A stretch of DNA of 64,000 bases, from assembly GCF_009659625.1 (NCBI RefSeq), contig NZ_VOIW01000007.1, positions 372,001-436,000 on the forward strand, written 5' to 3'. Shown here piece after piece: positions 1-64,000 of this stretch (positions are counted from its first letter, which is position 1; every line of letters starts with the position of its first letter). The translations under genes were made by a program, and so were the position numbers. Source of the DNA: Pseudomonas haemolytica (GTDB taxonomy: Bacteria; Pseudomonadota; Gammaproteobacteria; Pseudomonadales; Pseudomonadaceae). The notes beneath the pieces are model-generated. The model saw only the letters and a list, made by a program, of their open reading frames with translations, was not told where the DNA came from and made no database searches.

Positions 1-1616
1 CGATAGATCTGCATCAGGTTGTTGACCACGCGCGGCAACTCGGTGTGGTGCAATTGCACGGTGGACAGGTTGACCGCCATGCGCAGCGCGGTGAAGCCCA
101 GGTCATGCCATTCGCGCAGTTGCCGGCACGCCTGGTCCAGCACCCATTCGCCAATTGGAATAATGGTGCCGTTCTGCTCCGCCAGCGGGATAAATAGGTC
201 AGGCGGTACCAGGCCGTGTTCCGGGTGGTGCCAGCGCAACAGGGCTTCCACGCCGACCACGCGGTTGTCGCGGTAGCTGATCTGCGGTTGGTACACCAAG
301 TGGAACTGGTCGCGACCCAGGGCGTCACGCAGGTCTTTTTCCAGCTCGCGGCGCCGGCGCATTTCGCTGTCGACGCTGGCGATATAAAACTGATATCGGT
401 TGCGCGAGCGGCTCTTGGCCAGGGTCATGGTCTGCTCGGCTTTTTGCAGCAGCTTCTCGGTGCTGTCGCCATCTTCCGGGAACAGCGTGATGCCGATGGT
501 TGCGCGCAGGCGGATCAGGTCATGGTCTAAGGCGAACTCAGCCTCCAGGTCGTCGAGGATGCTTTGCGCCAGTTCGGCGGCTTCGTAAGGTTGGTCGATA
601 TCGGCTTGCACCAGGGCGAACTGGTCGCCGCCCAAGCGGGCGAGGGTGCCAAGGCGACCGCTGTGGGCGCGCAAGCGGTCGGCCAGGGCCAGCAGCAGTT
701 TGTCGCCGGCCTGGTAGGTGAATTGTTCGTTGACGCTCTTGAAGTCATCCAGCCCCACGCACAACACCGCCACGCGTCGTTGGCGACGGCCGGCATCGGT
801 GAGGATCTTGTCCAGTTGCTCCTGCAACTTCTGGCGGTTCGGCAGGCCGGTGAGGAAGTCGTACTGGGCCATGCGCAACAGGCTCGATTCAGCCTCGTGG
901 CGCAGATGGGTATTGCGCTCTATGGATTCGAGCAACTGGTTGGCGGTGTTTATCCACAGCCCCAGCTCGTTGCGTTCGTGACCCTTGAGCTGAGGGATCT
1001 TGTGCTCGCTGGGTCGGTCCGGGTTGATCGAGGTCAGGTGCTCGATGATCCGCGACAGTGGTTTGGTCAGCAGCCAGTGATAAACCAGGTACAGCACCAG
1101 GCCCATGGCCAGGGCGCGCAGGACGCCGGAAATAAAGATGATCACAGAGCTGACAATAAAGCCTTTGCCGTAGGTGGCCGTATCGAGGGTGATACTCAGG
1201 TCGCCGTAATATTCGCTGTAAGGGCCCTTGCCGACCAATGCGGTGGTGAACGTGCGTTCCTGGCCAAGAATCAGGTCGGTCAACCAGCGGCTGGGGGACT
1301 GCTGCAAGGCGCGGCTTTTTTCCGCGAGCATGGTCTCGTTGGGGTGACCGATGGAGGCCATGCGCACTGCGTCGTCCTGGAACAACCCTTCGATCACCTG
1401 CATGCCCATCTCGCGGTCCAGGCTGTAGACGGCCTGGGTCGATGGGTCGCGAAACATGTCGAGGATGCGCTGGGCATCGCCGGCCACGGCCTGGCGCGTC
1501 TTGTAGGCATCGAAAACGATCTGCGCCACGCTCAGCGCCACGCCCACGATCAATGCCGACAGCAGCACAACCCGTAGCAACTTCACCGACAAGCTGTTCT
1601 TGAGTTCCAGCTTCAA
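1..1616 (-). CDS. bifA: BifA-like c-di-GMP phosphodiesterase (GGDQF-EAL), 3' end outside window
   Basis: Inner-membrane protein expected to hydrolyse c-di-GMP and so favour swarming over biofilm. About 538 residues are visible; the C-terminus runs off the left edge. Two membrane segments (about 12-34 and 153-181) bracket a periplasmic sensor region. A GGDEF-type domain follows with the degenerate motif GGDQF at 339-343, then an EAL domain with intact VEALLRW around 466-472. GGDQF plus active EAL, and the adjacent sodB, match P. aeruginosa bifA (PA4367-PA4366). No ATG fits the N-terminus; TTG at 1616 preceded by AAGGA is the best start and yields MKLELKNSLS followed by a hydrophobic segment. 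The degenerate GGDEF is the family norm, so cyclase activity is not expected. Confidence 0.9.
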   Translation of the reverse strand, partial: MKLELKNSLSVKLLRVVLLSALIVGVALSVAQIVFDAYKTRQAVAGDAQRILDMFRDPSTQAVYSLDREMGMQVIEGLFQDDAVRMASIGHPNETMLAEKSRALQQSPSRWLTDLILGQERTFTTALVGKGPYSEYYGDLSITLDTATYGKGFIVSSVIIFISGVLRALAMGLVLYLVYHWLLTKPLSRIIEHLTSINPDRPSEHKIPQLKGHERNELGLWINTANQLLESIERNTHLRHEAESSLLRMAQYDFLTGLPNRQKLQEQLDKILTDAGRRQRRVAVLCVGLDDFKSVNEQFTYQAGDKLLLALADRLRAHSGRLGTLARLGGDQFALVQADIDQPYEAAELAQSILDDLEAEFALDHDLIRLRATIGITLFPEDGDSTEKLLQKAEQTMTLAKSRSRNRYQFYIASVDSEMRRRRELEKDLRDALGRDQFHLVYQPQISYRDNRVVGVEALLRWHHPEHGLVPPDLFIPLAEQNGTIIPIGEWVLDQACRQLREWHDLGFTALRMAVNLSTVQLHHTELPRVVNNLMQIY

Positions 1617-1844
1617 AGGGGCATTCCTTGTCTCATGCGGGTGGCCTTCAATATGCCATGAGTATTGGCAATCTCGAGAGGGCAGTCAAAGGGACATTGG
1701 AACCTGAGTGCAATTGAGGTTTTGGCTGGATAAGCCTAGAGAGGCGCTCGCTTATGTCCGGGCTTGTCAGAAGCGAGGAAGGTCAGGGGGCGAAGCCCAG
1801 CAGGGAGAAGGCGGAGGAGATCCGCCTTCTAGTTGTCGACGTTT

Positions 1845-2030
1845 TTAAAAATTGATCTGACCTTGAGGCTGTTGCTCTTCCCCACCGACCTTCGCGCCTT
1901 CACCGACCGTGTCCAGGACTTTGTTTGCCAGGTCCATTGCGCCGTTTGCCAGGTCCAGCCCTTTATCAACAATACCCGCTACGATTGGGACTGCACCCGC
2001 AACCCCCGCTGCCATCGAAATAGGATCCAT
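1845..2030 (-). CDS. small hypothetical protein, 61 aa
   Basis: Unrecognised 61-residue protein. Residues 1-20 are hydrophobic and Ala/Gly/Val-rich (MDPISMAAGVAGAVPIVAGI). A repeated Leu-Ala-Asn pattern (GLDLANGAMDLANKVLD) follows that would form an amphipathic helix, then a Gln-rich tail. The ATG at 2030 has GGAG seven bases upstream; an ATG at 2036 in the same frame is too close to that site. It lies 111 bases downstream of the sodB terminator and is transcribed in the same direction, so it probably has its own promoter. A perfect AGGAGG/CCTCCT hairpin sits in its leader. It could be a membrane-active or secreted small protein; nothing visible decides this. Confidence 0.55.
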   Translation of the reverse strand: MDPISMAAGVAGAVPIVAGIVDKGLDLANGAMDLANKVLDTVGEGAKVGGEEQQPQGQINF

Positions 2031-2051
2031 CGTCATTCTCCACATTGAGTT

Positions 2052-2072
2052 AGGAGGTTTATTCCTCCTGGC
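2052..2072 (-). promoter_or_regulatory. leader hairpin AGGAGG-N6-CCTCCT
   Basis: A perfect 6-bp inverted repeat whose left arm on the coding strand is itself a consensus Shine-Dalgarno core. It lies about 20-40 bases upstream of the 61-aa gene start. It could hide or offer a ribosome-binding surface, or stabilise the mRNA 5' end. Seen directly; the role is inferred. Confidence 0.4.
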
Positions 2073-2133
2073 GTTTGTGTGGTGAATTGTTACTGTTGAG
2101 TTCCGGTATTTCTGGCCTATCAGTCCGGCGCCC

Positions 2134-2160
2134 ATAGAAAAGCCCGGCAATTGCCGGGCT
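2134..2160 (-). terminator. sodB terminator
   Basis: A perfect palindrome AGCCCGGCAATTGCCGGGCT (2141-2160) is followed on the minus strand by TTTCTAT. It starts 21 bases after the sodB stop codon and is a standard Rho-independent terminator. Confidence 0.85.
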
Positions 2161-2180
2161 CTTTCTACTGCAAGCGTTGC

Positions 2181-2777
2181 TTAGGCAGTGAAGGTCTTGC
2201 CTTCGAACTGCTCAGCCACGAACTTCCAGTTGACCAGGTTCCAGAACGCTTCCACATACTTTGGACGCACGTTGCGGTAGTCGATGTAGTAGGCGTGTTC
2301 CCACACGTCGCAGGTCAGCAGCGGGGTGTCGCCGCTGGTCAGCGGGTTGCCGGCGCCGATGGTGCTGGCCAGGGCCAGGGAGCCGTCAGCCTTTTTCACC
2401 AGCCAGCCCCAACCGGAACCGAAGGTGCCGACGGACGTCTTGGTGAACTCTTCCTTGAACTTGTCGAACGAACCGAACGCAGCGTTGATGGCCTCAGCCA
2501 GTGCGCCGGTAGGTTGGCCGCCGGCGTTTGGCGCCAGGCAGTTCCAGTAGAAGGTGTGGTTCCAGACCTGAGCGGCGTTGTTGAAGATACCGCCCGAGGA
2601 AGACTTGACGATTTCTTCCAGGGTCTTGCCTTCGAACTCGGTGCCTGGCACCAGGTTGTTCAGGTTCACGACATAGGTGTTGTGGTGCTTGTCGTGGTGG
2701 TATTCCAAGGTTTCCTTGGAGATGTGCGGCTGCAGGGCATCGTGTGCGTAGGGCAGCGGCGGCAATTCGAAAGCCAT
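2181..2777 (-). CDS. sodB: Fe superoxide dismutase
   Basis: Cytoplasmic iron superoxide dismutase converting superoxide to H2O2 and O2. It has 198 residues, the usual length. The N-terminus [10 protein letters not shown] is the classic SodB start. [10 protein letters not shown] and NHTFYWNC supply metal-ligand histidines, and [10 protein letters not shown] near the C-terminus supplies the Asp and His ligands. [12 protein letters not shown] and the GSGWGWLV segment fit the Fe type. The ATG at 2777 has AGGAG upstream; an in-frame extension to 2825 is not conserved-looking. It is monocistronic with its own terminator, next to bifA as in P. aeruginosa. Confidence 0.97.
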
Positions 2778-2955
2778 GATGATTCTCCTAATCAGGTCAG
2801 TTGCGGTGAGCGCAAGGCCGATCACGGGCGGCCAAACAAGCGCCGGGGAGTTTGTACTCTTTGCGGCGCAGGGTCCGGATCATAGCACCGGGGTTGCGGC
2901 AAAACCACGCAACAACTGTGTGGGATAGAGGTTCCAGAGCGTTTTGGATTATTCC

Positions 2956-3555
2956 TCAGGCACTGATCAATTGATAGGCCACGCTGAACATCATTACCGC
3001 GACCAGCAAGTCCAGCAGGCGCCAAGTGGCCGGGCGCGCCAGCCACGGTGCCAACCATGCTGCGCCGAGGGCCAAGGTGGCAAACCACAGGAACGAAGCA
3101 CTGGCCGCTCCCGCGACATAGGCGCCAGGTTCGGTTTGTTGAGCCCCCAGTGAGCCGATCAGCAGTACGGTGTCCAGATACACATGGGGGTTGAGCAGCG
3201 TCACCGCCAAGGCACTGAGCAATACAGCTCGCAATGAACGCACCTTGAGGTTTGCCCCTTGCTCCAGGCTCTGTTTCGAAAACGCCCGACGCAAGGCCAG
3301 GGTGCCGTACCACAACAGGAACGCCGCGCCACCCCAGCGGGCAATCGCCAGCAGCAGCGGGTTTTGCGCCAGCACGGTGGCCAGGCCGAATACCCCGGCC
3401 GCCACCAGGATGGCATCGCACACGATGCACAGTGCCGCCACCGGCAGGTGATGTTCACGCCGCAGACTTTGCGCCAATACAAACGCATTCTGGGTGCCGA
3501 TCGCCATGATCAGGCCGAGGGCTACCAGCAAACCGTTCACATAACTTTGCCACAT
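2956..3555 (-). CDS. argO: LysE/ArgO-family amino-acid exporter
   Basis: Inner-membrane exporter of basic amino acids (arginine, possibly lysine or canavanine). It has 199 residues with about six hydrophobic segments. The signature near the N-terminus (LGLIMAIGTQNAFVLAQSLRR) and the mid-protein Asn-Pro in TLLNPHVYLDTV are characteristic of LysE/ArgO. It starts five bases after the stop of the ACT-domain gene, forming a two-gene operon. The regulator ArgP is divergent just upstream, the arrangement expected for ArgP-controlled export in response to basic amino acids. The longer in-frame ORF upstream reads through the ACT gene in another frame and is not used. Confidence 0.88.
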   Translation of the reverse strand: MWQSYVNGLLVALGLIMAIGTQNAFVLAQSLRREHHLPVAALCIVCDAILVAAGVFGLATVLAQNPLLLAIARWGGAAFLLWYGTLALRRAFSKQSLEQGANLKVRSLRAVLLSALAVTLLNPHVYLDTVLLIGSLGAQQTEPGAYVAGAASASFLWFATLALGAAWLAPWLARPATWRLLDLLVAVMMFSVAYQLISA

Positions 3556-3560
3556 AGGGT

Positions 3561-3962
3561 TTACTCCGCGTCCGCTGCCAGTTGCCGCAATACGTTCATG
3601 GCCCGCTCGGCATCGGCGCGACCGACAAACAGATGGTCGTGGTAGTAGCCGGCAATCACATTGCAACTGATACCTGCCTTGCCCAGCGCGCTGGCGAACG
3701 CGGCGGTCAGGCCTACGGCTTCGAGCGCGGAATGCACGTTGAGGGTGATCCATGCGGCGACATAGTCGAAGTTCAACCCGGCCTGTTCAGCCTGTTGCCG
3801 TTCGACAATCAACGTCAGCCCTTCCTGTTCACGAAAGCTGCCGATGACTTCACACCCTTGAGGAATGTGGTTATCAGGCAATGTGCAGAACACATAGTCG
3901 CCGTCATTCAAGTGCGGGCTCATGCTGCGCAGCAGGGTAGCCAGGGCGGTTTCGCCAGCCAT
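3561..3962 (-). CDS. ACT-domain protein in the argO operon
   Basis: A 133-residue cytoplasmic protein of the ACT-domain family (homologue position of PA4364 in P. aeruginosa). The stretch TLNVHSALEAVGLTAAFASALGKAGISCNV has the beta-alpha-beta pattern of an ACT domain, followed by a YYHDHLFV strand. Such domains bind amino acids, so it may sense the exporter's substrate; this is inference from its place directly upstream of argO (5-base gap) and opposite argP. Start at 3962 (MAGETALATLL) rather than the longer in-frame start at 3992, which lies close to argP's promoter. Confidence 0.8.
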   Translation of the reverse strand: MAGETALATLLRSMSPHLNDGDYVFCTLPDNHIPQGCEVIGSFREQEGLTLIVERQQAEQAGLNFDYVAAWITLNVHSALEAVGLTAAFASALGKAGISCNVIAGYYHDHLFVGRADAERAMNVLRQLAADAE

Positions 3963-4062
3963 GTGAGGTTTCCTTAAAAGAGGGGGAAGCAATGCTGGTC
4001 ATTGTCACGGCGGAGGCTGTATAAGAAAAACCAATATTGCTGATCGCTCATTAGAGAAACTG

Positions 4063-4956
4063 ATGTTCGACTATAAATTGCTGTCTGCCCTGGCGGCGGT
4101 GGTGGAACAGGCTGGCTTTGAACGCGGTGCCCAGGTGCTGGGGTTGTCGCAGTCGGCCATCTCCCAACGCATCAAGTTGCTGGAGGCGCGCATCGGGCAG
4201 CCGGTGCTGGTACGTGCCTCGCCGCCGACGCCCACCGATATCGGTCGGCGCCTGCTCAACCATGTGCAACAGGTGCGCTTGCTCGAACGTGACCTGCAAA
4301 GCCAGGTGCCGGCCCTTGATGAAGAGGGCATGCCCGAGCGCCTGCGTATCGCCCTGAATGCTGACAGCCTTGCCACCTGGTGGGCCGAGGCCGTCAGCGA
4401 TTTCTGTGCCGAACAGCATTTGTTGCTGGACCTGGTGGTGGAAGACCAGACTGTCGGCCTCAAACGCATGCGTGCCGGTGAAGTGGCGGCCTGTATCTGC
4501 GCCAGCGAGCGCCCGGTGGCCGGCGCTCGCAGCCTGTTGCTGGGCGCCATGCGTTATCGGGCGCTGGCCAGCCCAGCCTTTATAGCCCGGCATTTTCCCG
4601 AGGGCGTGCGGGCGGACCAATTGGCACGCACGCCGGCGCTGGTGTTCGGCCCGGATGACTTCCTGCAACACCGTTACCTGGCCTCCCTCGGGGTGGACGG
4701 TGGTTTCGAACACCATTTATGCCCCTCATCTGAAGGCTTTATCCGCCTGACGGAAGCCGGCCTGGGTTGGGGCCTGGTGCCTGAATTGCAGGTGCGCGAC
4801 CAGTTGGAAACCGGCGTATTGGTCGAGTTATTGCCAGATAAGCCCATCGACGTGCCGCTGTACTGGCATCATTGGCGCAGTGGCGGGCAACTGTTGGGCT
4901 TGTTGACCGACCATCTGGCCCAGGCGTGTGGTCAATGGTTGGTGCCGTTGGAGTAG
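4063..4956 (+). CDS. argP: ArgP/IciA-type LysR regulator
   Basis: LysR-family transcriptional regulator of 297 residues. N-terminal winged helix-turn-helix (about 3-60; QVLGLSQSAISQRIKLLE), then a periplasmic-binding-like effector domain. The N-terminus MFDYKLLSALAAVVEQAGFERGA is typical of ArgP, which activates argO in response to arginine and is antagonised by lysine in E. coli. It is divergent from the ACT-argO operon across a 100-base intergenic region holding the presumed operator. Confidence 0.9.
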   Translation: MFDYKLLSALAAVVEQAGFERGAQVLGLSQSAISQRIKLLEARIGQPVLVRASPPTPTDIGRRLLNHVQQVRLLERDLQSQVPALDEEGMPERLRIALNADSLATWWAEAVSDFCAEQHLLLDLVVEDQTVGLKRMRAGEVAACICASERPVAGARSLLLGAMRYRALASPAFIARHFPEGVRADQLARTPALVFGPDDFLQHRYLASLGVDGGFEHHLCPSSEGFIRLTEAGLGWGLVPELQVRDQLETGVLVELLPDKPIDVPLYWHHWRSGGQLLGLLTDHLAQACGQWLVPLE

Positions 4957-5008
4957 CGGCGGACGTCAAGGCAACAGCGATGAAAAACGAAAGAACACGG
5001 AGTACTAC

Positions 5009-6007
5009 ATGAAAATTCTGGTCACCGGCGCAAGCGGCTTCATCGGCGGGCGCTTTGCGCGTTTCGCCCTTGAGCAGGGCCTGGGTGTGCGGGTCAACGG
5101 GCGGCGCGCCGAAGGTGTGGAACACCTGGTACGGCGCGGTGCCGAGTTTATCCAGGGTGATTTGAATGATGCCGACCTGGTACGCGACCTGTGCCGCGAT
5201 GTCGAAGCCGTGGTGCATTGCGCCGGTGCCGTTGGGCTATGGGGCAAGTATCAGGACTTTCATCAAGGCAATGTGCTGGTCACCGAAAACGTCGTTGAAG
5301 CCTGCCTCAAGCAGCGCGTCGGGCGCCTGGTGCATCTGTCGTCGCCGTCGATCTACTTCGATGGCCGCGACCACGTGGGGCTCACCGAAGAGCAGGTGCC
5401 CAAGCGTTTCAAGCATCCCTATGCCGCGACTAAATACCTGGCCGAGCAGAAGGTCTTCGGTGCCCAGGAGTTCGGCCTTGAAGTGCTGGCGCTGCGCCCG
5501 CGGTTTGTCACCGGTGCCGGCGACATGAGCATCTTCCCGCGCCTGCTGAAGATGCAGCGCAAAAATCGCCTGGCCATTGTCGGCGACGGCCTGAACAAGG
5601 TCGACTTCACCAGCGTGCACAACCTTAACGAAGCACTGCTCAGCAGCCTGCTCGCCCCCGGCTCGGCGTTGGGCAAGGCCTACAACATCAGCAATGGCGC
5701 GCCGGTGCCGGTGTGGGATGTGGTCAACTATGTGATGCGGCAAATGGAGTTGCCTCAGGTGACCCGTTACCGCTCCTACGGTTTGTCCTATAGCGTAGCG
5801 GCCCTGAATGAAGCCTTCTGCGCGATGTGGCCGGGGCGGCCCGAGCCGGCCTTGTCGCGCCTGGGCATGCAAGTGATGAACAAAGATTTCAGCCTCGATA
5901 TCAGCCGCGCCAGGCATTATCTCGACTACGAGCCCAAGGTCAGCCTGTGGGCCGCGCTCGACGAGTTCTGCAGCTGGTGGAAGGCCCAGGACCCGGGCCT
6001 CAAATAA
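5009..6007 (+). CDS. NAD(P)-dependent epimerase/dehydratase (extended SDR)
   Basis: Extended short-chain dehydrogenase of 332 residues. The N-terminal Rossmann motif is GASGFIGG (about residues 7-14), and the catalytic YxxxK is YAATK within HPYAATKYLAEQK. An SSPS segment carries the catalytic Ser. The family includes 3-beta-hydroxysteroid dehydrogenase-like enzymes and sugar epimerases; the substrate cannot be read. It corresponds in position to PA4361 in the bifA-sodB-argP neighbourhood. ATG at 5009 is chosen because MKILVTGASG begins the Rossmann strand directly; upstream in-frame codons overlap the argP end. Confidence 0.85.
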   Translation: MKILVTGASGFIGGRFARFALEQGLGVRVNGRRAEGVEHLVRRGAEFIQGDLNDADLVRDLCRDVEAVVHCAGAVGLWGKYQDFHQGNVLVTENVVEACLKQRVGRLVHLSSPSIYFDGRDHVGLTEEQVPKRFKHPYAATKYLAEQKVFGAQEFGLEVLALRPRFVTGAGDMSIFPRLLKMQRKNRLAIVGDGLNKVDFTSVHNLNEALLSSLLAPGSALGKAYNISNGAPVPVWDVVNYVMRQMELPQVTRYRSYGLSYSVAALNEAFCAMWPGRPEPALSRLGMQVMNKDFSLDISRARHYLDYEPKVSLWAALDEFCSWWKAQDPGLK

Positions 6008-6134
6008 GCTCATAACCAGCAACACATCGGGAACCGAATTCCAGGTTCCCGGTCGATCCATGCGCCGGGAGTGCGGTTTATACTCCTGCCGCTCGGCTTC
6101 CCAGCCAGCCATCTCATTGATTCAGGGTAGATTC

Positions 6135-6959
6135 ATGCGTAACGATGCAAACGACGATCTCGACAACGTTCCCACCCTGCGGGCCGACCATGGGGACGAC
6201 GATGATTTCGTGCCGACTCCAGCCACGTCGGTGCGCTCGCGAACGACGCCCGTGGTCAAGGTCAAGAGCGCCAGCACCGGCCCGTTATGGGCATTGGTCG
6301 GCGCACTGCTGATTGCCTTCGCCGGCCTTGCCTGGTGGAGCTTCCAGCAGATTTCCCTGATGGGCCAGCAGTTGGTCGCCACCCAGGAAAGCTTTGCACG
6401 TATCAGCGAGGAAGCAGCTGGACGCCTGCAGGCTATTTCCGGCAAGGTCGTGGCCAGCGAAGCCAACGTCAACAACGGCAGCGAAGCATTGAAACTGCAG
6501 ATCAAGCAGTTGCAAGACCAGTTGCAGGAGCAGGGCAAGCAACAGATGGGCGTAGCCGGCCAAGCCACCGAGCTGGACAGTCGCCTGGCTCAAATGAGTG
6601 CCAGCACCACCGAGCTGACGACGGCGAACGCCAAGTTGCAAGGCGAGGTGCAGGCCCTGACCGACGCCGTTGCCACCCTCAAGGCAGCACAGGGTGAGAT
6701 CAAGGACCTGTCCACCGATGTGGCGGCCTTGAAAAAACAGGGCAACCCAAGCGCGGCCATCGCCCGCCTCGAGCAGGACCTGCTGGTACTCAAGAGCACC
6801 CAGGAAAACCAGCCAGCCAACATCGATGCGCCAACCAACAAGGAGTTCGACGTGTTCCGCATCCAGACCACCCGCAACATCACCACCTTGCAGAGCCAGG
6901 TGCAGAACCTGCATCAGCGCCTCAATGCGCCGGCGGCAATTACTCCGTTGGGTCAATGA
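6135..6959 (+). CDS. single-pass membrane protein with coiled coil
   Basis: Conserved Pseudomonas protein of unknown function, 274 residues. An acidic N-terminal tail (DDDDFVP) of about 50 residues is followed by one transmembrane helix (PLWALVGALLIAFAGLAWW). A long Gln/Ala/Leu-rich region with heptad spacing (LQIKQLQDQLQEQGKQQ onward) should form a periplasmic coiled coil. The topology resembles proteins linking envelope layers or divisome accessory factors, but no family is assigned. ATG at 6135 (MRNDANDD) is preferred over an in-frame start at 6060, which gives a Cys/Arg-rich unlikely N-terminus. Confidence 0.72.
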   Translation: MRNDANDDLDNVPTLRADHGDDDDFVPTPATSVRSRTTPVVKVKSASTGPLWALVGALLIAFAGLAWWSFQQISLMGQQLVATQESFARISEEAAGRLQAISGKVVASEANVNNGSEALKLQIKQLQDQLQEQGKQQMGVAGQATELDSRLAQMSASTTELTTANAKLQGEVQALTDAVATLKAAQGEIKDLSTDVAALKKQGNPSAAIARLEQDLLVLKSTQENQPANIDAPTNKEFDVFRIQTTRNITTLQSQVQNLHQRLNAPAAITPLGQ

Positions 6960-6990
6960 CCACAGTTATAAGCTGTAAATGAGATCTAAA

Positions 6991-7080
6991 TGTGGGAGGG
7001 GGCTTGCTCCCGATAGCTGTATGTCAGTCACCCGATATAGTGGCTGATACACCGCCATCGGGAGCAAGCCCCCTCCCACA
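6991..7080. repeat. REPIN (two inverted REP sequences)
   Basis: TGTGGGAGGGGGCTTGCTCC and its reverse complement flank a short variable loop. The symmetry extends into flanking ATCTAAA/TTTAGAT, making an unusually long cruciform-capable palindrome. It separates the coiled-coil protein gene from the sugar cluster and may serve as its terminator. Confidence 0.9.
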
Positions 7081-7111
7081 TTTAGATATCCACGATCCTC
7101 AGGGCTTCGAT

Positions 7112-7180
7112 TGTCACCGCCCGGTGACATTTCTTTTCCCCTTCGTTACTTGCCCCTCCTGCGCCCTTGTTTAGACTCCG
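7112..7180 (+). promoter_or_regulatory. sugar-cluster operator/promoter module, copy 1
   Basis: Palindrome TGTCACC-N4-GGTGACA (7112-7129), then a conserved CGTTACTTG element and TGTTTAGACTCCG ending at 7180. An equivalent module with identical internal spacing precedes gtsA at 8456-8524. The palindrome is likely the site of a dimeric regulator; GltR is the known controller of gts in pseudomonads and is one candidate. Confidence 0.7.
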
Positions 7181-7194
7181 GTCATCCCACAAAA

Positions 7195-7202
7195 AACAAT
7201 AA
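7195..7202 (+). promoter_or_regulatory. Crc/Hfq-type AANAANAA motif
   Basis: AACAATAA lies just before the ribosome-binding region of the isomerase gene and matches the Hfq/Crc catabolite-repression motif of Pseudomonas. Predicted to lower translation when preferred carbon sources are present. Confidence 0.55.
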
Positions 7203-7211
7203 GGGCTCCCC

Positions 7212-8471
7212 ATGACCACGCAACCACTGCCTGCCAGCAGTTGGCTGAACGCACCTGCCCATCACACTTGGCTCGCCGCCGAAGGCCAGCGCCTGTTGGC
7301 GTTCGCCAAGGCGTCGAGGCTCCCGGACGGTTTCGGCAACCTGGACGATAAAGGCCAACTGCCGGCCAATGCCCACGCCGAAACCATGAACACCGCCCGC
7401 ATGACCCACAGTTTCGCCATGGCCCATGCCATGGGGCTGCCCGGTTACGCGGAGCTGGTGGCGCATGGCGTCAATGCCCTCAACGGGCCGCTGCGCGACA
7501 GCGAGCACGGTGGCTGGTTCGCCGCGCCCAACGCCCTCGATGGCAACACCGGCAAAGCCGCTTACCTGCATGCCTTTGTGGCCCTGGCCGCCAGCTCTGC
7601 CGTGGTGGCCGGCGCACCCGGTGCGCAGACCTTGTTGAACGACGCTATCCATATCATCGACCAGTTCTTCTGGAGCGAGGAGGAGGGCGTCATGCTCGAA
7701 TCCTTTGCCCAGGACTGGAGCGGCGTTGAAGCCTATCGCGGCGCCAACAGCAACATGCACGCCACCGAAGCCTTCCTGGCCCTGGCCGATGTCACCGCAG
7801 ATACCCGGTGGCTGGACCGTGCGCTGCGCATCGTCGAGCGGGTGATCCATACCCACGCCGCCGGCAACCAGTTCATGGTGATCGAGCATTTCGATGCGCA
7901 GTGGAAGCCGCTACTGGGCTACAACGAAGACCACCCCGCCGACGGCTTTCGCCCCTACGGCATCACCCCTGGCCATGGTTTCGAATGGGCGCGGCTGGTG
8001 CTGCACCTGGAAGCCGCGCGCCTGCAGGCCGGGCTCAGCACGCCAGATTGGTTGGTGAGCGACGCCAAAAACCTGTTTGCCAGCGCCTGCGAATACGCCT
8101 GGGCTGTGGATGGCGCTGCCGGCATCGTCTACACCTTGGACTGGAATCATCGCCCGGTGGTACGCGAGCGTCTGCACTGGACCCACGCCGAAGCCAGCGC
8201 CGCAGCGCAAGCCTTGCTCAAGCGTACCGGCGAGCTGCATTACGAGACCTGGTACCGTCGATTCTGGGAGTTCTGCGAAACCCACTTTATCGACCGCATC
8301 AACGGGAGCTGGCACCACGAGCTCAGCCCCCACAACCAGCCCAGCAGCAAGATCTGGGGCGGCAAACCCGACCTGTACCATGCCTGGCAAGCGGTGGTGC
8401 TGCCTGCGCTACCCTTGTCACCCAGTATGACCAGCGCTTTAGCCCGGGGCGGTTATGTCACCAAGTGGTGA
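7212..8471 (+). CDS. AGE-family sugar isomerase (D-mannose isomerase-like)
   Basis: Member of the N-acylglucosamine 2-epimerase / YihS (alpha6/alpha6 barrel) family, 419 residues, the usual length. Motifs typical of YihS and mannose isomerases are visible: NSNMHATEAFLAL, YGITPGHGFEWARL and GGKPDLYHAWQA, the last two carrying likely catalytic His residues (about 255 and 389). The expected reaction is mannose-fructose interconversion. It stands at the head of the glucose importer cluster and has the same operator module as gtsA, so it is likely co-induced. The substrate is inferred from family and context. Confidence 0.85.
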   Translation: MTTQPLPASSWLNAPAHHTWLAAEGQRLLAFAKASRLPDGFGNLDDKGQLPANAHAETMNTARMTHSFAMAHAMGLPGYAELVAHGVNALNGPLRDSEHGGWFAAPNALDGNTGKAAYLHAFVALAASSAVVAGAPGAQTLLNDAIHIIDQFFWSEEEGVMLESFAQDWSGVEAYRGANSNMHATEAFLALADVTADTRWLDRALRIVERVIHTHAAGNQFMVIEHFDAQWKPLLGYNEDHPADGFRPYGITPGHGFEWARLVLHLEAARLQAGLSTPDWLVSDAKNLFASACEYAWAVDGAAGIVYTLDWNHRPVVRERLHWTHAEASAAAQALLKRTGELHYETWYRRFWEFCETHFIDRINGSWHHELSPHNQPSSKIWGGKPDLYHAWQAVVLPALPLSPSMTSALARGGYVTKW

Positions 8472-8524
8472 CATTTGTGCGTCCCTTTGTTACCTGCACC
8501 CCGAAAATCCATGTTTAAACTCCG
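8456..8524 (+). promoter_or_regulatory. sugar-cluster operator/promoter module, copy 2
   Basis: TGTCACC-AAGT-GGTGACA (8456-8473) overlaps the last codons of the isomerase gene. After it come TTTGTTACCTG and TGTTTAAACTCCG, ending at 8524, all at the same distances as in copy 1. This gives gtsABCD its own promoter. Confidence 0.72.
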
Positions 8525-8553
8525 TGCAGCGCAAGCTCTAGACTTGCATGCAT

Positions 8554-8561
8554 AACAACAA
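8554..8561 (+). promoter_or_regulatory. Crc/Hfq-type AANAANAA motif before gtsA
   Basis: AACAACAA lies 15 bases upstream of the gtsA ATG, next to the AAGG ribosome-binding site. It matches the catabolite-repression motif bound by Hfq with Crc. Confidence 0.6.
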
Positions 8562-8575
8562 GAAAAGGTACTCAG

Positions 8576-9862
8576 ATGAACGCGATTAATCGCCTCGCCG
8601 TCGCTATTTCCATTGCCTCGTTATTTCCCCTCAGTGCATTTGCCGCCGACTCGAAAGGAACGGTTGAAGTGGTGCATTGGTGGACCTCCGGCGGTGAAAA
8701 AGCGGCTGTGGATGTCCTGAAGGCCCAAGTTGAGAAAGACGGCTTCACCTGGAAAGACGGTGCCGTTGCAGGTGGCGGTGGCGCCACCGCCATGACCGTG
8801 CTGAAAAGCCGTGCGGTCGCCGGCAACCCGCCAGGCGTTGCCCAGATCAAAGGCCCTGACATCCAGGAATGGGCGTCCACCGGCCTGCTCGACACCGACG
8901 TGCTCAAAGACGTCGCCAAAGAAGAAAAGTGGGACTCCCTGCTCGACAAGAAAGTCTCCGATACCGTGAAATACGACGGTGATTACGTTGCCGTACCGGT
9001 GAATATTCACCGTGTGAACTGGTTGTGGATCAACCCGGAAGTCTTCAAGAAAGCCGGTATCACCAAGAACCCCACCACCCTCGAAGAATTCTATGCGGCC
9101 GGCGACAAGCTCAAAGCCGCGGGCTTCATTGCGCTCGCCCATGGCGGCCAGCCTTGGCAGGACAGCACCGTGTTCGAAGCGGTGGTTCTGTCGGTGATGG
9201 GTGCCGATGGCTACAAGAAAGCCCTGGTCGACCTGGATAACGGTGCACTGACCGGTCCGGAAATGGTCAAGGCACTCACCGAGCTTAAGAAAGTCGCGAC
9301 CTATATGGACGTCGACGGCAAAGGCCAAGACTGGAACCTCGAAGCAGGCAAGGTCATCAACGGCAAGGCCGGCATGCAGATCATGGGTGACTGGGCCAAG
9401 TCCGAGTGGACCGCGGCCAAGAAAATCGCCGGCAAGGACTACGAGTGCGTAGCCTTCCCTGGCACCGACAAAGCCTTCACCTACAACATCGACTCCCTGG
9501 CGGTGTTCAAGCAGAAAGACAAAGGCACTGCTGCTGGCCAGCAAGACATCGCCAAAGTCGTGCTGGGTGAAAACTTCCAGAAAGTCTTCAGCATCAACAA
9601 GGGCTCGATCCCTGTTCGCACCGACATGCTCACTGAAATGGACAAGCTCGGTTTCGACTCCTGTGCCCAGACTGCCGCCAAGGACTTCCTGGCCGACGCC
9701 AAGACCGGCGGCCTGCAGCCAAGCATGGCCCACAACATGGCCACCACCCTGGCGGTACAAGGTGCGTTCTTTGATGTCGTGACCAACTACATCAACGACC
9801 CGAAAGCCGACCCGGCCGATACCGCCAAAAAACTTGGCGCGGCGATCAAGTCGGCCAAGTAA
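8576..9862 (+). CDS. gtsA: glucose/mannose ABC transporter, substrate-binding protein
   Basis: Periplasmic sugar-binding protein of the CUT1 family, 428 residues. A signal peptide ends at AFA (about residue 23) before the mature [17 protein letters not shown]. The [17 protein letters not shown] opening and the [14 protein letters not shown] segment are typical of glucose-binding proteins of this group. It is followed by two permeases, an ATPase and the porin oprB, so it captures glucose (and perhaps mannose) delivered by OprB. A strong hairpin directly after the gene probably protects its mRNA so the binding protein is made in excess. Confidence 0.95.
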
Positions 9863-9879
9863 CGGTTAGCACTGCTGGT

Positions 9880-9914
9880 CCTTGTGAGGGGAAACCCCCT
9901 GACCCCTCACAAGG
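9880..9914 (+). promoter_or_regulatory. intercistronic hairpin between gtsA and gtsB
   Basis: A perfect 12-bp stem (CCTTGTGAGGGG / CCCCTCACAAGG) with an 11-base loop starts 18 bases after the gtsA stop. No U-run follows directly, so it is more likely an mRNA-stabilising or partial-attenuation structure than a full terminator. Confidence 0.7.
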
Positions 9915-9954
9915 CATGCTTCTGTAGTCCTTTTTCCCTGTACTGGATTTTCCC

Positions 9955-10863
9955 ATGAGTTCTGTTGCTGTGTTCAGCAAGGCCTCGCCGTTCGATGCAC
10001 TGCAGCGCTGGCTCCCTAAACTGGTGCTGGCGCCCAGCATGTTCATCGTGCTGGTGGGCTTTTATGGCTACATCCTGTGGACGTTCGTGCTGTCGTTCAC
10101 CACCTCCACGTTCCTGCCCAGCTACAAGTGGGCGGGCCTTGCGCAGTACGAGCGGTTGTTCGACAACGACCGTTGGTGGGTAGCGAGCAAAAACCTGGCC
10201 GTGTTCGGCGGTATGTTCATTGGCATCACCCTGGTGATCGGCGTGACGCTGGCGATTTTCCTCGACCAGAAAATCCGCCGTGAAGGCTTTATCCGCACCA
10301 TTTACCTGTACCCGATGGCGCTATCGATGATCGTCACGGGTACCGCCTGGAAATGGCTGCTCAACCCGGGCATGGGCCTGGACAAACTCCTGCGTGACTG
10401 GGGCTGGGAAGGCTTTCGTCTCGACTGGCTGATCGATCCGGACCGCGTGGTTTACTGCCTGGTGATTGCCGCCGTGTGGCAAGCCTCCGGTTTTATCATG
10501 GCAATGTTCCTCGCCGGCCTGCGTGGCGTCGACCAGTCGATCATCCGTGCTGCCCAGATCGACGGTGCCAGCCTGCCGCGCATCTATTGGAGCGTGGTGC
10601 TGCCCAGCCTGCGCCCGGTGTTCTTCAGTGCGGTGATGATCCTGGCGCATATCGCGATCAAGAGCTTCGACCTGGTCGCGGCAATGACCGCGGGTGGCCC
10701 GGGCTATTCGTCCGACCTGCCCGCCATGTTCATGTACTCGTTCACCTTCAGCCGCGGCCAGATGGGCATGGGTTCGGCCAGTGCAATCCTGATGCTGGGT
10801 GCGATCCTCGCGATCATCGTGCCGTACCTGTATTCCGAGCTGAGGACCAAGCGCAATGACTAG
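9955..10863 (+). CDS. gtsB: glucose ABC transporter, permease 1
   Basis: Inner-membrane permease of the MalF type, 302 residues with about six hydrophobic helices. The cytoplasmic EAA-type loop (RAAQIDGASLPRIYWSVVLPSLRP) contacts the ATPase. Its 3' end overlaps gtsC by eight bases, indicating translational coupling. It forms the import channel with GtsC. Confidence 0.94.
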   Translation: MSSVAVFSKASPFDALQRWLPKLVLAPSMFIVLVGFYGYILWTFVLSFTTSTFLPSYKWAGLAQYERLFDNDRWWVASKNLAVFGGMFIGITLVIGVTLAIFLDQKIRREGFIRTIYLYPMALSMIVTGTAWKWLLNPGMGLDKLLRDWGWEGFRLDWLIDPDRVVYCLVIAAVWQASGFIMAMFLAGLRGVDQSIIRAAQIDGASLPRIYWSVVLPSLRPVFFSAVMILAHIAIKSFDLVAAMTAGGPGYSSDLPAMFMYSFTFSRGQMGMGSASAILMLGAILAIIVPYLYSELRTKRND

Positions 10864-11701
10864 TCTCGCTGCCAAACCTGCCATTAGCCTGAGTCGCATC
10901 GCGATCTACGCGGTGCTGATCCTCGCGGTGCTGCTGTACCTGGTACCGCTGGTGGTGATGCTGCTCACCAGCTTCAAGACCCCGGAAGATATCAGCACCG
11001 GCAACCTGCTGAGCTGGCCGACTGTGGTCAGCGGTATCGGCTGGGTCAAGGCCTGGGCTACCGTGGATGGCTACTTCTGGAACTCGATCAAGATCACCGT
11101 TCCGGCAGTGCTGATTTCCACCGCCATCGGTGCCTTGAACGGCTATGTGCTGTCGTTCTGGCGCTTCCGGGGTTCGCAGCTGTTCTTCGGCCTGTTGCTG
11201 TTCGGCTGCTTCCTGCCGTTCCAGACCGTGCTGCTGCCGGCGTCGTTCACCCTCGGCAAGATGGGCCTGGCCAGCACCACCACCGGCTTGGTATTTGTGC
11301 ACGTGGTCTACGGCCTGGCGTTCACCACGCTGTTCTTCCGTAACTATTACGTGAGCATCCCGGATGCGCTGATCAAGGCGGCACGCCTGGACGGTGCGGG
11401 TTTCTTCACCATCTTCCGCCAGATCATTCTGCCGATGTCGACGCCGATCATCATGGTCTGCCTGATCTGGCAGTTCACCCAGATCTGGAACGACTTCCTG
11501 TTTGGCGTGGTGTTCTCCAGCGGTGACTCCCAGCCCATAACGGTGGCGCTGAACAACCTGGTCAACACCAGCACCGGGGCCAAGGAATATAACGTGGATA
11601 TGGCGGCGGCGATGATCGCCGGGCTGCCGACCCTGCTGGTCTATGTGATCGCAGGCAAGTATTTCGTGCGCGGCCTCACGGCCGGCGCGGTCAAGGGGTA
11701 A
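10856..11701 (+). CDS. gtsC: glucose ABC transporter, permease 2
   Basis: Inner-membrane permease of the MalG type, 281 residues. The EAA loop KAARLDGAGFFTIFRQIILP and the short C-terminal end FVRGLTAGAVKG are typical of CUT1 second permeases. It overlaps the end of gtsB and is followed two bases later by gtsD. Confidence 0.94.
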   Translation: MTSLAAKPAISLSRIAIYAVLILAVLLYLVPLVVMLLTSFKTPEDISTGNLLSWPTVVSGIGWVKAWATVDGYFWNSIKITVPAVLISTAIGALNGYVLSFWRFRGSQLFFGLLLFGCFLPFQTVLLPASFTLGKMGLASTTTGLVFVHVVYGLAFTTLFFRNYYVSIPDALIKAARLDGAGFFTIFRQIILPMSTPIIMVCLIWQFTQIWNDFLFGVVFSSGDSQPITVALNNLVNTSTGAKEYNVDMAAAMIAGLPTLLVYVIAGKYFVRGLTAGAVKG

Positions 11702-11703
11702 TC

Positions 11704-12864
11704 ATGGCTACGCTTGAACTTCGCAATGTAAACAAGACCTATGGCGCCGGCCTGCCCGACACCTTGAAGAACATCGAACTGTCGATCAAGGAAGGTGAAT
11801 TCCTGATCCTGGTCGGCCCGTCGGGCTGTGGTAAATCCACGCTGATGAACTGCATTGCCGGCCTTGAGACCATCAGCGGTGGCGCGATCATGATCGGCGA
11901 CCAGGACGTCAGCGGCATGAGCCCCAAGGACCGTGACATCGCCATGGTGTTCCAGTCCTACGCGCTGTACCCGACCATGAGCGTGCGCGAGAACATCGAA
12001 TTCGGCCTGAAAATCCGCAAGATGCCCCAGGCTGATATCGACACCGAAGTGGCGCGGGTGGCCAAGCTGCTGCAGATCGAACACCTGCTCAACCGCAAGC
12101 CTGGCCAACTGTCTGGCGGCCAGCAACAGCGCGTGGCCATGGGCCGTGCCCTGGCGCGTCGGCCGAAGATCTACCTGTTCGACGAACCGCTGTCCAACCT
12201 CGACGCCAAGCTGCGCGTGGAGATGCGTACCGAAATGAAACTGATGCACCAGCGCCTGAAAACCACCACCGTCTACGTCACCCACGATCAGATCGAAGCG
12301 ATGACCCTGGGCGACAAAGTGGCGGTGATGAAGGACGGCATCATCCAGCAGTTCGGCACGCCCAAAGAGATCTACAACAACCCGGCCAACCAGTTCGTGG
12401 CGAGCTTTATCGGTTCGCCGCCGATGAACTTCGTACCCCTGCGCCTGCAACGCAAGGACGGTCGCCTGGTGGCGCTGCTCGACAGCGGCCAGGCCCGTTG
12501 CGAGCTGGCGCTGAACGTGACTGACGCGGGTCTGGAAGACCGCGACGTGATCCTGGGCCTGCGCCCGGAGCAAATCATGTTGGCGACAGGTGAGGGCAAC
12601 AGTGCCTCGAGCATTCGTGCCGAAGTCCAGGTCACCGAGCCGACCGGCCCGGACACCCTGGTGTTCGTACAGCTCAACGACACCAAGGTCTGCTGCCGCC
12701 TGGCGCCGGACGTGGCGCCGCAGGTAGGCGAGACCCTGACCCTGCAATTTGACCCGGCCAAGGTATTGCTGTTTGACGCCAAGACCGGTGAGCGACTGGG
12801 TACCGCTGCTTCGCTGGCGGCACAGGGGCATGCCGACAATGTGACCCAGTTCAAGGGTCGCTGA
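11704..12864 (+). CDS. gtsD: glucose ABC transporter, ATPase
   Basis: MalK/UgpC-type ATPase of 386 residues that energises GtsBC. Walker [10 protein letters not shown] (about 37-45), Q-loop VFQSYALYP, signature LSGGQQQR, Walker [14 protein letters not shown] and switch His in VTHD are all intact. A C-terminal TOBE-type regulatory region follows (about 240 onward). Confidence 0.95.
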
Positions 12865-12922
12865 AGCAGATAAGCGGTTGTTTTAGTTAAAAAATGTAAC
12901 CCGCGTTAGATAAAAACAGTTT

Positions 12923-12933
12923 AATAACAATAA
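12923..12933 (+). promoter_or_regulatory. Crc/Hfq-type motif before oprB
   Basis: AATAACAATAA lies about 17-27 bases upstream of the oprB start and contains overlapping AANAANAA matches. The 85-base gap before oprB probably also holds a promoter. Confidence 0.5.
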
Positions 12934-12949
12934 AGACGAGGATGTAGGG

Positions 12950-14305
12950 ATGAAAAAGCAACACAACAACACCCGGCTGATCTGCCAACTGTCAGCAGTA
13001 GCAGCCCTGGTTTTGTCCGCCAATGCGATGGCGGACGAAGCCTTCAGTGCCGATTCCAAATGGATGACCGGCGATTGGGGCGGCGAGCGCACCAAGCTGA
13101 TCGAGCAAGGTATCGACATCAAGGCCGACTACGTTGGGGAAATGGGCTACAACGCCCACGGCGGCTATAACGATGACAAGACCGGTCGTTACTCCGACCA
13201 GTTTGGTCTGGGCGTGGCACTGGACCTGCAAAAACTGTGGGGCTGGGATAACACCCAGGCCAAGATCCAGTTGACTAACCGTAATGGCCAAAACATCTCC
13301 AATGACCGGGTTGGCGACTCCAGCAGAGGTCCGGCGACCTTGAGTTCTTCTCAAGAAGTCTACGGTCGCGGCCACATGGTGCGACTGACTCAATTGTGGA
13401 TCCAGCATCAGTTCCTCGACGGCAAACTGGACGTGAAAGCTGGTTACTTCGGTGAAGGCGAAGACTTCAACACTTTCCCATGCGACTTCCAGAACCTGGC
13501 GTTCTGCGGGTCCCAAGTGGGTAACTGGGCCACCAACATCTGGTACAACTGGCCGGTCAGCCAAGCCGCTCTGCGCGTGAAATACAACATCACGCCAGAG
13601 CTGTATGCCCAAATCGGCGCGTACAACCAGAACCCATCGCAGCTTGAACACGGCAACGGCTTCAAGCTCAGCGGCAGCGGCACCAAAGGCACCGTATTGC
13701 CGGTAGAACTGGTTTGGTCGCCCAAGGTCAACGGCTTGCCGGGCGAATACCGTGTGGGTTACTACAAGAGCACGGCTGACGCCAATGACGTGCGTGAAGA
13801 TGCCAATGGTAATGACGCTGCCCTCAGCGGTGACGGTTACCGCGTTCACAGCAGCAAACACGGCTACTGGGGCGTCATTCAACAACAACTCACCACACAC
13901 AACGGCGACGCCTCTCGCGGTCTGAACATTGCAGCCAACGCGACCTTCCACGACAAAGACACTAACTTCATCGACAACTACCAGTCGCTGATGTTTGTGT
14001 ACAAAGGCCCATTCGATGCGCGTCCAAAAGATGACGTCGGTATCGGTTTCGCCCGTATCCATGTCAACGATGATGTGAAGAAAAACGCGGAGCTGCTGAA
14101 CGCAGGCGGTGGTTTCACCGACTACACCCAAGCCGGTTTCACACCGGTGCGCAGCACCGAATACAACTACGAAATCAACTACGGCTTCCACGTGACCAAC
14201 TGGCTGACCGTGCGCCCGAACCTGCAATACGTTACCCACCCAGGTGGCAATGACGAGATCGACAACGCCTTGGTCGCCGGCCTGAAAATTCAGTCGGTGT
14301 TCTAA
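12950..14305 (+). CDS. oprB: carbohydrate-selective porin OprB
   Basis: Outer-membrane porin of 451 residues for glucose and related sugars. The signal peptide ends at AMA (about residue 28). The mature part begins DEAFSADSKWMTGDWGGER, the classic OprB N-terminus, and the sequence ends in a hydrophobic strand finishing with Phe (KIQSVF), as outer-membrane barrels do. It follows gtsD by 85 bases and is closed by a terminator. Confidence 0.95.
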   Translation: MKKQHNNTRLICQLSAVAALVLSANAMADEAFSADSKWMTGDWGGERTKLIEQGIDIKADYVGEMGYNAHGGYNDDKTGRYSDQFGLGVALDLQKLWGWDNTQAKIQLTNRNGQNISNDRVGDSSRGPATLSSSQEVYGRGHMVRLTQLWIQHQFLDGKLDVKAGYFGEGEDFNTFPCDFQNLAFCGSQVGNWATNIWYNWPVSQAALRVKYNITPELYAQIGAYNQNPSQLEHGNGFKLSGSGTKGTVLPVELVWSPKVNGLPGEYRVGYYKSTADANDVREDANGNDAALSGDGYRVHSSKHGYWGVIQQQLTTHNGDASRGLNIAANATFHDKDTNFIDNYQSLMFVYKGPFDARPKDDVGIGFARIHVNDDVKKNAELLNAGGGFTDYTQAGFTPVRSTEYNYEINYGFHVTNWLTVRPNLQYVTHPGGNDEIDNALVAGLKIQSVF

Positions 14306-14342
14306 CACGGTTGCGATAAGCTCCTTCTCTCTGTGCGCATTT

Positions 14343-14372
14343 GCGGGTAGCCATGGCTATCCGCTTTTTTTT
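14343..14372 (+). terminator. oprB terminator
   Basis: Stem GCGGGTAGCC / GGCTATCCGC (one G-U pair) followed by eight T residues, 38 bases after the oprB stop. Confidence 0.88.
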
Positions 14373-14404
14373 GGGTTGCACTGTGATATTCGGGACCTGA
14401 GCAC

Positions 14405-15250
14405 ATGCATGAGCAACCGTTGCAACGCTTTTTCAAATCCCTGCGCGAGCGTCCGGTGTTCGCCTGGGAGCGCTTTCAGATGCGCGACGTGTTGGTGATC
14501 GACCATCCCCTGTGCCAGGCGGTGTTCAGTCGACAGGGCGCGCAATTGCTGCACTTTCAGCCCACGGGCCAGAAACCCTGGCTGTGGTGCGCCGCCAAGT
14601 GGCCGCAAGTCGGCGCGATCCGTGGTGGCGTGCCGGTGTGCTGGCCGTGGTATGGCCGCCATCCCAGCGAAAACGCCTGGCCTTCCCATGGTTGGGCGCG
14701 GTTGATCGACTGGAAGCTACTCGACAGCAGCACCGACGACGATGGCGTGCGCCTGCACTGGCAATTGCAGTTGTGCGACTGGCAGGTGGACTTGCACGCG
14801 CACCTGGGCGAAACCCTGGAGCTGCGCCTGAGCACCGAGCATCAGGACGAACTGCCGTGCCAGTTGAGCCATGCGTTGCACGCTTACTGGCGTATCGGTC
14901 ACGTTGATGAGGTAGCGCTGTCTGGGCTCGACGGGGCGCAGGGTTACGACCAGCTCAATCGCCAGGTTTGCCAACAGGAAGGCGAACTGCGAGTCGATGG
15001 TGGTTGCCAGCGAGTGTTCCAGCATGAGGGCGAGTTACAGCTCAAGGACCACGCCTGGCAGCGTGAATTGTGCATCGACACTGGCGACAGCGCCGACACC
15101 GTGGTGTGGCACCCGGGCAGCCGGCCGCTGTTGGGCGTGAGCTTCAACGAGGCGTCGGGGTTTGTGTGCGTGGAATCGGCGATGGCGGCAGCCAGCCTGG
15201 CGCCGGGGGAGAGGGCGCATTTGAGTTTGCAGGCCAGGGCAGGGGCTTAA
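14405..15250 (+). CDS. D-hexose-6-phosphate mutarotase / aldose 1-epimerase family (YeaD-like)
   Basis: Cytoplasmic YeaD-like protein, 281 residues, expected to interconvert the alpha and beta anomers of glucose-6-phosphate ahead of Zwf. Visible motifs are RGGVPVCWPWYG, LSHALHAYWRIGHVDEVAL (catalytic His region) and the C-terminal GFVCVESA. It lies between oprB and convergent hexR, as in other pseudomonads. Confidence 0.88.
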   Translation: MHEQPLQRFFKSLRERPVFAWERFQMRDVLVIDHPLCQAVFSRQGAQLLHFQPTGQKPWLWCAAKWPQVGAIRGGVPVCWPWYGRHPSENAWPSHGWARLIDWKLLDSSTDDDGVRLHWQLQLCDWQVDLHAHLGETLELRLSTEHQDELPCQLSHALHAYWRIGHVDEVALSGLDGAQGYDQLNRQVCQQEGELRVDGGCQRVFQHEGELQLKDHAWQRELCIDTGDSADTVVWHPGSRPLLGVSFNEASGFVCVESAMAAASLAPGERAHLSLQARAGA

Positions 15251-15268
15251 TGGTGTGGCTGATGGCCT

Positions 15269-15343
15269 CATCGGGAGCAAGCCCCCTCCCACAGTTTGAT
15301 GTGTGAATACCGTCAAATGTAGGAGGGGGCTTGCTCCCGATGA
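15269..15343. repeat. pair of REPs in inward-facing inverted orientation
   Basis: Two REP units point toward each other (ATCGGGAGCAAGCCCCCTCC ... GGAGGGGGCTTGCTCCCGAT), the opposite of the other REPIN pairs here. The pair fills the gap between convergent yeaD and hexR, where it could form a bidirectional terminator; symmetry extends into GGCCTCA/TGAGGCC. Confidence 0.85.
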
Positions 15344-15369
15344 GGCCAGTGAAGCCAACACAGGCTGAC

Positions 15370-16239
15370 TCAGTTGAACTCATCCCCCACCGGATACCGG
15401 CTGTCATTCAAACTTTCTTTGATCTTGCGCAAATGCGGCTGGAAATCCACTCCGCGACGCAACGTCATGCCGGTTGCGAGCACATCCAGCACCGTCAACT
15501 GAATGATCCGCGAAGTCATCGGCATATAAATGTCGGTGTCTTCCGGCAGCGGGATGTTCAGGCTCACTGTGCTGGCCTTGGCCAGCGGCGAGTTCTCGGC
15601 GGTGACGCCCAGTACTGAAGCACCATTTTCCCGGGCGATACGCGCCACTTCCACCAGCTCTCGGGTACGCCCGGTGTAGGAAATGATCACAAACAACTCA
15701 CCGGTATGCGCCACCGAAGCGATCATGCGCTGCATCAGCACGTCCGCATGCGCGGTCACCGACAGGTTGAACCGGAAGAATTTGTGCAAGGCGTCCATGG
15801 CTACCGGGGCCGAAGCACCCAGGCCAAAGAAGTGGATCTGCCGCGCCTGGATCAACAGGTCCACGGCCTTGCTGATCAGGGCCGGGTCCAGTGCCTGGCA
15901 GGCGCTGTCCAGGGACGCAATGGCACTGCCAAAGATCTTCTGGGTGTAGGCTTCGGGGTTATCATCGGCCTCCACGGCGCGGCTGACATACGCAGCGCCA
16001 CTGGCCAGGCTTTGCGCCAGCTGCAATTTGAGTTCAGGGTAACCGCTGACACCGAACGAACGGCAGAAACGGTTGACCGTCGGTTCACTGACCGAGGCGG
16101 CCTGGGCGAGGGCGGCGATCGAGAAGCGTGTGGCCTGCTGCGGGTTGAGCAGGATGACTTCAGCGACTTTGCGCTCGGCCTTGTTCAATTCTTCGAGGCG
16201 GTTCCGGATCTGTTCCAGAAGATTTCGCACGCGGTCCAT
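15370..16239 (-). CDS. hexR: HexR, RpiR-family repressor of glucose catabolism
   Basis: Transcriptional repressor of 289 residues. N-terminal HTH_6 domain (about 1-77; [24 protein letters not shown]) and C-terminal SIS sugar-phosphate-binding domain (about 125-255; [20 protein letters not shown] and [10 protein letters not shown]). In Pseudomonas HexR represses zwf-pgl-eda, edd and gap and is released by 2-keto-3-deoxy-6-phosphogluconate. It is divergent from zwf, with a matching operator at 16369-16384. Confidence 0.95.
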
Positions 16240-16368
16240 TCAGTCTTTCCTTCGGGCGACGATGCAAATAAAGGGCAGTGACCAATCGATGAGTGGCCCT
16301 TTGCGGTGGCCTATCCTACTGAGGGTAGCTGAACACCACCACTCGGAATGCGAATTACCGGAAAATGT

Positions 16369-16384
16369 TGTGGTTATTACTACA
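16369..16384. promoter_or_regulatory. HexR operator upstream of zwf
   Basis: Inverted repeat TGTGGT-TATT-ACTACA fits the HexR consensus TGTARTnnnnnYTACA-type palindrome. It lies 65 bases upstream of the zwf start and 130 bases upstream of hexR, so it can control both. Confidence 0.75.
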
Positions 16385-16449
16385 TTTTTCCTTGAGTGAT
16401 GCCTTGAAAAAAGGTATTTGTAGCTTAACTTGATAAAAGAACAAACATC

Positions 16450-17916
16450 ATGCCTTCGATAACCGTAGAACCCTGCACCTTTGCCCTGTTTGGCGCCTTG
16501 GGTGATCTGGCGCTGCGCAAGTTATTTCCTGCTCTCTATCAACTCGATGGCGCCGGGTTGTTGCACGACGACACGCGCATCCTGGCCCTGGCCCGTGAAG
16601 CCGGGTCCGAGCAGCAGCACCTGGGCCATATCGAAAAAGAATTGCGTAAGTACGTCGGCAAGGAACTCGACGAAGCCGTGGCCGCACGCTTTTTAGCGCG
16701 CCTGGCGTATGTGCATGTCGACTTCATGAAGGCCGACGACTATGTCGCTCTCGCCGACAATGTCGGCAGCGAACAACGTCTGATCGCCTACTTCGCCACC
16801 CCAGCGGCGGTGTATGGCGCGATCTGCGAGAACCTGGCGAAGGTCGGCCTGGCGGAAAATACCCGGGTGGTGCTGGAAAAACCCATCGGCTCGGACCTGG
16901 AATCCTCGCGCAAGGTCAACGACGCCGTGGCGCAGTTTTTCCCGGAAAACCGCACCTACCGCATCGACCACTACCTGGGCAAAGAGACCGTCCAGAACCT
17001 GATCGCCCTGCGTTTCGCCAATAGCCTGTTCGAAACCCAGTGGAACCAGAACTACATCTCCCACGTGGAAATTACCGTGGCCGAGCAGGTCGGCATCGAA
17101 GGCCGTTGGGGTTACTTCGACAAGGCCGGCCAGCTGCGCGACATGATCCAGAACCACCTGCTGCAACTGCTTTGCCTGATTGCCATGGACCCGCCGGCCG
17201 ACCTGTCCGCCGACAGCATCCGTGACGAGAAGGTCAAGGTGCTCAAGGCCCTGGCGCCGATCAGCCCCGAGGGCCTGACCACCCAGGTCGTGCGCGGCCA
17301 GTACATCGCCGGCTACAGCGCTGGTAAAGCCGTGCCGGGCTACCTGGAAGAAGACAATTCCAACACCCAGAGCGACACCGAGACTTTCGTCGCCCTGCGT
17401 GCCGATATCCGTAACTGGCGTTGGGCCGGGGTGCCGTTCTACTTGCGCACCGGCAAGCGCATGCCGCAAAAGCTGTCGCAGATCGTCATCCATTTCAAGG
17501 AACCGTCCCACTATATCTTCGCCCCGGAGCAGCGCCTGCAGATCAGCAACAAGTTGATCATCCGCCTGCAGCCGGACGAAGGTATTTCCTTGCGCGTGAT
17601 GACCAAGGAGCAGGGCCTGGACAAGGGCATGCAACTGCGCAGCGGGCCACTGCAACTGAATTTTTCCGACACCTATCGCAGCGCACGGATTCCCGATGCC
17701 TACGAGCGGTTGTTGCTGGAAGTAATGCGCGGCAATCAGAACCTGTTTGTTCGCAAAGATGAAATCGAAGCTGCGTGGAAGTGGTGCGACCAGTTGATCG
17801 CCGGGTGGAAAAAATCCGGTGATGCGCCCAAGCCGTATGCGGCGGGGTCCTGGGGGCCGATGAGCTCGATTGCACTGATCACGCGGGATGGGAGGTCGTG
17901 GTATGGCGATATCTGA
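16450..17916 (+). CDS. zwf: glucose-6-phosphate 1-dehydrogenase
   Basis: Oxidises glucose-6-phosphate to 6-phosphogluconolactone, entering the Entner-Doudoroff pathway. It has 488 residues, the family norm. Coenzyme-binding [18 protein letters not shown] lies near the N-terminus and the active-site motif [13 protein letters not shown] is at about 173-185. First gene of zwf-pgl-eda; its end overlaps pgl by 14 bases. Confidence 0.97.
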
Positions 17917-18616
17917 ATTGAAACTGCCTCAGGGCGTCACTGCCCATGAGTACCGCACGCCCGCGCTGCTGGCCGATGGCCTGGCCAATGACGTGGCGGA
18001 ACAACTGCGCGGGGCCATCAGTGCCCGTGGCGAGGCGACGTTAGTGGTGTCCGGCGGGCGCAGCCCCGTGGCATTTTTCCAGAACCTGGCCAAGCAGGGC
18101 CTGGACTGGTCCAAGGTCACCATCACCCTGGCCGATGAACGCTGGGTGCCGGTAGAACACGCCGACAGCAACGCCGGCCTGTTGAAGCAGTACCTGTTGC
18201 AAGGCCCGGCGGCCAAGGCCAGGTTCCTCAGCCTGTACAGCGCTGCTGCCAACCTTGAAGACGCTGCCGAGCAGGCCGATCGCCTACTGGCCGAACTGCC
18301 AGCCATTGATGTGCTGGTGCTGGGCATGGGCGATGACGGCCACACCGCATCGCTGTTCCCCAACAGCCCGAACCTGGGCGAAGCGCTGAAGGCCGACGGT
18401 ACCCGCCGTTGCTGGCCGATGCTGGCGCCCACCGTGCCGCACCAGCGCCTGACCATGAGTCGTGCGCTGCTGGCCACGGCCGACTACACCGTGCTGTCGA
18501 TTTCCGGCAGCTCGAAATTGACCACCTTGAGCGCCGCCCTGGCCAGTGACGATGTTGCTGCCATGCCGATTCGCGCGTTTTTGCAACCTACTCTAGAGAT
18601 TTACTGGTGCCCATGA
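17903..18616 (+). CDS. pgl: 6-phosphogluconolactonase
   Basis: Hydrolyses 6-phosphogluconolactone, 237 residues. The conserved [17 protein letters not shown] motif carries the catalytic residues; TLADERWVP is also typical. ATG at 17903 is preferred because GGGAGG lies at proper distance; an in-frame ATG at 17888 precedes that site. Overlaps zwf by 14 bases. Confidence 0.94.
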
Positions 18617-18633
18617 GCCAAGGATCAGCCGCT

Positions 18634-19299
18634 ATGAAAAGCCCTCAACCGACCGTGTCCATGGCGGATAAAGTTGCCTTGATCGACAGCCTCTGCGCCA
18701 AGGCGCGGATCCTGCCGGTGATCACCATCGCCCGCGAACAGGACATCCTGCCGCTGGCCGACGCCCTGGCAGCCGGCGGTTTGACCGCGTTGGAAGTGAC
18801 CCTGCGTTCCGAGTTCGGCCTCAAGGCCATCCAGGTATTGCGCGAGCAACGTCCGGAGCTGTGCACCGGCGCCGGTACTGTGCTCGACCGCCACATGCTC
18901 GAAGCGGCTGAAGTGGCCGGCTCGCAATTTATCGTCACCCCCGGCATTACCCGTGACCTGCTGGAAGCTTCGGTGCACAGCCCGATCCCGCTGCTGCCTG
19001 GGATCAGCAACGCTTCGGGCATCATGGAAGGCTATGGCCTGGGGTATCGCCGCTTCAAGCTGTTCCCGGCCGAAGTCAGCGGCGGCGTCGCGGCCATCAA
19101 GGCCCTCGGTGGCCCGTTTGGCGAAGTGAAATTCTGCCCTACCGGCGGCGTTGGCCCGGCCAACATCAAGAACTACATGGCGTTGAAAAACGTGATGTGC
19201 GTAGGCGGTAGCTGGATGCTTGACCCTGAATGGGTGAAGAACGGCGACTGGGCGCGTATCCAGGAAGTCACCGCGCAGGCGCTGGCGCTGCTGGATTGA
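18634..19299 (+). CDS. eda: 2-keto-3-deoxy-6-phosphogluconate aldolase
   Basis: Class I aldolase giving pyruvate and glyceraldehyde-3-phosphate; 221 residues. Schiff-base Lys in RRFKLFPAE, and CPTGGVGPANI contacts phosphate. Two starts are possible. ATG at 18613 overlaps the pgl stop (ATGA), implying coupling. ATG at 18634 has AAGGA eight bases upstream and gives the N-terminus MKSPQPTVSMADK expected from P. putida Eda, so it is used here. Confidence 0.94.
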   Translation: MKSPQPTVSMADKVALIDSLCAKARILPVITIAREQDILPLADALAAGGLTALEVTLRSEFGLKAIQVLREQRPELCTGAGTVLDRHMLEAAEVAGSQFIVTPGITRDLLEASVHSPIPLLPGISNASGIMEGYGLGYRRFKLFPAEVSGGVAAIKALGGPFGEVKFCPTGGVGPANIKNYMALKNVMCVGGSWMLDPEWVKNGDWARIQEVTAQALALLD

Positions 19300-19343
19300 T
19301 CTGCTTTTACTGAATCGTTGTTGCTGTGCTTAACGGCATTTTT

Positions 19344-19376
19344 GCGGTGCACTTGGTCGGTGCGCCGCTTTTTTTT
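19344..19376 (+). terminator. zwf-pgl-eda terminator
   Basis: Stem GCGGTGCAC / GTGCGCCGC with a seven-base loop, followed by eight T residues, 45 bases after the eda stop. Confidence 0.85.
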
Positions 19377-19410
19377 GCCTGTAGAAAACTCGATCCACCA
19401 CAAGTCCAAA

Positions 19411-19430
19411 TGTGGGAGCCAGCTCCCACA
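19411..19430. repeat. short REP-like palindrome
   Basis: TGTGGGAGC-CA-GCTCCCACA, a compact 9-bp stem related to the outer part of the local REP. It sits immediately after the stop of the PLP enzyme gene on the minus strand and may end its transcript. Confidence 0.6.
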
Positions 19431-19433
19431 GTT

Positions 19434-20609
19434 TCAATCTTTGTTTAGCTCGGTAATCGCGTTGACCAACACATTGATATCCGCCGCTGACGTCACCAGC
19501 CCCGGCGTTACCCGAATACAGGTGCCAAACGCCGCCCCCGAGCGGGTCGTGGTGAACACGTCATACTCCTTGAGCAGCCTATCCACCATCACCTGTTGAT
19601 CCCGCCCGATGAACTTGAACGCGGTGATCCCGCAATACAGTCGCGGATCATCCGAGGTCAGCACTTCAATCCCCGGTAAGGGGCGCACCTGGCTCACCCA
19701 CAGATCCCGCAGGTAATTGACACGCGCACCCTTGGCCGCGGCGCCACCCAATTGCCGATGTTCTTCAAACACCAACGGTAAGGTCATCAGCGCGGGAAAG
19801 TTCGGTGTGCTGTAGGACGTACGAGCGCGCACATCAGTGGCCGGGTAGTGAGACTCGCCCATGTCCGGGTCGATATCGGCCAGGCGCTCGGGGGCGATAT
19901 ATAAAAAGCCCAGGGTTAGCGGTGCACCCATCCATTTGTGCAGGTTGAACCCCGCGAATTGAATGCCCAGTTCAGCCAGGTTGAACTCGAACTGGCCCAG
20001 GGCGTGGGCGCCGTCGAGGATCACGTCGATATGCTGTTCGCGTGCGGCCTTGGCAATGGCCGCAACGGGCATGACCAGGCCGGTGCGGTGGGTGACATGG
20101 GTCAGGGCCATCAATTTGAGGCGTGGGTACTTAACGAACGCGTCGTGATACGTCTGCACCAGGCTGTCGAAACTGGCCGGGTGGTTGTGGGACACCTCGA
20201 TTACCTCCACGCCGCGACTACCTGCCAACCAGCGCATGGCGCCTTTGACCGTGTCGTACTCCAGGTCGCTGATCAGCACCTGGTCTCCCGGTTGCAGGCG
20301 GTTGTAGTTGCGAATCAGCGATTGCAAGGCTTCGGTGGCGTTGCGAGTGAAGGCGACGGACTCCGGGTCGACATCGATCAACCCCGCCAGCTCGCGGCGG
20401 ATCTCGACGTTTTCACCCTGCTCAAAGCACTGGCGCACATGCACTGAGTTGCTGCGGTTGATAAAGCTGATGTGCTCAAGGTAGTGCGCCTGTACTGCAC
20501 GGCTCATGCGCCCGAAATAGCCGTTTTCCAGGTTGATCGGCCCAGGCTCCACGTCATAGCGCTGGGCGATGGCGTGCCAGTGGCGTTCGTTATCTGCATT
20601 CCTTGGCAT
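19434..20609 (-). CDS. class V aminotransferase-fold PLP enzyme
   Basis: Fold-type I PLP enzyme of 391 residues, in the cysteine desulfurase / isopenicillin-N-epimerase-like group. FTRNATEALQSL forms the cofactor phosphate cup, DGAHALGQFEFNL supplies the Asp that contacts the PLP nitrogen, and the Schiff-base Lys is in FNLHKWMGAPL (about 232). There is no Cys-containing active-site loop of IscS type, so desulfurase activity is doubtful; epimerase or lyase chemistry is as likely. Ten bases downstream of the DUF3820 gene, probably one operon. Confidence 0.8.
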   Translation of the reverse strand: MPRNADNERHWHAIAQRYDVEPGPINLENGYFGRMSRAVQAHYLEHISFINRSNSVHVRQCFEQGENVEIRRELAGLIDVDPESVAFTRNATEALQSLIRNYNRLQPGDQVLISDLEYDTVKGAMRWLAGSRGVEVIEVSHNHPASFDSLVQTYHDAFVKYPRLKLMALTHVTHRTGLVMPVAAIAKAAREQHIDVILDGAHALGQFEFNLAELGIQFAGFNLHKWMGAPLTLGFLYIAPERLADIDPDMGESHYPATDVRARTSYSTPNFPALMTLPLVFEEHRQLGGAAAKGARVNYLRDLWVSQVRPLPGIEVLTSDDPRLYCGITAFKFIGRDQQVMVDRLLKEYDVFTTTRSGAAFGTCIRVTPGLVTSAADINVLVNAITELNKD

Positions 20610-20619
20610 GGCGAGTCTC

Positions 20620-20856
20620 TTAATGACGTGGGGCAGGTTTACCGTGTTTAACGCGCAGCGGCTCGAGCAGTTCGGACAGGCCGTTATGGTCGATTTCCTG
20701 CATCAGGGCCAGCAGGCCACCCAATTCGCCGTGGGGGAAGCCTTCACGGCCGAACCAGTTCAGGTAGGGCCCGGGCAAGTCGGCGATGATCCGGCCTTTG
20801 TATTTGCCGAAGGGCATTTCGCGGGTGATCAGCAGTTCGAGTTTTTCGGGGTTCAT
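20620..20856 (-). CDS. DUF3820 family protein
   Basis: A 78-residue cytoplasmic protein. The core MPFGKYKGRIIADLPGPYLNWF and the following GELGGLLALMQEI match the DUF3820 family, whose role is not established. ATG at 20856 gives the family-typical short N-terminus; the longer in-frame extension to 20955 is Cys/Arg-rich and improbable. Heads a likely two-gene operon with the PLP enzyme. Confidence 0.8.
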   Translation of the reverse strand: MNPEKLELLITREMPFGKYKGRIIADLPGPYLNWFGREGFPHGELGGLLALMQEIDHNGLSELLEPLRVKHGKPAPRH

Positions 20857-21003
20857 GAGCTTCGTGCGATAGAGGCGAGGTCTTCGAAAATACAGGCATT
20901 CTGCATGAAGGCCAAATGACAGATCATGCAAATAACATCGATACAGATGGTTCAATAATTCGTAAGTATTTGAAATTATTGGTTAATTTTGTTTTTGAAA
21001 ACC

Positions 21004-21019
21004 TGGCACGGGCGCTGCA
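21004..21019 (+). promoter_or_regulatory. sigma-54 promoter (-24/-12)
   Basis: TGGCACGGGCGCTGCA matches the RpoN consensus TGGCACGNNNNTTGCA at all but one conserved base, with the required 10 bases between GG and GC. Transcription would start near 21031, about 30 bases before the gene at 21061. Confidence 0.78.
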
Positions 21020-21060
21020 ATAACTAAGACAACCTTCTAACCCGTACAAGGAATTGAAAA

Positions 21061-21528
21061 ATGACTGACATCAATAAAGAATCGATCTCCGTACTGAACG
21101 ACCTGATCGAGACCAGCATCGACGGCCAAAAGGGTTTCAAGGAATGTGCCGAAGATATCAAGCATCCAGAACTCAAGGCGTTGTTCGCCAAGCGCTCTGC
21201 TGATTGCGCGACTGCCGCCGCTGAATTGAAAACTGCAGTACGCGCACTGGGTGGCGATCCGGAAGATTCCGGTAGCGTAGCCGGCGCTCTGCACCGTGGT
21301 TGGGTCGACGTAAAATCGATGGTCACCGGTAAAGACGAAGAGGCTGTACTGAACGAAGCCGAGCGCGGTGAAGACCACGCTCTGAAGGCTTATAAAGAAG
21401 CCATCGAGAAGATCAACAAGCACAACCTGCTGGGCATTCGTGACCTGGTTGAGCGTCAGTACCACGGTGTACAGCGCAACCACGACCAGGTGAAAGCCCT
21501 GCGTAACCAGGCTCGTGCTCAGTCATAA
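21061..21528 (+). CDS. PA2169-family four-helix-bundle protein (DUF2383)
   Basis: Helical ferritin-like protein of 155 residues. The opening LNDLIETSIDGQKGFKECAEDI and later AERGEDHALKAYKEAIEK pair acidic/His helices as in the DUF2383/PA2169 group. Such proteins are linked to stress or stationary phase and their chemistry is unknown. It has its own RpoN-type promoter and terminator, so it is a single-gene unit with conditional expression. Confidence 0.87.
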   Translation: MTDINKESISVLNDLIETSIDGQKGFKECAEDIKHPELKALFAKRSADCATAAAELKTAVRALGGDPEDSGSVAGALHRGWVDVKSMVTGKDEEAVLNEAERGEDHALKAYKEAIEKINKHNLLGIRDLVERQYHGVQRNHDQVKALRNQARAQS

Positions 21529-21543
21529 GACCTGTCTGAATAG

Positions 21544-21572
21544 AAAAAGCCCCGCAGATGCGGGGCTTTTTT
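21544..21572. terminator. bidirectional terminator
   Basis: GCCCCGC-AGAT-GCGGGGC flanked by AAAAA on the left and TTTTTT on the right. It can end both the PA2169-like gene (+) and phaJ1 (-), which converge here. Confidence 0.9.
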
Positions 21573-21583
21573 ATGTGCGACGA

Positions 21584-22054
21584 TCAGCCAATGCTGATCG
21601 GCGGCAACTCGGTCAAGGTCACAACCTGCTGCTTGCGGGGCGCCAGAATCTCCGCTTCGCCATCCACGACCAACTCATCGCGCTGGTTGAACACTCGCGT
21701 GGCAATGCGCACGCGAAACTTCGGCAGCTTCTCGAGGATCTCCAGGCGCACAGTCAGTGTGTCGCCGATCTTGACGGGCTTCTGGAAGCTCATCTGCTGG
21801 CCGATATAAATAGTGCCCGGCCCAGGCAGTTCGCAGGCGACTGCCGCGCTGATCAGGGCGCCGCTGAACATACCGTGGGCGATACGCTCCTTGAACATGG
21901 TTGCCTTGGCGTATTCGGCATCCAGGTGTACGGGGTTGTGGTCACCGGACATGGCGGCGAACAACTGGATATCACGCTCTTCGACGGTTTTGCTGAAGCT
22001 GGCGGTCTGGCCGACTTCGAGGGCTTCGTACGGGGTGTTGGTTACCTGGGTCAT
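21584..22054 (-). CDS. phaJ1: (R)-specific enoyl-CoA hydratase (MaoC-like)
   Basis: Hydrates trans-2-enoyl-CoA to (R)-3-hydroxyacyl-CoA, linking beta-oxidation to polyhydroxyalkanoate synthesis. It has 156 residues with a single hot-dog domain. The catalytic dyad motif is FAAMSGDHNPVHLDAEYAK and is followed by RIAHGMFSGALIS. The neighbourhood (hydratase, hydrolase, fadD2, fadD1) matches PP_4552-PP_4549 of P. putida, where this gene is called phaJ1. Confidence 0.88.
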   Translation of the reverse strand: MTQVTNTPYEALEVGQTASFSKTVEERDIQLFAAMSGDHNPVHLDAEYAKATMFKERIAHGMFSGALISAAVACELPGPGTIYIGQQMSFQKPVKIGDTLTVRLEILEKLPKFRVRIATRVFNQRDELVVDGEAEILAPRKQQVVTLTELPPISIG

Positions 22055-22111
22055 CTAAAGCGGCATCCTGTGGCTAATCGGTAATTTAATAAACTGATTT
22101 TAAACGAAAAG

Positions 22112-23056
22112 TTATTCGCAGCGGGCCGGCCTGCGCAAGGCCAGGGCCTGGTCGAGCCACTTCAATACATCCGCTGTGACTTCATCACGGTTGGTTTCAT
22201 TGAACACTTCGTGACGCGCCTGCGGGTAGATATTCAATTGCAGGTTCTGGCAGCCGGCCTCACGCAGGGCGTGGGCCAGGCTTTTGAGACGCTTGCCTTC
22301 GCTCACCGGATCACATTCGCCGCCCATCACCAGGATCGGCAGGCCCGGGTCGATCTGACTGAGATTGGACGCTTTGCTGATTTGCTGCAAGCCGCCGAGC
22401 AGGTCGATCCACAACTGGTTGGTGCAGCGGAAGCCGCAGAGCGGGTCGTTGATGTACGTGTCGACTTCAGCCGGGTCGCGGCTGAGCCAGTCGAACGCCG
22501 TGCGCGTGGGTTTGAACGCTTTGTTGAACGAGCCGAACGACAGGAACTCGATCAACGCACTCCGGCCGCGCAGACCCTGGCGCAGGCGTTCGACCCGAGC
22601 GATTACCCGCGCCGCGCCGTACAACGCCACCGGCTGGAAATTCGAACCACTGAGAATCGCCCCATTCAGGCTGGCGCTGTGGTGCAGCAGGTAGGCCTGG
22701 GCGATGTAGCTGCCCATGCTGTGGCCGAGCAAAACAATCGGCACACCCGGCTGTTGCTGGCCGATATGCTGGTTGAGGCTGGCCAGGTCGCCCACCACCT
22801 TGTTCCAGCCATCCTTTTCGGCGTACAGGCCCAAGGTGCCCTCGTCAGCAGTACGGCCATGGCCGCGCTGGTCCAGCGCATACACACCGTAGCCAGCGCC
22901 GCACAGGGCTTCGGCCAGGCGGGCATAACGACCACTGTGCTCGGCCATGCCATGGGAGAGCATCACCAGGGCCTTGGGCGAGCCGTCTGGCAACCATTGG
23001 TTGACGTACAGGCGGCTGCGGTCGTTCGCATTCAGCCAGAAGGTACTGTGGTTCAT
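22112..23056 (-). CDS. alpha/beta hydrolase, monoacylglycerol-lipase-like
   Basis: Serine hydrolase of 314 residues in the lysophospholipase/monoglyceride-lipase (Hydrolase_4) family. Oxyanion region MLSHGMAEHSGRY, nucleophile elbow GHSMGS, acid in GGECDPVS and His in QARHEVFNE complete the triad. Its place between phaJ1 and fadD2 suggests release of fatty acids for activation by FadD. ATG at 23056 has AAGGA upstream; a longer in-frame ORF to 23116 enters the divergent promoter. Confidence 0.87.
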   Translation of the reverse strand: MNHSTFWLNANDRSRLYVNQWLPDGSPKALVMLSHGMAEHSGRYARLAEALCGAGYGVYALDQRGHGRTADEGTLGLYAEKDGWNKVVGDLASLNQHIGQQQPGVPIVLLGHSMGSYIAQAYLLHHSASLNGAILSGSNFQPVALYGAARVIARVERLRQGLRGRSALIEFLSFGSFNKAFKPTRTAFDWLSRDPAEVDTYINDPLCGFRCTNQLWIDLLGGLQQISKASNLSQIDPGLPILVMGGECDPVSEGKRLKSLAHALREAGCQNLQLNIYPQARHEVFNETNRDEVTADVLKWLDQALALRRPARCE

Positions 23057-23125
23057 GGCGATTCCTTTGCTCAGGGTCGTTGCAGTGTATAGCTCATCGG
23101 CAGAGGGGCGGAGCATCTGCCTACA

Positions 23126-23197
23126 CGTTAGCCGCTAGATTCACACAATCAATGACACGATTTAGCGTATTTGCCTGTTTGGTTATAGCTGCTAACG
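23126..23197. promoter_or_regulatory. long-range inverted repeat in the hydrolase/fadD2 divergent promoter
   Basis: Arms CGTTAGCCGCTA (23126-23137) and TAGCTGCTAACG (23186-23197) match at 11 of 12 positions and are separated by 48 bases. This could be two half-sites for a looping regulator of the divergent genes. Seen directly; no regulator is assigned. Confidence 0.4.
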
Positions 23198-23265
23198 TCC
23201 CCAAAGCTCCGCTTGTTATAAATGTATAAAGCGGCCGGACACACTCAGGTAAGAGGACAAGAACA

Positions 23266-24954
23266 ATGCAACCTGATTTCTGGAATGACAAACGCGCGGC
23301 GGGCGTGCCCAATGCCATCGACCTCACGACTTACAAGTCGGTGATCGAGGTCTTCGAGCGTTCCTGCAAGACCTTTGCCGACCGTCCGGCGTTCAGCAAC
23401 ATGGGCATTACCCTGACCTACGCCGAGCTTGAACGCCAGAGTGCGGCGTTCGCCGGTTACCTGCAACAGCACACCGACCTCAAGCCCGGCGAGCGCATCG
23501 CAGTGCAGATGCCCAACGTGCTGCATTACCCGGTTGCGGTTTTCGGCGCACTGCGGGCCGGGCTGATCGTGGTCAATACCAACCCGCTGTATACCCCGCG
23601 CGAAATGCGCCACCAGTTCAAGGACGCGGGCGTACGGGCGCTGGTCTACCTCAACCTGTTCGGGGCGCGGGTGCAGGAGGTCTGTACCGATACCGAGATC
23701 GACTACCTGATCGAAGCCAGGATGGGCGACTTCATGCCCGCCGCCAAGGGCTGGCTGGTCAACACTGTGGTCGACAAGGTAAAGAAGATGGTCCCGGCCT
23801 ACCGCCTGCTACGGGCGGTGTCGTTCAAGCGCGCCTTGCGCATGGGCGCGGGCCTTGGGGTGACGCGGCATCCGGTGGCCCTGGACGATATCGCCGTGCT
23901 GCAATACACCGGTGGCACCACCGGCCTGGCCAAGGGCGCGATGCTCACCCACGGCAACCTGGTGGCGAACATGCAGCAAGTGCGCGCGTGCATGTCGCAA
24001 CTGGGCGAAGACGGCCATCCGCTGGTCAAGGATGGGCAGGAGGTGATGATTGCGCCGCTGCCGCTGTACCACATCTATGCATTCACGGCGAACTGCATGT
24101 GCATGATGGTGTCGGGCAACCACAACGTGCTGATCACCAACCCACGGGACATTGGCGGTTTTATCAAGGAGCTCAAGCAGTGGCGGTTCTCCTGCCTGCT
24201 GGGGCTCAACACCCTGTTTGTGGCATTGATGGATCACCCGGATTTCAAGACCCTGGATTTTTCTCATCTCAAGATCACCAACTCCGGCGGCACCGCCCTG
24301 GTCAAGGCCACGGCGGAACGCTGGAAGGCGCTGACCGGCTGTTCCATCGGCGAAGGCTACGGCCTCACCGAAACCTCACCGGTGGCCAGCACCAACCCGT
24401 ACGGCGGCCTATCGCGCCTGGGCACCGTGGGTATCCCGGTGCCGGGCACGGCGATGAAAGTCATTGATGATGAGGGGCACGAACTGCCGTTGGGCGAGCG
24501 CGGCGAGCTGTGCATCCAGGGCCCGCAGGTGATGAAGGGCTACTGGCAGCAGCCGGTTGCCACCGCCGAGGCCCTGGACGCCGAAGGCTGGCTCAAGACC
24601 GGTGACATTGCGGTGATCGATACCGATGGCTACGTCAGCATTGTGGATCGCAAGAAGGATTTGATCATCGTCTCGGGCTTTAACGTGTACCCCAACGAAA
24701 TCGAAGACGTGGTCATGGCCCACCCGGCCGTGGCCAACTGCGCGGTGATCGGCGTGCCGGATGAGCGTACGGGGGAGGCGGTAAAGCTGTTCGTCGTGGC
24801 GCGAGCCCAGGGGGTGACCCTTGAGGAGTTGAAGGCGTACTGCAAGGCCAACTTCACCGGCTATAAGGTGCCCAAGCATATTGTGCTGAGGGAGTCATTG
24901 CCGATGACGCCGGTGGGCAAGATCCTGCGGCGGGAGCTGCGTGACAGCGCCTGA
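23266..24954 (+). CDS. fadD2: long-chain acyl-CoA synthetase FadD2
   Basis: Activates fatty acids to acyl-CoA with ATP; cytoplasmic and membrane-associated; 562 residues. AMP-binding P-loop YTGGTTGLAKGAMLTH (about 214-229), motif GYGLTETSP, and VDRKKDLIIVSGFNVYPNEIE carrying the fatty-acid signature are intact. In Pseudomonas it is normally directly followed by fadD1; here 3 kb of accessory DNA intervenes. The order hydrolase(-)/fadD2-fadD1(+) identifies it as the fadD2 homologue. Confidence 0.93.
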   Translation: MQPDFWNDKRAAGVPNAIDLTTYKSVIEVFERSCKTFADRPAFSNMGITLTYAELERQSAAFAGYLQQHTDLKPGERIAVQMPNVLHYPVAVFGALRAGLIVVNTNPLYTPREMRHQFKDAGVRALVYLNLFGARVQEVCTDTEIDYLIEARMGDFMPAAKGWLVNTVVDKVKKMVPAYRLLRAVSFKRALRMGAGLGVTRHPVALDDIAVLQYTGGTTGLAKGAMLTHGNLVANMQQVRACMSQLGEDGHPLVKDGQEVMIAPLPLYHIYAFTANCMCMMVSGNHNVLITNPRDIGGFIKELKQWRFSCLLGLNTLFVALMDHPDFKTLDFSHLKITNSGGTALVKATAERWKALTGCSIGEGYGLTETSPVASTNPYGGLSRLGTVGIPVPGTAMKVIDDEGHELPLGERGELCIQGPQVMKGYWQQPVATAEALDAEGWLKTGDIAVIDTDGYVSIVDRKKDLIIVSGFNVYPNEIEDVVMAHPAVANCAVIGVPDERTGEAVKLFVVARAQGVTLEELKAYCKANFTGYKVPKHIVLRESLPMTPVGKILRRELRDSA

Positions 24955-24972
24955 TTTGAAATAGGGTCAAAA

Positions 24973-25009
24973 TGTGGGAGGGGGCTTGCCCTAATGCCGG
25001 TCAGTTAAG
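24973..25009. repeat. REP, left outer flank of the cargo
   Basis: TGTGGGAGGGGGCTTGCC followed by ATGCCGGTCAGTTAAG. The same 37-base unit recurs inverted at 27641-27677 with a few changes, so the two units originally formed one pair between fadD2 and fadD1. Confidence 0.85.
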
Positions 25010-25023
25010 CGTGCATCGCCCTC

Positions 25024-25113
25024 TGTAGGAGCGAGCTTGCTCGCGAAAAACCTCAACGATAACGCGTGCTTCATGAATGAACGCGGCGCCTGTGAGTTTT
25101 TCGTGAGCAAGCT
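25024..25113. repeat. truncated REPIN of a second family
   Basis: Begins TGTAGGAGCGAGCTTGCTCG and returns as an inverted arm GAGTTTTTCGTGAGCAAGCT, but stops at 25113. The missing end (CGCTCCTACA) is found 2.5 kb away at 27625-27634. Confidence 0.82.
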
Positions 25114-25267
25114 GTGAGGGGGTGAGAGATATGGCACTAAAGGAAACTGGTGGGAAGAAGAGGGAAGAAAACGGGCAAGCCAGGAAAGGCGGGCTCTGAA
25201 CGGATCAGAAAGGGCTAATCAGTGCCAAAAGGGGCGCGAAGTCGAAAAACAACCGAAACCAACAAAG

Positions 25268-25290
25268 AGCCCGCATTTAGCGGGCTTTTT
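25268..25290 (+). terminator. Rho-independent terminator in cargo
   Basis: AGCCCGC-ATTTA-GCGGGCT with five T residues. It follows about 150 bases without a recognisable gene (25114-25267), so it may end a transcript whose gene has been deleted. The rest of the gap up to 25473 shows nothing further except the ribosome-binding site of the next gene. Confidence 0.75.
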
Positions 25291-25472
25291 GGCACTTGGG
25301 CTTTAGATCATCCAACCGCCTGACCAGACCACCCGCCCCACTAGCCGACCATACGCGCAGCATGCAAGAAGATCGGGACATTTATAACAAGCACGACCAT
25401 GGTAGTGGCCGCAAGCCATCGCCAATCCAATAGTATTCTGGTATTCATTGGGGCTCATAAAGGAGATCCCAT

Positions 25473-26279
25473 ATGGATAGTGCGCGCTGTACCGTGAACA
25501 ACACTGATTACACAGGCGTAGGTTTTGCCGCTTTGCCTGAGGCTGAAAGGGCAGACTATCGGCGGCATTTGGTTTGTGTGATGTGCGGGACGAAAGCCTA
25601 TTTTCGTAAAGAGGCTAGTAGCGGACAGGGGCCTTGCTTTGGAGCAAGACCCCACGCGAACTGCGTGCTAGCTACCGTTGAGTCGGCTCGTGGAATGGGT
25701 GGGAACAATGAAGAGAATGCTCTTCATAATCCTGGTACTCGCATCGTTTTAGATGAGGCTCAAGGGGCCGCCGAAATTGTTAATGGTGATCCTGGAGAGC
25801 CTGGCGGAGCAGGCGCGGGAGGTAGGCGCTTTACTGGCGATGGTGGACGGCCCAATGCTGTATCACGCAAACGACTAGGGCCGTTACTTAAAACTCTTAT
25901 TTATGAACCAGCCTTTAGAACTTCAACAGTCTATGTTGAGATTCCTGGAAGAGACACCAGGCCCGCCCGTGACCTGTTCGTCAATTTCTCCGATGTTAGT
26001 CAGTGCCAGCCACACACCTTATATGGGTTCTGGGGCGTTATTTACGACACCGGCTATGGTAACGATGGCACTCTTTGGGTGAACACAGGCGAATGGGAAG
26101 ATGTCAGTGTTGCAATTGATCCTACGGACGTTGCCCCATTTTTGACTCGACACAAAACAACTGTGGCAAACCTTGATGGGGCGCACATTTTAGTTTTTGG
26201 CACTACTTTTAAGGCAGGAAGCGGTAAGCAAATCATCAAGCCGTCTTCTGTTCAGCTCACTGCATTGAACGAAGATTAA
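25473..26279 (+). CDS. unrecognised 268-aa protein with putative zinc-binding N-terminus
   Basis: Intact cargo gene, not recognised. Residues 35-65 contain CVMCG, then CFGARPHANC: a Cys-x2-Cys followed by a Cys and a His-x2-Cys, with spacing compatible with one zinc site. A Gly/Pro-rich linker (about 105-125, GDPGEPGGAGAGG) follows. The C-terminal 140 residues are predicted beta-rich (TSTVYVEIPGRD, LYGFWGVIYDTGYG, THIL-type strands) and could be an OB-like or other beta fold. There is no signal peptide or membrane segment. A perfect AAGGAG site seven bases before ATG indicates active translation. Base composition is more AT-rich than flanking genes, suggesting transfer. It could be a phage-borne accessory or defence gene; this is speculative. 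Confidence 0.7.
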   Translation: MDSARCTVNNTDYTGVGFAALPEAERADYRRHLVCVMCGTKAYFRKEASSGQGPCFGARPHANCVLATVESARGMGGNNEENALHNPGTRIVLDEAQGAAEIVNGDPGEPGGAGAGGRRFTGDGGRPNAVSRKRLGPLLKTLIYEPAFRTSTVYVEIPGRDTRPARDLFVNFSDVSQCQPHTLYGFWGVIYDTGYGNDGTLWVNTGEWEDVSVAIDPTDVAPFLTRHKTTVANLDGAHILVFGTTFKAGSGKQIIKPSSVQLTALNED

Positions 26280-26339
26280 CTTGCTACCTTAAAGCCGAGC
26301 GAAACTCCGCCCCGTATTAATGCGGGGCATCCTGCTTCT

Positions 26340-26648
26340 ATGGACGCATGCATAAACCCAATCACTGGCGACCTGACGGGCCCGCGTATCAATACGCTCG
26401 GCAACGCCGTTTACATCCGCCTCATGACACCCCTCGGCACCTGGGGGAAAGACACCACTGTGGGCTCGCGTCTGCATGAGCTGAAACGCTCCAAAGACCT
26501 GCCGCGGGTCTGCAAACTCGCCAAGCGATAAGCCGAGCAGGCGCTCCAGCCGCTGCTCGATGACGGCCGCGCCCAGGACATCACCATCACCGTCGAGCAG
26601 CCCCACAACGGCTGGCTCAATCTGCAAATCGACATCACCGAACGGTAG
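26340..26648 (+). pseudogene. phage tail protein gp46-like, broken by a nonsense codon
   Basis: Reads as a full gp46-type baseplate protein of Mu-like phages and tailocins: MDACINPITGDLTG, RLMTPLGTWGKDTT and SRLHELKRSKD in the first half; AEQALQPLLDDGRAQDITI in the second. A TAA at 26529-26531 interrupts the frame exactly where relatives usually carry Tyr before AEQAL; the frame then stays open to TAG at 26646. One TAC-to-TAA change explains it. Baseplate J and gp48-type genes that normally follow are absent. Confidence 0.78.
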
Positions 26649-26649
26649 C

Positions 26650-27083
26650 GTCTGGGTGCATCATGACACTTCTAAAGCAGCATCTACCCTCACGGTCAGT
26701 CAAGGCCAAGTCAGGATTAGGAGTGTCGCTGCTGGTGCCAATCCTATTGCCTGGGTAACAGACTCCCCTGTCTGGCATAACGCCGCAGTGACAACCAGCC
26801 TCTCAAGTAGCCTGGGAATTCTGGCACTACGAATGGATGGATGCAGCAAGTGTTTGAGGTAACAGAAAGCGCCTCTGCCGCCGACTATCGGTACTTCCCT
26901 TTAGAGTTCCCTACCGGAGTCTTTGGGGTATTTCCAGTATTGCTCAGCAGCACGGTTGGCTCCGGCTGGGGAACGAATGTCGGTGTGGTAACTGGGAGTT
27001 GGGACAAGCAAAAATTCTTATTGAATGGAGGTGGTTCCTTCAGCAGTGAAGGCCGCTTCCGTATTTTGGCTTTGGGGTGGTGA
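26650..27083 (+). pseudogene. phage tail fibre C-terminal fragment, frameshifted
   Basis: Two overlapping reading frames together look like a tail fibre end. Frame one carries HHDTSKAASTLTVSQGQ to ILALRMDG; frame two carries MQQVFEVTESASAADYRYF to the terminal GRFRILALGW. The switch falls at a short ATGG tandem (about 26833-26843), where loss of one 4-base unit would explain it. Only the C-terminal part survives, directly abutting gp46, so the intervening tail genes were deleted. Confidence 0.6.
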
Positions 27084-27085
27084 TC

Positions 27086-27546
27086 ATGTCTCAGGTGTAT
27101 TTCAGTCCGTCCACGACTACATTTTCCGCACCGACACGCATGGCGTGCCTGGAAGCGAGCGCTGCAAGATGCCTTCTGATGTCGTGGAAGTCTCCCAGAA
27201 CGTGTTTGAAGCAATGTCAGAAGCGCGCTCCCAAGGCATGCGCTTAGTTGCTGACGGCGATGGTAAACCTACCGCTATTCAGCGATTGGCACCAACGGCC
27301 GCAGAACTGGCTGACAATGAGCGACTGTGGCGGAACGGTGAGATAAGCAGTACAGAGTGGCTGGTCGCTCGTCACCGCGATGAGATAGACATGGCTAAAG
27401 TGCCGACTATCGCAATTGAAAGGTTCGTCGACCTATTGGATTATCGCCAGCTTCTTAGAGATTGGCCGTCATCTGTTGGCTTCCCGAAGGTCTCCAAGCG
27501 CCCACAAGCGCCCGACTGGCTAGCTGCCGCGTTGGTTGCTGAGTAA
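27086..27546 (+). pseudogene. phage tail fibre assembly chaperone, frameshifted
   Basis: Starts MSQVYFSPSTTTF in one frame, the usual opening of Pseudomonas tail-fibre assembly proteins. It continues in another frame as RTDTHGVPGSERCKMPSDVVEVSQ to WRNGEISSTEWLVARHRDEIDM and YRQLLRDWPSSVGFP. Restoring one T in the TTTT run at 27122-27125 joins the two halves without loss. It follows the fibre remnant by two bases, the normal fibre-chaperone order. Confidence 0.75.
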
Positions 27547-27618
27547 CCGACCCGAGATGGCTGCTTATGCGGTGCCATACTTCCCGCTAGACCGTGCCAA
27601 ATCCGACGCTCGCTTACA

Positions 27619-27634
27619 CAAGCTCGCTCCTACA
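27619..27634. repeat. right half of the split REPIN
   Basis: CAAGCTCGCTCCTACA completes the arm truncated at 25113. It lies inside the right outer REP, mirroring the left side. Confidence 0.8.
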
Positions 27635-27640
27635 AAAAGC

Positions 27641-27677
27641 CTTAGCTGACTGGCATTGGGGCAAGCCCCCTCCCACA
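27641..27677. repeat. REP, right outer flank of the cargo
   Basis: Inverted partner of 24973-25009 (CTTAGCTGACTGGCATTGGG then GCAAGCCCCCTCCCACA). The remaining 275 bases to fadD1 contain only its promoter/leader region. Confidence 0.85.
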
Positions 27678-27902
27678 GTTGTTATTTGTCGCCCGTAAGG
27701 CCCATTCCAGAGCGGCTTTCATTGATATAGAATTTTTGCTCTAAAAATGACCATTGCGTATTCTTGAGTCATGTTTATGACTGTAGGGCCCTCTTTTGGC
27801 TCTAGGCGGCCCTTGGCAAAGCTGCTACTCTCGGCGCGCTTTGTGACGTCTCGGCCTGCTTGAAAGCGCCAGATTCACCTTAAAAAACATACACCAATAA
27901 TA

Positions 27903-27919
27903 ATCGCATCAAATGCGAT
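27903..27919 (+). promoter_or_regulatory. leader hairpin of fadD1
   Basis: ATCGCAT-CAA-ATGCGAT, a 7-bp stem 33 bases upstream of the start codon, preceded by AATAATAAT, which fits the Crc/Hfq AANAANAA motif. Likely post-transcriptional control of fadD1. Confidence 0.45.
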
Positions 27920-27951
27920 GATGAATTCGCGTCGCTGAGGAGTGGGCTTCC

Positions 27952-29643
27952 ATGAACGAAGACTTTTGGAAGGATAAGTACCCCGCCGGGATTGCTGCAG
28001 AGATCAATCCAGACGAGTATCAAAATATTCAGGCGGTACTGAAGCAGTCCTGCCAGCGCTTCGCCAACAAACCGGCTTTCAGCAACCTGGGCAAGACAAT
28101 CACCTACGGTGAACTGTACGAATTGTCCGGCGCTTTCGCCGCCTACCTGCAACAGCATACCGACTTGAAGCCTGGCGATCGAATCGCTGTGCAACTGCCC
28201 AACGTCCTGCAATACCCGGTTGCCGTGTTCGGCGCCATCCGTGCGGGCCTGATCGTGGTCAACACCAACCCGCTGTATACCGCGCGGGAAATGGAACACC
28301 AATTCAATGATTCCGGGGCCAAGGCCCTGGTTTGCCTGGCCAACATGGCGCACCTGGCTGAAAAAGTCGTGCCCAAGACCGCCGTCAAGCATGTGATCGT
28401 CACCGAAGTCGCCGACCTGCTGTCGCCGTTCAAGCGCCTGCTGATCAACAGCGTGATCAAGTACGTGAAGAAGATGGTCCCTGCTTATCACTTGCCCCAG
28501 GCGATCAGGTTCAACGACGTACTCGCCAAGGGTCATGGCCAGCCGGTCAACGATGCCAGCCCGGCCAGCAGTGATGTCGCCGTGCTGCAATACACCGGCG
28601 GCACCACTGGCGTGGCCAAGGGCGCGATGCTGACCCATCGCAACCTCGTCGCCAACATGCTGCAGTGCAAGGCACTGATGGGCTCCAACCTCAACGAGGG
28701 CTGCGAGATCCTGATCACGCCGCTGCCGCTGTACCACATCTATGCCTTCACCTTTCATTGCATGGCGATGATGCTGATTGGCAACCACAACATCCTGATC
28801 AGCAACCCGCGCGACCTGCCGGCGATGGTCAAGGAACTGTCGAAGTGGAAGTTCAGCGGCTTTGTCGGCTTGAACACCCTGTTCGTGGCGCTGTGCAATA
28901 ACGAAGCCTTCCGCAAGTTGGACTTTTCCGCGCTGAAGGTCACCCTGTCGGGCGGTATGGCCTTGCAACTGGCAGCGGCAGAGCGTTGGAAGGCCGTGAC
29001 CGGCTGTGGCATCTGCGAAGGCTACGGCATGACCGAAACCAGCCCGGTGGCCACGGTGAACCCGATCCAGAATATCCAGATCGGTACCATTGGCATTCCG
29101 GTGCCGTCCACGGTGTGTAAAGTCATCGCCGACGACGGCACCGAACTGGCTCTGGGCGAAACCGGCGAGCTGTGCGTCAAGGGCCCGCAGGTGATGAAGG
29201 GCTACTGGCAGCGCGAAGACGCCACTGCCGAGATGCTCGACAGCGAAGGCTGGCTGAAGACCGGCGACATCGCGATCATCCAGCAAGACGGCTACATGCG
29301 CATTGTCGACCGCAAGAAAGACATGATTCTGGTCTCCGGCTTCAACGTCTACCCCAACGAACTGGAAGACGTGCTGGCGACCCTGCCGGGCGTGCTGCAA
29401 TGCGCGGCCATCGGTGTGCCGGACGAGAAGTCCGGCGAGCACATCAAGATCTTCATCGTGGTCAAGCCAGGGGCTACCCTGACCAAGGACCAGGTGATGG
29501 AACACATGCGCGCCAACGTCACCGGCTACAAGGTGCCCAAGGCCGTGGAGTTCCGTGATGCGCTGCCGACCACCAACGTGGGCAAGATCCTGCGGCGTGA
29601 ATTGCGCGATGAAGAGTTGAAGAAACTCGGTCTTAAAAAGTAA
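27952..29643 (+). CDS. fadD1: long-chain acyl-CoA synthetase FadD1
   Basis: 563-residue paralogue of FadD2 with the same motifs: YTGGTTGVAKGAMLTHRN, GYGMTETSP and VDRKKDMILVSGFNVYPNELE. It activates long-chain fatty acids in beta-oxidation. Start at 27952 (MNEDFWKDKYPAG), with GAGG upstream. Because the cargo and a terminator lie upstream, it must use its own promoter in the 27680-27950 region. Confidence 0.94.
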   Translation: MNEDFWKDKYPAGIAAEINPDEYQNIQAVLKQSCQRFANKPAFSNLGKTITYGELYELSGAFAAYLQQHTDLKPGDRIAVQLPNVLQYPVAVFGAIRAGLIVVNTNPLYTAREMEHQFNDSGAKALVCLANMAHLAEKVVPKTAVKHVIVTEVADLLSPFKRLLINSVIKYVKKMVPAYHLPQAIRFNDVLAKGHGQPVNDASPASSDVAVLQYTGGTTGVAKGAMLTHRNLVANMLQCKALMGSNLNEGCEILITPLPLYHIYAFTFHCMAMMLIGNHNILISNPRDLPAMVKELSKWKFSGFVGLNTLFVALCNNEAFRKLDFSALKVTLSGGMALQLAAAERWKAVTGCGICEGYGMTETSPVATVNPIQNIQIGTIGIPVPSTVCKVIADDGTELALGETGELCVKGPQVMKGYWQREDATAEMLDSEGWLKTGDIAIIQQDGYMRIVDRKKDMILVSGFNVYPNELEDVLATLPGVLQCAAIGVPDEKSGEHIKIFIVVKPGATLTKDQVMEHMRANVTGYKVPKAVEFRDALPTTNVGKILRRELRDEELKKLGLKK

Positions 29644-29651
29644 CGCACTTC

Positions 29652-29687
29652 AAATGTGGAAGGGGGCAAGCCCTTTCCACATTTTTT
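29652..29687 (+). terminator. REP-derived terminator of fadD1
   Basis: AATGTGGAAGGGGG / CCCTTTCCACATT stem followed by six T residues, eight bases after the stop. It is a degenerate REP that has become a good terminator. Confidence 0.78.
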
Positions 29688-29696
29688 ACTACGCTC

Positions 29697-30074
29697 TTAC
29701 AGGGCGAACTGCGCGAAGCTCACACCCGCACCCGCCGGGCGCACATCCTTGAGAAAGGAATCCTTGTCCGCGCTCAGCTCCAGGGTGATTTCCGGCTTGC
29801 GCTTGCCTGCATTGCGCACCACCAACCCTTCGAGTTTTTCACGCAGGAACACGGTCGGCACCTTCAGGTGCAGCAACTGGTCAGTCTCGGCGTTGTGCAT
29901 CAACAGGTGGATCCACTCGTACTGGCCCACGGCAATCCGCGCCACTGGCAGGTCGAACCACCAGATGTTGCGTTTGTGGTCCAGGTCGGTGAAGTGGCAG
30001 TTATTGACGCCGAGTACGGCACCGCCCAGTTCCTGGTTTCTACGGGCGATGGCCTGTGCTTTATTGAGTTTCAT
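29697..30074 (-). CDS. conserved hypothetical protein, 125 aa
   Basis: Not recognised beyond being a conserved Pseudomonas type. An N-terminal basic helix (MKLNKAQAIARRNQELGG) precedes a beta-rich core with NIWWFDLPVARIAVGQYEWIHLLMH. No signal peptide. Start at 30074 with AAGG upstream; a longer in-frame ORF to 30146 is His/Arg-rich and unlikely. Convergent with fadD1. Confidence 0.68.
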   Translation of the reverse strand: MKLNKAQAIARRNQELGGAVLGVNNCHFTDLDHKRNIWWFDLPVARIAVGQYEWIHLLMHNAETDQLLHLKVPTVFLREKLEGLVVRNAGKRKPEITLELSADKDSFLKDVRPAGAGVSFAQFAL

Positions 30075-30271
30075 AACCTTCCTACGGGATCTGTTATTCA
30101 GCCTTGCAGCCTGAATGTGCCGGGCATTCTCGTGGGTTGGCCGCAAAACATAAAGCCAAACCTGCGGCCTGCGATGAAATGCCTGCCGAAAATATTTGAA
30201 ACTCTGCCGCGGAGCCCTGGGTCAATTCCTACGTAATGACCAAAAACCTCGATTGTTCCAGGAGAAATACC

Positions 30272-30457
30272 ATGAGCAGCACATCGGATAAGGCAAAAGG
30301 TTTGGCGAACGAAGCGGTCGGCAACATCAAGCAAGGTGTCGGCAAAGTCACCGGCAACGACAAGCTGCGCGCTGAAGGCGTGGTTCAAGAGAAGAAAGGC
30401 GAAGTGCAGAAAGCGGTCGGCGATACCAAAGACGCGGTAAAAAAAGCCACCAAGTAA
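30272..30457 (+). CDS. CsbD-like stress protein
   Basis: 61-residue hydrophilic protein of the CsbD family. [32 protein letters not shown] and [19 protein letters not shown] are the family's two helical repeats. Usually induced in stationary phase or general stress; function unknown. ATG at 30272 follows AGGAGAAATACC. Single gene with its own terminator. Confidence 0.9.
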
Positions 30458-30490
30458 TCCTGCTTCGCCGGCTGGTTTCTCGCAGCCCTG

Positions 30491-30515
30491 CGGCCATCCA
30501 TGGATGGCCGTTTTT
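30491..30515 (+). terminator. csbD terminator
   Basis: Perfect 20-bp palindrome CGGCCATCCATGGATGGCCG followed by five T residues. Confidence 0.88.
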
Positions 30516-30550
30516 ATGTGAACCGGTGCAACTAAACTTTGGAAATTGTT

Positions 30551-30577
30551 TCAAAGTCGCCAAATGGGCTACTTTGA
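30551..30577 (+). promoter_or_regulatory. hairpin upstream of yihY-like gene
   Basis: TCAAAGT ... ACTTTGA arms with an inner GCC/GGC pair, about 65 bases before the start codon. May be an operator or leader structure; the role is unknown. Confidence 0.35.
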
Positions 30578-30638
30578 TGTAGAAAACGGCCCCTGAGTCG
30601 CCCACGAACTCAACCTCTTTGCGGCGAAAGGAGACGCT

Positions 30639-31598
30639 ATGATTTTTCCAGTACTCGATGGTCTCAAGCTGCACAAGGTGCTGGTACGCACCGTCAAGGA
30701 ATTCGTCGATGACGAGATGCCTACCTATGCCTCGGCACTGGCCTACCAGATGCTGTTCTCATTGTTTCCCTTCCTGCTGTTCCTCATTGCCCTGATCGGT
30801 TTCCTGCACCTGCCGGACTTCTTCACCTGGCTGCGCCTGCAATCGGAGCTGGTGTTGCCGCCCCAGGCGCTGGAGCAGGTCAACCCGGTGATCGACCAGT
30901 TGCAGCAATCCAAGGGTGGCCTGCTCTCGGTGGGTATCGTCATCGCGTTGTGGACCGCCTCCGCGGGTGTACGCCTCATGATGAGTGCCATGAACGCCGC
31001 CTACGATGTGGTCGAAGGCCGGCCGATCTGGAAGCGTTTCCCGCTGTCGATTTTCTACACCGTCGGCATCGCCGGCATGTTGCTGGCCGCCGCCGCACTG
31101 ATGGTGCTTGGCCCACAGGTCATGGAATGGCTTGCCGGGCAGATCGGCATGCAGGAATTCGTCGTCACCCTGTGGACCATCCTGCGCTGGCCGCTGATCG
31201 TGATCCTGCTGATGTTCGCCGTGGCCCTCATGTATTACGTGATGCCAGACGTGGAGCAGAAGTTTCGCTTTATCACCCCGGGTTCGGTATTGGCAGTGGT
31301 GGTGTGGATCGTTGCCTCCCTGGGCTTTGGCTATTACGTCAAAACCTTCGCCGACTACAACGCCATGTACGGCAGCATCGGTGCGATCATTGTCCTGCTC
31401 CTGTACTTCTATATTTCCGCTGCCGTGTTGTTGCTGGGTGCGGAAATGAATGCGGTAATCGAACACATGTCGGCCGAAGGCAAAGACCCGGGTGAAAAGG
31501 AATTCGACGAACCGGCCCATACCGATGAAAAACAGCACGTCTCGGGCCTAGGCCGGGACCACTCCAAACCTACCCCTGATGAAGTGCCTGATCGATGA
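30639..31598 (+). CDS. YihY/BrkB-family inner-membrane protein
   Basis: 319-residue integral membrane protein with about six transmembrane helices and a hydrophilic C-terminal tail of about 45 residues ([18 protein letters not shown]). [26 protein letters not shown] near the N-terminus and [28 protein letters not shown] near the end are typical of the YihY/UPF0761 (formerly ribonuclease BN) family, whose transport or other role is unsettled. Its stop overlaps the def start (ATGA), so the two are translationally coupled. Confidence 0.9.
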
Positions 31599-32134
31599 TC
31601 CGTGAAATCCTGAAAATGGGCGACGAACGCCTGCTGCGTATCGCCCCGCCGGTACCACCGGAAATGTTCGACAGCCCGGAGTTGTGGCAACTGATCGACG
31701 ACATGTTCCAGACCATGGAGCATGTGGGCGGGGTGGGGCTGGCCGCACCGCAGATTGGCGTCGACCTGCAACTGGTGATCTTTGGTTTTGAAGCCAGTGA
31801 ACGCTACCCGGATGCGCCACCGGTGCCACAGACCATCCTGATCAACCCGCTGATTACCCCCTTGAGCCCGGTGCTGGAAGAGGGCTACGAAGGTTGCCTG
31901 TCCGTACCCGGACTGCGCGGGGCCGTGGACCGGTACCAGCAGATTCGCTACGAGGGTTTCGATCCCAAGGGCGAGCCGATTGTGCGGTTTGCCGATGGTT
32001 TTCATGCGCGGGTGGTGCAGCATGAGTGTGATCACCTGATCGGTCGGTTGTACCCGTCGCGGATTACCGATTTCAGCAAGTTCGGGTTTATCGAAGTGAT
32101 GTTCCCGGAGATGGACCCAACGGCTGACGAGTAA
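31595..32134 (+). CDS. def: peptide deformylase (second, non-ribosomal-locus copy)
   Basis: Removes the formyl group from nascent proteins; 179 residues. All three motifs are present: [18 protein letters not shown] and QHECDHLIG, giving the Cys and two His metal ligands. The usual housekeeping def lies beside fmt, so this is probably an additional paralogue. Coupled to yihY by an ATGA overlap. Confidence 0.92.
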
Positions 32135-32155
32135 CGTTCTGACAGCATGAGATCA

Positions 32156-32190
32156 AAATGTGGGAGGGGGCTAGCCCCTCCCACATTTTT
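32156..32190 (+). terminator. REP-derived terminator of yihY-def
   Basis: AATGTGGGAGGGG-GCTAG-CCCCTCCCACATT with a T-run on the right and an A-run on the left; a self-complementary single REP serving both converging genes. Confidence 0.82.
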
Positions 32191-32198
32191 GTCCTGCA

Positions 32199-32615
32199 TC
32201 ATTCAGGTGATTGAAGCCCCATCGCAATCATCGGCTTGTTCCGCTTGTAGCGCACCAACCGCTCACTGAGCGATTGCGGCAGCACGGTGTCTTGAGAGAA
32301 CCCTATACGCTGGTACAAACCCTCCAGATCCGGATGGCACAGCAGCCACACCGTGCCGTCCACTTCAGCCACCGCCTGGCGAATCAAACGCGCCGCCAGC
32401 CCCTGGCCGCGATAGGCCGGATCGACAAACACGCCGGTCAGAAACTGCCCGCCGACCACTTGAGTCAGGCATAGCCCGGCCACTATCTCGCTGTCTCGCG
32501 CCACCCATAAGCGCCCACCCTTTTGGGCCTTCATCGGCGAATTGTGACTGCGGTAAAACTTGTTCAATAGTGGCCACAGGGGCTCTGCCAGCGGTTCGAT
32601 GTGCAGTTCGGGCAT
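32199..32615 (-). CDS. GNAT-family N-acetyltransferase
   Basis: 138-residue acetyltransferase. The acetyl-CoA motif is VDPAYRGQGLAARLIRQAV (about 70-88) and the C-terminal LYQRIGF strand-helix follows. Substrate unknown. Confidence 0.85.
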   Translation of the reverse strand: MPELHIEPLAEPLWPLLNKFYRSHNSPMKAQKGGRLWVARDSEIVAGLCLTQVVGGQFLTGVFVDPAYRGQGLAARLIRQAVAEVDGTVWLLCHPDLEGLYQRIGFSQDTVLPQSLSERLVRYKRNKPMIAMGLQSPE

Positions 32616-32719
32616 GGTCTTTGGGCCAGCATTGTCAGGGGGCGGGGATTATAAGCGCCTTCTCCTGGGCAATAGGTGGTATACCCAGTGCTACATCCCC
32701 TTTCAGTGGAGCATGCATC

Positions 32720-32836
32720 ATGGCCAAAGGTATGGATTCAAAGAAAGCCGCGAAGAAAAAACCGGCAAAGACAGCCGATGAAAAACGCGCCGACAAGAAA
32801 GCCAAGAAGTCTGAGACCGGCCTGTTCGGTCACTGA
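32720..32836 (+). CDS. very small Lys-rich protein, 38 aa
   Basis: MAKGMDSKKAAKKKPAKT, followed by a Lys/Ala/Glu-rich stretch ending TGLFGH; about a third lysine. GGAG lies nine bases upstream. Similar short basic peptides are annotated in other Pseudomonas; it may bind nucleic acid. Coding potential is inferred from the ribosome-binding site and biased composition. Confidence 0.55.
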   Translation: MAKGMDSKKAAKKKPAKTADEKRADKKAKKSETGLFGH

Positions 32837-32886
32837 GTTACAACCTTAGAACCCTACGATCTGCACGTTTTGCGCGCCGCGCTGCA

Positions 32887-32908
32887 CAGAGCAGGAAACA
32901 CTGCTCTG
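32887..32908. promoter_or_regulatory. hairpin before the desaturase remnant
   Basis: CAGAGCAG-GAAACA-CTGCTCTG, an 8-bp perfect stem nine bases before the ATG at 32917. Without a T-run it is a weak terminator candidate for the small gene upstream, or part of the desaturase leader. Confidence 0.4.
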
Positions 32909-32916
32909 AGCTGCCG

Positions 32917-33162
32917 ATGGCCAACTACCTTGATCTGACCCACCGCCGGGAAATCGAAGCCCTGGTACGAAGTTTCACCGCAAAGGCCGAATGGCCGACC
33001 TGGCTGTTGTTGCTCGGCGTGTATGCCGGCTGGTTCGGTGTGTTGCTTGCCAGCCACTGGCGGGGCCTGTGGTGCAGCACTCTGCTACTGATCCCGCTGG
33101 TGACACTCTGGCTGTCGTTGCAACACGAGTTGCTCCCTGGTCATCCTGGCAATGCTGGCTGA
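32917..33162 (+). pseudogene. fatty acid desaturase, N-terminal remnant
   Basis: 81 codons matching the start of membrane fatty acid desaturases: MANYLDLTHRREIEALVRSF, two hydrophobic stretches, then LQHELLPGHPG where active enzymes have HELLHGHP. The first His box is thus damaged (His to Pro) and the frame stops seven codons later. No downstream desaturase sequence was found before the next gene, so most of the gene is deleted. Confidence 0.68.
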
Positions 33163-33333
33163 CTAGTGGCCTTGCATCGCGCCAACCCCTGTCTATGCTC
33201 ACCCAGAACCGTTAATGACGCTTGGACTATAAAGCGTTTTGGATGGTTATTTCCCCGTGAAGGTTTGCCAGCACTATCCAACTCAAGAATGGAATGCGCC
33301 GTCCAGGCGCCGGGACTCAAGGGTGAGCTGACC

Positions 33334-34653
33334 ATGTTCAATCGTCATCACAAATCCGACCTGCAAGAAATCCAGCGTTTTTCCTGTGCCCTTACCGAAG
33401 CCAACGCCAAGCTCGCCGCCATCAGCCGTTCCATGGCAATGATCGAGTTCGATCGCACAGGCGTGATCCTCGATGCCAACGAGAACTTCTGCAAAACCAT
33501 GGGCTACAGCGTCGAGGAGATCCGCGGTAAACATCATCGCCTCTTTTGCGATGAGGCCTACACCCATACTGACGAATACGCCAAATTATGGCGCGACCTG
33601 GCGCGGGGTGAGGCGCTAAGCGGCACCTTTATGCGCTTGAACAAGCGCGGTCAGGAAGTGTGGCTCGAAGCCAGCTACATGCCGGTGCTGGACAGCGACA
33701 ACCAGGTGCGCAGTGTGATCAAAGTAGCGTCGGATATTTCTGTGCGGGTGCACCATGAACACGAGAACCAGAGCTTGATCGACGCCATCAGCCGTTCCAT
33801 GGCGGTGATCGAGTTCACCCCGCAGGGCCAGATCCTCAATGCCAATGACAACTTCCTGCGCACGGTGCAGTACTCACGGGAGGAAATCATTGGCCAGCAC
33901 CACAGCATGTTCTGTCATCGTAATGACGTCGAGTCACCGGCCTACAAGGCATTCTGGGCCTCCCTCAACCGCGGCGAATATCACTCCCACCGCTTCGAGC
34001 GCAAAAACAAATACGGCAAGACCTTGTTCCTGGAGGCGTCCTACAACCCGATTTTCGACGCCAACGGGCGCCTGTACAAAGTGGTGAAGTTTGCCAGCGA
34101 CATCACCGACCAGGTCACCACCTTGCGTAACGCCGCCGATTCGGCCCACGCCACCTCGGTACAAAACGACGCCTGCGCCCGCAAGGGCTCGGAGGTGGTG
34201 CAGCAAACCGTGCAGATCATCGAGGCGATCTCCAGTGACCTGAACCAGGCCGCCCAGAGCATCGACGCGGTGAATAAACAGTCAGACATCATCGGCGCCA
34301 TCGTGCAAACCATCCGCAGCATTGCCGAGCAAACCAACATGCTGGCGCTCAACGCCGCGATTGAAGCGGCGCGGGCCGGTGAGCATGGGCGCGGGTTCGC
34401 GGTGGTGGCCGACGAAGTGCGTAGCCTCGCGGCCCGCACCAGCCAGGCCACGGTCGAGATTGTGGAGGTGGTGCGCAAGAACCACGACCTGTCGCTGAGT
34501 GCCGTGTCGAGCATGCAGTCAAGCTTGAGCCGAACGGGGCTTGGGGTGGAGTTGGCGAATGAGGCGGGGCAGGTGATCCTGGAGATCCAGGAAGGGTCGC
34601 GGCATGTGGTGGATGCGATCAGTCAGTTCAACTCGACGTTGCAACTGCAATAA
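33334..34653 (+). CDS. BdlA-like soluble chemoreceptor (PAS-PAS-MCP)
   Basis: 439-residue cytoplasmic methyl-accepting protein without transmembrane segments. PAS domains lie at about 20-130 ([20 protein letters not shown]) and 145-255 ([20 protein letters not shown]), each followed by [14 protein letters not shown]. The signalling tip is [21 protein letters not shown]. The architecture matches P. aeruginosa BdlA, which triggers biofilm dispersal. ATG at 33334 ([14 protein letters not shown]) aligns with the start of its paralogue at 58167 and gives the same length; the upstream extension to 33166 is not protein-like. Confidence 0.88.
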
Positions 34654-34671
34654 CTCCAAATGTGGTGTGGC

Positions 34672-35169
34672 TTAGATCGCGGCCAAGGTTTCTTTCAGCA
34701 CCTGGGCCTGTGGGTTAACACTCTTTGCTGCTACCTGCTGATCTTGCTGCTGCTTAAGCCGCTCGGACACTTCCTTGGCAAACGCATTTTGCTGCTCCAC
34801 CGGCATGGCGTTCAGCTCCTCCAGCGTCAGGCCCCGTTCTTTGAGCAACTGGTCGCGGATGCGCTCGGCGGGGCTCTTGGTCATGTAATCGGTGAACTCA
34901 GCGCGTGCCCCGGAGGTGGAACCGGTGGCCGGCACATCGGAGGCTGATGCCGTGGTCTGCAATTGCACACGGGTCTTGGCAAAGGCTTCGTCAATGCGAT
35001 CGCTGGCCTTGTCCAATTCCTTCTGTGCGCTCGGCACCGTGACGCTTTGCTGCGCAGCCTGAAGGGCGCCGCTGTACAACGCGCTGGCGGCGGCGTTGGC
35101 GGGGTCCATATCGGGTCGCTTGATCTGTTGGACGGTCGACATGGCTTGGGTGTTGTTGTTAACCAGCAT
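34672..35169 (-). CDS. hypothetical protein, 165 aa
   Basis: Conserved-looking but uncharacterised. The N-terminal half is Ala/Gln/Ser-rich and probably disordered. The C-terminal half has charged helices (SPAERIRDQLLKERGLTLEELNAMPVEQQ), a pattern seen in several Pseudomonas proteins of unknown role. No signal peptide. AGGTGA lies upstream of ATG 35169. Convergent with the chemoreceptor. Confidence 0.68.
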   Translation of the reverse strand: MLVNNNTQAMSTVQQIKRPDMDPANAAASALYSGALQAAQQSVTVPSAQKELDKASDRIDEAFAKTRVQLQTTASASDVPATGSTSGARAEFTDYMTKSPAERIRDQLLKERGLTLEELNAMPVEQQNAFAKEVSERLKQQQDQQVAAKSVNPQAQVLKETLAAI

Positions 35170-35314
35170 GATCAGTCACCTGTGTAAATGTTCGGTGCGA
35201 CAGCTGGAGCAAATAGTGTGCCGATGATCAAACCCAGTAGCGGCGGGGGGCGGGACGCTTGAGGCGGCAAGCGATGACCGTGTAGAGGCCAGTCGTTGCC
35301 GCCGACTGCCTGTT

Positions 35315-35731
35315 CTATACGATGTGAATGTCAAATGAGCCATTGAAGGTATGTTCCGTGCCCTCCACCTCGGCAATAACGTTGAATGTTCCCGATGCTG
35401 AGCCCAGTTGCTGGTTATACGTCGTCAGGTCAAGTACACCACTTTTTGCCCTATACGTTGTTCGTTGGCCGCTACTGGTTTGTCGAAAATAGCCCACCTC
35501 AACTTGATTCGGAAAAGGTTGAGGCACGTCGATCGGACCTGTGAATGAATCTCCTGGAAAGTTGATTTGAATACCCCTGAAACTGTCAGCCCCGCTTGGC
35601 TGTAGACCATACAGCGTGATTCCTCTAGTGCCTGTAGGCGATTGGCGATAGTCGACGTTGCTGGTATCAATCTCACCTTCGAAGCCTGTGGACTTAAGCC
35701 ATCCTGCTGAGGCGTGGTTGCTCTGATCCAT
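35315..35731 (-). CDS. orphan beta-rich protein, 138 aa (low G+C)
   Basis: Not recognised. Alternating hydrophobic strands suggest a beta-sandwich; SASGTFNVIAEVEG and TFNGSFDIHIV form its C-terminal hairpin. CAGGAG precedes ATG 35731. Base composition is lower in G+C than neighbours. It shares length and a C-terminal SGTF-plus-strand pattern with the orphan at 36722-37141, on the far side of the GST gene. Confidence 0.62.
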   Translation of the reverse strand: MDQSNHASAGWLKSTGFEGEIDTSNVDYRQSPTGTRGITLYGLQPSGADSFRGIQINFPGDSFTGPIDVPQPFPNQVEVGYFRQTSSGQRTTYRAKSGVLDLTTYNQQLGSASGTFNVIAEVEGTEHTFNGSFDIHIV

Positions 35732-35955
35732 GTCTAACTCCTGATTATCTGCCGATGGCGACCCACTGCGGGAGCGCCTGGGTTCCCAGTAGAACGTCGA
35801 TCGCCGGTGCGATCTACTGTCAAACCTGACAGGTAGCGGCATTTTTCTGACCGATGAGCCTTCGGCTGGCTGTCCCGAAAAAAAGCGTGTTGGGAATGTT
35901 GCTATGGGCACCGGTGAGCAGTAGGTGGAGCCCTTTTGCGTGACCGCCCTGGCGC

Positions 35956-36588
35956 TCAGTTGTGGCCGTCGAGGGCGAAGGTCTTGAAACCGGCGTGCTG
36001 GGTGAGCCGCTGGTAGTACGCGGCAATGGCGGGGTAGGGCGGACGTTCCATGGGCGTCATCTGCCAGCGGTGTACCGAGAGGCCGATCAGGATATCGGCG
36101 AGGGTGAATTCATCCCCTGCTACATAAGCACCGGTTTTGGCCAGCTGTTGCTCCAGAATGCCCATCTTGTCGTTCCAGAGCTGGACTGCGGCGCCGATCT
36201 GCACCGCGTCCAAGCCGTCCGGATTGTTGCGTACCAGGGCGGTGAAGGCATCGCCCCAGGCGCGGTTGAGTTCTATAGCTTGCCAATCGATCCATTGCTC
36301 GACGCGGGCACGTGGCGCGGGCTCGACGGGCAGCAGGTCGTGGCGTTGGTACAGGCCCACGAGGTAGCGGCAGATGGTGTTGGATTCCCACAGCACGCCG
36401 TGGTCGTCGATCAATACGGGGATTTGCGCGTTGGGGTTCAGCGCGAGGAACTCGGTGGACTGGGTGGGCTTGAAGCCGATGCCCCAGTCTTCACGTATGT
36501 AGTCGATGCCCAGTTCCTGGCAGGTCCACAGCACTTTGCGCACGTTGATGGAGGAGGTGCGGCCCAGGATTTTCAGTGAGTGTGCCAT
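35956..36588 (-). CDS. glutathione S-transferase family protein
   Basis: 210 residues: N-terminal thioredoxin-fold domain (about 1-80; GRTSSINVRKVLWTCQELG, NAQIPVLIDDHGVLWESNTICRYL with cis-Pro and the ES pair that binds glutathione) and C-terminal helical domain. Substrate unknown. Confidence 0.9.
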   Translation of the reverse strand: MAHSLKILGRTSSINVRKVLWTCQELGIDYIREDWGIGFKPTQSTEFLALNPNAQIPVLIDDHGVLWESNTICRYLVGLYQRHDLLPVEPAPRARVEQWIDWQAIELNRAWGDAFTALVRNNPDGLDAVQIGAAVQLWNDKMGILEQQLAKTGAYVAGDEFTLADILIGLSVHRWQMTPMERPPYPAIAAYYQRLTQHAGFKTFALDGHN

Positions 36589-36721
36589 TGAGCTTCCCTG
36601 CGTTTTTGGATGACAGGGGCAATTTAGCAGACGTTTGAGGGCGATAGCGAGGTGGTGTAGCCGTCAAAAAGGCAGGCACTTTCCCGACTATGGGAAGTGC
36701 TGCCTTCAAGAGGGTAGATGT

Positions 36722-37141
36722 TCAATTTAATGGCGTTTCGTTGAAGTCGTTGACGTAGTATTCGCCGCGTTCGACGGTAACGATTTCATTTGGGTCGTCG
36801 ACTTTAGCTGCAATGAAGGCAAACTTTGCTTCGAGGATATTATTTGCATTGCTGATAATTTCAAACGTTCCCGAGATGGCCGGATATTGATCAGTATTTC
36901 CGTTCCCGGTAGGTATGTTATAAATAACTTGAACAGATTCTTCCTTTTTTGTATGGGAAAGTTTATAGCAGCCTACTGCGAAATTCTTGTCGATTTCGAA
37001 AGCGATAAAATGATTTTTCTGTATAAAAGCAAATGTAATGTTTTTGGTCCCGGGGAACGAATTTATATGGAGAATACTGTGAGAGTCAAAGTCTTCGTTG
37101 AGCTCTTTTTGATATCCAGTAATTTTATTGGGATTATTCAC
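36722..37141 (-). CDS. orphan beta-rich protein, 139 aa (low G+C)
   Basis: Not recognised. Starts at GTG 37141 with AGGAG eight bases upstream; the ORF's further extension has no ribosome site. Rich in Asn, Lys and Ile and clearly AT-biased against its neighbours, indicating recent acquisition. The strand-rich C-terminus (ISGTFEIISNANN, EAKFAFIAAK) resembles the 138-aa orphan at 35315-35731. Confidence 0.65.
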   Translation of the reverse strand: MNNPNKITGYQKELNEDFDSHSILHINSFPGTKNITFAFIQKNHFIAFEIDKNFAVGCYKLSHTKKEESVQVIYNIPTGNGNTDQYPAISGTFEIISNANNILEAKFAFIAAKVDDPNEIVTVERGEYYVNDFNETPLN

Positions 37142-37306
37142 GGTGTATCTCCTAAACAAGTTGAGGGCGTGATGGTGCTGCACTAACTATTTAGGCAAGA
37201 GTTGCTAGGGATATCTACTGTCATTTCTAACAGGTTTCCATACTTTTCGATGAGTGGAACGTGGCGGTGTATCGGTAGCTGGCCCGACCTATCGGCCATC
37301 AGGCCG

Positions 37307-38335
37307 CTACGTGCTCTCGCGCACCTGCAACTCAAAGCCCATATCTACCACCGGCTTGGCGATCTTGTTGCCTGCCATGATGGCCAACAAATGCTCCGCC
37401 GCCCGCCGGCCAATGGCTTCCCGTGGCGTGCTGATGCTGCTCAGGCGCGGCACCATGAATGACGACGCAGGCAAGTCGTTGAAGCCGAGTACCGCCACAC
37501 GCTCTGGCACCTTGATGCCATGGCGCAGGGCTTCGAGCAATGCGCCCTGGGCCAGGTCATCGTTGCCAAAGAAAATTGCATCCACGTCGGGATGCCGCGC
37601 CAACAGTTGCAGGAACAGCTCGCCGCCCAAGCCTACGGAAGAGGGTTGCGGCGTGAGCAGCTCCAACGCCGGGTCGTACATTCCCGCCTGTTGCAGTGCC
37701 CTGCGGAAACCTTCACCGCGCAGCAATGTGCGTTGGTCCAGCTGTGCACCGATATAGGCCAGGCGCTTGCGCCCACGGGACAACAAATGCGCCGCCGCTG
37801 TTTCACCTGCGCTCAATTGCGAGAACCCCACGCAGTTCACTCCGGCGTTGGGGTCCAGGTCCATCATGTACACGCAGGGCACATTGCTGGCCTCGACCAG
37901 CCGGCGCGCGCTTTCGGTGCGGTCGAACCCGGTCAGCAACAAACCCCGTGGCTGGTAGGACATATAGTTGCGCAGCAGGTTTTCTTCTTCGTCGCGCGAA
38001 TAATGGGAGTTGCCAATCAGCACTTCAAAGCCCTTGGGCCGCAGCACCTGGTGGATCGCTTCCAGGGTTTCGATAAACAGCAGGTTGGACAAGGACGGCA
38101 CCAGCACCACCACTGAATGGCTTTGGGCCGAAGCCAGGGCGCGGGCGGCGGGGTTGACCACGTAGTTGAGTTCGGCGGCGGCCTGCTGCACTTTTTCCAC
38201 CAGTTCGGTGGCTACCGTACTGATACCGCGCAGGGCGCGGGAGGCGGTGATCGGGCTGACCCCGGCCAGGCGTGCAACTTCATTGAGGGTAGGGCGGCCC
38301 GTCGTGCGGGTATTTTTATCGTTCTTGGAGGTCAT
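37307..38335 (-). CDS. gntR: GntR, LacI-family regulator of gluconate genes
   Basis: 342-residue repressor. N-terminal LacI helix-turn-helix (about 12-60; TLNEVARLAGVSPITASRALRG) and periplasmic-binding-like effector domain. In P. aeruginosa GntR represses its own gene and gnuT/gnuK until gluconate or 6-phosphogluconate binds. Three matching operators lie at 38365, 38529 and 39108. ATG at 38335 is chosen; a TTG 15 bases upstream is possible. Confidence 0.93.
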   Translation of the reverse strand: MTSKNDKNTRTTGRPTLNEVARLAGVSPITASRALRGISTVATELVEKVQQAAAELNYVVNPAARALASAQSHSVVVLVPSLSNLLFIETLEAIHQVLRPKGFEVLIGNSHYSRDEEENLLRNYMSYQPRGLLLTGFDRTESARRLVEASNVPCVYMMDLDPNAGVNCVGFSQLSAGETAAAHLLSRGRKRLAYIGAQLDQRTLLRGEGFRRALQQAGMYDPALELLTPQPSSVGLGGELFLQLLARHPDVDAIFFGNDDLAQGALLEALRHGIKVPERVAVLGFNDLPASSFMVPRLSSISTPREAIGRRAAEHLLAIMAGNKIAKPVVDMGFELQVREST

Positions 38336-38364
38336 CAGGCGGCTTGCCAAACAAAAATCGAGGC

Positions 38365-38378
38365 ACTAAGGTAGCGCT
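38365..38378. promoter_or_regulatory. GntR operator 1 (gntR autoregulation)
   Basis: ACTAAGGTAGCGCT is an exact match to the published P. aeruginosa GntR motif AC-N-AAG-N-TAGCGCT. It lies 30 bases upstream of gntR. Confidence 0.82.
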
Positions 38379-38528
38379 GTCTCCAAAGGGCTGCAAATTC
38401 TTGGATAAAGGGTTGCCTGATCCTGTTCAACTTTTGAAGTAAGTCGGTTGGAACGGATGCACGCGTCACTCCATAAAAATGACAAGTCGGCGCGGGAAAA
38501 GCCTGTTTTTGCACTAGCCTTATGCTGT

Positions 38529-38542
38529 GCAAAGGTAGCGCT
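38529..38542. promoter_or_regulatory. GntR operator 2 (gntK)
   Basis: GCAAAGGTAGCGCT followed by ATC, making GGTAGCGCTATC. It lies 22 bases upstream of the gntK ATG, so binding would overlap the transcript start. Confidence 0.78.
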
Positions 38543-38563
38543 ATCTGCGTCCTGAGGTGTTTC

Positions 38564-39097
38564 ATGAGTCAACCTGTTACCGCCCTGGTCATCATGGGTG
38601 TTTCCGGCTGTGGCAAGTCCAGCGTCAGCGAAGCCCTGTGCCGCCTGAACGGCGCCACTGCCATTGAAGGCGACAGCTTTCACCCCGCCGCGAACATCGA
38701 AAAGATGAGCGCCGGCCACCCCCTCAACGACGACGACCGCGCCGGCTGGCTCGACATCCTGTGTGATGAACTGCGCCGCTCGCTCAAGGCCGGCGAGCAC
38801 CCGGTGCTGACCTGTTCGGCCCTGAAGAAGAAATACCGCGACCACCTGCGCGAAGCCGCGCCGGGCTTGGGCTTTGTATTCCTGGAGCTGACCCGTGAAG
38901 TCGCCGCCGACCGGGTGTCCCATCGCCCCGGCCATTTCATGCCGGCAAGCCTGATCGACAGCCAGTTCGCCACCCTTGAATCGCCCAAGGGCGAACCGCT
39001 GACCCTGGCCCTCAACGCCAGCGAAGACAGCGTCGAGGCCCTGGCCAGGCAGACCAACGCCTGGTGGCTGCAACACGGCTTTGAACCCACTCATTGA
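38564..39097 (+). CDS. gntK: gluconokinase
   Basis: Phosphorylates gluconate to 6-phosphogluconate; 177 residues. P-loop GVSGCGKSSV (about 12-21), GDSFHPAANIEKM substrate motif, and TCSALKKKYRDHLR. Start at 38564 (MSQPVTALVIMGVSG); the in-frame ATG at 38522 would overlap the operator. Called gnuK in P. aeruginosa. Confidence 0.94.
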   Translation: MSQPVTALVIMGVSGCGKSSVSEALCRLNGATAIEGDSFHPAANIEKMSAGHPLNDDDRAGWLDILCDELRRSLKAGEHPVLTCSALKKKYRDHLREAAPGLGFVFLELTREVAADRVSHRPGHFMPASLIDSQFATLESPKGEPLTLALNASEDSVEALARQTNAWWLQHGFEPTH

Positions 39098-39107
39098 TTT
39101 TTTGCCG

Positions 39108-39121
39108 GAAAAGATAGCGCT
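39108..39121. promoter_or_regulatory. GntR operator 3 (gntT)
   Basis: GAAAAGATAGCGCT, within the perfect 12-bp palindrome GATAGCGCTATC. It lies directly after the gntK stop and 60 bases before gntT, giving the transporter a separate control point. Confidence 0.76.
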
Positions 39122-39151
39122 ATCCCCGGCAGAAAGTTCAACACCCGCTTT

Positions 39152-39165
39152 AATAACAACAACAA
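39152..39165 (+). promoter_or_regulatory. Crc/Hfq-type motif before gntT
   Basis: AATAACAACAACAA abuts the CAGGAG ribosome-binding site and contains several overlapping AANAANAA matches, the strongest such site in the window. Confidence 0.65.
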
Positions 39166-39181
39166 ACAGGAGAGACCCCCC

Positions 39182-40534
39182 ATGTTTGGCATGTCCCACG
39201 AGTCTTACCTGCTGCTAGATGCAGTGGTCACTATCATCGGGTTGATCGTTCTGATCACCAAGTTCAAGGTGCACCCGTTCATTGCACTGATCATCGCGGC
39301 CGGCTTCCTCGGCCTGACCTCGGGCATGCCCGTGGACAAGATCATCAAGGCGTTCCAGGACGGCTTCGGCGGGGTGCTCGGCTTTGTCGGCATTATCCTC
39401 GCGCTGGGTACGATGCTCGGCAAGATGATGGCCGAATCCGGCGGCGCCGATCAGATCGCCCAGACCCTGATCCGTGCCTTCGGCAAAGAGAAGGTCCAAT
39501 GGGCCATGATGTTCGCCGCGTTCCTGGTGGGCATCCCGCTGTTCTTCGAGATCGGCTTTGTGCTGCTGATTCCGCTGGTGTTTATCGTCGCTCGACGTAC
39601 CGGCGTGTCGCTGATCAAAATCGGCATCCCGCTGCTCGCCGGCCTTTCGGCGGTGCATGGCCTGGTGCCGCCGCACCCGGGCCCGTTGCTGGCCATCGGC
39701 GTGTTTGGCGCGGACATCGGCAAGACCATCCTGTACGGCCTGATCGTTGCGCTGCCGACGGCCATCATCGCCGGCCCGATCTTCGGTACGTTTATCGCCA
39801 AGTACATCCCGGGCAATCCGTCCCAGGAACTGGTCGATCAACTGGCCCGCGAGCCTGAGAACAAAAACCTGCCGAGCTTCAGCATTACCCTGGTCACCGT
39901 GCTGCTGCCGGTGTTTCTGATGCTGCTGAAAACCTTTGCCGACATCGCCTTTGCCGAAGGCAACGTGGTGCGCAACTGGATGGACATGATCGGCCACCCG
40001 ATCACCGCGTTGTTGCTGGCCTTGCTGCTGTCGCTGTACACCTTTGGCCATCGCCAGGGCATCCATTCCAAGCAGATCCTCAAGCTGCTCGACGCCAGCC
40101 TTGCGCCGACCGCTGCGATCATCCTGATCATCGGTGCCGGTGGTGGCTTCAAGCAGATGCTGGTGACCAGTGGCGTGGGTGACGTGATCGGCCATATGGC
40201 GGTGAACGCACAGATCAACCCGATCCTGCTGGCATGGCTGGTGGCGGCGGTGATTCGTATTGCCACCGGTTCAGCGACGGTCGCGACCATTACGGGGGCA
40301 GGCATTGTGGTGCCGGTGGTGGGGATGATCCCGGGGGTTAACCGCGAGCTGCTGGTGCTGGCGACGGGGGCGGGTTCGTTGATTCTGTCTCACGTCAACG
40401 ATGCGGGCTTCTGGCTGGTGAAGCAGTACTTCAACATGACCGTGGCCGAGACGTTCAAGACCTGGACGGCGATGGAGACCATTCTGTCGATCGTGGCGCT
40501 GATCTTCATCATGTTGTTGTCGTTGGTGGTCTGA
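39182..40534 (+). CDS. gntT: gluconate:H+ symporter
   Basis: 450-residue GntP-family permease with about 12 membrane segments. HGLVPPHPGPLLAIGVFGADIG and ATGSATVATITGAGIV are typical family motifs. Start at 39182; an ATG nine bases later is also possible. Completes the gluconate route with GntK and is followed by a REPIN. Confidence 0.93.
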   Translation: MFGMSHESYLLLDAVVTIIGLIVLITKFKVHPFIALIIAAGFLGLTSGMPVDKIIKAFQDGFGGVLGFVGIILALGTMLGKMMAESGGADQIAQTLIRAFGKEKVQWAMMFAAFLVGIPLFFEIGFVLLIPLVFIVARRTGVSLIKIGIPLLAGLSAVHGLVPPHPGPLLAIGVFGADIGKTILYGLIVALPTAIIAGPIFGTFIAKYIPGNPSQELVDQLAREPENKNLPSFSITLVTVLLPVFLMLLKTFADIAFAEGNVVRNWMDMIGHPITALLLALLLSLYTFGHRQGIHSKQILKLLDASLAPTAAIILIIGAGGGFKQMLVTSGVGDVIGHMAVNAQINPILLAWLVAAVIRIATGSATVATITGAGIVVPVVGMIPGVNRELLVLATGAGSLILSHVNDAGFWLVKQYFNMTVAETFKTWTAMETILSIVALIFIMLLSLVV

Positions 40535-40576
40535 CAGACACACCGCACAGCCTGGGGTGAAAACCCAATAAAAAAT

Positions 40577-40665
40577 GTGGGAGGGGGCTTGCTCCCGATG
40601 GCGGTGGATCAGTCACCCAATGCGGTGACTGACACTCTGCTATCGGGAGCAAGCCCCCTCCCACA
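40577..40665. repeat. REPIN
   Basis: Two inverted TGTGGGAGGGGGCTTGCTCC units around a loop containing GGATCAGTCACCC / GGTGACTGACAC arms. It lies between convergent gntT and alaC and may end both transcripts. Confidence 0.9.
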
Positions 40666-40682
40666 TTTTGACCGGGTCAGGC

Positions 40683-41894
40683 TCAGGCTTTAGTGACCAG
40701 CCCATCCGCCCTGAACATCCCCCGAATCCCCCGCACCGCCTGGCGAATCCGGTCCTGGTTCTCGATCAGCGCAAAGCGCACATGGTCATCGCCGTACTCA
40801 CCAAAGCCAATCCCCGGCGATACGCACACCTTGGCTTCCAGCAGCAGTTTCTTGGCAAATTCCAGCGAGCCCATGGCCGCATACTGCTCGGGAATTTTCG
40901 CCCACACGTACATCGACGCCTTCGGGTTCTCCACCATCCAGCCCAGCTCATGCAGGCCCTTGACCAGCACATTGCGGCGCTGGCGGTACTGCTCTGCAAT
41001 GTCCTTGACGCACTGTTGGTCGCCTTCGAGCGCCGCAATCGCCGCCACTTGCAGTGGGGTGAAAGTGCCGTAGTCGTGGTAGCTCTTGATCCGCGCCAGG
41101 GCGTTGACCAGTTCCGGGTTGCCCACCATGAAGCCGATGCGCCAGCCGGCCATGTTGTAACTCTTGGACAGGGTGAAAAACTCCACCGCGATATCCTTGG
41201 CGCCCGGCACTTGCATGATCGATGGGGCTTTCCAGCCGTCGTAGACGATGTCGGCATAAGCCAGATCGTGAACCACCAGCACGTCGTACTGTTTGGCCAG
41301 GGCGATCACGCGTTCGAAGAAATCCAGTTCCACGCACTGCGCGGTGGGGTTGGACGGGAAACCGAGGATCATCATCTTCGGCTTGGGGATCGAGCCGCGA
41401 ATCGCCCGTTCCAGCTCGGCGAAGAAGTCCACGCCGGGCACCAGCGGCACCGAACGCACCTGGGCGCCGGCAATCACGGCACCGTAGATATGAATCGGGT
41501 AGCTGGGGTTGGGCACCAGCACAGTATCGCCCTGGTCCAGGGTAGCCAGCATCAAGTGTGCCAGGCCCTCCTTGGAACCGATGGTGACGATGGCTTCCGA
41601 CTCGGGGTCGATATCCACCTCATAACGGTCCTTGTACCAGCGCGAAATCGCCCGGCGCAGGCGCGGGATACCTTTGGAGGTCGAGTAGCCGTGGGTGTCG
41701 TCACGCTGGGCGACGGTGACCATTTTCTCGACGATATGCGCTGGTGTGGCGCCGTCGGGGTTACCCATGCTCAAGTCGATGATGTCTTCGCCGCGCCGAC
41801 GCGCAGCCATCTTCAGCTCGGCAGTGATATTGAAAACATACGGGGGGAGTCGATCTATGCGCGCAAAGCGGCGCGGCGAACCTTGGTCTGCCAT
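40683..41894 (-). CDS. alaC: alanine transaminase AlaC
   Basis: Glutamate-pyruvate aminotransferase of 403 residues, fold-type I PLP enzyme. Motifs: [38 protein letters not shown], and the Schiff-base Lys in [15 protein letters not shown] (about 240). [21 protein letters not shown] is the standard AlaC N-terminus; GAGG lies upstream of ATG 41894. The ORF continues upstream in frame but that part overlaps the divergent promoter. Confidence 0.93.
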
Positions 41895-41939
41895 TGTTGC
41901 CTCGAATACGTAAGCGCCCGGAACCGTCCGAGCGACGTC

Positions 41940-41955
41940 GGCCACTGCGGTGGCC
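41940..41955 (-). promoter_or_regulatory. hairpin in alaC leader
   Basis: GGCCAC-TGCG-GTGGCC, a 6-bp stem 46 bases upstream of alaC. Possible leader structure; no attenuator peptide was identified. Confidence 0.3.
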
Positions 41956-42089
41956 TGCGGGGCAGACAATACGGGCGATGATGGCTGGTTGTCCAGATGG
42001 CGTGGGAAAAATTTGTGCATGGAGCGCGGCAGGGATATGCCCCTATACTCGATGCGGGTTTGTTCCCTCATAAGAAGGAGACTGTTCGT

Positions 42090-42572
42090 ATGGATCAGCA
42101 GACAAAACAACCGTTAGAGCCACGCATGGAAGCCGGCAAGGCCCTGGTGATTGCCGGTGTACAAGGGCGTTATTCGAAGGCCACCGTAGGCGATATCCCC
42201 AAACTGTGGGAGTTGTTTGATACGTGCATCAAGGACATCAAGAAACGCGTCGGCGGCGTGACCTACGGGGTTTGCCATAACCCCCACCACGGCGAGTTCG
42301 ATTACATGGCCGGGGTAGAAGTCCCCGCCAAGGGCGATGTGCCGAGCAACTTCGAGTTCATCGAAATCCCGCCGCTCAACTATGCCGTGTTCCCCCATTA
42401 CGGGCCGGTGCAGGCGCTTGAACAAACCTACGAGCGCATCATGTTCGAATGGCTGCCGCACTCGGGCTACAAGGTGATGGGCGCTGATTTCGAGCGCTAC
42501 AGCGCGGATTTTGACGTGAGGAAGGGCACGGGGACGGTAGAGATCTGGTTGCCGGTTGGAGAGCGGGGCTGA
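42090..42572 (+). CDS. GyrI-like / AraC effector-binding domain protein
   Basis: 160-residue stand-alone small-molecule-binding domain. [25 protein letters not shown], then [30 protein letters not shown] match the GyrI-like fold, which binds hydrophobic or toxic ligands. ATG at 42090 follows AAGGAG; divergent from alaC. Confidence 0.84.
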
Positions 42573-42638
42573 CCCTGCATTCGATGTCACGTAAACAGGG
42601 CATGCACGCATGAAAGTCAGGTTTACGTGGCATTACCG

Positions 42639-43130
42639 TTATGGATTAAACATCCAGCTCAGCCGGCGCTCATACCCAACCCGGCCCTTGTAGGCCTCGC
42701 CGCTGTCCACCCATCCCGCGCCTAGATACAACCCCATTGCCGCCACGTTGTGCGTGTCCACCGACAACTCCAACCCCTTGATCTGCGGCCATGCCTCAAG
42801 CGCCATGGCCGGCAGTGCCTGCAAGCACGCCTTGCCGAACCCAAGCCCCTGCTGGTGCCGATCCACCTGCAACGCATGCAGTGTGGCGCTGTGTTCATTG
42901 GCCCAATGGGGCAGACAGGGTGGGCGCTTGAGCAGCAGGAAGGCCACTGGAATGTCGTCGGCCAACAGCGCAAAGCCTCTGACGCCAGGGTTGGGATTCA
43001 CCAGCAGGCAGTTCAACGCGCTATAGATATCGCCGCAAAACGGCAGTTGTTCGGGATGGACCTCGAGGGCGTCGAGCCGCTGTTTTTGCGCAGCACTCAA
43101 TGCCTCATAGGCGGCTAGGCGGGTTTCCAT
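42639..43130 (-). CDS. GNAT-family N-acetyltransferase
   Basis: 163 residues. LHALQVDRHQQGLGFGKACLQALPAMA carries the acetyl-CoA pyrophosphate loop (QGLGFG), and LELSVDTHNVAAMGLYLGAGW the C-terminal motif. Substrate unknown. ATG at 43130 preferred; a TTG at 43166 is in frame. Confidence 0.85.
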   Translation of the reverse strand: METRLAAYEALSAAQKQRLDALEVHPEQLPFCGDIYSALNCLLVNPNPGVRGFALLADDIPVAFLLLKRPPCLPHWANEHSATLHALQVDRHQQGLGFGKACLQALPAMALEAWPQIKGLELSVDTHNVAAMGLYLGAGWVDSGEAYKGRVGYERRLSWMFNP

Positions 43131-43208
43131 CGGGTTCGCATCCGAAATCCTACAAAGAGGCGTCAATTCTAGCGGTTTTGCTGGCGGCGAAATTATTTTT
43201 CAGTGGTG

Positions 43209-43235
43209 TGTCGATTTGCTCAAAGGCCGTTCGAC
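43209..43235 (+). promoter_or_regulatory. putative ECF42 promoter
   Basis: TGTCGA (43209-43214), 17-base spacer, CGAC (43232-43235). ECF42-type promoters have TGTCGA at -35 and CGA/TC at -10. It lies about 42 bases upstream of the SnoaL gene, the first gene of the module ending in the sigma factor. Confidence 0.65.
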
Positions 43236-43277
43236 TAAGGGTGTCTTCCGTGATTTTTCACCCCAGGAGTCATCGCC

Positions 43278-43697
43278 ATGAGCACCGCAATCAACACCCT
43301 GATCGAGCAATGGAAGCAAGCCGTTGTTTCCCAGGATATCGACAAGATTGTCAGCTTTTACGCTGAAGATATCGTCGCGTTCGACGCGGTTGGCGCCCTG
43401 CAATTCAAGGGCAGGACCGCCTACCGCGCGCACTGGGAGGAATGCATGAAGCACTGCCCCGGCCCCGGTATTTTCGAGTTTCATCAATTGCACATCGTCG
43501 AAGCCGCCGACAGCGCTTTCGCCCACTGGCTGGCCCACTGCGGCGGCACTGGGCCGGATGGCGAGGTGAAGGCGTGCTGGATGCGTGTGACCGCCGGCTA
43601 CCAGCGCATCAATGGCCAGTGGAAGGTGGTGCATGAGCACTGGTCGGCACCTTGTGACATGGAAAGCGGCACCACGTTGTTCGACCTGAAACCTTAA
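43278..43697 (+). CDS. SnoaL-like/NTF2-fold protein
   Basis: 139-residue cone-fold protein of the DUF4440/SnoaL_3 group. SFYAEDIVAFDAVGALQFKGRTAYRAHWEE and the closing QRINGQWKVVHEHWSAP are typical. Probably a ligand-binding or small hydrolytic protein. First gene of the ECF42 module; AGGAG upstream. Confidence 0.86.
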   Translation: MSTAINTLIEQWKQAVVSQDIDKIVSFYAEDIVAFDAVGALQFKGRTAYRAHWEECMKHCPGPGIFEFHQLHIVEAADSAFAHWLAHCGGTGPDGEVKACWMRVTAGYQRINGQWKVVHEHWSAPCDMESGTTLFDLKP

Positions 43698-43739
43698 GCA
43701 CCGCGAACTATAGTCAGTAGTCCGAAAACGGAGAACGCC

Positions 43740-44084
43740 ATGAAATACCTGTGCCTGATCTACAGCAACGAACAGGTGTTGCACACCTCGGCCGACAGCC
43801 CCCACGACTCGGAGTGTTTCGCCTACGCCGAGGCCATCCAGGCCAGCGGGCGGATGCTCGCCGCCGAGCCGCTGGAGTCGGTGACTACCGCCACCACCGT
43901 GCGCATGCGCAACGGCAAGCTGTCGATCACCGACGGGCCGTTTGCCGAAACCAAGGAGCAGCTCGCCGGGTTCTACCTGATCGAAGCCAAAGACCTCAAT
44001 GAGGCGCTCCAGGTCGCCGGTGGCATTCCGGCGGCCCGGGTCGGCAGTGTGGAAGTACGCCCCGTACGCGAATTGAATCTCTGA
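43740..44084 (+). CDS. YciI family (DGPF) protein
   Basis: 114-residue YCII-related protein. The hallmark DGPFAETKEQLAGFYLIEA is intact, and MKYLCLIYSNE is the usual opening. DGPF proteins are the conserved genomic partners of ECF42 sigma factors, and one is found here two genes before such a factor. Biochemical role unproven. Confidence 0.9.
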   Translation: MKYLCLIYSNEQVLHTSADSPHDSECFAYAEAIQASGRMLAAEPLESVTTATTVRMRNGKLSITDGPFAETKEQLAGFYLIEAKDLNEALQVAGGIPAARVGSVEVRPVRELNL

Positions 44085-44111
44085 CTACAACAAGAACCAG
44101 GAGGTTTACCC

Positions 44112-44588
44112 ATGAAACGTCAACCTGCGGAATTCGAACTGTCCATCAGCCGCTTGATCGATGCGCCGCGCAGCCGGGTGTTCCGCGCCTGGACCGAGCC
44201 GGCCCTGCTGCAGCAATGGTGGGGCCCCCACGGCATGACCACGCCCGAGTGCGAAATGAACCTGTGGGTCGGTGGGTTGTTTCGCACCTTGATGCGCGCG
44301 CCGGATGGCAGTGAGTACCCGACTCAGGGCGTGTTCCTGGAGATCGACGCGCCTAATCGCGTGGTGTTTACCGATGCGTTCCTGCCGGGCTGGGTACCCT
44401 CGGGCAAGCCGTTCATGAGCGCCGAAGTCACCTTCGAAGATGTCGGCGGCAAGACCCTCTACACCGCCCGCGCCATGCACTGGAGTGCTGAGGACAAGCA
44501 GGCCCACGAAGCCATGGGCTTTCACGACGGTTGGGGCCAGAGCCTGGACCGCCTGGTGACGCTGGTGACCCAGGGCATGGTCGATTGA
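44112..44588 (+). CDS. SRPBCC/AHSA1-domain protein
   Basis: 158 residues. SRLIDAPRSRVFRAWTEPALLQQWWGPHGM and the C-terminal GWGQSLDRLVTLV are characteristic of the AHSA1 ligand-binding fold. Its stop overlaps the TTG start of the sigma factor gene, so the two are coupled. Confidence 0.88.
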   Translation: MKRQPAEFELSISRLIDAPRSRVFRAWTEPALLQQWWGPHGMTTPECEMNLWVGGLFRTLMRAPDGSEYPTQGVFLEIDAPNRVVFTDAFLPGWVPSGKPFMSAEVTFEDVGGKTLYTARAMHWSAEDKQAHEAMGFHDGWGQSLDRLVTLVTQGMVD

Positions 44589-45808
44589 CGCCGCAGATCG
44601 AGGTCATCTACCGCAGCGAATCACGCCGCGTCCTCGCGACGCTGATTCGTGTGCTGGGTGATTTCGACCTGGCCGAGGAGGCGTTGCACGAGGCGTTTTT
44701 CGTCGCCGTGCAGCGCTGGCCCCAGGACGGCATTCCGGCTAACCCACGCGCATGGCTGGTGTCGACCGGCCGCTTCAAAGCCATCGACCGCCTGCGTCGC
44801 CAGGCGCGGTTTACCCCGTTGCTGCAAGAGCAGGCCGACACACTGGAAGCGGCGCAGTGGAGTGATGAAGACGTGGAAGACGACCGCCTGCGCCTGATCT
44901 TTACCTGCTGCCACCCGGCGCTGGCGCCCGACGCCCAGGCGGCGCTGACCCTGCGTGAGATCTGCGACCTGAGCACCGAGGCCATCGCCCACGCCTTCCT
45001 CGCCACGCCCACCACCATCGCTCAGCGCATCGTGCGTGCCAAGGGCAAGATCCGTGAAGCGAAAATCCCCTATCAAGTGCCGTCCCGGGCCGAACTGCCC
45101 GAGCGCCTGGACAGCGTACTGCGCGTGATTTACCTGGTGTTCAACGAGGGCTACTCGGCCTCCAGGGGCGCCGATCTCACCCGCGAAGACTTGACCCTTG
45201 AGGCCATTCGCCTGGGCCGCTTGTTGATGGAATTGCTGCCAGAGCCGGAAGTCATGGGCTTGCTGGCGTTGATGCTGCTGCACGAATCCCGTCGACCGGC
45301 ACGCACCTCGGCCAGCGGCGAACTGGTGCTGCTGGATGCCCAGGATCGTGGGCTATGGGATACGTCCTTGATAACTGAAGGCTGTGCGTTGGTGGAGCAG
45401 GCGCTGACTACGCGGCGTTTCGGCCCCTATTGCCTGCAAGCGGCGATTGCGGCGGTGCACGCCGAGGCGCCGAGCGCAGAGGCGACTGATTGGCGGCAGA
45501 TTGTCGGGCTTTACGATGTGTTGCTCAGGGCCATGCCGTCGCCGGTGATCGAGCTGAACCGTGCGGTAGCGGTGGCGATGGAGCAGGGGCCGGCGTCGGG
45601 GTTGGCGTTGGTGGACAGCATTTTGCAACGCGGTGAGTTGCAGGATTACCACTTGGCGCATTCGGCGCGCGGGGAGTTTTGTCGGCAGTTGGGGCACGTT
45701 GATGAGGCACGGGGAGCTTATGAAAAAGCCCTGTCCCTGACCCAGCAAACCCCGGAAAAACGTTTTCTCGAACGACGCCTGAGCGAACTCAAATCCCCCA
45801 GACAATGA
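44585..45808 (+). CDS. ECF42-type RNA polymerase sigma factor
   Basis: 407 residues: sigma region 2 (about 5-70; LGDFDLAEEALHEAFFVAVQRWP), region 4 (about 110-165; CDLSTEAIAHAFLATPTTIAQRIVRAKGKI), then a 200-residue C-terminal extension with YLVFNEGYSAS and TPR-like helices, as in ECF42 factors. The extension replaces an anti-sigma factor in this group. No ATG fits; TTG at 44585 overlaps the upstream stop (TTGA) and gives LTPQIEVIYRSESRR. Confidence 0.88.
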   Translation: MTPQIEVIYRSESRRVLATLIRVLGDFDLAEEALHEAFFVAVQRWPQDGIPANPRAWLVSTGRFKAIDRLRRQARFTPLLQEQADTLEAAQWSDEDVEDDRLRLIFTCCHPALAPDAQAALTLREICDLSTEAIAHAFLATPTTIAQRIVRAKGKIREAKIPYQVPSRAELPERLDSVLRVIYLVFNEGYSASRGADLTREDLTLEAIRLGRLLMELLPEPEVMGLLALMLLHESRRPARTSASGELVLLDAQDRGLWDTSLITEGCALVEQALTTRRFGPYCLQAAIAAVHAEAPSAEATDWRQIVGLYDVLLRAMPSPVIELNRAVAVAMEQGPASGLALVDSILQRGELQDYHLAHSARGEFCRQLGHVDEARGAYEKALSLTQQTPEKRFLERRLSELKSPRQ

Positions 45809-45817
45809 AGCTCAAAA

Positions 45818-45905
45818 TGTGGGAGGGGGCTTGCTCCCGATTGCGGTGTGTCAGGTAAAGATTAGCTGACTGACACTCAGCCATCGGGAGCAAGCCCCCT
45901 CCCAC
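45818..45905. repeat. REPIN
   Basis: Inverted REP pair, ten bases after the sigma factor stop and before the convergent LysR gene. Confidence 0.9.
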
Positions 45906-45931
45906 ATTTTGACCTCATTGTTCTAACTGGC

Positions 45932-46786
45932 TCACTCGAGCATCTGCCCCAACAGCCAACTCCCCGCCGGCCCTGGCGGTTGTTGCCGCGACCACAAGGC
46001 ATCCACCGTCACCGAGCGCGGCCAGCCACGCACCGTCAGCTCCTGCAGGCTGCCATTGCCAAAACGCTCCGCCAGCCAGCGTGGCAGCGGCGCCCAACCG
46101 AAACCCAACTGCGCCATTTCCATCAGCATCAGGTAGCTGGCTGCCGACCAGACCCGCCCAGCTGCACGGTTGTCGTAGGGCTTGACGATGCTCGCCAGGC
46201 GCAATTCACGATGGTGTTTCAAGGCCTGCTGGTCGACCTTTTCCAGCTTGGCCAAGGCATGTTGCGGCGACACGAACAAGGCGGTTTCCGTGCGCTCCTG
46301 GACTGGCGAATGGTTCAGGTCCGGCGGGTACACGTCCTGCTGTTCGATCAATGCAATTTGCGCCCGGCCGCTTTGCAAGAGGTCGATCAGGTCATCGGAT
46401 TCGGCAATCAGCCATTCCAGTTCCAGGTCCGGGTAGCGTTCGGCGAACGCCGTGATTGCAGTTTCGAAACGCTGCGACTGATAGGTGTCCGACATGGCGA
46501 TTGTCAGCTTTGGCTCCAACCCCTGAGACAACTGGCTCGCCGTCAATTCAAAACGGCTGCTGGCCTCCAGCACCTGTTCGGCGCGTTGCAGCAACACATA
46601 GCCCGCCGGGGTCAAAGTAGGTTTGCGGCTGCTGCGGTCAAACAGCACCACGTCCAAGTCAATCTCAAGGCTGGCCACCGCCGCGCTGACGGTGGACTGG
46701 CTCTTGCCCAGCTTGCGTGCCGCGGCGGAAAACGAGCCTTGGGTGGCAGCCTGGACAAACGCCTGGAGCACTTCATGGGAGGCCAT
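45932..46786 (-). CDS. LysR-family regulator divergent from PACE efflux gene
   Basis: 284 residues. HTH QGSFSAAARKLGKSQSTVSAAVASLE (about 16-41) and LysR substrate domain. Divergent from the PACE transporter 88 bases away, with an inverted repeat between them, so it probably controls that efflux gene. Confidence 0.88.
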   Translation of the reverse strand: MASHEVLQAFVQAATQGSFSAAARKLGKSQSTVSAAVASLEIDLDVVLFDRSSRKPTLTPAGYVLLQRAEQVLEASSRFELTASQLSQGLEPKLTIAMSDTYQSQRFETAITAFAERYPDLELEWLIAESDDLIDLLQSGRAQIALIEQQDVYPPDLNHSPVQERTETALFVSPQHALAKLEKVDQQALKHHRELRLASIVKPYDNRAAGRVWSAASYLMLMEMAQLGFGWAPLPRWLAERFGNGSLQELTVRGWPRSVTVDALWSRQQPPGPAGSWLLGQMLE

Positions 46787-46793
46787 GACTATC

Positions 46794-46836
46794 GCCTTTA
46801 TCGATGGTTATTGGTTATGAAGTATCGATTAAAGGC
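46794..46836. promoter_or_regulatory. inverted repeat in the LysR/PACE intergenic region
   Basis: Arms GCCTTTATCGAT (46794-46805) and ATCGATTAAAGGC (46824-46836), equal except for one extra T, with an 18-base spacer. Likely operator for the LysR protein. Confidence 0.6.
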
Positions 46837-46874
46837 ATGATCATGGCAACCATCGTCACTCACGGAGCCGGGTC

Positions 46875-47312
46875 ATGACCCCTACCAAATCCATTACTGA
46901 ACGTTTTCTCCAAGCCCTCGGTTTCGAAGGGCTGGCCTTGTTGATCTGTACGCCGCTGCTGGTGTGGATTACCGGCAGGCCGGCGCTGGAGATGGGCGTA
47001 GTGACCTTGGGCATCAGCCTGCTGGCACTGAGTTGGAACGTTATTTTCAACAGCCTGTTCGACCGCCTCAAAATACGCCTGCAACTGGCCAACGGTGGTT
47101 GGACCCGTGTGCTGCACGCGCTGCTGTTCGAAGGCGGCCTGATTCTGCTGGCGGTGCCGTTGATTGCGGCCTTGATGAAGATCAGCCTGTTGGAGGCCTT
47201 CATCCTCGATATCGGCGTGCTGTTGTTCTTCCTGCCGTACACCTATGTGTACCACTGGGGTTATGACGTATTGCGCGAAAAAATCGCCGACAAAACCCCC
47301 GTCACCCTGTAG
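46875..47312 (+). CDS. PACE-family multidrug efflux transporter
   Basis: 145 residues with four membrane helices in two tandem bacterial transmembrane-pair units, as in AceI. RFLQALGFEGLALLICTPLL carries the membrane-embedded Glu expected for proton coupling, and the second unit repeats it in RVLHALLFEGGLILLAVPL. Expected to export biocides such as chlorhexidine or other compounds; substrates unknown. Confidence 0.9.
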   Translation: MTPTKSITERFLQALGFEGLALLICTPLLVWITGRPALEMGVVTLGISLLALSWNVIFNSLFDRLKIRLQLANGGWTRVLHALLFEGGLILLAVPLIAALMKISLLEAFILDIGVLLFFLPYTYVYHWGYDVLREKIADKTPVTL

Positions 47313-47324
47313 GCGTGCATCGCT

Positions 47325-47488
47325 TACAGGAACATCCCACCCGACGCCTCGATCCGCTGGCCGGTGATCCAGTTACTGCCATCGGCCAGCAAGGTCGAAA
47401 TCGCGCCGCCAATGTCGTCCGGCAAACCAGCAAAGCCCACCTCAGCGGCGCGCCGGGGCTACAAGAAGCGCTTGAAGGCCATGGCCGG
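47325..47488 (-). pseudogene. short-chain dehydrogenase, C-terminal remnant
   Basis: Minus-strand reading ends LPDDIGGAISTLLADGSNWI followed by TGQRIEASGGMFL and TAA, the standard SDR C-terminus. Upstream an in-frame TAG (about 47461) and loss of all N-terminal motifs show only about 45 codons remain. Wedged between PACE and pit. Confidence 0.72.
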
Positions 47489-47510
47489 GCTCTTTAATCA
47501 CCGTGCTGTG

Positions 47511-49127
47511 TCAGAACAATTGGGTGAACAGCCAGTAGAGGCTGCCCGAGAGCACAATCGCCGCCGGCAAGGTCAACACCCACGCCATCAGCAAATTGCG
47601 GATGGTCTTCATCTGCAAGCCACCGCCATTGGCCACCATGGTCCCGGCCACGCCCGAGGATAATACGTGGGTGGTCGACACCGGCAGGCCAAACATGTCC
47701 GCCGCGCCGATGGTCAGCATCGCTACCGTCTCGGCCGAGGCGCCTTGGGCGTAGGTCAGGTGGGTCTTGCCGATCTTCTCGCCCACCGTCACCACGATGC
47801 GCTTCCAGCCGACCATGGTGCCCAGGCCGAGGGCGATGGCCACGGCGATCTTCACCCAAAGCGGGATAAAGCGCGTGGCGTTGTCGATCTGTTGCTTGAA
47901 CAGTTGCAGCTTGTCTTGGGTGTCGGCGTCGAAGTTGCCGACCTTGTCCTTGTCCATCAAGCGAATGGTTTCGCTGGTCAGGTACATGTCGTTACGCACG
48001 TTGCCGACGGCCTCGGCTGGCACGGCCGCGAGAGAGCCATAGCTTTTCACTTCTTCGCCGATATGGCCGGTGATGGCCGCGAGGGCAGGCACCAGCTCGG
48101 GCGTGGCTTCCTTGGTGCGTACGTAGGTGGACAAGAGTGCCCGTGAATCACTCGGTGCAGGCTGCGGTGCAGACTTTACCAACGCGGCCTGGGTGACTTG
48201 CGCCACCGCCGCAAACTGCAGCGACTGGTCAGCGGGCATGGTGCGGTTCAGCGCATAGGCCATCGGCAAAGTGCCCACCAGAATCAGCATGATCAGGCCC
48301 ATGCCTTTTTGCCCATCGTTGGAACCGTGGGCGAATGACACACCGGTGCAGGTGACGATCAGCATGCCGCGAATCCACCAGGGCGGTGGCGTGTCGCCTT
48401 TCGGTGCCTTGTACAGCGCACGGTTTTTGACAAAGGCGCGCAGGGCCAGCAACAGCAAGGCGGCAAATGCAAAGCCGATCAGCGGTGACAGCAGCAAGGC
48501 ATAACCGATCTTGATCGCCTGGCTCCAATCCACACCGCTGGTGCCGTCACGCCCATGCATCAAGGCATTGGCCACGCCGACGCCGATGATCGAGCCGATC
48601 AGGGTGTGGGATGACGACGCCGGCAGCCCCAGCCACCAAGTGCCGAGATTCCACAAGATCGCGGCGATCAGCAAGGCGAAGATCATGGCGAAACCCGCCG
48701 ATGAACCCACCTGCAAAATCAGCTCCACCGGCAGCAGAGCAATAATGCCGAACGCCACCGCGCCACTGGAAAGCAACACCCCGAGAAAGTTGAAAAAGCC
48801 CGACCACACCACCGCAAAATGTGGCGGCAGCGAGTTGGTGTAGATCACCGTCGCGACCGCGTTGGCGGTGTCGTGGAAGCCGTTGACGAACTCGAAGCCC
48901 AAGGCGATCAACAACGCTACGCCCAGCAACAGGAATGGCGTCCAGGTGGTGAGCTGGGCGCCCATTTCGTGCATGTCGTGCATCAGGCTGTAGGCGGTGA
49001 ACAACAGGCCCATGGCGAGTACGGCGAAGAACATGATCACCGTCAACAGGCCGGGTTTTGTGTCTAGCCGGGGTTTGGGGCCCGCGGATGAAGCGTGAGT
49101 GGAGGCAGTCAGGGAAGGGGTGGCCAT
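47511..49127 (-). CDS. pit: PiT-family inorganic phosphate transporter
   Basis: 538-residue low-affinity phosphate/metal-phosphate:H+ symporter. The family repeat occurs twice: GFEFVNGFHDTANAVATVIYT near the N-terminus and AHGSNDGQKGMGLIML in the middle, plus SSSHTLIGSIIG and STTHVLSSGVAG. About ten helices and a cytoplasmic loop of about 130 residues (330-450). No Pho box was found upstream, consistent with constitutive expression. Confidence 0.93.
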   Translation of the reverse strand: MATPSLTASTHASSAGPKPRLDTKPGLLTVIMFFAVLAMGLLFTAYSLMHDMHEMGAQLTTWTPFLLLGVALLIALGFEFVNGFHDTANAVATVIYTNSLPPHFAVVWSGFFNFLGVLLSSGAVAFGIIALLPVELILQVGSSAGFAMIFALLIAAILWNLGTWWLGLPASSSHTLIGSIIGVGVANALMHGRDGTSGVDWSQAIKIGYALLLSPLIGFAFAALLLLALRAFVKNRALYKAPKGDTPPPWWIRGMLIVTCTGVSFAHGSNDGQKGMGLIMLILVGTLPMAYALNRTMPADQSLQFAAVAQVTQAALVKSAPQPAPSDSRALLSTYVRTKEATPELVPALAAITGHIGEEVKSYGSLAAVPAEAVGNVRNDMYLTSETIRLMDKDKVGNFDADTQDKLQLFKQQIDNATRFIPLWVKIAVAIALGLGTMVGWKRIVVTVGEKIGKTHLTYAQGASAETVAMLTIGAADMFGLPVSTTHVLSSGVAGTMVANGGGLQMKTIRNLLMAWVLTLPAAIVLSGSLYWLFTQLF

Positions 49128-49252
49128 GCCGGAGCATCCAGTGTGAGGAGGATGGCCTTGATGATCATTGCAGAATGTTACAGAGATGCTGCGACAGATC
49201 AGTGTTTTAGACGTTGAGCGTGCCGCTGGTCTCCAAAACAGTGAAGAACCAA

Positions 49253-49341
49253 TGTGGGAGGGGGCTTGCTCCCGATAGCGGTGGATCAGTCAGAATATTC
49301 TTGACTGACCTACCGCTATCGGGAGCAAGCCCCCTCCCACA
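49253..49341. repeat. REPIN
   Basis: Inverted REP pair with an inner symmetric loop (GGATCAGTCAGAATATTCTTGACTGA). It fills most of the gap between pit and the CorA-family gene. Confidence 0.9.
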
Positions 49342-49360
49342 TTTTGAGTGCATTTCAAAG

Positions 49361-50383
49361 TTAGTAGTCTTTGCGTTTTCGGAAGGCCCACCGCCCGGCA
49401 ATCAAGGTAAAGGTCGCGACCAGCGCCACCAATATCCAGAAGCCTTCCGGGTCTTGGGACAGTGGCACCCCACCCACGTTCATGCCAAAAAAGCCGGCAA
49501 TGATGTTGATCGGTAACGCCAGCACCGTCACCACCGTAAGGGTGAACAACGTGCGGTTGCTTTGTTCATTGAGGTTGGCGGCGATCTCTTCCTGCAATAG
49601 CTTGATGCGTTCGCCCAGGGCCGTCAGGTCGTTGATGATCAGGGCAAATTCCTCGGTGGATTTGCGCAGTTCTTTCACGTCTTCCTTTTGCAGCCATTGC
49701 GGCGGGCGATTGAGCAGGCGCAGCAGTGAGCCCGGCTCCAGCGCCAGCAGGCGTTGCAGGCGCACCAGCACACGGCGTGCGGCGCCCAGTTCGGCGCGGT
49801 TGGTGGACAGGCGTGAAGACAGCAACTGGTCTTCGATATGGTCGACGCTGAGACTGGTCTTGCGCACGATCTGCGTCAGCACTTCGCCCTGGTCACGCAG
49901 CAGGTGTACCAGCAACTCCAGGGGCGAGCGAAAGTGTTCACCGGCCTTCACCGACGAGCGCAGTTTGTCCACCGAGTGCAACGGTTGCAGGCGCGCACTC
50001 ACCAGCAAACGGCTGCGGGCGCACACCCACAGCGTGGAAATATCCGACGAAACCATGCTGCTGAAGTTGAACACCACGTCGTTGACCACCGCCAGCAAGG
50101 CCGAATCGACATGTTCAATCCGCGTGGACCGCGAGCCTTCATGCAGCGCTTCGAAAAACTCGTCCGGCAGCGACAGGTGCGCCTGCATCCAACGCTCGCA
50201 CGCGGCGTGGGCCAGGTTCAGGTGCAGCCACAGGAATTCCTCCGGGTCTTGCGGTTGCTGCAAGGCGGCGAGGGCCGTGGCTGAATCAATCTGCTGCCCT
50301 TTTTCGCCCGGGCGAAAACGAAAACCGTAAAGCAGGCCAAACAGGTCGGGATCCTGATGGGCGTGGTCGATGCTGTGGTTCAT
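49361..50383 (-). CDS. zntB: CorA-family transporter, ZntB-like
   Basis: 340 residues: large N-terminal cytoplasmic domain, then two C-terminal helices, the first ending in FFGMNVGGVP with the GMN signature. The MNV form and short positive C-terminus (RKRKDY) favour ZntB zinc transport over magnesium transport by CorA; ion choice is inferred. Confidence 0.87.
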   Translation of the reverse strand: MNHSIDHAHQDPDLFGLLYGFRFRPGEKGQQIDSATALAALQQPQDPEEFLWLHLNLAHAACERWMQAHLSLPDEFFEALHEGSRSTRIEHVDSALLAVVNDVVFNFSSMVSSDISTLWVCARSRLLVSARLQPLHSVDKLRSSVKAGEHFRSPLELLVHLLRDQGEVLTQIVRKTSLSVDHIEDQLLSSRLSTNRAELGAARRVLVRLQRLLALEPGSLLRLLNRPPQWLQKEDVKELRKSTEEFALIINDLTALGERIKLLQEEIAANLNEQSNRTLFTLTVVTVLALPINIIAGFFGMNVGGVPLSQDPEGFWILVALVATFTLIAGRWAFRKRKDY

Positions 50384-50482
50384 AGCGGCTCGCAGTGAAA
50401 GGACCTGTAGGGCGTTTCACAGGTCGTATGGCGAATCATTGCAAGGCGGGATGACGGTCAGGTGACGGTTTGATGATGGCCA

Positions 50483-50522
50483 TAAAAAAACGCGCCACCG
50501 GGGCAGGTGGCGCGTTTTTTTG
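50483..50522. terminator. bidirectional-looking terminator after PepSY gene
   Basis: CGCGCCACC / GGTGGCGCG stem with A7 on the left and T7 on the right. Ends the PepSY gene on the minus strand. Confidence 0.9.
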
Positions 50523-50532
50523 GAAGTTCGAC

Positions 50533-50841
50533 TCAAGTATCGAGCTTGTCTTCCAGCACGGCGCCGGTCTTGGCGTCGAGCTTGACTTCAAACTTCTTGT
50601 TGGCGGTGTCAGTCAGTTCAACTTCGTAAACCAGTACGCCGCTGTTGTTGTGGTCCAGCTCGGTGTCGTTGATCGTCGCACCGGCGTGTTTGGCCAAGGC
50701 GGCTGCGTTAAGTTTTTCGAAAGGCATCACGGCGCCGGACTTGAGCAGGCCCTCGATCTGATCCGGACGAACATCCGCCTGGGCCAGGCCAGCAGTCAGG
50801 GTCAGGGCAGCGGCGGCGAACAGGGCAGTCAGGGTTTTCAT
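50533..50841 (-). CDS. secreted PepSY-domain protein
   Basis: 102 residues. Signal peptide to about residue 22 (LTAGLAQA), then one PepSY domain: LKSGAVMPFEKLNAAALAKHAG, YEVELTDTANKKFEVKLDAKTGAVL. Periplasmic; such proteins may inhibit proteases or bind sensors. Single gene. Confidence 0.9.
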   Translation of the reverse strand: MKTLTALFAAAALTLTAGLAQADVRPDQIEGLLKSGAVMPFEKLNAAALAKHAGATINDTELDHNNSGVLVYEVELTDTANKKFEVKLDAKTGAVLEDKLDT

Positions 50842-50995
50842 AGTGTTTCCTTCTCGGGGTGATCTGTTTAAGTGGCCTCAGGTTATCCCGCGCAACTTAA
50901 CTCACCCTTAATTATTTCAATCAGTTGCGCAGTTTGTTCAATCCGCGATAGGTGCGGGATTTCATGCTGAGGGCTCACCAAAAAAGGAGACTCGG

Positions 50996-51858
50996 ATGAA
51001 ACGGTTAGTCAGTTGGCTCTATGCACCTGCATTCCTGCTGGGGTTTATCGGATGGGGGCTCTACCAGCCCCGATGGTTGCTGGTGATATTCGCGGCAGCG
51101 GTGGCGGTGTCGTTTCTAACGGAACAATGGCTGCCCTACGAGCCGCAGTGGAATCGCAGCCTGGGCGATCGTCGGCGCGACACTTTGCATGCGTTGGTCA
51201 ATGAAAGCCTGAATGCCCTGGGCTTGTTGGTCCTGCCGGGCTCACGGCGTTGTTGGCGTTCGAGGGCATCTGGCCGCGAGGCTGGCCGCTGTGGGAGCAG
51301 TTGTTGATGGCCGTCTTCCTGGCGGATGCCGGTATCACCTTGATGCATTACGCCAGCCACCGCCTCGCGCCTCTGTGGCGTTTGCATGCGGTGCACCACA
51401 GCGTGCAGCGGCTTTATGGTTTCAATGGGTTGATGAAGCATCCGTTGCACCAGATGCTGGAAGCGACGGCGGGTCTGTTGCCGTTGATCCTGCTGGGGAT
51501 CCCGTTGGAGGTTGCGCAGTTGCTGGCCCTGGCCATCGCCATTCAATTGCTGCTGCAACATTCCAATGTGGATATGCGCCTGGGGCCGCTGCGCTGGGTG
51601 TTCGCCTGGGCGCCGGTGCATCGGTTCCACCATATGAAATATGGACGCGCCGGGGATGTGAATTTCGGCTTGTTCTTCAACCTGTGGGATTGGCTGTTGG
51701 GCACGGCGTTTTATCGCGATGGCTATCGTATGGGGCCAGGTGACTTAGGGATTGGCAGTCGCCCGGATTTCCCCGTGGAATATGCAGCACAACTGCGTGA
51801 TCCGTTCATCTCGGTTCGTACGACCAAGGAGCCGGCTTTACCAGGCGATCTACGCTAG
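50996..51858 (+). pseudogene. sterol-desaturase/fatty-acid-hydroxylase family gene with frameshift
   Basis: Two frames together encode a complete membrane di-iron hydroxylase. The first gives MKRLVSWLYAPAFLLGFIGW to LVLPG; the second continues LTALLAFEGIW onward with histidine clusters HYASH, HAVHHS and HRFHH. Adding one G to the GGG run at 51238-51240 restores a single 288-residue frame. All iron ligands remain, so this is either a very recent inactivation, a phase-variable tract or a sequencing error. Confidence 0.82.
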
Positions 51859-52515
51859 GAACTGCACCTGCAGTTGGCGCAAGGACGCGCCCGCTGTCAC
51901 GCCGAATAATTGCTTCATGGTCCGCGAAAAGTGCGCCGAATCGGCAAAGCCCGCGCCGTGGGCCGCCTCGGTCAACGTACTGCCGGCAAGGGCCAGTTGC
52001 AGGGCGATGCGCAACCGCCGCCACAGCACCAGCCGGCGCACGGGGAGACCGAGTTGATCGGTGAACAGGCGCTCCAGTTGGCTCAATGACAGATGCGCCG
52101 CCGCGGCCAACGCCTGCGCCGATACTTTGCCGCCCAAGTGTCGGTCGAGGGTGGCCAGTGCGCGTTCGATTCGTGGGTCGTCAAGGCGTCGTCGGGGTAG
52201 CGTGTGCAGGGCCTGTGGGGATAGCTCGCCGTCTACCAGCAGTTGTTGCAACGGTTCGGTATCAAAGACCATCGGCTCGGCGTACAGCACCCACACCTCA
52301 CCCTCGGTCTCTAGGATGGCGTGGCTGTGACGCGAAGGAATAAACAGGCGATGGGCCGTGGTGACATGACCATCAAGGCTGACCGTGATCGGCGCGTGGG
52401 GGGACAACATCAATTGGTGCGCGTAGTGCGCATGGGGCGCGGTGCGCCCCAGCTCACCGAGGATCAGCCCGTAGTCACGCCCCAACCACAGGCGGCCCGA
52501 CCATTCGGGCTTCAC
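51850..52515 (-). CDS. AraC-family regulator
   Basis: 221 residues. N-terminal cupin-like domain with HAHYAHQLMLSPHAP (possible metal ligands) and C-terminal double HTH (SLSQLERLFTDQLGLPVRRLVLW; LTEAAHGAGFADSAHFSRTMK). Its 3' end overlaps the desaturase gene end by nine bases; it may regulate that gene or glpQ. Confidence 0.88.
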   Translation of the reverse strand: MKPEWSGRLWLGRDYGLILGELGRTAPHAHYAHQLMLSPHAPITVSLDGHVTTAHRLFIPSRHSHAILETEGEVWVLYAEPMVFDTEPLQQLLVDGELSPQALHTLPRRRLDDPRIERALATLDRHLGGKVSAQALAAAAHLSLSQLERLFTDQLGLPVRRLVLWRRLRIALQLALAGSTLTEAAHGAGFADSAHFSRTMKQLFGVTAGASLRQLQVQFLA

Positions 52516-53667
52516 TCAGTACTTATGGTCGCTGAGCAGATCCTGCACGCTGGACGACGGCCAGCGCTTGTAGAACTTCAGCAGTTCGGCGGCGCGATTG
52601 GTGAAGATACCGTCGACGCCAGCCTTCATCACTTTCTCGAAGTCCACCGGCTCATCAACGGTGTATACGTGCACCAGCATGCCCTTGTCGTGGGTCAGCT
52701 TGTTCATTTCAGGTTTCACCAGGTCTGAATAGCTCTGGTCACCATGGTCGGTCAGCTCAGCCGACGGGCCGGTGCCGATGGCGCCCAGGCTCTTGGCTTG
52801 GTCGACCCATTTTTCGAACTCGGCCGCGTCTTTCGGCTCTTGCTTGGCGTAGTAGGCGGCCTTGGTCGGCTCGCCGGACTCAGCGAAGGTCACTTTGGAC
52901 TTCGGTTCGATGCTGCCTTCGCCAACCCACAACAACAGGATCTTCGGCGTGTTCGGCATTTCATTCTGCAGCTCTTTGAGGCTGGCAACCTCGAAGGTTT
53001 GCAGTACCACGCGGCCCTTGCCTTGGCCGACGCCGGTGTTGCTCTTGCCCAACTTGGAACCGGCGGAGCTTAACCAGCCCTTGTCCAGCAGCTTGTTTTT
53101 CAGGTCGGCTTCGATACCCGGGAATTGCTTGGGCTCCTTGGTCTCGATGTACAGGCCGGGTTTGTGCTGTGGGTTGCCTTCGGCGATCTTGATGATGTCG
53201 TCCAGGCTCTGGATTTTCAGGCCGACGAAGCCTGGACGCGCACGGTCCGGGTAGGCGGCGTTGAACCAGCTGCCGGCGTCGAGGCTTTGCAGTTCTTTCC
53301 AGGTGAACTCGTTGGCCGGGGCGTCCTTGCGCTCTGGGAACTTGGTGGCCACGTCGGTGGTGCGCTGCAGGTTGTTGTCGTGCAGGGCAAACAGCACGCC
53401 GTCCTTGCTGCGTTGCAGGTCCAGTTCCAGGTAGTCGGCGCCCAGGTCGCGTGCGACCTTGTAAGCGGCGGCGGTGGACTCCGGTGCATCGTAGGAGGCG
53501 CCACGGTGAGCGATCACGGCAGGGTAGGGGATGCCTTCGTTTGTCGCCAATTCAGCCGGGCTGATCGGATCGGCAGCCTGTGCGGGGCCAACACCGAGCA
53601 TCAGCGCCAGCAGCAAGGCACTCCCTATAGTGGCGGGCACCGGGCCGTTGGTAAACGTGACAGGCAT
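52516..53667 (-). CDS. glpQ: periplasmic glycerophosphodiester phosphodiesterase
   Basis: Releases glycerol-3-phosphate from deacylated phospholipids; 383 residues. Signal peptide to about 31 (VGPAQA). Catalytic and metal residues: HRGASYDAPESTAAAY, DYLELDLQRSKDGVLFALHD, and YIETKEPKQFPG. Directly upstream of the AraC gene (no gap), possibly co-transcribed. Confidence 0.93.
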   Translation of the reverse strand: MPVTFTNGPVPATIGSALLLALMLGVGPAQAADPISPAELATNEGIPYPAVIAHRGASYDAPESTAAAYKVARDLGADYLELDLQRSKDGVLFALHDNNLQRTTDVATKFPERKDAPANEFTWKELQSLDAGSWFNAAYPDRARPGFVGLKIQSLDDIIKIAEGNPQHKPGLYIETKEPKQFPGIEADLKNKLLDKGWLSSAGSKLGKSNTGVGQGKGRVVLQTFEVASLKELQNEMPNTPKILLLWVGEGSIEPKSKVTFAESGEPTKAAYYAKQEPKDAAEFEKWVDQAKSLGAIGTGPSAELTDHGDQSYSDLVKPEMNKLTHDKGMLVHVYTVDEPVDFEKVMKAGVDGIFTNRAAELLKFYKRWPSSSVQDLLSDHKY

Positions 53668-53867
53668 ATGCGAAGTCCTTTCGTGGAGGTAGCTTTGAGA
53701 AGGCCTCCTTTTTAACAATTGATTGCGAAAGGCGCTATCACCAAACCGACATTAACGTGCGTACGGGCCAATTTTGTCGGTTTTTTTGTGGTGCATTGCA
53801 GTATTCTTGCTCGTAGCTGCCCCGTTAGAGGGCAGTATTTTTTGCCACGCGTGTAAACCATCTTTCC

Positions 53868-53882
53868 AGTCCCAGTGGGACT
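53868..53882 (+). promoter_or_regulatory. tight hairpin in leader of DUF2025 gene
   Basis: AGTCCC-AGT-GGGACT followed by TTTC, 18 bases before the start codon. Could act as attenuator or translational block. Confidence 0.4.
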
Positions 53883-53899
53883 TTTCAGTGAGGTTTACC

Positions 53900-54223
53900 A
53901 TGCGCATCACTTCCGAGCTTATCTGCCAGGCCGCCGACCAACTCCATGGTTTTGTCGGCCTCAATCGCAAGACCGGCCAGTACATCGTGCGTTTCAGCGA
54001 AGATGCCTTCGGCATGGACGTCGCCGATGACGGCATCATTCCCACCGCCGAATTTGTCTGGCTACCCGCCGCCGATCACACCATGACCCTGTGCCGTGAA
54101 CGCCTACAGTTGTTACTCGACCAGAATATCGACGACCGCATCAACATCACCGAGCCGTTGCGGGTGTATATGCGCCGGGTGGAGATCCCGCAGATCAGTG
54201 CGTTGCGTAGTTTGGTGAGCTAA
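53900..54223 (+). CDS. DUF2025 family protein
   Basis: 107 residues, length and sequence style of the DUF2025 family (PA1123-like), structural role unknown. MRITSELICQAADQLHGFVG, EDAFGMDVADDGIIP and YMRRVEIPQISALRSLVS show a compact alpha/beta protein. ATG at 53900 is chosen; the in-frame extension to 53774 is Cys/Leu-rich and reads through the hairpin. Confidence 0.75.
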   Translation: MRITSELICQAADQLHGFVGLNRKTGQYIVRFSEDAFGMDVADDGIIPTAEFVWLPAADHTMTLCRERLQLLLDQNIDDRINITEPLRVYMRRVEIPQISALRSLVS

Positions 54224-54252
54224 GCCCACTTCTGTTATGTGAAGATCAACCT

Positions 54253-54300
54253 GTGGGAGCGGGCAGTGTTTCAATGTGGGAATGCGTAGGCCCGCTCCAC
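54253..54300. repeat. degenerate REP-like inverted repeat
   Basis: GTGGGAGCGGGC and GCCCGCTCCAC arms differ by one base. The right arm extends into the end of the monooxygenase gene, whose last codons thus derive from or overlap REP sequence. Confidence 0.55.
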
Positions 54301-54591
54301 CTTGCACACCCGTGTATGAAACGCCGTGTACCAGGTGGAGCGCCCTTGCTCACGCACCTGCCGATGCTCGGCCTGCTGTTTCCAGGCCAGGATCGCCGCC
54401 TCGCTGGTCCAGTAGGACACCGTGATCCCCAAACCATCTTCCCGCGCCGACTCCACGCCAAGAAACCCCGGTTGTTCCCCAGCCAGTTCCAGCATGCGGG
54501 AGGCGGCCTCACCATAGCCATGGTCGCCATCGGTACGCAGTGAGCTGAAAATCACCGCGTAATAAGGCGGGGCTGGTGTCTTGGCGATCAT
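54271..54591 (-). CDS. antibiotic-biosynthesis-monooxygenase-like (ABM) protein
   Basis: 106-residue dimeric alpha/beta-barrel protein. YYAVIFSSLRTD, MLELAGEQPGFLGVESAREDGLGITVSYWTSEAAILAWKQQAEH match the ABM family. ATG at 54591 with GGAGG; overlaps the upstream amidotransferase stop by four bases, so coupled. Confidence 0.87.
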   Translation of the reverse strand: MIAKTPAPPYYAVIFSSLRTDGDHGYGEAASRMLELAGEQPGFLGVESAREDGLGITVSYWTSEAAILAWKQQAEHRQVREQGRSTWYTAFHTRVCKVERAYAFPH

Positions 54592-55295
54592 GCCGAAGCC
54601 TCCAGGCAAGCCTTGAGCAGGGCCAGCGCCAATGGCGGAGTGACGCCCTTCAGCGCGGCGCGTTCGGGCTGGAAAAGGGTGGCGACGAAGAACGGGTGGT
54701 CGAGCAGTTCCACTGCGCGCAGGTCGCCCGCCGAATCATTCCCGCTGGGAATCAGGTTGCCTTCCAGCAGTGCGTCGGCGAACTCAGGGTTGATGCCATA
54801 ACGGCAGTGATAGCCTTCGTGAATATCCAGACGGCCGTAGGCTTGGGCCATGCGCGTGTAAGGGGCCAGGCGCACGGTGCCGCTCGCGTTTACCAGGGAG
54901 CAACTCAGTGGCGCGATGACGACGCGTTCGGCGTCCGGAGCCAGTTCGCCGTGCTCTGCGTCGGCCCAGCCGAGCACATTGCGAGCATATTCCAAAACGG
55001 CATGTTGAAAACCACCACAAGTGCCGAGGAAAGGGCGGCCTTGCTCGCGGGCAAAACGGATCGCTCGCAGTGCGCCGTCGGTGTCGCGATAGGGGCTGGC
55101 CGGCACGCACCAAAAGCCGTCAAAACCGTGCAGGGCAGAGGTGGAAGTGAGTGTGTCGGTGTCGAGCCATTGCACATGGACACTCAGGTCCAGGGCGGTG
55201 GCGGCCTGCTGCAGTGCTACTGGAATAGCCTGGTGGGCGATCACGTCAGGGTTGTAGTCACCGATCAGGGCGAGGTGCAGAGCAGTGGTTGTCAT
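54588..55295 (-). CDS. class I glutamine-amidotransferase-like protein (CTP-synthase C-terminal-related)
   Basis: 235 residues. GTCGGFQHAVLEYARNVLGW carries the nucleophile-elbow Cys; DIHEGYHCRYGIN and HPFFVATLFQPERAALKG carry the His/Glu region. Resembles CTP-synthase glutaminase domains without the synthetase part. Real substrate unknown. MTTTALHLALIGDYNPD is the start; the gene is divergent from the LysR gene. Confidence 0.85.
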   Translation of the reverse strand: MTTTALHLALIGDYNPDVIAHQAIPVALQQAATALDLSVHVQWLDTDTLTSTSALHGFDGFWCVPASPYRDTDGALRAIRFAREQGRPFLGTCGGFQHAVLEYARNVLGWADAEHGELAPDAERVVIAPLSCSLVNASGTVRLAPYTRMAQAYGRLDIHEGYHCRYGINPEFADALLEGNLIPSGNDSAGDLRAVELLDHPFFVATLFQPERAALKGVTPPLALALLKACLEASA

Positions 55296-55338
55296 CGTGT
55301 ACGTCCCATAACTTGTGGTGTGCTGATACGCACTATAG

Positions 55339-55368
55339 ATTGGCGTTCGCGCAATCAATATTGGCGTT
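55339..55368. promoter_or_regulatory. direct repeats ATTGGCGTT in divergent promoter
   Basis: ATTGGCGTT at 55339-55347 and 55360-55368, spaced 21 bases (two helical turns), just before the LysR gene start. Likely binding sites of that regulator for itself and the amidotransferase operon. Confidence 0.6.
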
Positions 55369-55375
55369 TACCCAT

Positions 55376-56257
55376 ATGCTCAATGCAGCGACGCACTATC
55401 AAATCGATTACCCCGACCTGTCATTGATCCTTGCACTGGTGCGCGGCGGCACCCTGGCGCGGGCGGCTGCTTTGCTGCGGGTGGACGTGTCCACGGTGTT
55501 CCGTGCGGTGCGGCGATTGGAAGCGGCCCTGGGCCAGACCTTGTTTGAAAAAAGCCGCGCCGGGTATTTGCCCACCAGCCTGGCGAGTAACCTGGCACAA
55601 CAGGCTGAGCGCGCCGAACTTGCCCTGGAGGCTGCGCGTGTGGGTGTGGAGCAGGGCGGTGAAGTGATCAGCGGCACCGTACGCCTGACCTGCACGGACT
55701 CGGTGCTCCAGGGCCTGCTGCTGCCGGCTCTGGCGCAGTTCATGCCTGCCTATCCAGCGTTGACCCTGGAACTGAGCACGTCCAATGACTTCGCCAACCT
55801 CAGCCGTCGTGATGCGGATATCGCCCTGCGCCTGACCAGCAAGCCACCAGAGCATCTTGTCGGACGTTGCCTGGGGACGGTGGCGTATCAGGTATGTGCC
55901 AGTGCCGACTATGCCCGCCGACACGCAGGTCATGAGCTGGCCGAACTGGCTTGGATCGCACCGGACGATTTTTTACCCGACCACCCCACCGTAGCCTGGC
56001 GCCGTGAGCATTTGCCGGGCGTGCGTCCCAGTTATCGCTGCAACAGCATGCAGTCGGTGGCTGAACTGGTGCGCGCGGGGCTGGGTGTGGCGGCGTTGCC
56101 GGATTTTTTAATGGGCGATGGCTTGCAACCACTGGGCCCCGCATTGGCAGGGCACGACACCGCGTTGTGGTTGTTGACGCGGCCTGATTGCCGGGCGTTG
56201 CGTTCGGTGGTGACTCTGTTTGATGAGCTGGGGCGGCATGTGCAGATGAAGTCTTAA
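55376..56257 (+). CDS. LysR-family regulator
   Basis: 293 residues. HTH RGGTLARAAALLRVDVSTVFRAVRRLE (about 24-50), effector domain with VRLTCTDSVLQGLLLPALAQF. Divergent from the amidotransferase/ABM operon, which it probably controls. ATG at 55376; the upstream in-frame extension enters the operator. Its end overlaps the DUF1003 gene by four bases. Confidence 0.88.
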   Translation: MLNAATHYQIDYPDLSLILALVRGGTLARAAALLRVDVSTVFRAVRRLEAALGQTLFEKSRAGYLPTSLASNLAQQAERAELALEAARVGVEQGGEVISGTVRLTCTDSVLQGLLLPALAQFMPAYPALTLELSTSNDFANLSRRDADIALRLTSKPPEHLVGRCLGTVAYQVCASADYARRHAGHELAELAWIAPDDFLPDHPTVAWRREHLPGVRPSYRCNSMQSVAELVRAGLGVAALPDFLMGDGLQPLGPALAGHDTALWLLTRPDCRALRSVVTLFDELGRHVQMKS

Positions 56258-56772
56258 GTTTTACGCACAAACTGCTCATGCATTTCGCACGTCAGGGTCT
56301 CGATACGCTCGGTCAACTGCTTGGTCATTTCTGTCAGCCGGGTGTTCTGCTCCAGCAGTTCCATCAACTGTCTGGTGGTCTGGGCCGCCTGGGCCTGGCG
56401 TTCGGTGTTGGCCGTAGCGAGGGCTTCGCGGTGCTGCGCGTCCGCGTCGGACTGGGCTTTGTCCCGTGCGGCCTGGCGCGTCTGGGCCAGCAGGATCAGC
56501 GGCGCGGCGTAGGCCGATTGCAGGCTGAACGCCAGGTTGAGGAGGATGAAGGGGTAGACGTCGAAGTGGGTGACGCCGGTCATGTTCAGCACGACCCACA
56601 ACACCACGATCGCAGTTTGTGCGCCGAGGAAGGTGGGCGTGCCAAAGAAGCGTGCAAAGGCTTCAGCCTTGAGGGCAAAGGTGTCGTTGCCGAAGGTCGG
56701 CGCCAAGTGGGCGTGACTGCGGTGGAAGCGCAGGTGGTCGACGGGAGCGGCTTCTGGCTTGTCGGGGGTCAT
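56254..56772 (-). CDS. DUF1003 membrane protein
   Basis: 172 residues. FFGTPTFLGAQTAIVVLWVVLN and DVYPFILLNLAFSLQSAYAAPLILLAQTRQAARDK form the two-helix DUF1003 core; a coiled C-terminal helix follows. Function unknown; often annotated as a cyclic-nucleotide-related membrane protein without proof. Confidence 0.87.
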   Translation of the reverse strand: MTPDKPEAAPVDHLRFHRSHAHLAPTFGNDTFALKAEAFARFFGTPTFLGAQTAIVVLWVVLNMTGVTHFDVYPFILLNLAFSLQSAYAAPLILLAQTRQAARDKAQSDADAQHREALATANTERQAQAAQTTRQLMELLEQNTRLTEMTKQLTERIETLTCEMHEQFVRKT

Positions 56773-56847
56773 GGCGGGCTCGAATCCTTAGCGTAAAGAT
56801 AGCCAACACTATAGACCGAGCCCCCAGCCAGACACATGAAGAACAGG

Positions 56848-58167
56848 TCAGCGATTGCCTCGCTCATTGGCAAATGCGCTCACCGCCTGGACCGCTTCGC
56901 CGGTGCCTTCGCGAATCTGCAGAATCACCGTGCCGGCCTGGTTGGCCAGCTCGACGCCTTGGGCGGCGCGGTCGCGGGTGGCGTCCATGCTGTCGATGGC
57001 TTGGCGGGTTTCATCCTGGATCATGGCGATCATGCTGGAAATTTCCGCGGTGGAGCCGCTGGTACGTGCTGCCAACTGCCGCACTTCATCGGCAACCACG
57101 GCAAAGCCACGGCCTTGCTCGCCGGCGCGTGCGGCCTCGATGGCGGCGTTGAGCGCCAGCAGGTTGGTCTGGTCGGCGATACCGCGAATGGTATTGACGA
57201 TGGCGGTGATCTGTTGCGAGCGCTCGCCGAGTTTGGCGATCAGTTGCGAAGAGGTGTCGATATCCACGGCAATTTCGCGCATGCCGTTGGCGGTTTTCTG
57301 AATCACCTCGGCGCCTTTTTCGGCCATCTCCTGGGTGCTCAAGGACAGGTGATAAGCCTGTGCTGCGCTCTGGGCGTCGGCGGCATGTTGTTGTACCCGG
57401 GCGGTGACGTCAGAGGCGAACTTGACCACTTTGCACAGGCGCCCGCTGGCGTCGTACACCGGGTTGTAGTTGGCTTCGAGCCACACGACCTGGCCGTGTT
57501 TATCCACCCGCTCGAACTGGCCATTGAACAGCTCGCCCTGGTTCAAGCGGTTCCAGAACTCGCTGTAGGCGGCACTGCTGGCCAACTCAGGTTTGCAAAA
57601 CAGGCGGTGATGCTTGCCTTGGATCTGCGCCAGGCTGTAGCCCATGCGCTGCAGGAAATTCGCGTTGGCAGTGATGATGGTGCCATCGAGGTTGAACTCG
57701 ATCATCGCCATGGCGCGGTCGATGGCTTCCAGCTTGGCGTTGGCTTCACTTTCGGCCTGCAGGCGTGGGGTGACGTCCATCGCGTACTTCACCACTTTGA
57801 TCACGCGCCCGACTTCATCCCGTACCGGGTTATAGCTGGCTTCCAGCCACACCGATTCGCCGTTGGCGCCCACCCGCTCAAAGGTGCCTGACTGGAATTG
57901 GCCGTTGCGCAAGTGCGTCCACAGTTGGTTGTACTCGGCGCTGCGGGCGAACGCCGGGGTGCAGAACATCCGGTGGGACTGGCCCAAGACCTGTTCGGCA
58001 CGGTAGCCCATGGTCTTGAAGAAGTTGTCATTGGCCCGCAGTACGTTGCCTTGCAGGTCGAACTCGATGACTGCCATGGAGCGCTCGATAGCGTCCAGCA
58101 GGCTGGCTTGTTGGGCGATGCTGTGTTGCAGGGTATTGATGGTTTTCTTGTGGGCGTTAAATAGCAT
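56848..58167 (-). CDS. BdlA-like soluble chemoreceptor (PAS-PAS-MCP), second copy
   Basis: 439 residues, the same length as the copy at 33334-34653. PAS1 ([20 protein letters not shown]), PAS2 ([20 protein letters not shown]), each with [16 protein letters not shown], and MCP tip [21 protein letters not shown]. No membrane segment. Start at 58167 ([14 protein letters not shown]) aligns with the paralogue; starts at 58206 or 58185 are in frame. Lies next to a diguanylate cyclase gene, consistent with c-di-GMP-linked dispersal signalling. Confidence 0.88.
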
Positions 58168-58429
58168 GTTAGAGGGCTCGGGCATGCAAGCATATGCGGT
58201 ATCCATGTAGTTGCGCCTGACCCCGTAGGGCCCCTGGCCTTACGGTTGACTTGCTCATTGCCAGCTTCCTGGTGCTGACAGAGGGGGTGGAACAACGGTT
58301 TCAGAGTGATCAGCCGCCCCAGAAGTTCGCCCTGTGGGCAGGACCTTATTGGGTAGGCGACCAGTGGCGGCATTATGCTATTGCGGCGGGCTGGCGGAGG
58401 AAGATTCGGACGAGGTGTTATCGGACAAC

Positions 58430-59488
58430 TCAGGCTGAATTGGCGGCCACGCAATCGGTGATCTTGACTCGGTTGCGACCGGTGTCTTTGGCGGCGTACA
58501 GCGCGCGATCCGCGGCGTTGAGCCACATGACCGCATCTTCGAATGAGGGATGGAAGTCCGCCAGGCCGATGCTCAGGCTTACGCGCAGCTCGGGAATCTG
58601 CGGATGTCGATAGTTGCTGAATGTTTCGCGTAACTGCTCCATGACGTGTGCAGCTTCTTTCAGCGGCATTCGCGGAAGAATCACACAGAACTCGTCGCCT
58701 CCGTAGCGGCCGGCCAAATCGTCTTCCCGCAAGTGCTGGCGCAGTACTTGGCTCAACTGGCGCAGTACCGCATCCCCGACGGTATGGCCGTGGATGTCAT
58801 TGATGTGTTTGAAGTGGTCGATATCGATCAAGGCAATGGTCGCCTGGCCTTGTTGCTGCTGGCACTTGTGGAACTTGATGTTCAGCAGGTCTTTCCACGA
58901 ACCATGGTTGAGCAGGCCGGTGAGGCTGTCGATGCGGCTCAGGGCGCTGAGGGCACGTTTGTGGTCCGATAGCTTGATAGCCAACTGATAGCAGACCATG
59001 CCGATGGCCATTGGGTAGAGCGTCAGCATGGGTAAGCAGGTGTAGACCTCTATGAGGCTGACGTTGGGATCGAACTTGATCCCGAACAGGGTCCAGGCCA
59101 TTGCGATACCGACGGCTTGTGCCAGCAGCCCGCGCAGGAACAGGCGTTTGCCACCGGCGGCGACGTTGTTCATGGCCATCATCGACAGAATGGTGACGGC
59201 CGTCACCGGCGAGAACTGAGTGACCGCCGTCCAGAAACCGCCGGCCAGCGAGTCAAACAACAGGTTGCGTTGCTCAGCCTGGTAGGGAAACGGCGAGCGA
59301 GTCGAGAGTTGGTACGCCAGATGCGCCCAGACGAAGCCATTGAACAACAGCAACACCCAGACCCAAGCGGGCATCGATAAGGGATACAACGCGCCAATTA
59401 CGCTGATGCTGCCGATACCCAGGCCGATAATCCTTGGCTTGTAGATACGCCTGGCAAATGAAAGCCCTTTGCCTCGTCTGTTTTCCAT
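58430..59488 (-). CDS. diguanylate cyclase with MASE2 membrane sensor
   Basis: 352 residues. N-terminal MASE2 domain (about 10-180; ARRIYKPRIIGLGIGSISVIGALY, several helices), then a GGDEF domain with intact RYGGDEFCVILP (about 272-283) and DSLTGLLNHGSW. Makes c-di-GMP; resembles AdrA/DgcC of enteric bacteria. No RxxD inhibitory site is obvious five residues before GGDEF. Close to the BdlA-like gene but separated by 262 bases that hold no gene. Confidence 0.92.
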   Translation of the reverse strand: MENRRGKGLSFARRIYKPRIIGLGIGSISVIGALYPLSMPAWVWVLLLFNGFVWAHLAYQLSTRSPFPYQAEQRNLLFDSLAGGFWTAVTQFSPVTAVTILSMMAMNNVAAGGKRLFLRGLLAQAVGIAMAWTLFGIKFDPNVSLIEVYTCLPMLTLYPMAIGMVCYQLAIKLSDHKRALSALSRIDSLTGLLNHGSWKDLLNIKFHKCQQQQGQATIALIDIDHFKHINDIHGHTVGDAVLRQLSQVLRQHLREDDLAGRYGGDEFCVILPRMPLKEAAHVMEQLRETFSNYRHPQIPELRVSLSIGLADFHPSFEDAVMWLNAADRALYAAKDTGRNRVKITDCVAANSA

Positions 59489-59573
59489 AGTGTCCTGGTT
59501 CAGCTGTTTTTTGCCGGTACGACGGCATGCGTCAACGGGCGGAACCGATGATCGGCAAATGGGTGTGATTGTC

Positions 59574-59595
59574 GATTATTCTCGTGGGAATAATC
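59574..59595. promoter_or_regulatory. inverted repeat upstream of MASE2-GGDEF gene
   Basis: GATTATTC-N6-GAATAATC, 86 bases upstream of the cyclase start. Possible operator; no regulator assigned. Confidence 0.4.
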
Positions 59596-59676
59596 AGTGT
59601 CCTTCCAGGCCATTTGCGCAAAACAGCGGGTGAATGCGCCGAAAACGACTAGGAATGTCGCCCAGGCAACAACTCC

Positions 59677-60303
59677 TTATCGCGGGTGCGGTGTGCTGAC
59701 TTCATAGCCGGCGAGGAACAGGTCGATGGCCGATTCGACGACACAGGCCTGTGCGGCAGCGTCGAGAGTGGGCTGGCCGAGGGTAATTTGTGGCCAGAAT
59801 GCAAAGGCCTTGAGCAGGCTCTGGATCTGGTGGGCAGCGAAAGCCGGGTCGGTGCAATTGAGGCGGCCGTCTTCCTGGGCGGCGCGTACCCACTGGGTGA
59901 AGCCTTCTTCCCGGGCGCTGAGGCGGTTGACCATATCTTGCGCACGTTCTGGCGAATGGATGGTGGCAGCAATGGCCACACGCGCCAGGTCGAGAAAGTT
60001 GGCGTCCGACATCATCTTCATTTTTGCTTCCAGCAATTTGCGCAATTGGTCGCGCAGAGGGCGGTCGCTGGCGTAGTTCACGTCCAGTTGGGCAACGCTG
60101 CTGGCCCATAGCTGGTGAAGGATCTCGGCGAACAGCTCTTCCTTGCTAGGGAAGTGGTTGTACACCGTGCGCTTGGAAACACCGGCGGTGGCGGCGATTT
60201 TGTCCATGCTGGTGACCTCGAAACCGTTCTCGCGAAATTCGGTAATGGCCGCAGCCACGATGGCTTCGCGTTTACGCTCGGTGAGGCGCTTGGGGGCAGT
60301 CAT
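59677..60303 (-). CDS. TetR-family regulator
   Basis: 208 residues. TetR HTH (EAIVAAAITEFRENGFEVTSMDKIAATAGVSKRTVYNHFP-type segment, about 15-55) and AefR-like C-terminal domain. Divergent from an MBL-fold hydrolase gene; two related palindromes lie between them. ATG at 60303 (MTAPKRLTERK). Confidence 0.9.
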   Translation of the reverse strand: MTAPKRLTERKREAIVAAAITEFRENGFEVTSMDKIAATAGVSKRTVYNHFPSKEELFAEILHQLWASSVAQLDVNYASDRPLRDQLRKLLEAKMKMMSDANFLDLARVAIAATIHSPERAQDMVNRLSAREEGFTQWVRAAQEDGRLNCTDPAFAAHQIQSLLKAFAFWPQITLGQPTLDAAAQACVVESAIDLFLAGYEVSTPHPR

Positions 60304-60326
60304 GGATGGCATTCGACTCAAAAAGG

Positions 60327-60345
60327 AAATTACACTCAGTAGTTT
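60327..60345. promoter_or_regulatory. putative TetR operator, degenerate copy
   Basis: AATTACACT-CAGT-AGTTT resembles the right-hand operator with the centre shortened. It lies close to the TetR start, suited to autoregulation. Confidence 0.5.
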
Positions 60346-60377
60346 ACTTGCTCCGGTTTTTGTTGCAATCTAGAAAC

Positions 60378-60393
60378 TACACTGCGCAGTGTA
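60378..60393. promoter_or_regulatory. putative TetR operator, perfect 16-bp palindrome
   Basis: TACACTGCGCAGTGTA lies 33 bases upstream of the hydrolase ATG, flanked by AAAC and ATTTTTT. Typical size and place for a TetR-family site. Confidence 0.72.
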
Positions 60394-60426
60394 ATTTTTT
60401 GAGCGAACCGTAGGAGTTACCCTGTA

Positions 60427-61485
60427 ATGGCCACGATTTCAACTCGTCTCGACCCTGCGCCTGCAACGCTCAAGCCTGCCGGGCAGGGCCAGGGGCAATT
60501 CAGCAATGACGCCCCGGTGCAGCAGGGTGGCTTTGCCAAAACCTTGCGTATTTTCTGGAACATGCTGTTCAACAAACCACGCACGACACGGCCAGCTGGG
60601 CAGATTCCGGTACAACCACTGACCCGCGAGCAGTTGTTGGCCGCCCCTGACCACAGTGTGTTCCGCCTCGGGCATTCAACTGTATTGCTGAAAATGCGCG
60701 GTAAATTCTGGGTCACCGACCCAGTGTTTGCCGGGCGCGCCTCGCCATTCAGTTGGGCCGGCCCCAAGCGTTTCCACCAGCCACCCATCAGCCTTGAAGA
60801 GTTGCCCCCTCTGGAGGCGGTGATTCTTTCCCACAACCATTACGACCATCTCGACCACAAGGCTGTAGTCCAATTGGCCGACAAGACGCGCTACTTCCTG
60901 GCGCCCCTGGGCGTGGGCGACACGCTGATCAAGTGGGGGGTAGACGCCAGCAAAGTACGCCAGCTGGATTGGTGGCAGGGCACAGAGGTCGATGGCATCC
61001 GTTTTATCGCCACCCCGGCGCAGCACTTTTCCGGGCGCGGGCTGTTTGATAGCAACCAGACCCTGTGGTGCTCCTGGGTGATGATCGATGATGCGCGACG
61101 AATCTTTTTCAGTGGCGACACCGGTTATTTCGATGGTTTCAAACGCATCGGCGAGCAGTATGGGCCGTTTGACCTGACCCTGATGGAAACCGGAGCCTAC
61201 AACGTCGACTGGCCCCATGTGCACATGCAGCCGGAACAAACGCTGCAGGCGCATATCGATCTCAAGGGGCGCTGGCTGCTGCCAATTCACAACGGCACGT
61301 TCGATCTGGCGTTCCACGCCTGGCACGAACCTTTCGACCGCATCATGGCCCTGGCCTGGGAGCACAACGTGTTGATCGCCACCCCGGCGATGGGGCAGGC
61401 GTTCCACTTGAATCAGCCCGAACGTGGGAATGCGTGGTGGTTGGAGGCGCAGTCTCAGTCTTTGGATGAGCACGCGGCGGGCTGA
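60427..61485 (+). CDS. MBL-fold metallo-hydrolase (NAPE-PLD/UlaG-like)
   Basis: 352 residues. The metallo-beta-lactamase motif is SHNHYDHLDHKAV (about 137-149), with further ligands in PAQHFSGRG, FSGDTGYFDGF and LPIHNGTFDLAFH. The layout resembles N-acyl-phosphatidylethanolamine phospholipase D and UlaG-type lactonases; substrate not known. Controlled by the divergent TetR gene. GTAGGAG upstream. Confidence 0.88.
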   Translation: MATISTRLDPAPATLKPAGQGQGQFSNDAPVQQGGFAKTLRIFWNMLFNKPRTTRPAGQIPVQPLTREQLLAAPDHSVFRLGHSTVLLKMRGKFWVTDPVFAGRASPFSWAGPKRFHQPPISLEELPPLEAVILSHNHYDHLDHKAVVQLADKTRYFLAPLGVGDTLIKWGVDASKVRQLDWWQGTEVDGIRFIATPAQHFSGRGLFDSNQTLWCSWVMIDDARRIFFSGDTGYFDGFKRIGEQYGPFDLTLMETGAYNVDWPHVHMQPEQTLQAHIDLKGRWLLPIHNGTFDLAFHAWHEPFDRIMALAWEHNVLIATPAMGQAFHLNQPERGNAWWLEAQSQSLDEHAAG

Positions 61486-61553
61486 GACGAGAGCCGTTGG
61501 GAAAGAGGTTTCGGGAGGTTTCAGCCCTGCGACAACTGTCGGAGGGGAATGCG

Positions 61554-62309
61554 ATGATCTCCGCAAATTTCATTTTCGGCGGGGATTCTATGGACAGCCA
61601 CTGTAAAGAGTTTTCGAAGTTGGATTTACCTTGTCCCCTCGACCGGACGTCTCCCGCGCCTGTAAACACTGTCGACATTCCCGCTTCATCAAGCGCTTTA
61701 CACACCGGTAACGTCGGTGCGGGCGGTATCGTGTTTGGGGCCGGGCAGCGTCAGGGTGCCACGCCCATACCCGGGTATAACGCCCTGGCCCCACATATAA
61801 AGCCTGTGCGAGACCCGGTCTTATCCCTTATTGCCATGAGTGGCATAGACCCCACGGAGCCCGTGATGGTGGAAGTCCCCCTGGTGTTGAACAACACCAC
61901 GTTCACCGCTTCCCTGACGTTGGCGGGCTATCGTATCGGCTACGTCGACCGCTATGTGCAGGGTAATCATGTCGAATCCATCGAACACAGCGCAGCAGTG
62001 CGTGGAATGTTCGACCTCCTGCGCCAAGCCGGTGCGCAATGGGTGGCGGTGGATGCGCGGCGTGGGGACGAGAACCTTCAATTCAGCCTTCAAGGCTGCA
62101 ATGGAATCGATGAACTGGTGACTCATCATCGCCTTGATGCGTTGGTCTCAGACGATCCAGATGCCGCGTTTCATCACGCGTGCAGGAGCAGATACCCCAA
62201 CGCCTGTGAAACATTGGGGGACGGATCGAAAGTCTGGTTTTACGGCGCCCGCTGGGCGGCTGATCGCTTGACGACCCTATTGCGAACTTACCGCCAGCTA
62301 CGCCCATAG
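61554..62309 (+). CDS. unrecognised protein, 251 aa
   Basis: Not recognised. The N-terminal 60 residues are Ser/Pro/Cys-containing and probably flexible. The middle is beta-rich (PVMVEVPLVLNNTTFTASLTLAGYRIGYVDRYV). The C-terminal half is mixed (RGMFDLLRQAGAQWVAVDARRGDE, RYPNACETLGDGSKVWFYG). No signal peptide. ATG at 61554 is eight bases after GGAGG; an ATG at 61590 and a longer ORF from 61497 are alternatives. Lower G+C than the gene before it; same direction as the amidase that follows. Confidence 0.65.
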   Translation: MISANFIFGGDSMDSHCKEFSKLDLPCPLDRTSPAPVNTVDIPASSSALHTGNVGAGGIVFGAGQRQGATPIPGYNALAPHIKPVRDPVLSLIAMSGIDPTEPVMVEVPLVLNNTTFTASLTLAGYRIGYVDRYVQGNHVESIEHSAAVRGMFDLLRQAGAQWVAVDARRGDENLQFSLQGCNGIDELVTHHRLDALVSDDPDAAFHHACRSRYPNACETLGDGSKVWFYGARWAADRLTTLLRTYRQLRP

Positions 62310-62404
62310 GCTGTATTGATGCCTACATCAGGCTGGGAATGATAGGACGCAGCGGTAGGATTCGGCTGCATTAGGGGCGGGTTTTCGCCTCTTAGACTGC
62401 TGTC

Positions 62405-62424
62405 GGGCTATCGGCTGATAGCCC
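62405..62424 (+). promoter_or_regulatory. hairpin before amidase gene
   Basis: GGGCTATC-GGCT-GATAGCCC followed by TTATATT, 30 bases before the amidase ATG. May be a weak terminator for the upstream orphan or an amidase leader structure. Confidence 0.45.
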
Positions 62425-62453
62425 TTATATTCAGTCAAGTTAAGGGGCACTTT

Positions 62454-63992
62454 ATGTTGGGACCCGTTTCCGCAGGTGGCTGGGCGACAGGCCTGTTCCA
62501 GGCGCTTTCAAATCCTCCGCAAGGCTTCAAGAGCGCATGTGAAATGTCAGGGGAGATGGCCAAGGGAGGCGTCACCTCGGAGTCGCTTGTAAAGGATTCC
62601 TTCAAGCAAATTGCCAATATTGACCAGGGGTTGCAGGGCGGCAACGCGTTTGTAGAAACCAACCCGGATGCCCTCAAGGAAGCGAAGGCGCGTGACCAGG
62701 AACGTGCCAAAGGCCAAGTGCGCGGGTACTTGCACGGCGTTCCGATAGCGTTGAAAGATGTGTTTGAAACCAACGACCGCATGCAAACAAGTGCAGGCTC
62801 AAAGGCGCTGACGGGGGGGCCTGCGACTAAAAATGCCAAGGTCGTGGACAACCTGTTGAAGGCCGGGGTGGTGGTCGTGGGTAAGACCAACATGAGTGAG
62901 TTATCTAACTTCCGCTCTGATTATCCTGTGGATGGGTGGAGTTCTCGAGGTGGCCAGACGCTGAACCCGCATCGGCTGGGTGGGCAGGTGGCGGGCTCGA
63001 GTTCAGGTTCTGCCGTGGCAGTTGCCCAGGGGCATGTGCCTCTAGCCTTGGGCGTTGAAACCAACGGGTCGGTCATTGCTCCAGCAGCTTATAACGGCGT
63101 TTTCGGGCTGAAAGCCACGATGGGGTTGCTCAGTACCGAGGGCGTTATGACCAGTTCACGCCAGGACTCGATTGGCACTTTCACGCGTAATGTCTGCGAT
63201 GCGGCGGAAGCGCTCAACGCTATGACCGAGACCAAGGCCTACACCGTTGGGCTAAGCTCCGATGCTCTGAAAGGTAAGCGAATTGGCTACACGTCTTTGC
63301 CTGAATTGTCCGCGGAGGATGCCAAGGATCCGGCGAAACGAGCGGACTACAAGCACTATCAGGAAGCCCTTGAGGTACTGAAATCCCAAGGTGCGATTCT
63401 AGTACCGGTAGGGCGCTTGGACGAAGGCGTCCCTGAGGAAACCTACGCTGAATACAACGAAGCGTTATTTTCAGATGTTAAGCAAAAGCTGGAGGAATAT
63501 CTGGCTGGACGGGAAGGTTTACCGGTCAAATCTATTTCGGAACTGATTGCTTTCAATAACCGTAATCAGCAATCCGGCGAGCCTGATCAGAACGTGCTGA
63601 AAATGATCAACAACCTGGAGACGACCGCGGAAAAACGCGATGAATTGTGGGCGGCCATTCTTCCCATATTTCAGAAAACCATCGATGACCCGATGAAGGA
63701 GCACAAGCTCGACGCCATGGTGTCGAATTTCCTGTCACACAATTATTTTTTTAGTGCTGCAGCCGGGTATCCCGGAATATCGGTTCCGTCTGGCATGGAT
63801 GATGAAGGCATGCCGACGGCACTCTATTTTTATGGCCCTGGCAACAGTGAAGCCACATTACTGTCAGTCGCCTACGGTTATGAACAAGCTTCGCCGGCAA
63901 TCCAAAAACCCGCCTTTCTTCCAGGCACTCCGTTCACACCGGCACCTGAAATCGAGGATGAAGTAGCTGAGGCTCCTGCTACTGGTACCTGA
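62454..63992 (+). CDS. amidase-signature family hydrolase
   Basis: 512 residues. The family's Ser-cisSer-Lys triad is visible: Lys in GVPIALKDVFETND (about 102), the Gly/Ser loop GGQVAGSSSGSAVAVA, and nucleophile in ETNGSVIAPAAYNGVFGLKA. The loop reads GQVAGSSSGS where most members have GGSSGGS, so one Gly is replaced. Where most have TxxSI the text is ETNGSVIAPA. No signal peptide. Codon use is less G+C-rich than the core genes. Could be a peptide or acylamide hydrolase; substrate unknown. Confidence 0.82.
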   Translation: MLGPVSAGGWATGLFQALSNPPQGFKSACEMSGEMAKGGVTSESLVKDSFKQIANIDQGLQGGNAFVETNPDALKEAKARDQERAKGQVRGYLHGVPIALKDVFETNDRMQTSAGSKALTGGPATKNAKVVDNLLKAGVVVVGKTNMSELSNFRSDYPVDGWSSRGGQTLNPHRLGGQVAGSSSGSAVAVAQGHVPLALGVETNGSVIAPAAYNGVFGLKATMGLLSTEGVMTSSRQDSIGTFTRNVCDAAEALNAMTETKAYTVGLSSDALKGKRIGYTSLPELSAEDAKDPAKRADYKHYQEALEVLKSQGAILVPVGRLDEGVPEETYAEYNEALFSDVKQKLEEYLAGREGLPVKSISELIAFNNRNQQSGEPDQNVLKMINNLETTAEKRDELWAAILPIFQKTIDDPMKEHKLDAMVSNFLSHNYFFSAAAGYPGISVPSGMDDEGMPTALYFYGPGNSEATLLSVAYGYEQASPAIQKPAFLPGTPFTPAPEIEDEVAEAPATGT

Positions 63993-64000
63993 GTTTGAAT

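Follow-up and report, generated by a model that had tools for sequence, protein, structure and literature searches.

An open accessory gene in the remnant of a Mu-like tail operon of Pseudomonas haemolytica: a candidate stand-alone nucleic-acid-binding moron with a possible anti-phage role

Why does one gene remain whole where the phage genes on either side of it have fallen apart? The question is raised by an open reading frame of Pseudomonas haemolytica located in a 64,000-nucleotide stretch of DNA (the whole of which is referred to here as the window; assembly GCF_009659625.1, contig NZ_VOIW01000007.1, positions 372,001 to 436,000 of the forward strand). A preliminary description had regarded this frame as an intact orphan gene with a putative zinc finger, lying among decayed phage cargo genes and presumably kept by selection, as expected of a useful accessory or defence function. 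We have examined this proposal by computational analyses of the gene, its homologues and their genomic surroundings, and the features of the locus are summarized in Table 1.

The frame itself is well supported. It begins with an ATG at position 25473 on the plus strand, its stop codon ends at 26279, and a run of 268 open codons in one frame would arise by chance with a probability of about 4e-6 for this base composition. The same reading frame is common to the homologues, and the register-matched frame of the opposite strand contains eight stops. The strong ribosome site and the CxxC...C...HxxC pattern that had been reported are likewise present, the latter consisting of Cys 6, 35, 38, 55 and 64 together with His61. 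The gene has a higher AT content than the DNA around it (GC content 51%, with 43% at third positions, vs. 59% for the window), and no Rfam match was found in the region 24900-28000.

Table 1. Features of the inserted prophage scrap and of the accessory gene that it carries (positions in the window).
Feature	Coordinates	Strand	Basis or remark
Whole inserted scrap	24992..27657	.	fadD-like intergenic region of G004, G017 and G067 without it
Mu-like spike gene (gp45/gpV-like), last 30 codons only	25341..25430	+	
Shine-Dalgarno AAGGAG	25460..25465	+	7 nt upstream of ATG
Accessory gene (moron), 268 aa	25473..26279	+	frame, ribosome site, homologues in same frame
N-terminal zinc-type domain, residues 1-66	25473..25670	+	Cys/His conservation, AlphaFold model
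Gly-rich linker, residues 69-127, mostly low-confidence, probably disordered	25677..25853	+	AlphaFold model
Predicted C-terminal OB fold, about residues 168-268	25974..26276	+	AlphaFold, Foldseek, VIA
GC-rich hairpin	26309..26328	+	3' junction of slot
gp46-like baseplate gene, in-frame stop, 3' end lost	26340..26642	+	
Tail fibre gene, C-terminal piece, frameshifted	26640..27083	+	
Tail fibre assembly gene, frameshifted near start	27086..27546	+	

The gene lies within an insert of about 2.7 kb that is flanked by two fadD-like ligase genes. Relatives (e.g. G067 and G004) possess the same two flanks with approximately 50 bases between them, and the same insertion was absent from the matches listed from 115 relatives. 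What the insert preserves is a fragment of the tail operon of a Mu-like phage, most of which has been deleted. Its nearest phage record is MT121968 (93% for gp46 and 86-87% for the fibre and assembly part), in comparison with which a 2.9 kb deletion joins gp46 to the fibre gene, and there is one net frameshift in the fibre remnant and another in the assembly gene; the assembly gene looks open in the list of reading frames only because its start is in another frame. The window's gp46 has no other match elsewhere in the same genome. The neighbours are thus broken as described, with lesions in the spike, gp46, fibre and assembly genes, but they are tail genes and not cargo. Two short sequences at the left of the insert also deserve mention. 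The segment 25018-25113, just inside the left edge, has further occurrences in the same genome and in other Pseudomonas genomes and may have helped deletion or insertion. The adjoining segment 25113-25343, left of the spike remnant, resembles DNA of G038 contig 92 and G025 contig 1, both of which also bear Mu-like tail genes, and it is probably phage-derived as well.

The position of the gene between the spike gene and gp46 is shared with the viral contig L018, whose gene is 67% identical and in which a block of 64.7% DNA identity to the window extends from the end of the spike gene into gp46. A copy of 51% identity in G037 (L034) is likewise followed by the start of gp46, in a decayed state. 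No gene is present at the spike-gp46 junction in L069, L070, L072, L073, L112, L113 or the closest phage (MT121968, the same as L114); in L071 a spike gene upstream of gp46 was not found. Other frames are seen in this slot as well. In the Mu-like tail operon of L068 it holds a different 245-aa gene (5036-5773, minus strand), which matches phrog_26561 (function undefined; E 9.5e-28) and has no Pfam or PADLOC match, and in L074 it is occupied by a frame of 87 codons (4716-4979, minus strand) with no Pfam match. The gene is therefore an extra gene between phage genes that adjoin in relatives, viz. a moron and not a structural gene; and because the slot is empty or filled with other frames in related phages, a tail can be made without the gene and the slot is a cargo site. 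That the product forms part of the phage tail or helps to assemble it, as the same-strand location within the tail operon could suggest, is highly improbable: the gene is missing from this slot in related operons, it occurs on plasmids and at sites in chromosomes near which no tail genes were seen, and our searches matched it with no structural protein of a phage.

The gene is also not an orphan. Counting matches with E values up to 0.001 and including the window's own genome each time, homologues are present in 14 of 398 Pseudomonas genomes (i.e. 13 others, 12 of them with solid relatives), 3 of 99 genomes of the bacterial family, 5 of 369 of the class and 3 of 299 of the phylum, as well as in 4 of 50,697 phage records, all from Vibrio. 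Among 72,556 plasmid records 13 match at E up to 1, one of these only at E 0.07. A search with the relative L028 adds a Micrococcus plasmid, and the family is also found on contigs of temperate phages and on plasmids of actinobacteria. The nearest relative found for the window gene is 67% identical, the next-best copy among the 398 Pseudomonas genomes having 51% identity. The L020 gene, used in a DNA search, has no match in 5,426 E. coli genomes, and searches of viral contigs with the L031, L017 and L020 proteins brought no confirmed relative to light. This thin and patchy spread is as expected of a mobile accessory gene, and the accessory nature proposed for the gene is borne out by its slot in a tail operon and its copies on phages and plasmids. 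Its family is one of cargo genes borne by phages and plasmids. None of the Pfam, PADLOC, NCBIfam and PHROG models scores over threshold for the window protein, and our literature search, from whose reach most subscription papers lay outside, found no description of such a family.

Thirty loci were compared, viz. the window, L016-L024, L034-L050 (L041 being counted with L040) and L123-L126; further matching plasmid and Vibrio phage records were left out. L052 is the same contig as L016, and L051 is G099. L043 encodes the same protein as L123, and the two, which are probably one prophage, are counted twice in the 30. The rows left out were G099 (E 1e-7, with tblastn of its region empty at E 1), G416 (8e-4), G691 (8.3e-4) and, among plasmids, the Vibrio record matching at E 0.07. 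Homologues that were mostly broken would have spoken against a useful function, and clearly broken copies were found at only 3 of the 30 loci (L045, L049 and L050); in addition, the L040/L041 copy runs off contig ends and that of L024 departs from the others at its C-terminus.

What the protein may do is best approached through its domains. Across 21 rows Cys6, Arg30, Cys35, Cys38, Phe56 and Cys64 are invariant and position 55 is Cys or His. An AlphaFold model (16 rows, mean pLDDT 75) predicts a small N-terminal domain, a low-confidence stretch within residues 69-127 and a C-terminal block (131-268, pLDDT 78-94) containing an OB fold. Conservation and model together support the zinc-type domain and the separate fold in about 130-268 that had been anticipated. 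In Foldseek and VIA-align comparisons the C-terminus groups with the OB folds of tRNA synthetases, telomere/RPA proteins and HIN domains. The best VIA row has a Z of 9.8 but an rmsd of 7.2, and the next rows have Z of 9.0-9.5 with an rmsd of 2.5-3.2 over 86-93 residues; since the best Z in the absence of a clear match is typically 7 to 8, values of about 9 are only moderately above this level. The likeness to RPA/Teb1, AsnRS/AspRS and HIN-type OB folds comes with 3-16% identity in the rows given, and sharing an OB fold shows no function. The N-terminal residues 1-96 predicted alone reach a pLDDT of 67, and searches with this domain brought up nothing in the PDB at E 0.001 (the best E being 0.64) and no VIA row whose Z reached 2, which is no proof of a new fold. 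A PDB search by sequence returned five SERBP1 chains on the Gly-rich linker at E about 0.06, and a PDB search with the family profile returned none. The protein may thus bind zinc and nucleic acid, and no catalytic motif was seen in it, so that it has no obvious killing or cutting activity.

The CxxC...[H/C]F...C layout of the N-terminal region resembles that of the CoiA N-terminal domain (PF25164, CoiA_N). In a profile comparison by hhalign, for which CoiA_N members were collected from genomes (of 15 loci retrieved, the 10 that yielded the motif entered the comparison), the motif aligns in register with a score of 12.5, vs. a maximum of 6.8 in 20 column shuffles, at a probability of 1.2%; L012 and L013 have HFCAH at the place of the CoiA motif. 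No family member exceeds the Pfam cut-off for CoiA_N (1 of 21 matches at E 0.13), and the model has no match in the window's genome. The likeness is hence a lead and not membership. For CoiA a PD-(D/E)XK nuclease domain is described (PMC1189080), whereas the C-terminal half of the window protein is modelled as an OB fold in its place, and no nuclease family is among the Pfam matches of the family members.

Another weak resemblance is to PflM (DUF5447) of Pf phages, like the window gene's product a phage-borne Pseudomonas protein, which aligns at residues 27-64 around the Cys cluster (E 0.13). This match, together with the integrases that adjoin some copies, could indicate a PflM-like regulator of lysogeny acting on its own phage. 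We consider such a role quite unlikely: the match scores 13.2 bits vs. a cut-off of 27, the family is wider than the pseudomonads to which DUF5447 is described as confined (PMC11112994), and its occurrence on plasmids and in a tail operon is ill-suited to an element-specific regulator.

Additional domains are limited to individual members. DUF1508 is found in 1 of 21 (E 3.9e-14), by sequence the fused L025, and lies in an extra tail, as do the matches to phrog_1422 in L025 and to phrog_17986 in L011. The latter homologue (L042: 9310-10401, minus strand) has a C-terminal extension that holds the motif HPDKN, matches phrog_17986 at E 2.3e-8 and is perhaps a J domain; the DnaJ model weakly matches 1 of 21 members (E 0.013). 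DUF7455 matches 3 of 21 members, with a best E of 0.0011.

The homologues often lie in prophages or have defence-type genes as neighbours. Phage or prophage settings are seen at 11 of the 30 loci (the window, L018, L019, L034, L036, L043, L044 and L123-L126, the last four being viral contigs). The copies of L019 and L044 adjoin an integrase, and L036 has an integrase and a methylase nearby. In L044 (around 9168-11536) the homologue lies between a tmRNA and a phage integrase, as cargo at what is likely an attachment site. Four copies (L020-L023) are on conjugative plasmids. Defence-type genes occur within about 5 kb at 12 of the 30 loci, a count from hand-picked neighbours with no random-locus control. 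They comprise OloAB about 60 bp away (L047), Gabija GajAB (L022), type I RM and Abi by record annotation (L021), PD-T4-5/AbiD (L020), DarT-NADAR (L042), Abi_C (L046), TOTE primase-helicase (L016, L017 and L045), a cytosine methylase with an AAA protein (L034), a methylase (L036) and PDC-S36/NOV_C (L019). The PADLOC screen of neighbours covered 20 hand-picked proteins, 19 of them neighbours; identification was by eye for the integrases of L125 and L126 and for several further neighbours. No recognised defence gene was seen at 18 of the 30 loci, and at 10 (L023, L024, L035, L037-L040 and L048-L050) neither such a gene nor a phage setting was seen. The family members themselves match none of the PADLOC-DB 2.0.0 models (to 2023) at E up to 1 (0 of 21).

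Island pieces recur in L016, L017, L040 and L045, viz. HATPase-like, winged-helix and DUF1508 genes, the family gene and a TOTE primase-helicase, although not every part is present in each. In L045 the family gene is cut and fused to DUF1508 while the TOTE gene is long and open, so that the two need not act together.

These surroundings would also be explained if the protein served counter-defence, shielding the DNA of an entering phage or plasmid against the restriction systems or nucleases of the host. Copies are present in phages, 9 of the 13 matching plasmid records are typed conjugative, and restriction systems lie next door to some copies; the predicted OB fold resembles those that bind ssDNA, and phage ssDNA-binding proteins are among the weak structural matches. 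Anti-restriction genes are usually found among the early or leading genes of an element. The Mu-like copy, unlike these, is in a late tail operon, and several chromosomal copies occur without any complete element being seen; on the whole we regard a counter-defence role as unlikely.

Has the window copy been kept by selection, or has it simply not yet been broken? Purifying selection is clear at the level of the family, with dN/dS of 0.03 (L008/L009) and 0.24 (L016/L017) and a pN of 0.12 vs. a pS of 0.85 (L027/L031). A dN/dS of the window copy against L018 is unusable, synonymous sites being saturated. Small lesions number 3 in 1,211 bp of neighbouring genes and 0 in the 804 bp of the gene, which has a chance of 0.22 at equal rates. 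If all eight one-base gaps relative to MT121968 are taken as lesions the chance falls to 0.01, but six of the eight lie in close opposite pairs and were taken as harmless or as alignment effects. The other 13 rows, from which L016 and L009 are omitted as near-duplicates, share 25 conserved positions, and at none of these does the gene have a private change, vs. 4 at 42 in the window's gp46, a difference that is not significant (P 0.29); intact gp46 genes have 0 to 4 such changes, L073 and L074 having 4 at 44 each. In relative-rate tests against L018 with 8 outgroups, the window copy has a significant excess of changes with three (22 v 9, 24 v 9 and 17 v 7), and the other five give no clear difference, ranging to 14 v 21. 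The argument from persistence amid decay to selection is thus plausible but statistically weak (P about 0.2), with mixed relative rates, and selection may have kept the window copy.

The same data bear on the view that the gene once served the phage and that the window copy is a relic without present function. The lesion count at equal rates, the excess of changes with some outgroups and the existence of broken copies elsewhere are all compatible with such a passenger; the unchanged conserved positions, the low chance obtained with all eight gaps (each with the reservation given above) and a second copy, in G037, that is also whole beside a decayed gp46 tell against it. We judge a passenger improbable, to about the same degree as counter-defence.

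The reading that we favour, with a confidence somewhat short of even, is that the gene is a stand-alone nucleic-acid-binding accessory moron, most likely anti-phage in function, that has outlasted its Mu-like phage. The stand-alone binder is suggested by two probable nucleic-acid-binding modules, the flexible linker, the lack of an enzymatic motif, the solo occurrence of the gene and its settings. According to this proposal, a Mu-like Pseudomonas phage would have carried the gene as self-contained cargo between its spike gene and gp46, and the gene would have survived when most of the phage was deleted. Its product, probably a non-enzymatic binder in which a flexible linker connects a CoiA-like zinc domain with an OB fold, might engage with its two domains the DNA or RNA of an infecting phage, or a complex on it, and thereby block the replication, expression or packaging of a competing phage, so that the lysogen or host would be protected. 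The slot and the family, its purifying selection and the predicted fold are results of computation, whereas the binding of zinc and of nucleic acid and the anti-phage role are proposals built upon them. A search for promoters of the sigma-70 type near the gene gave nothing either in the window or in L018, which counts against this reading, as a promoter would be expected of a gene active in a prophage.

A precedent is provided by Tab, a moron of the P. aeruginosa Mu-like phage JBD26 that is described as anti-phage and located in the late gene operon (PMC10884400). The two are likened by description, both being morons of Mu-like Pseudomonas phages in a late operon. Tab differs from the window gene in having 83 residues and lying between terminase genes, and it is described as blocking tail assembly (PMC10884400); by analogy, a gene of such a kind in such a place can be a defence gene. 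A more specific version of the proposal, which we hold only tentatively and with less confidence than the general one, is that the family constitutes a single-gene, enzyme-free anti-phage system (CoiA-like zinc domain plus OB fold) that is spread by phages and plasmids, is parked by Mu-like phages in a tail-operon cargo slot and grips a DNA or RNA intermediate of the invader. If the anti-phage role is true, a non-enzymatic domain pair would be added to the defence repertoire, and the retention of a single gene after the loss of the surrounding phage would be explained.

The slot between the gp45-like and gp46-like genes of Mu-like phages could be mined for more genes of this kind. At its 3' junction in the window lies the GC-rich hairpin of Table 1, which is of ordinary stability (z -1.45; 19 of 200 shuffles fold equally well), and sequence resembling it can be recognised by eye ahead of gp46 in L018, L068 and L074.
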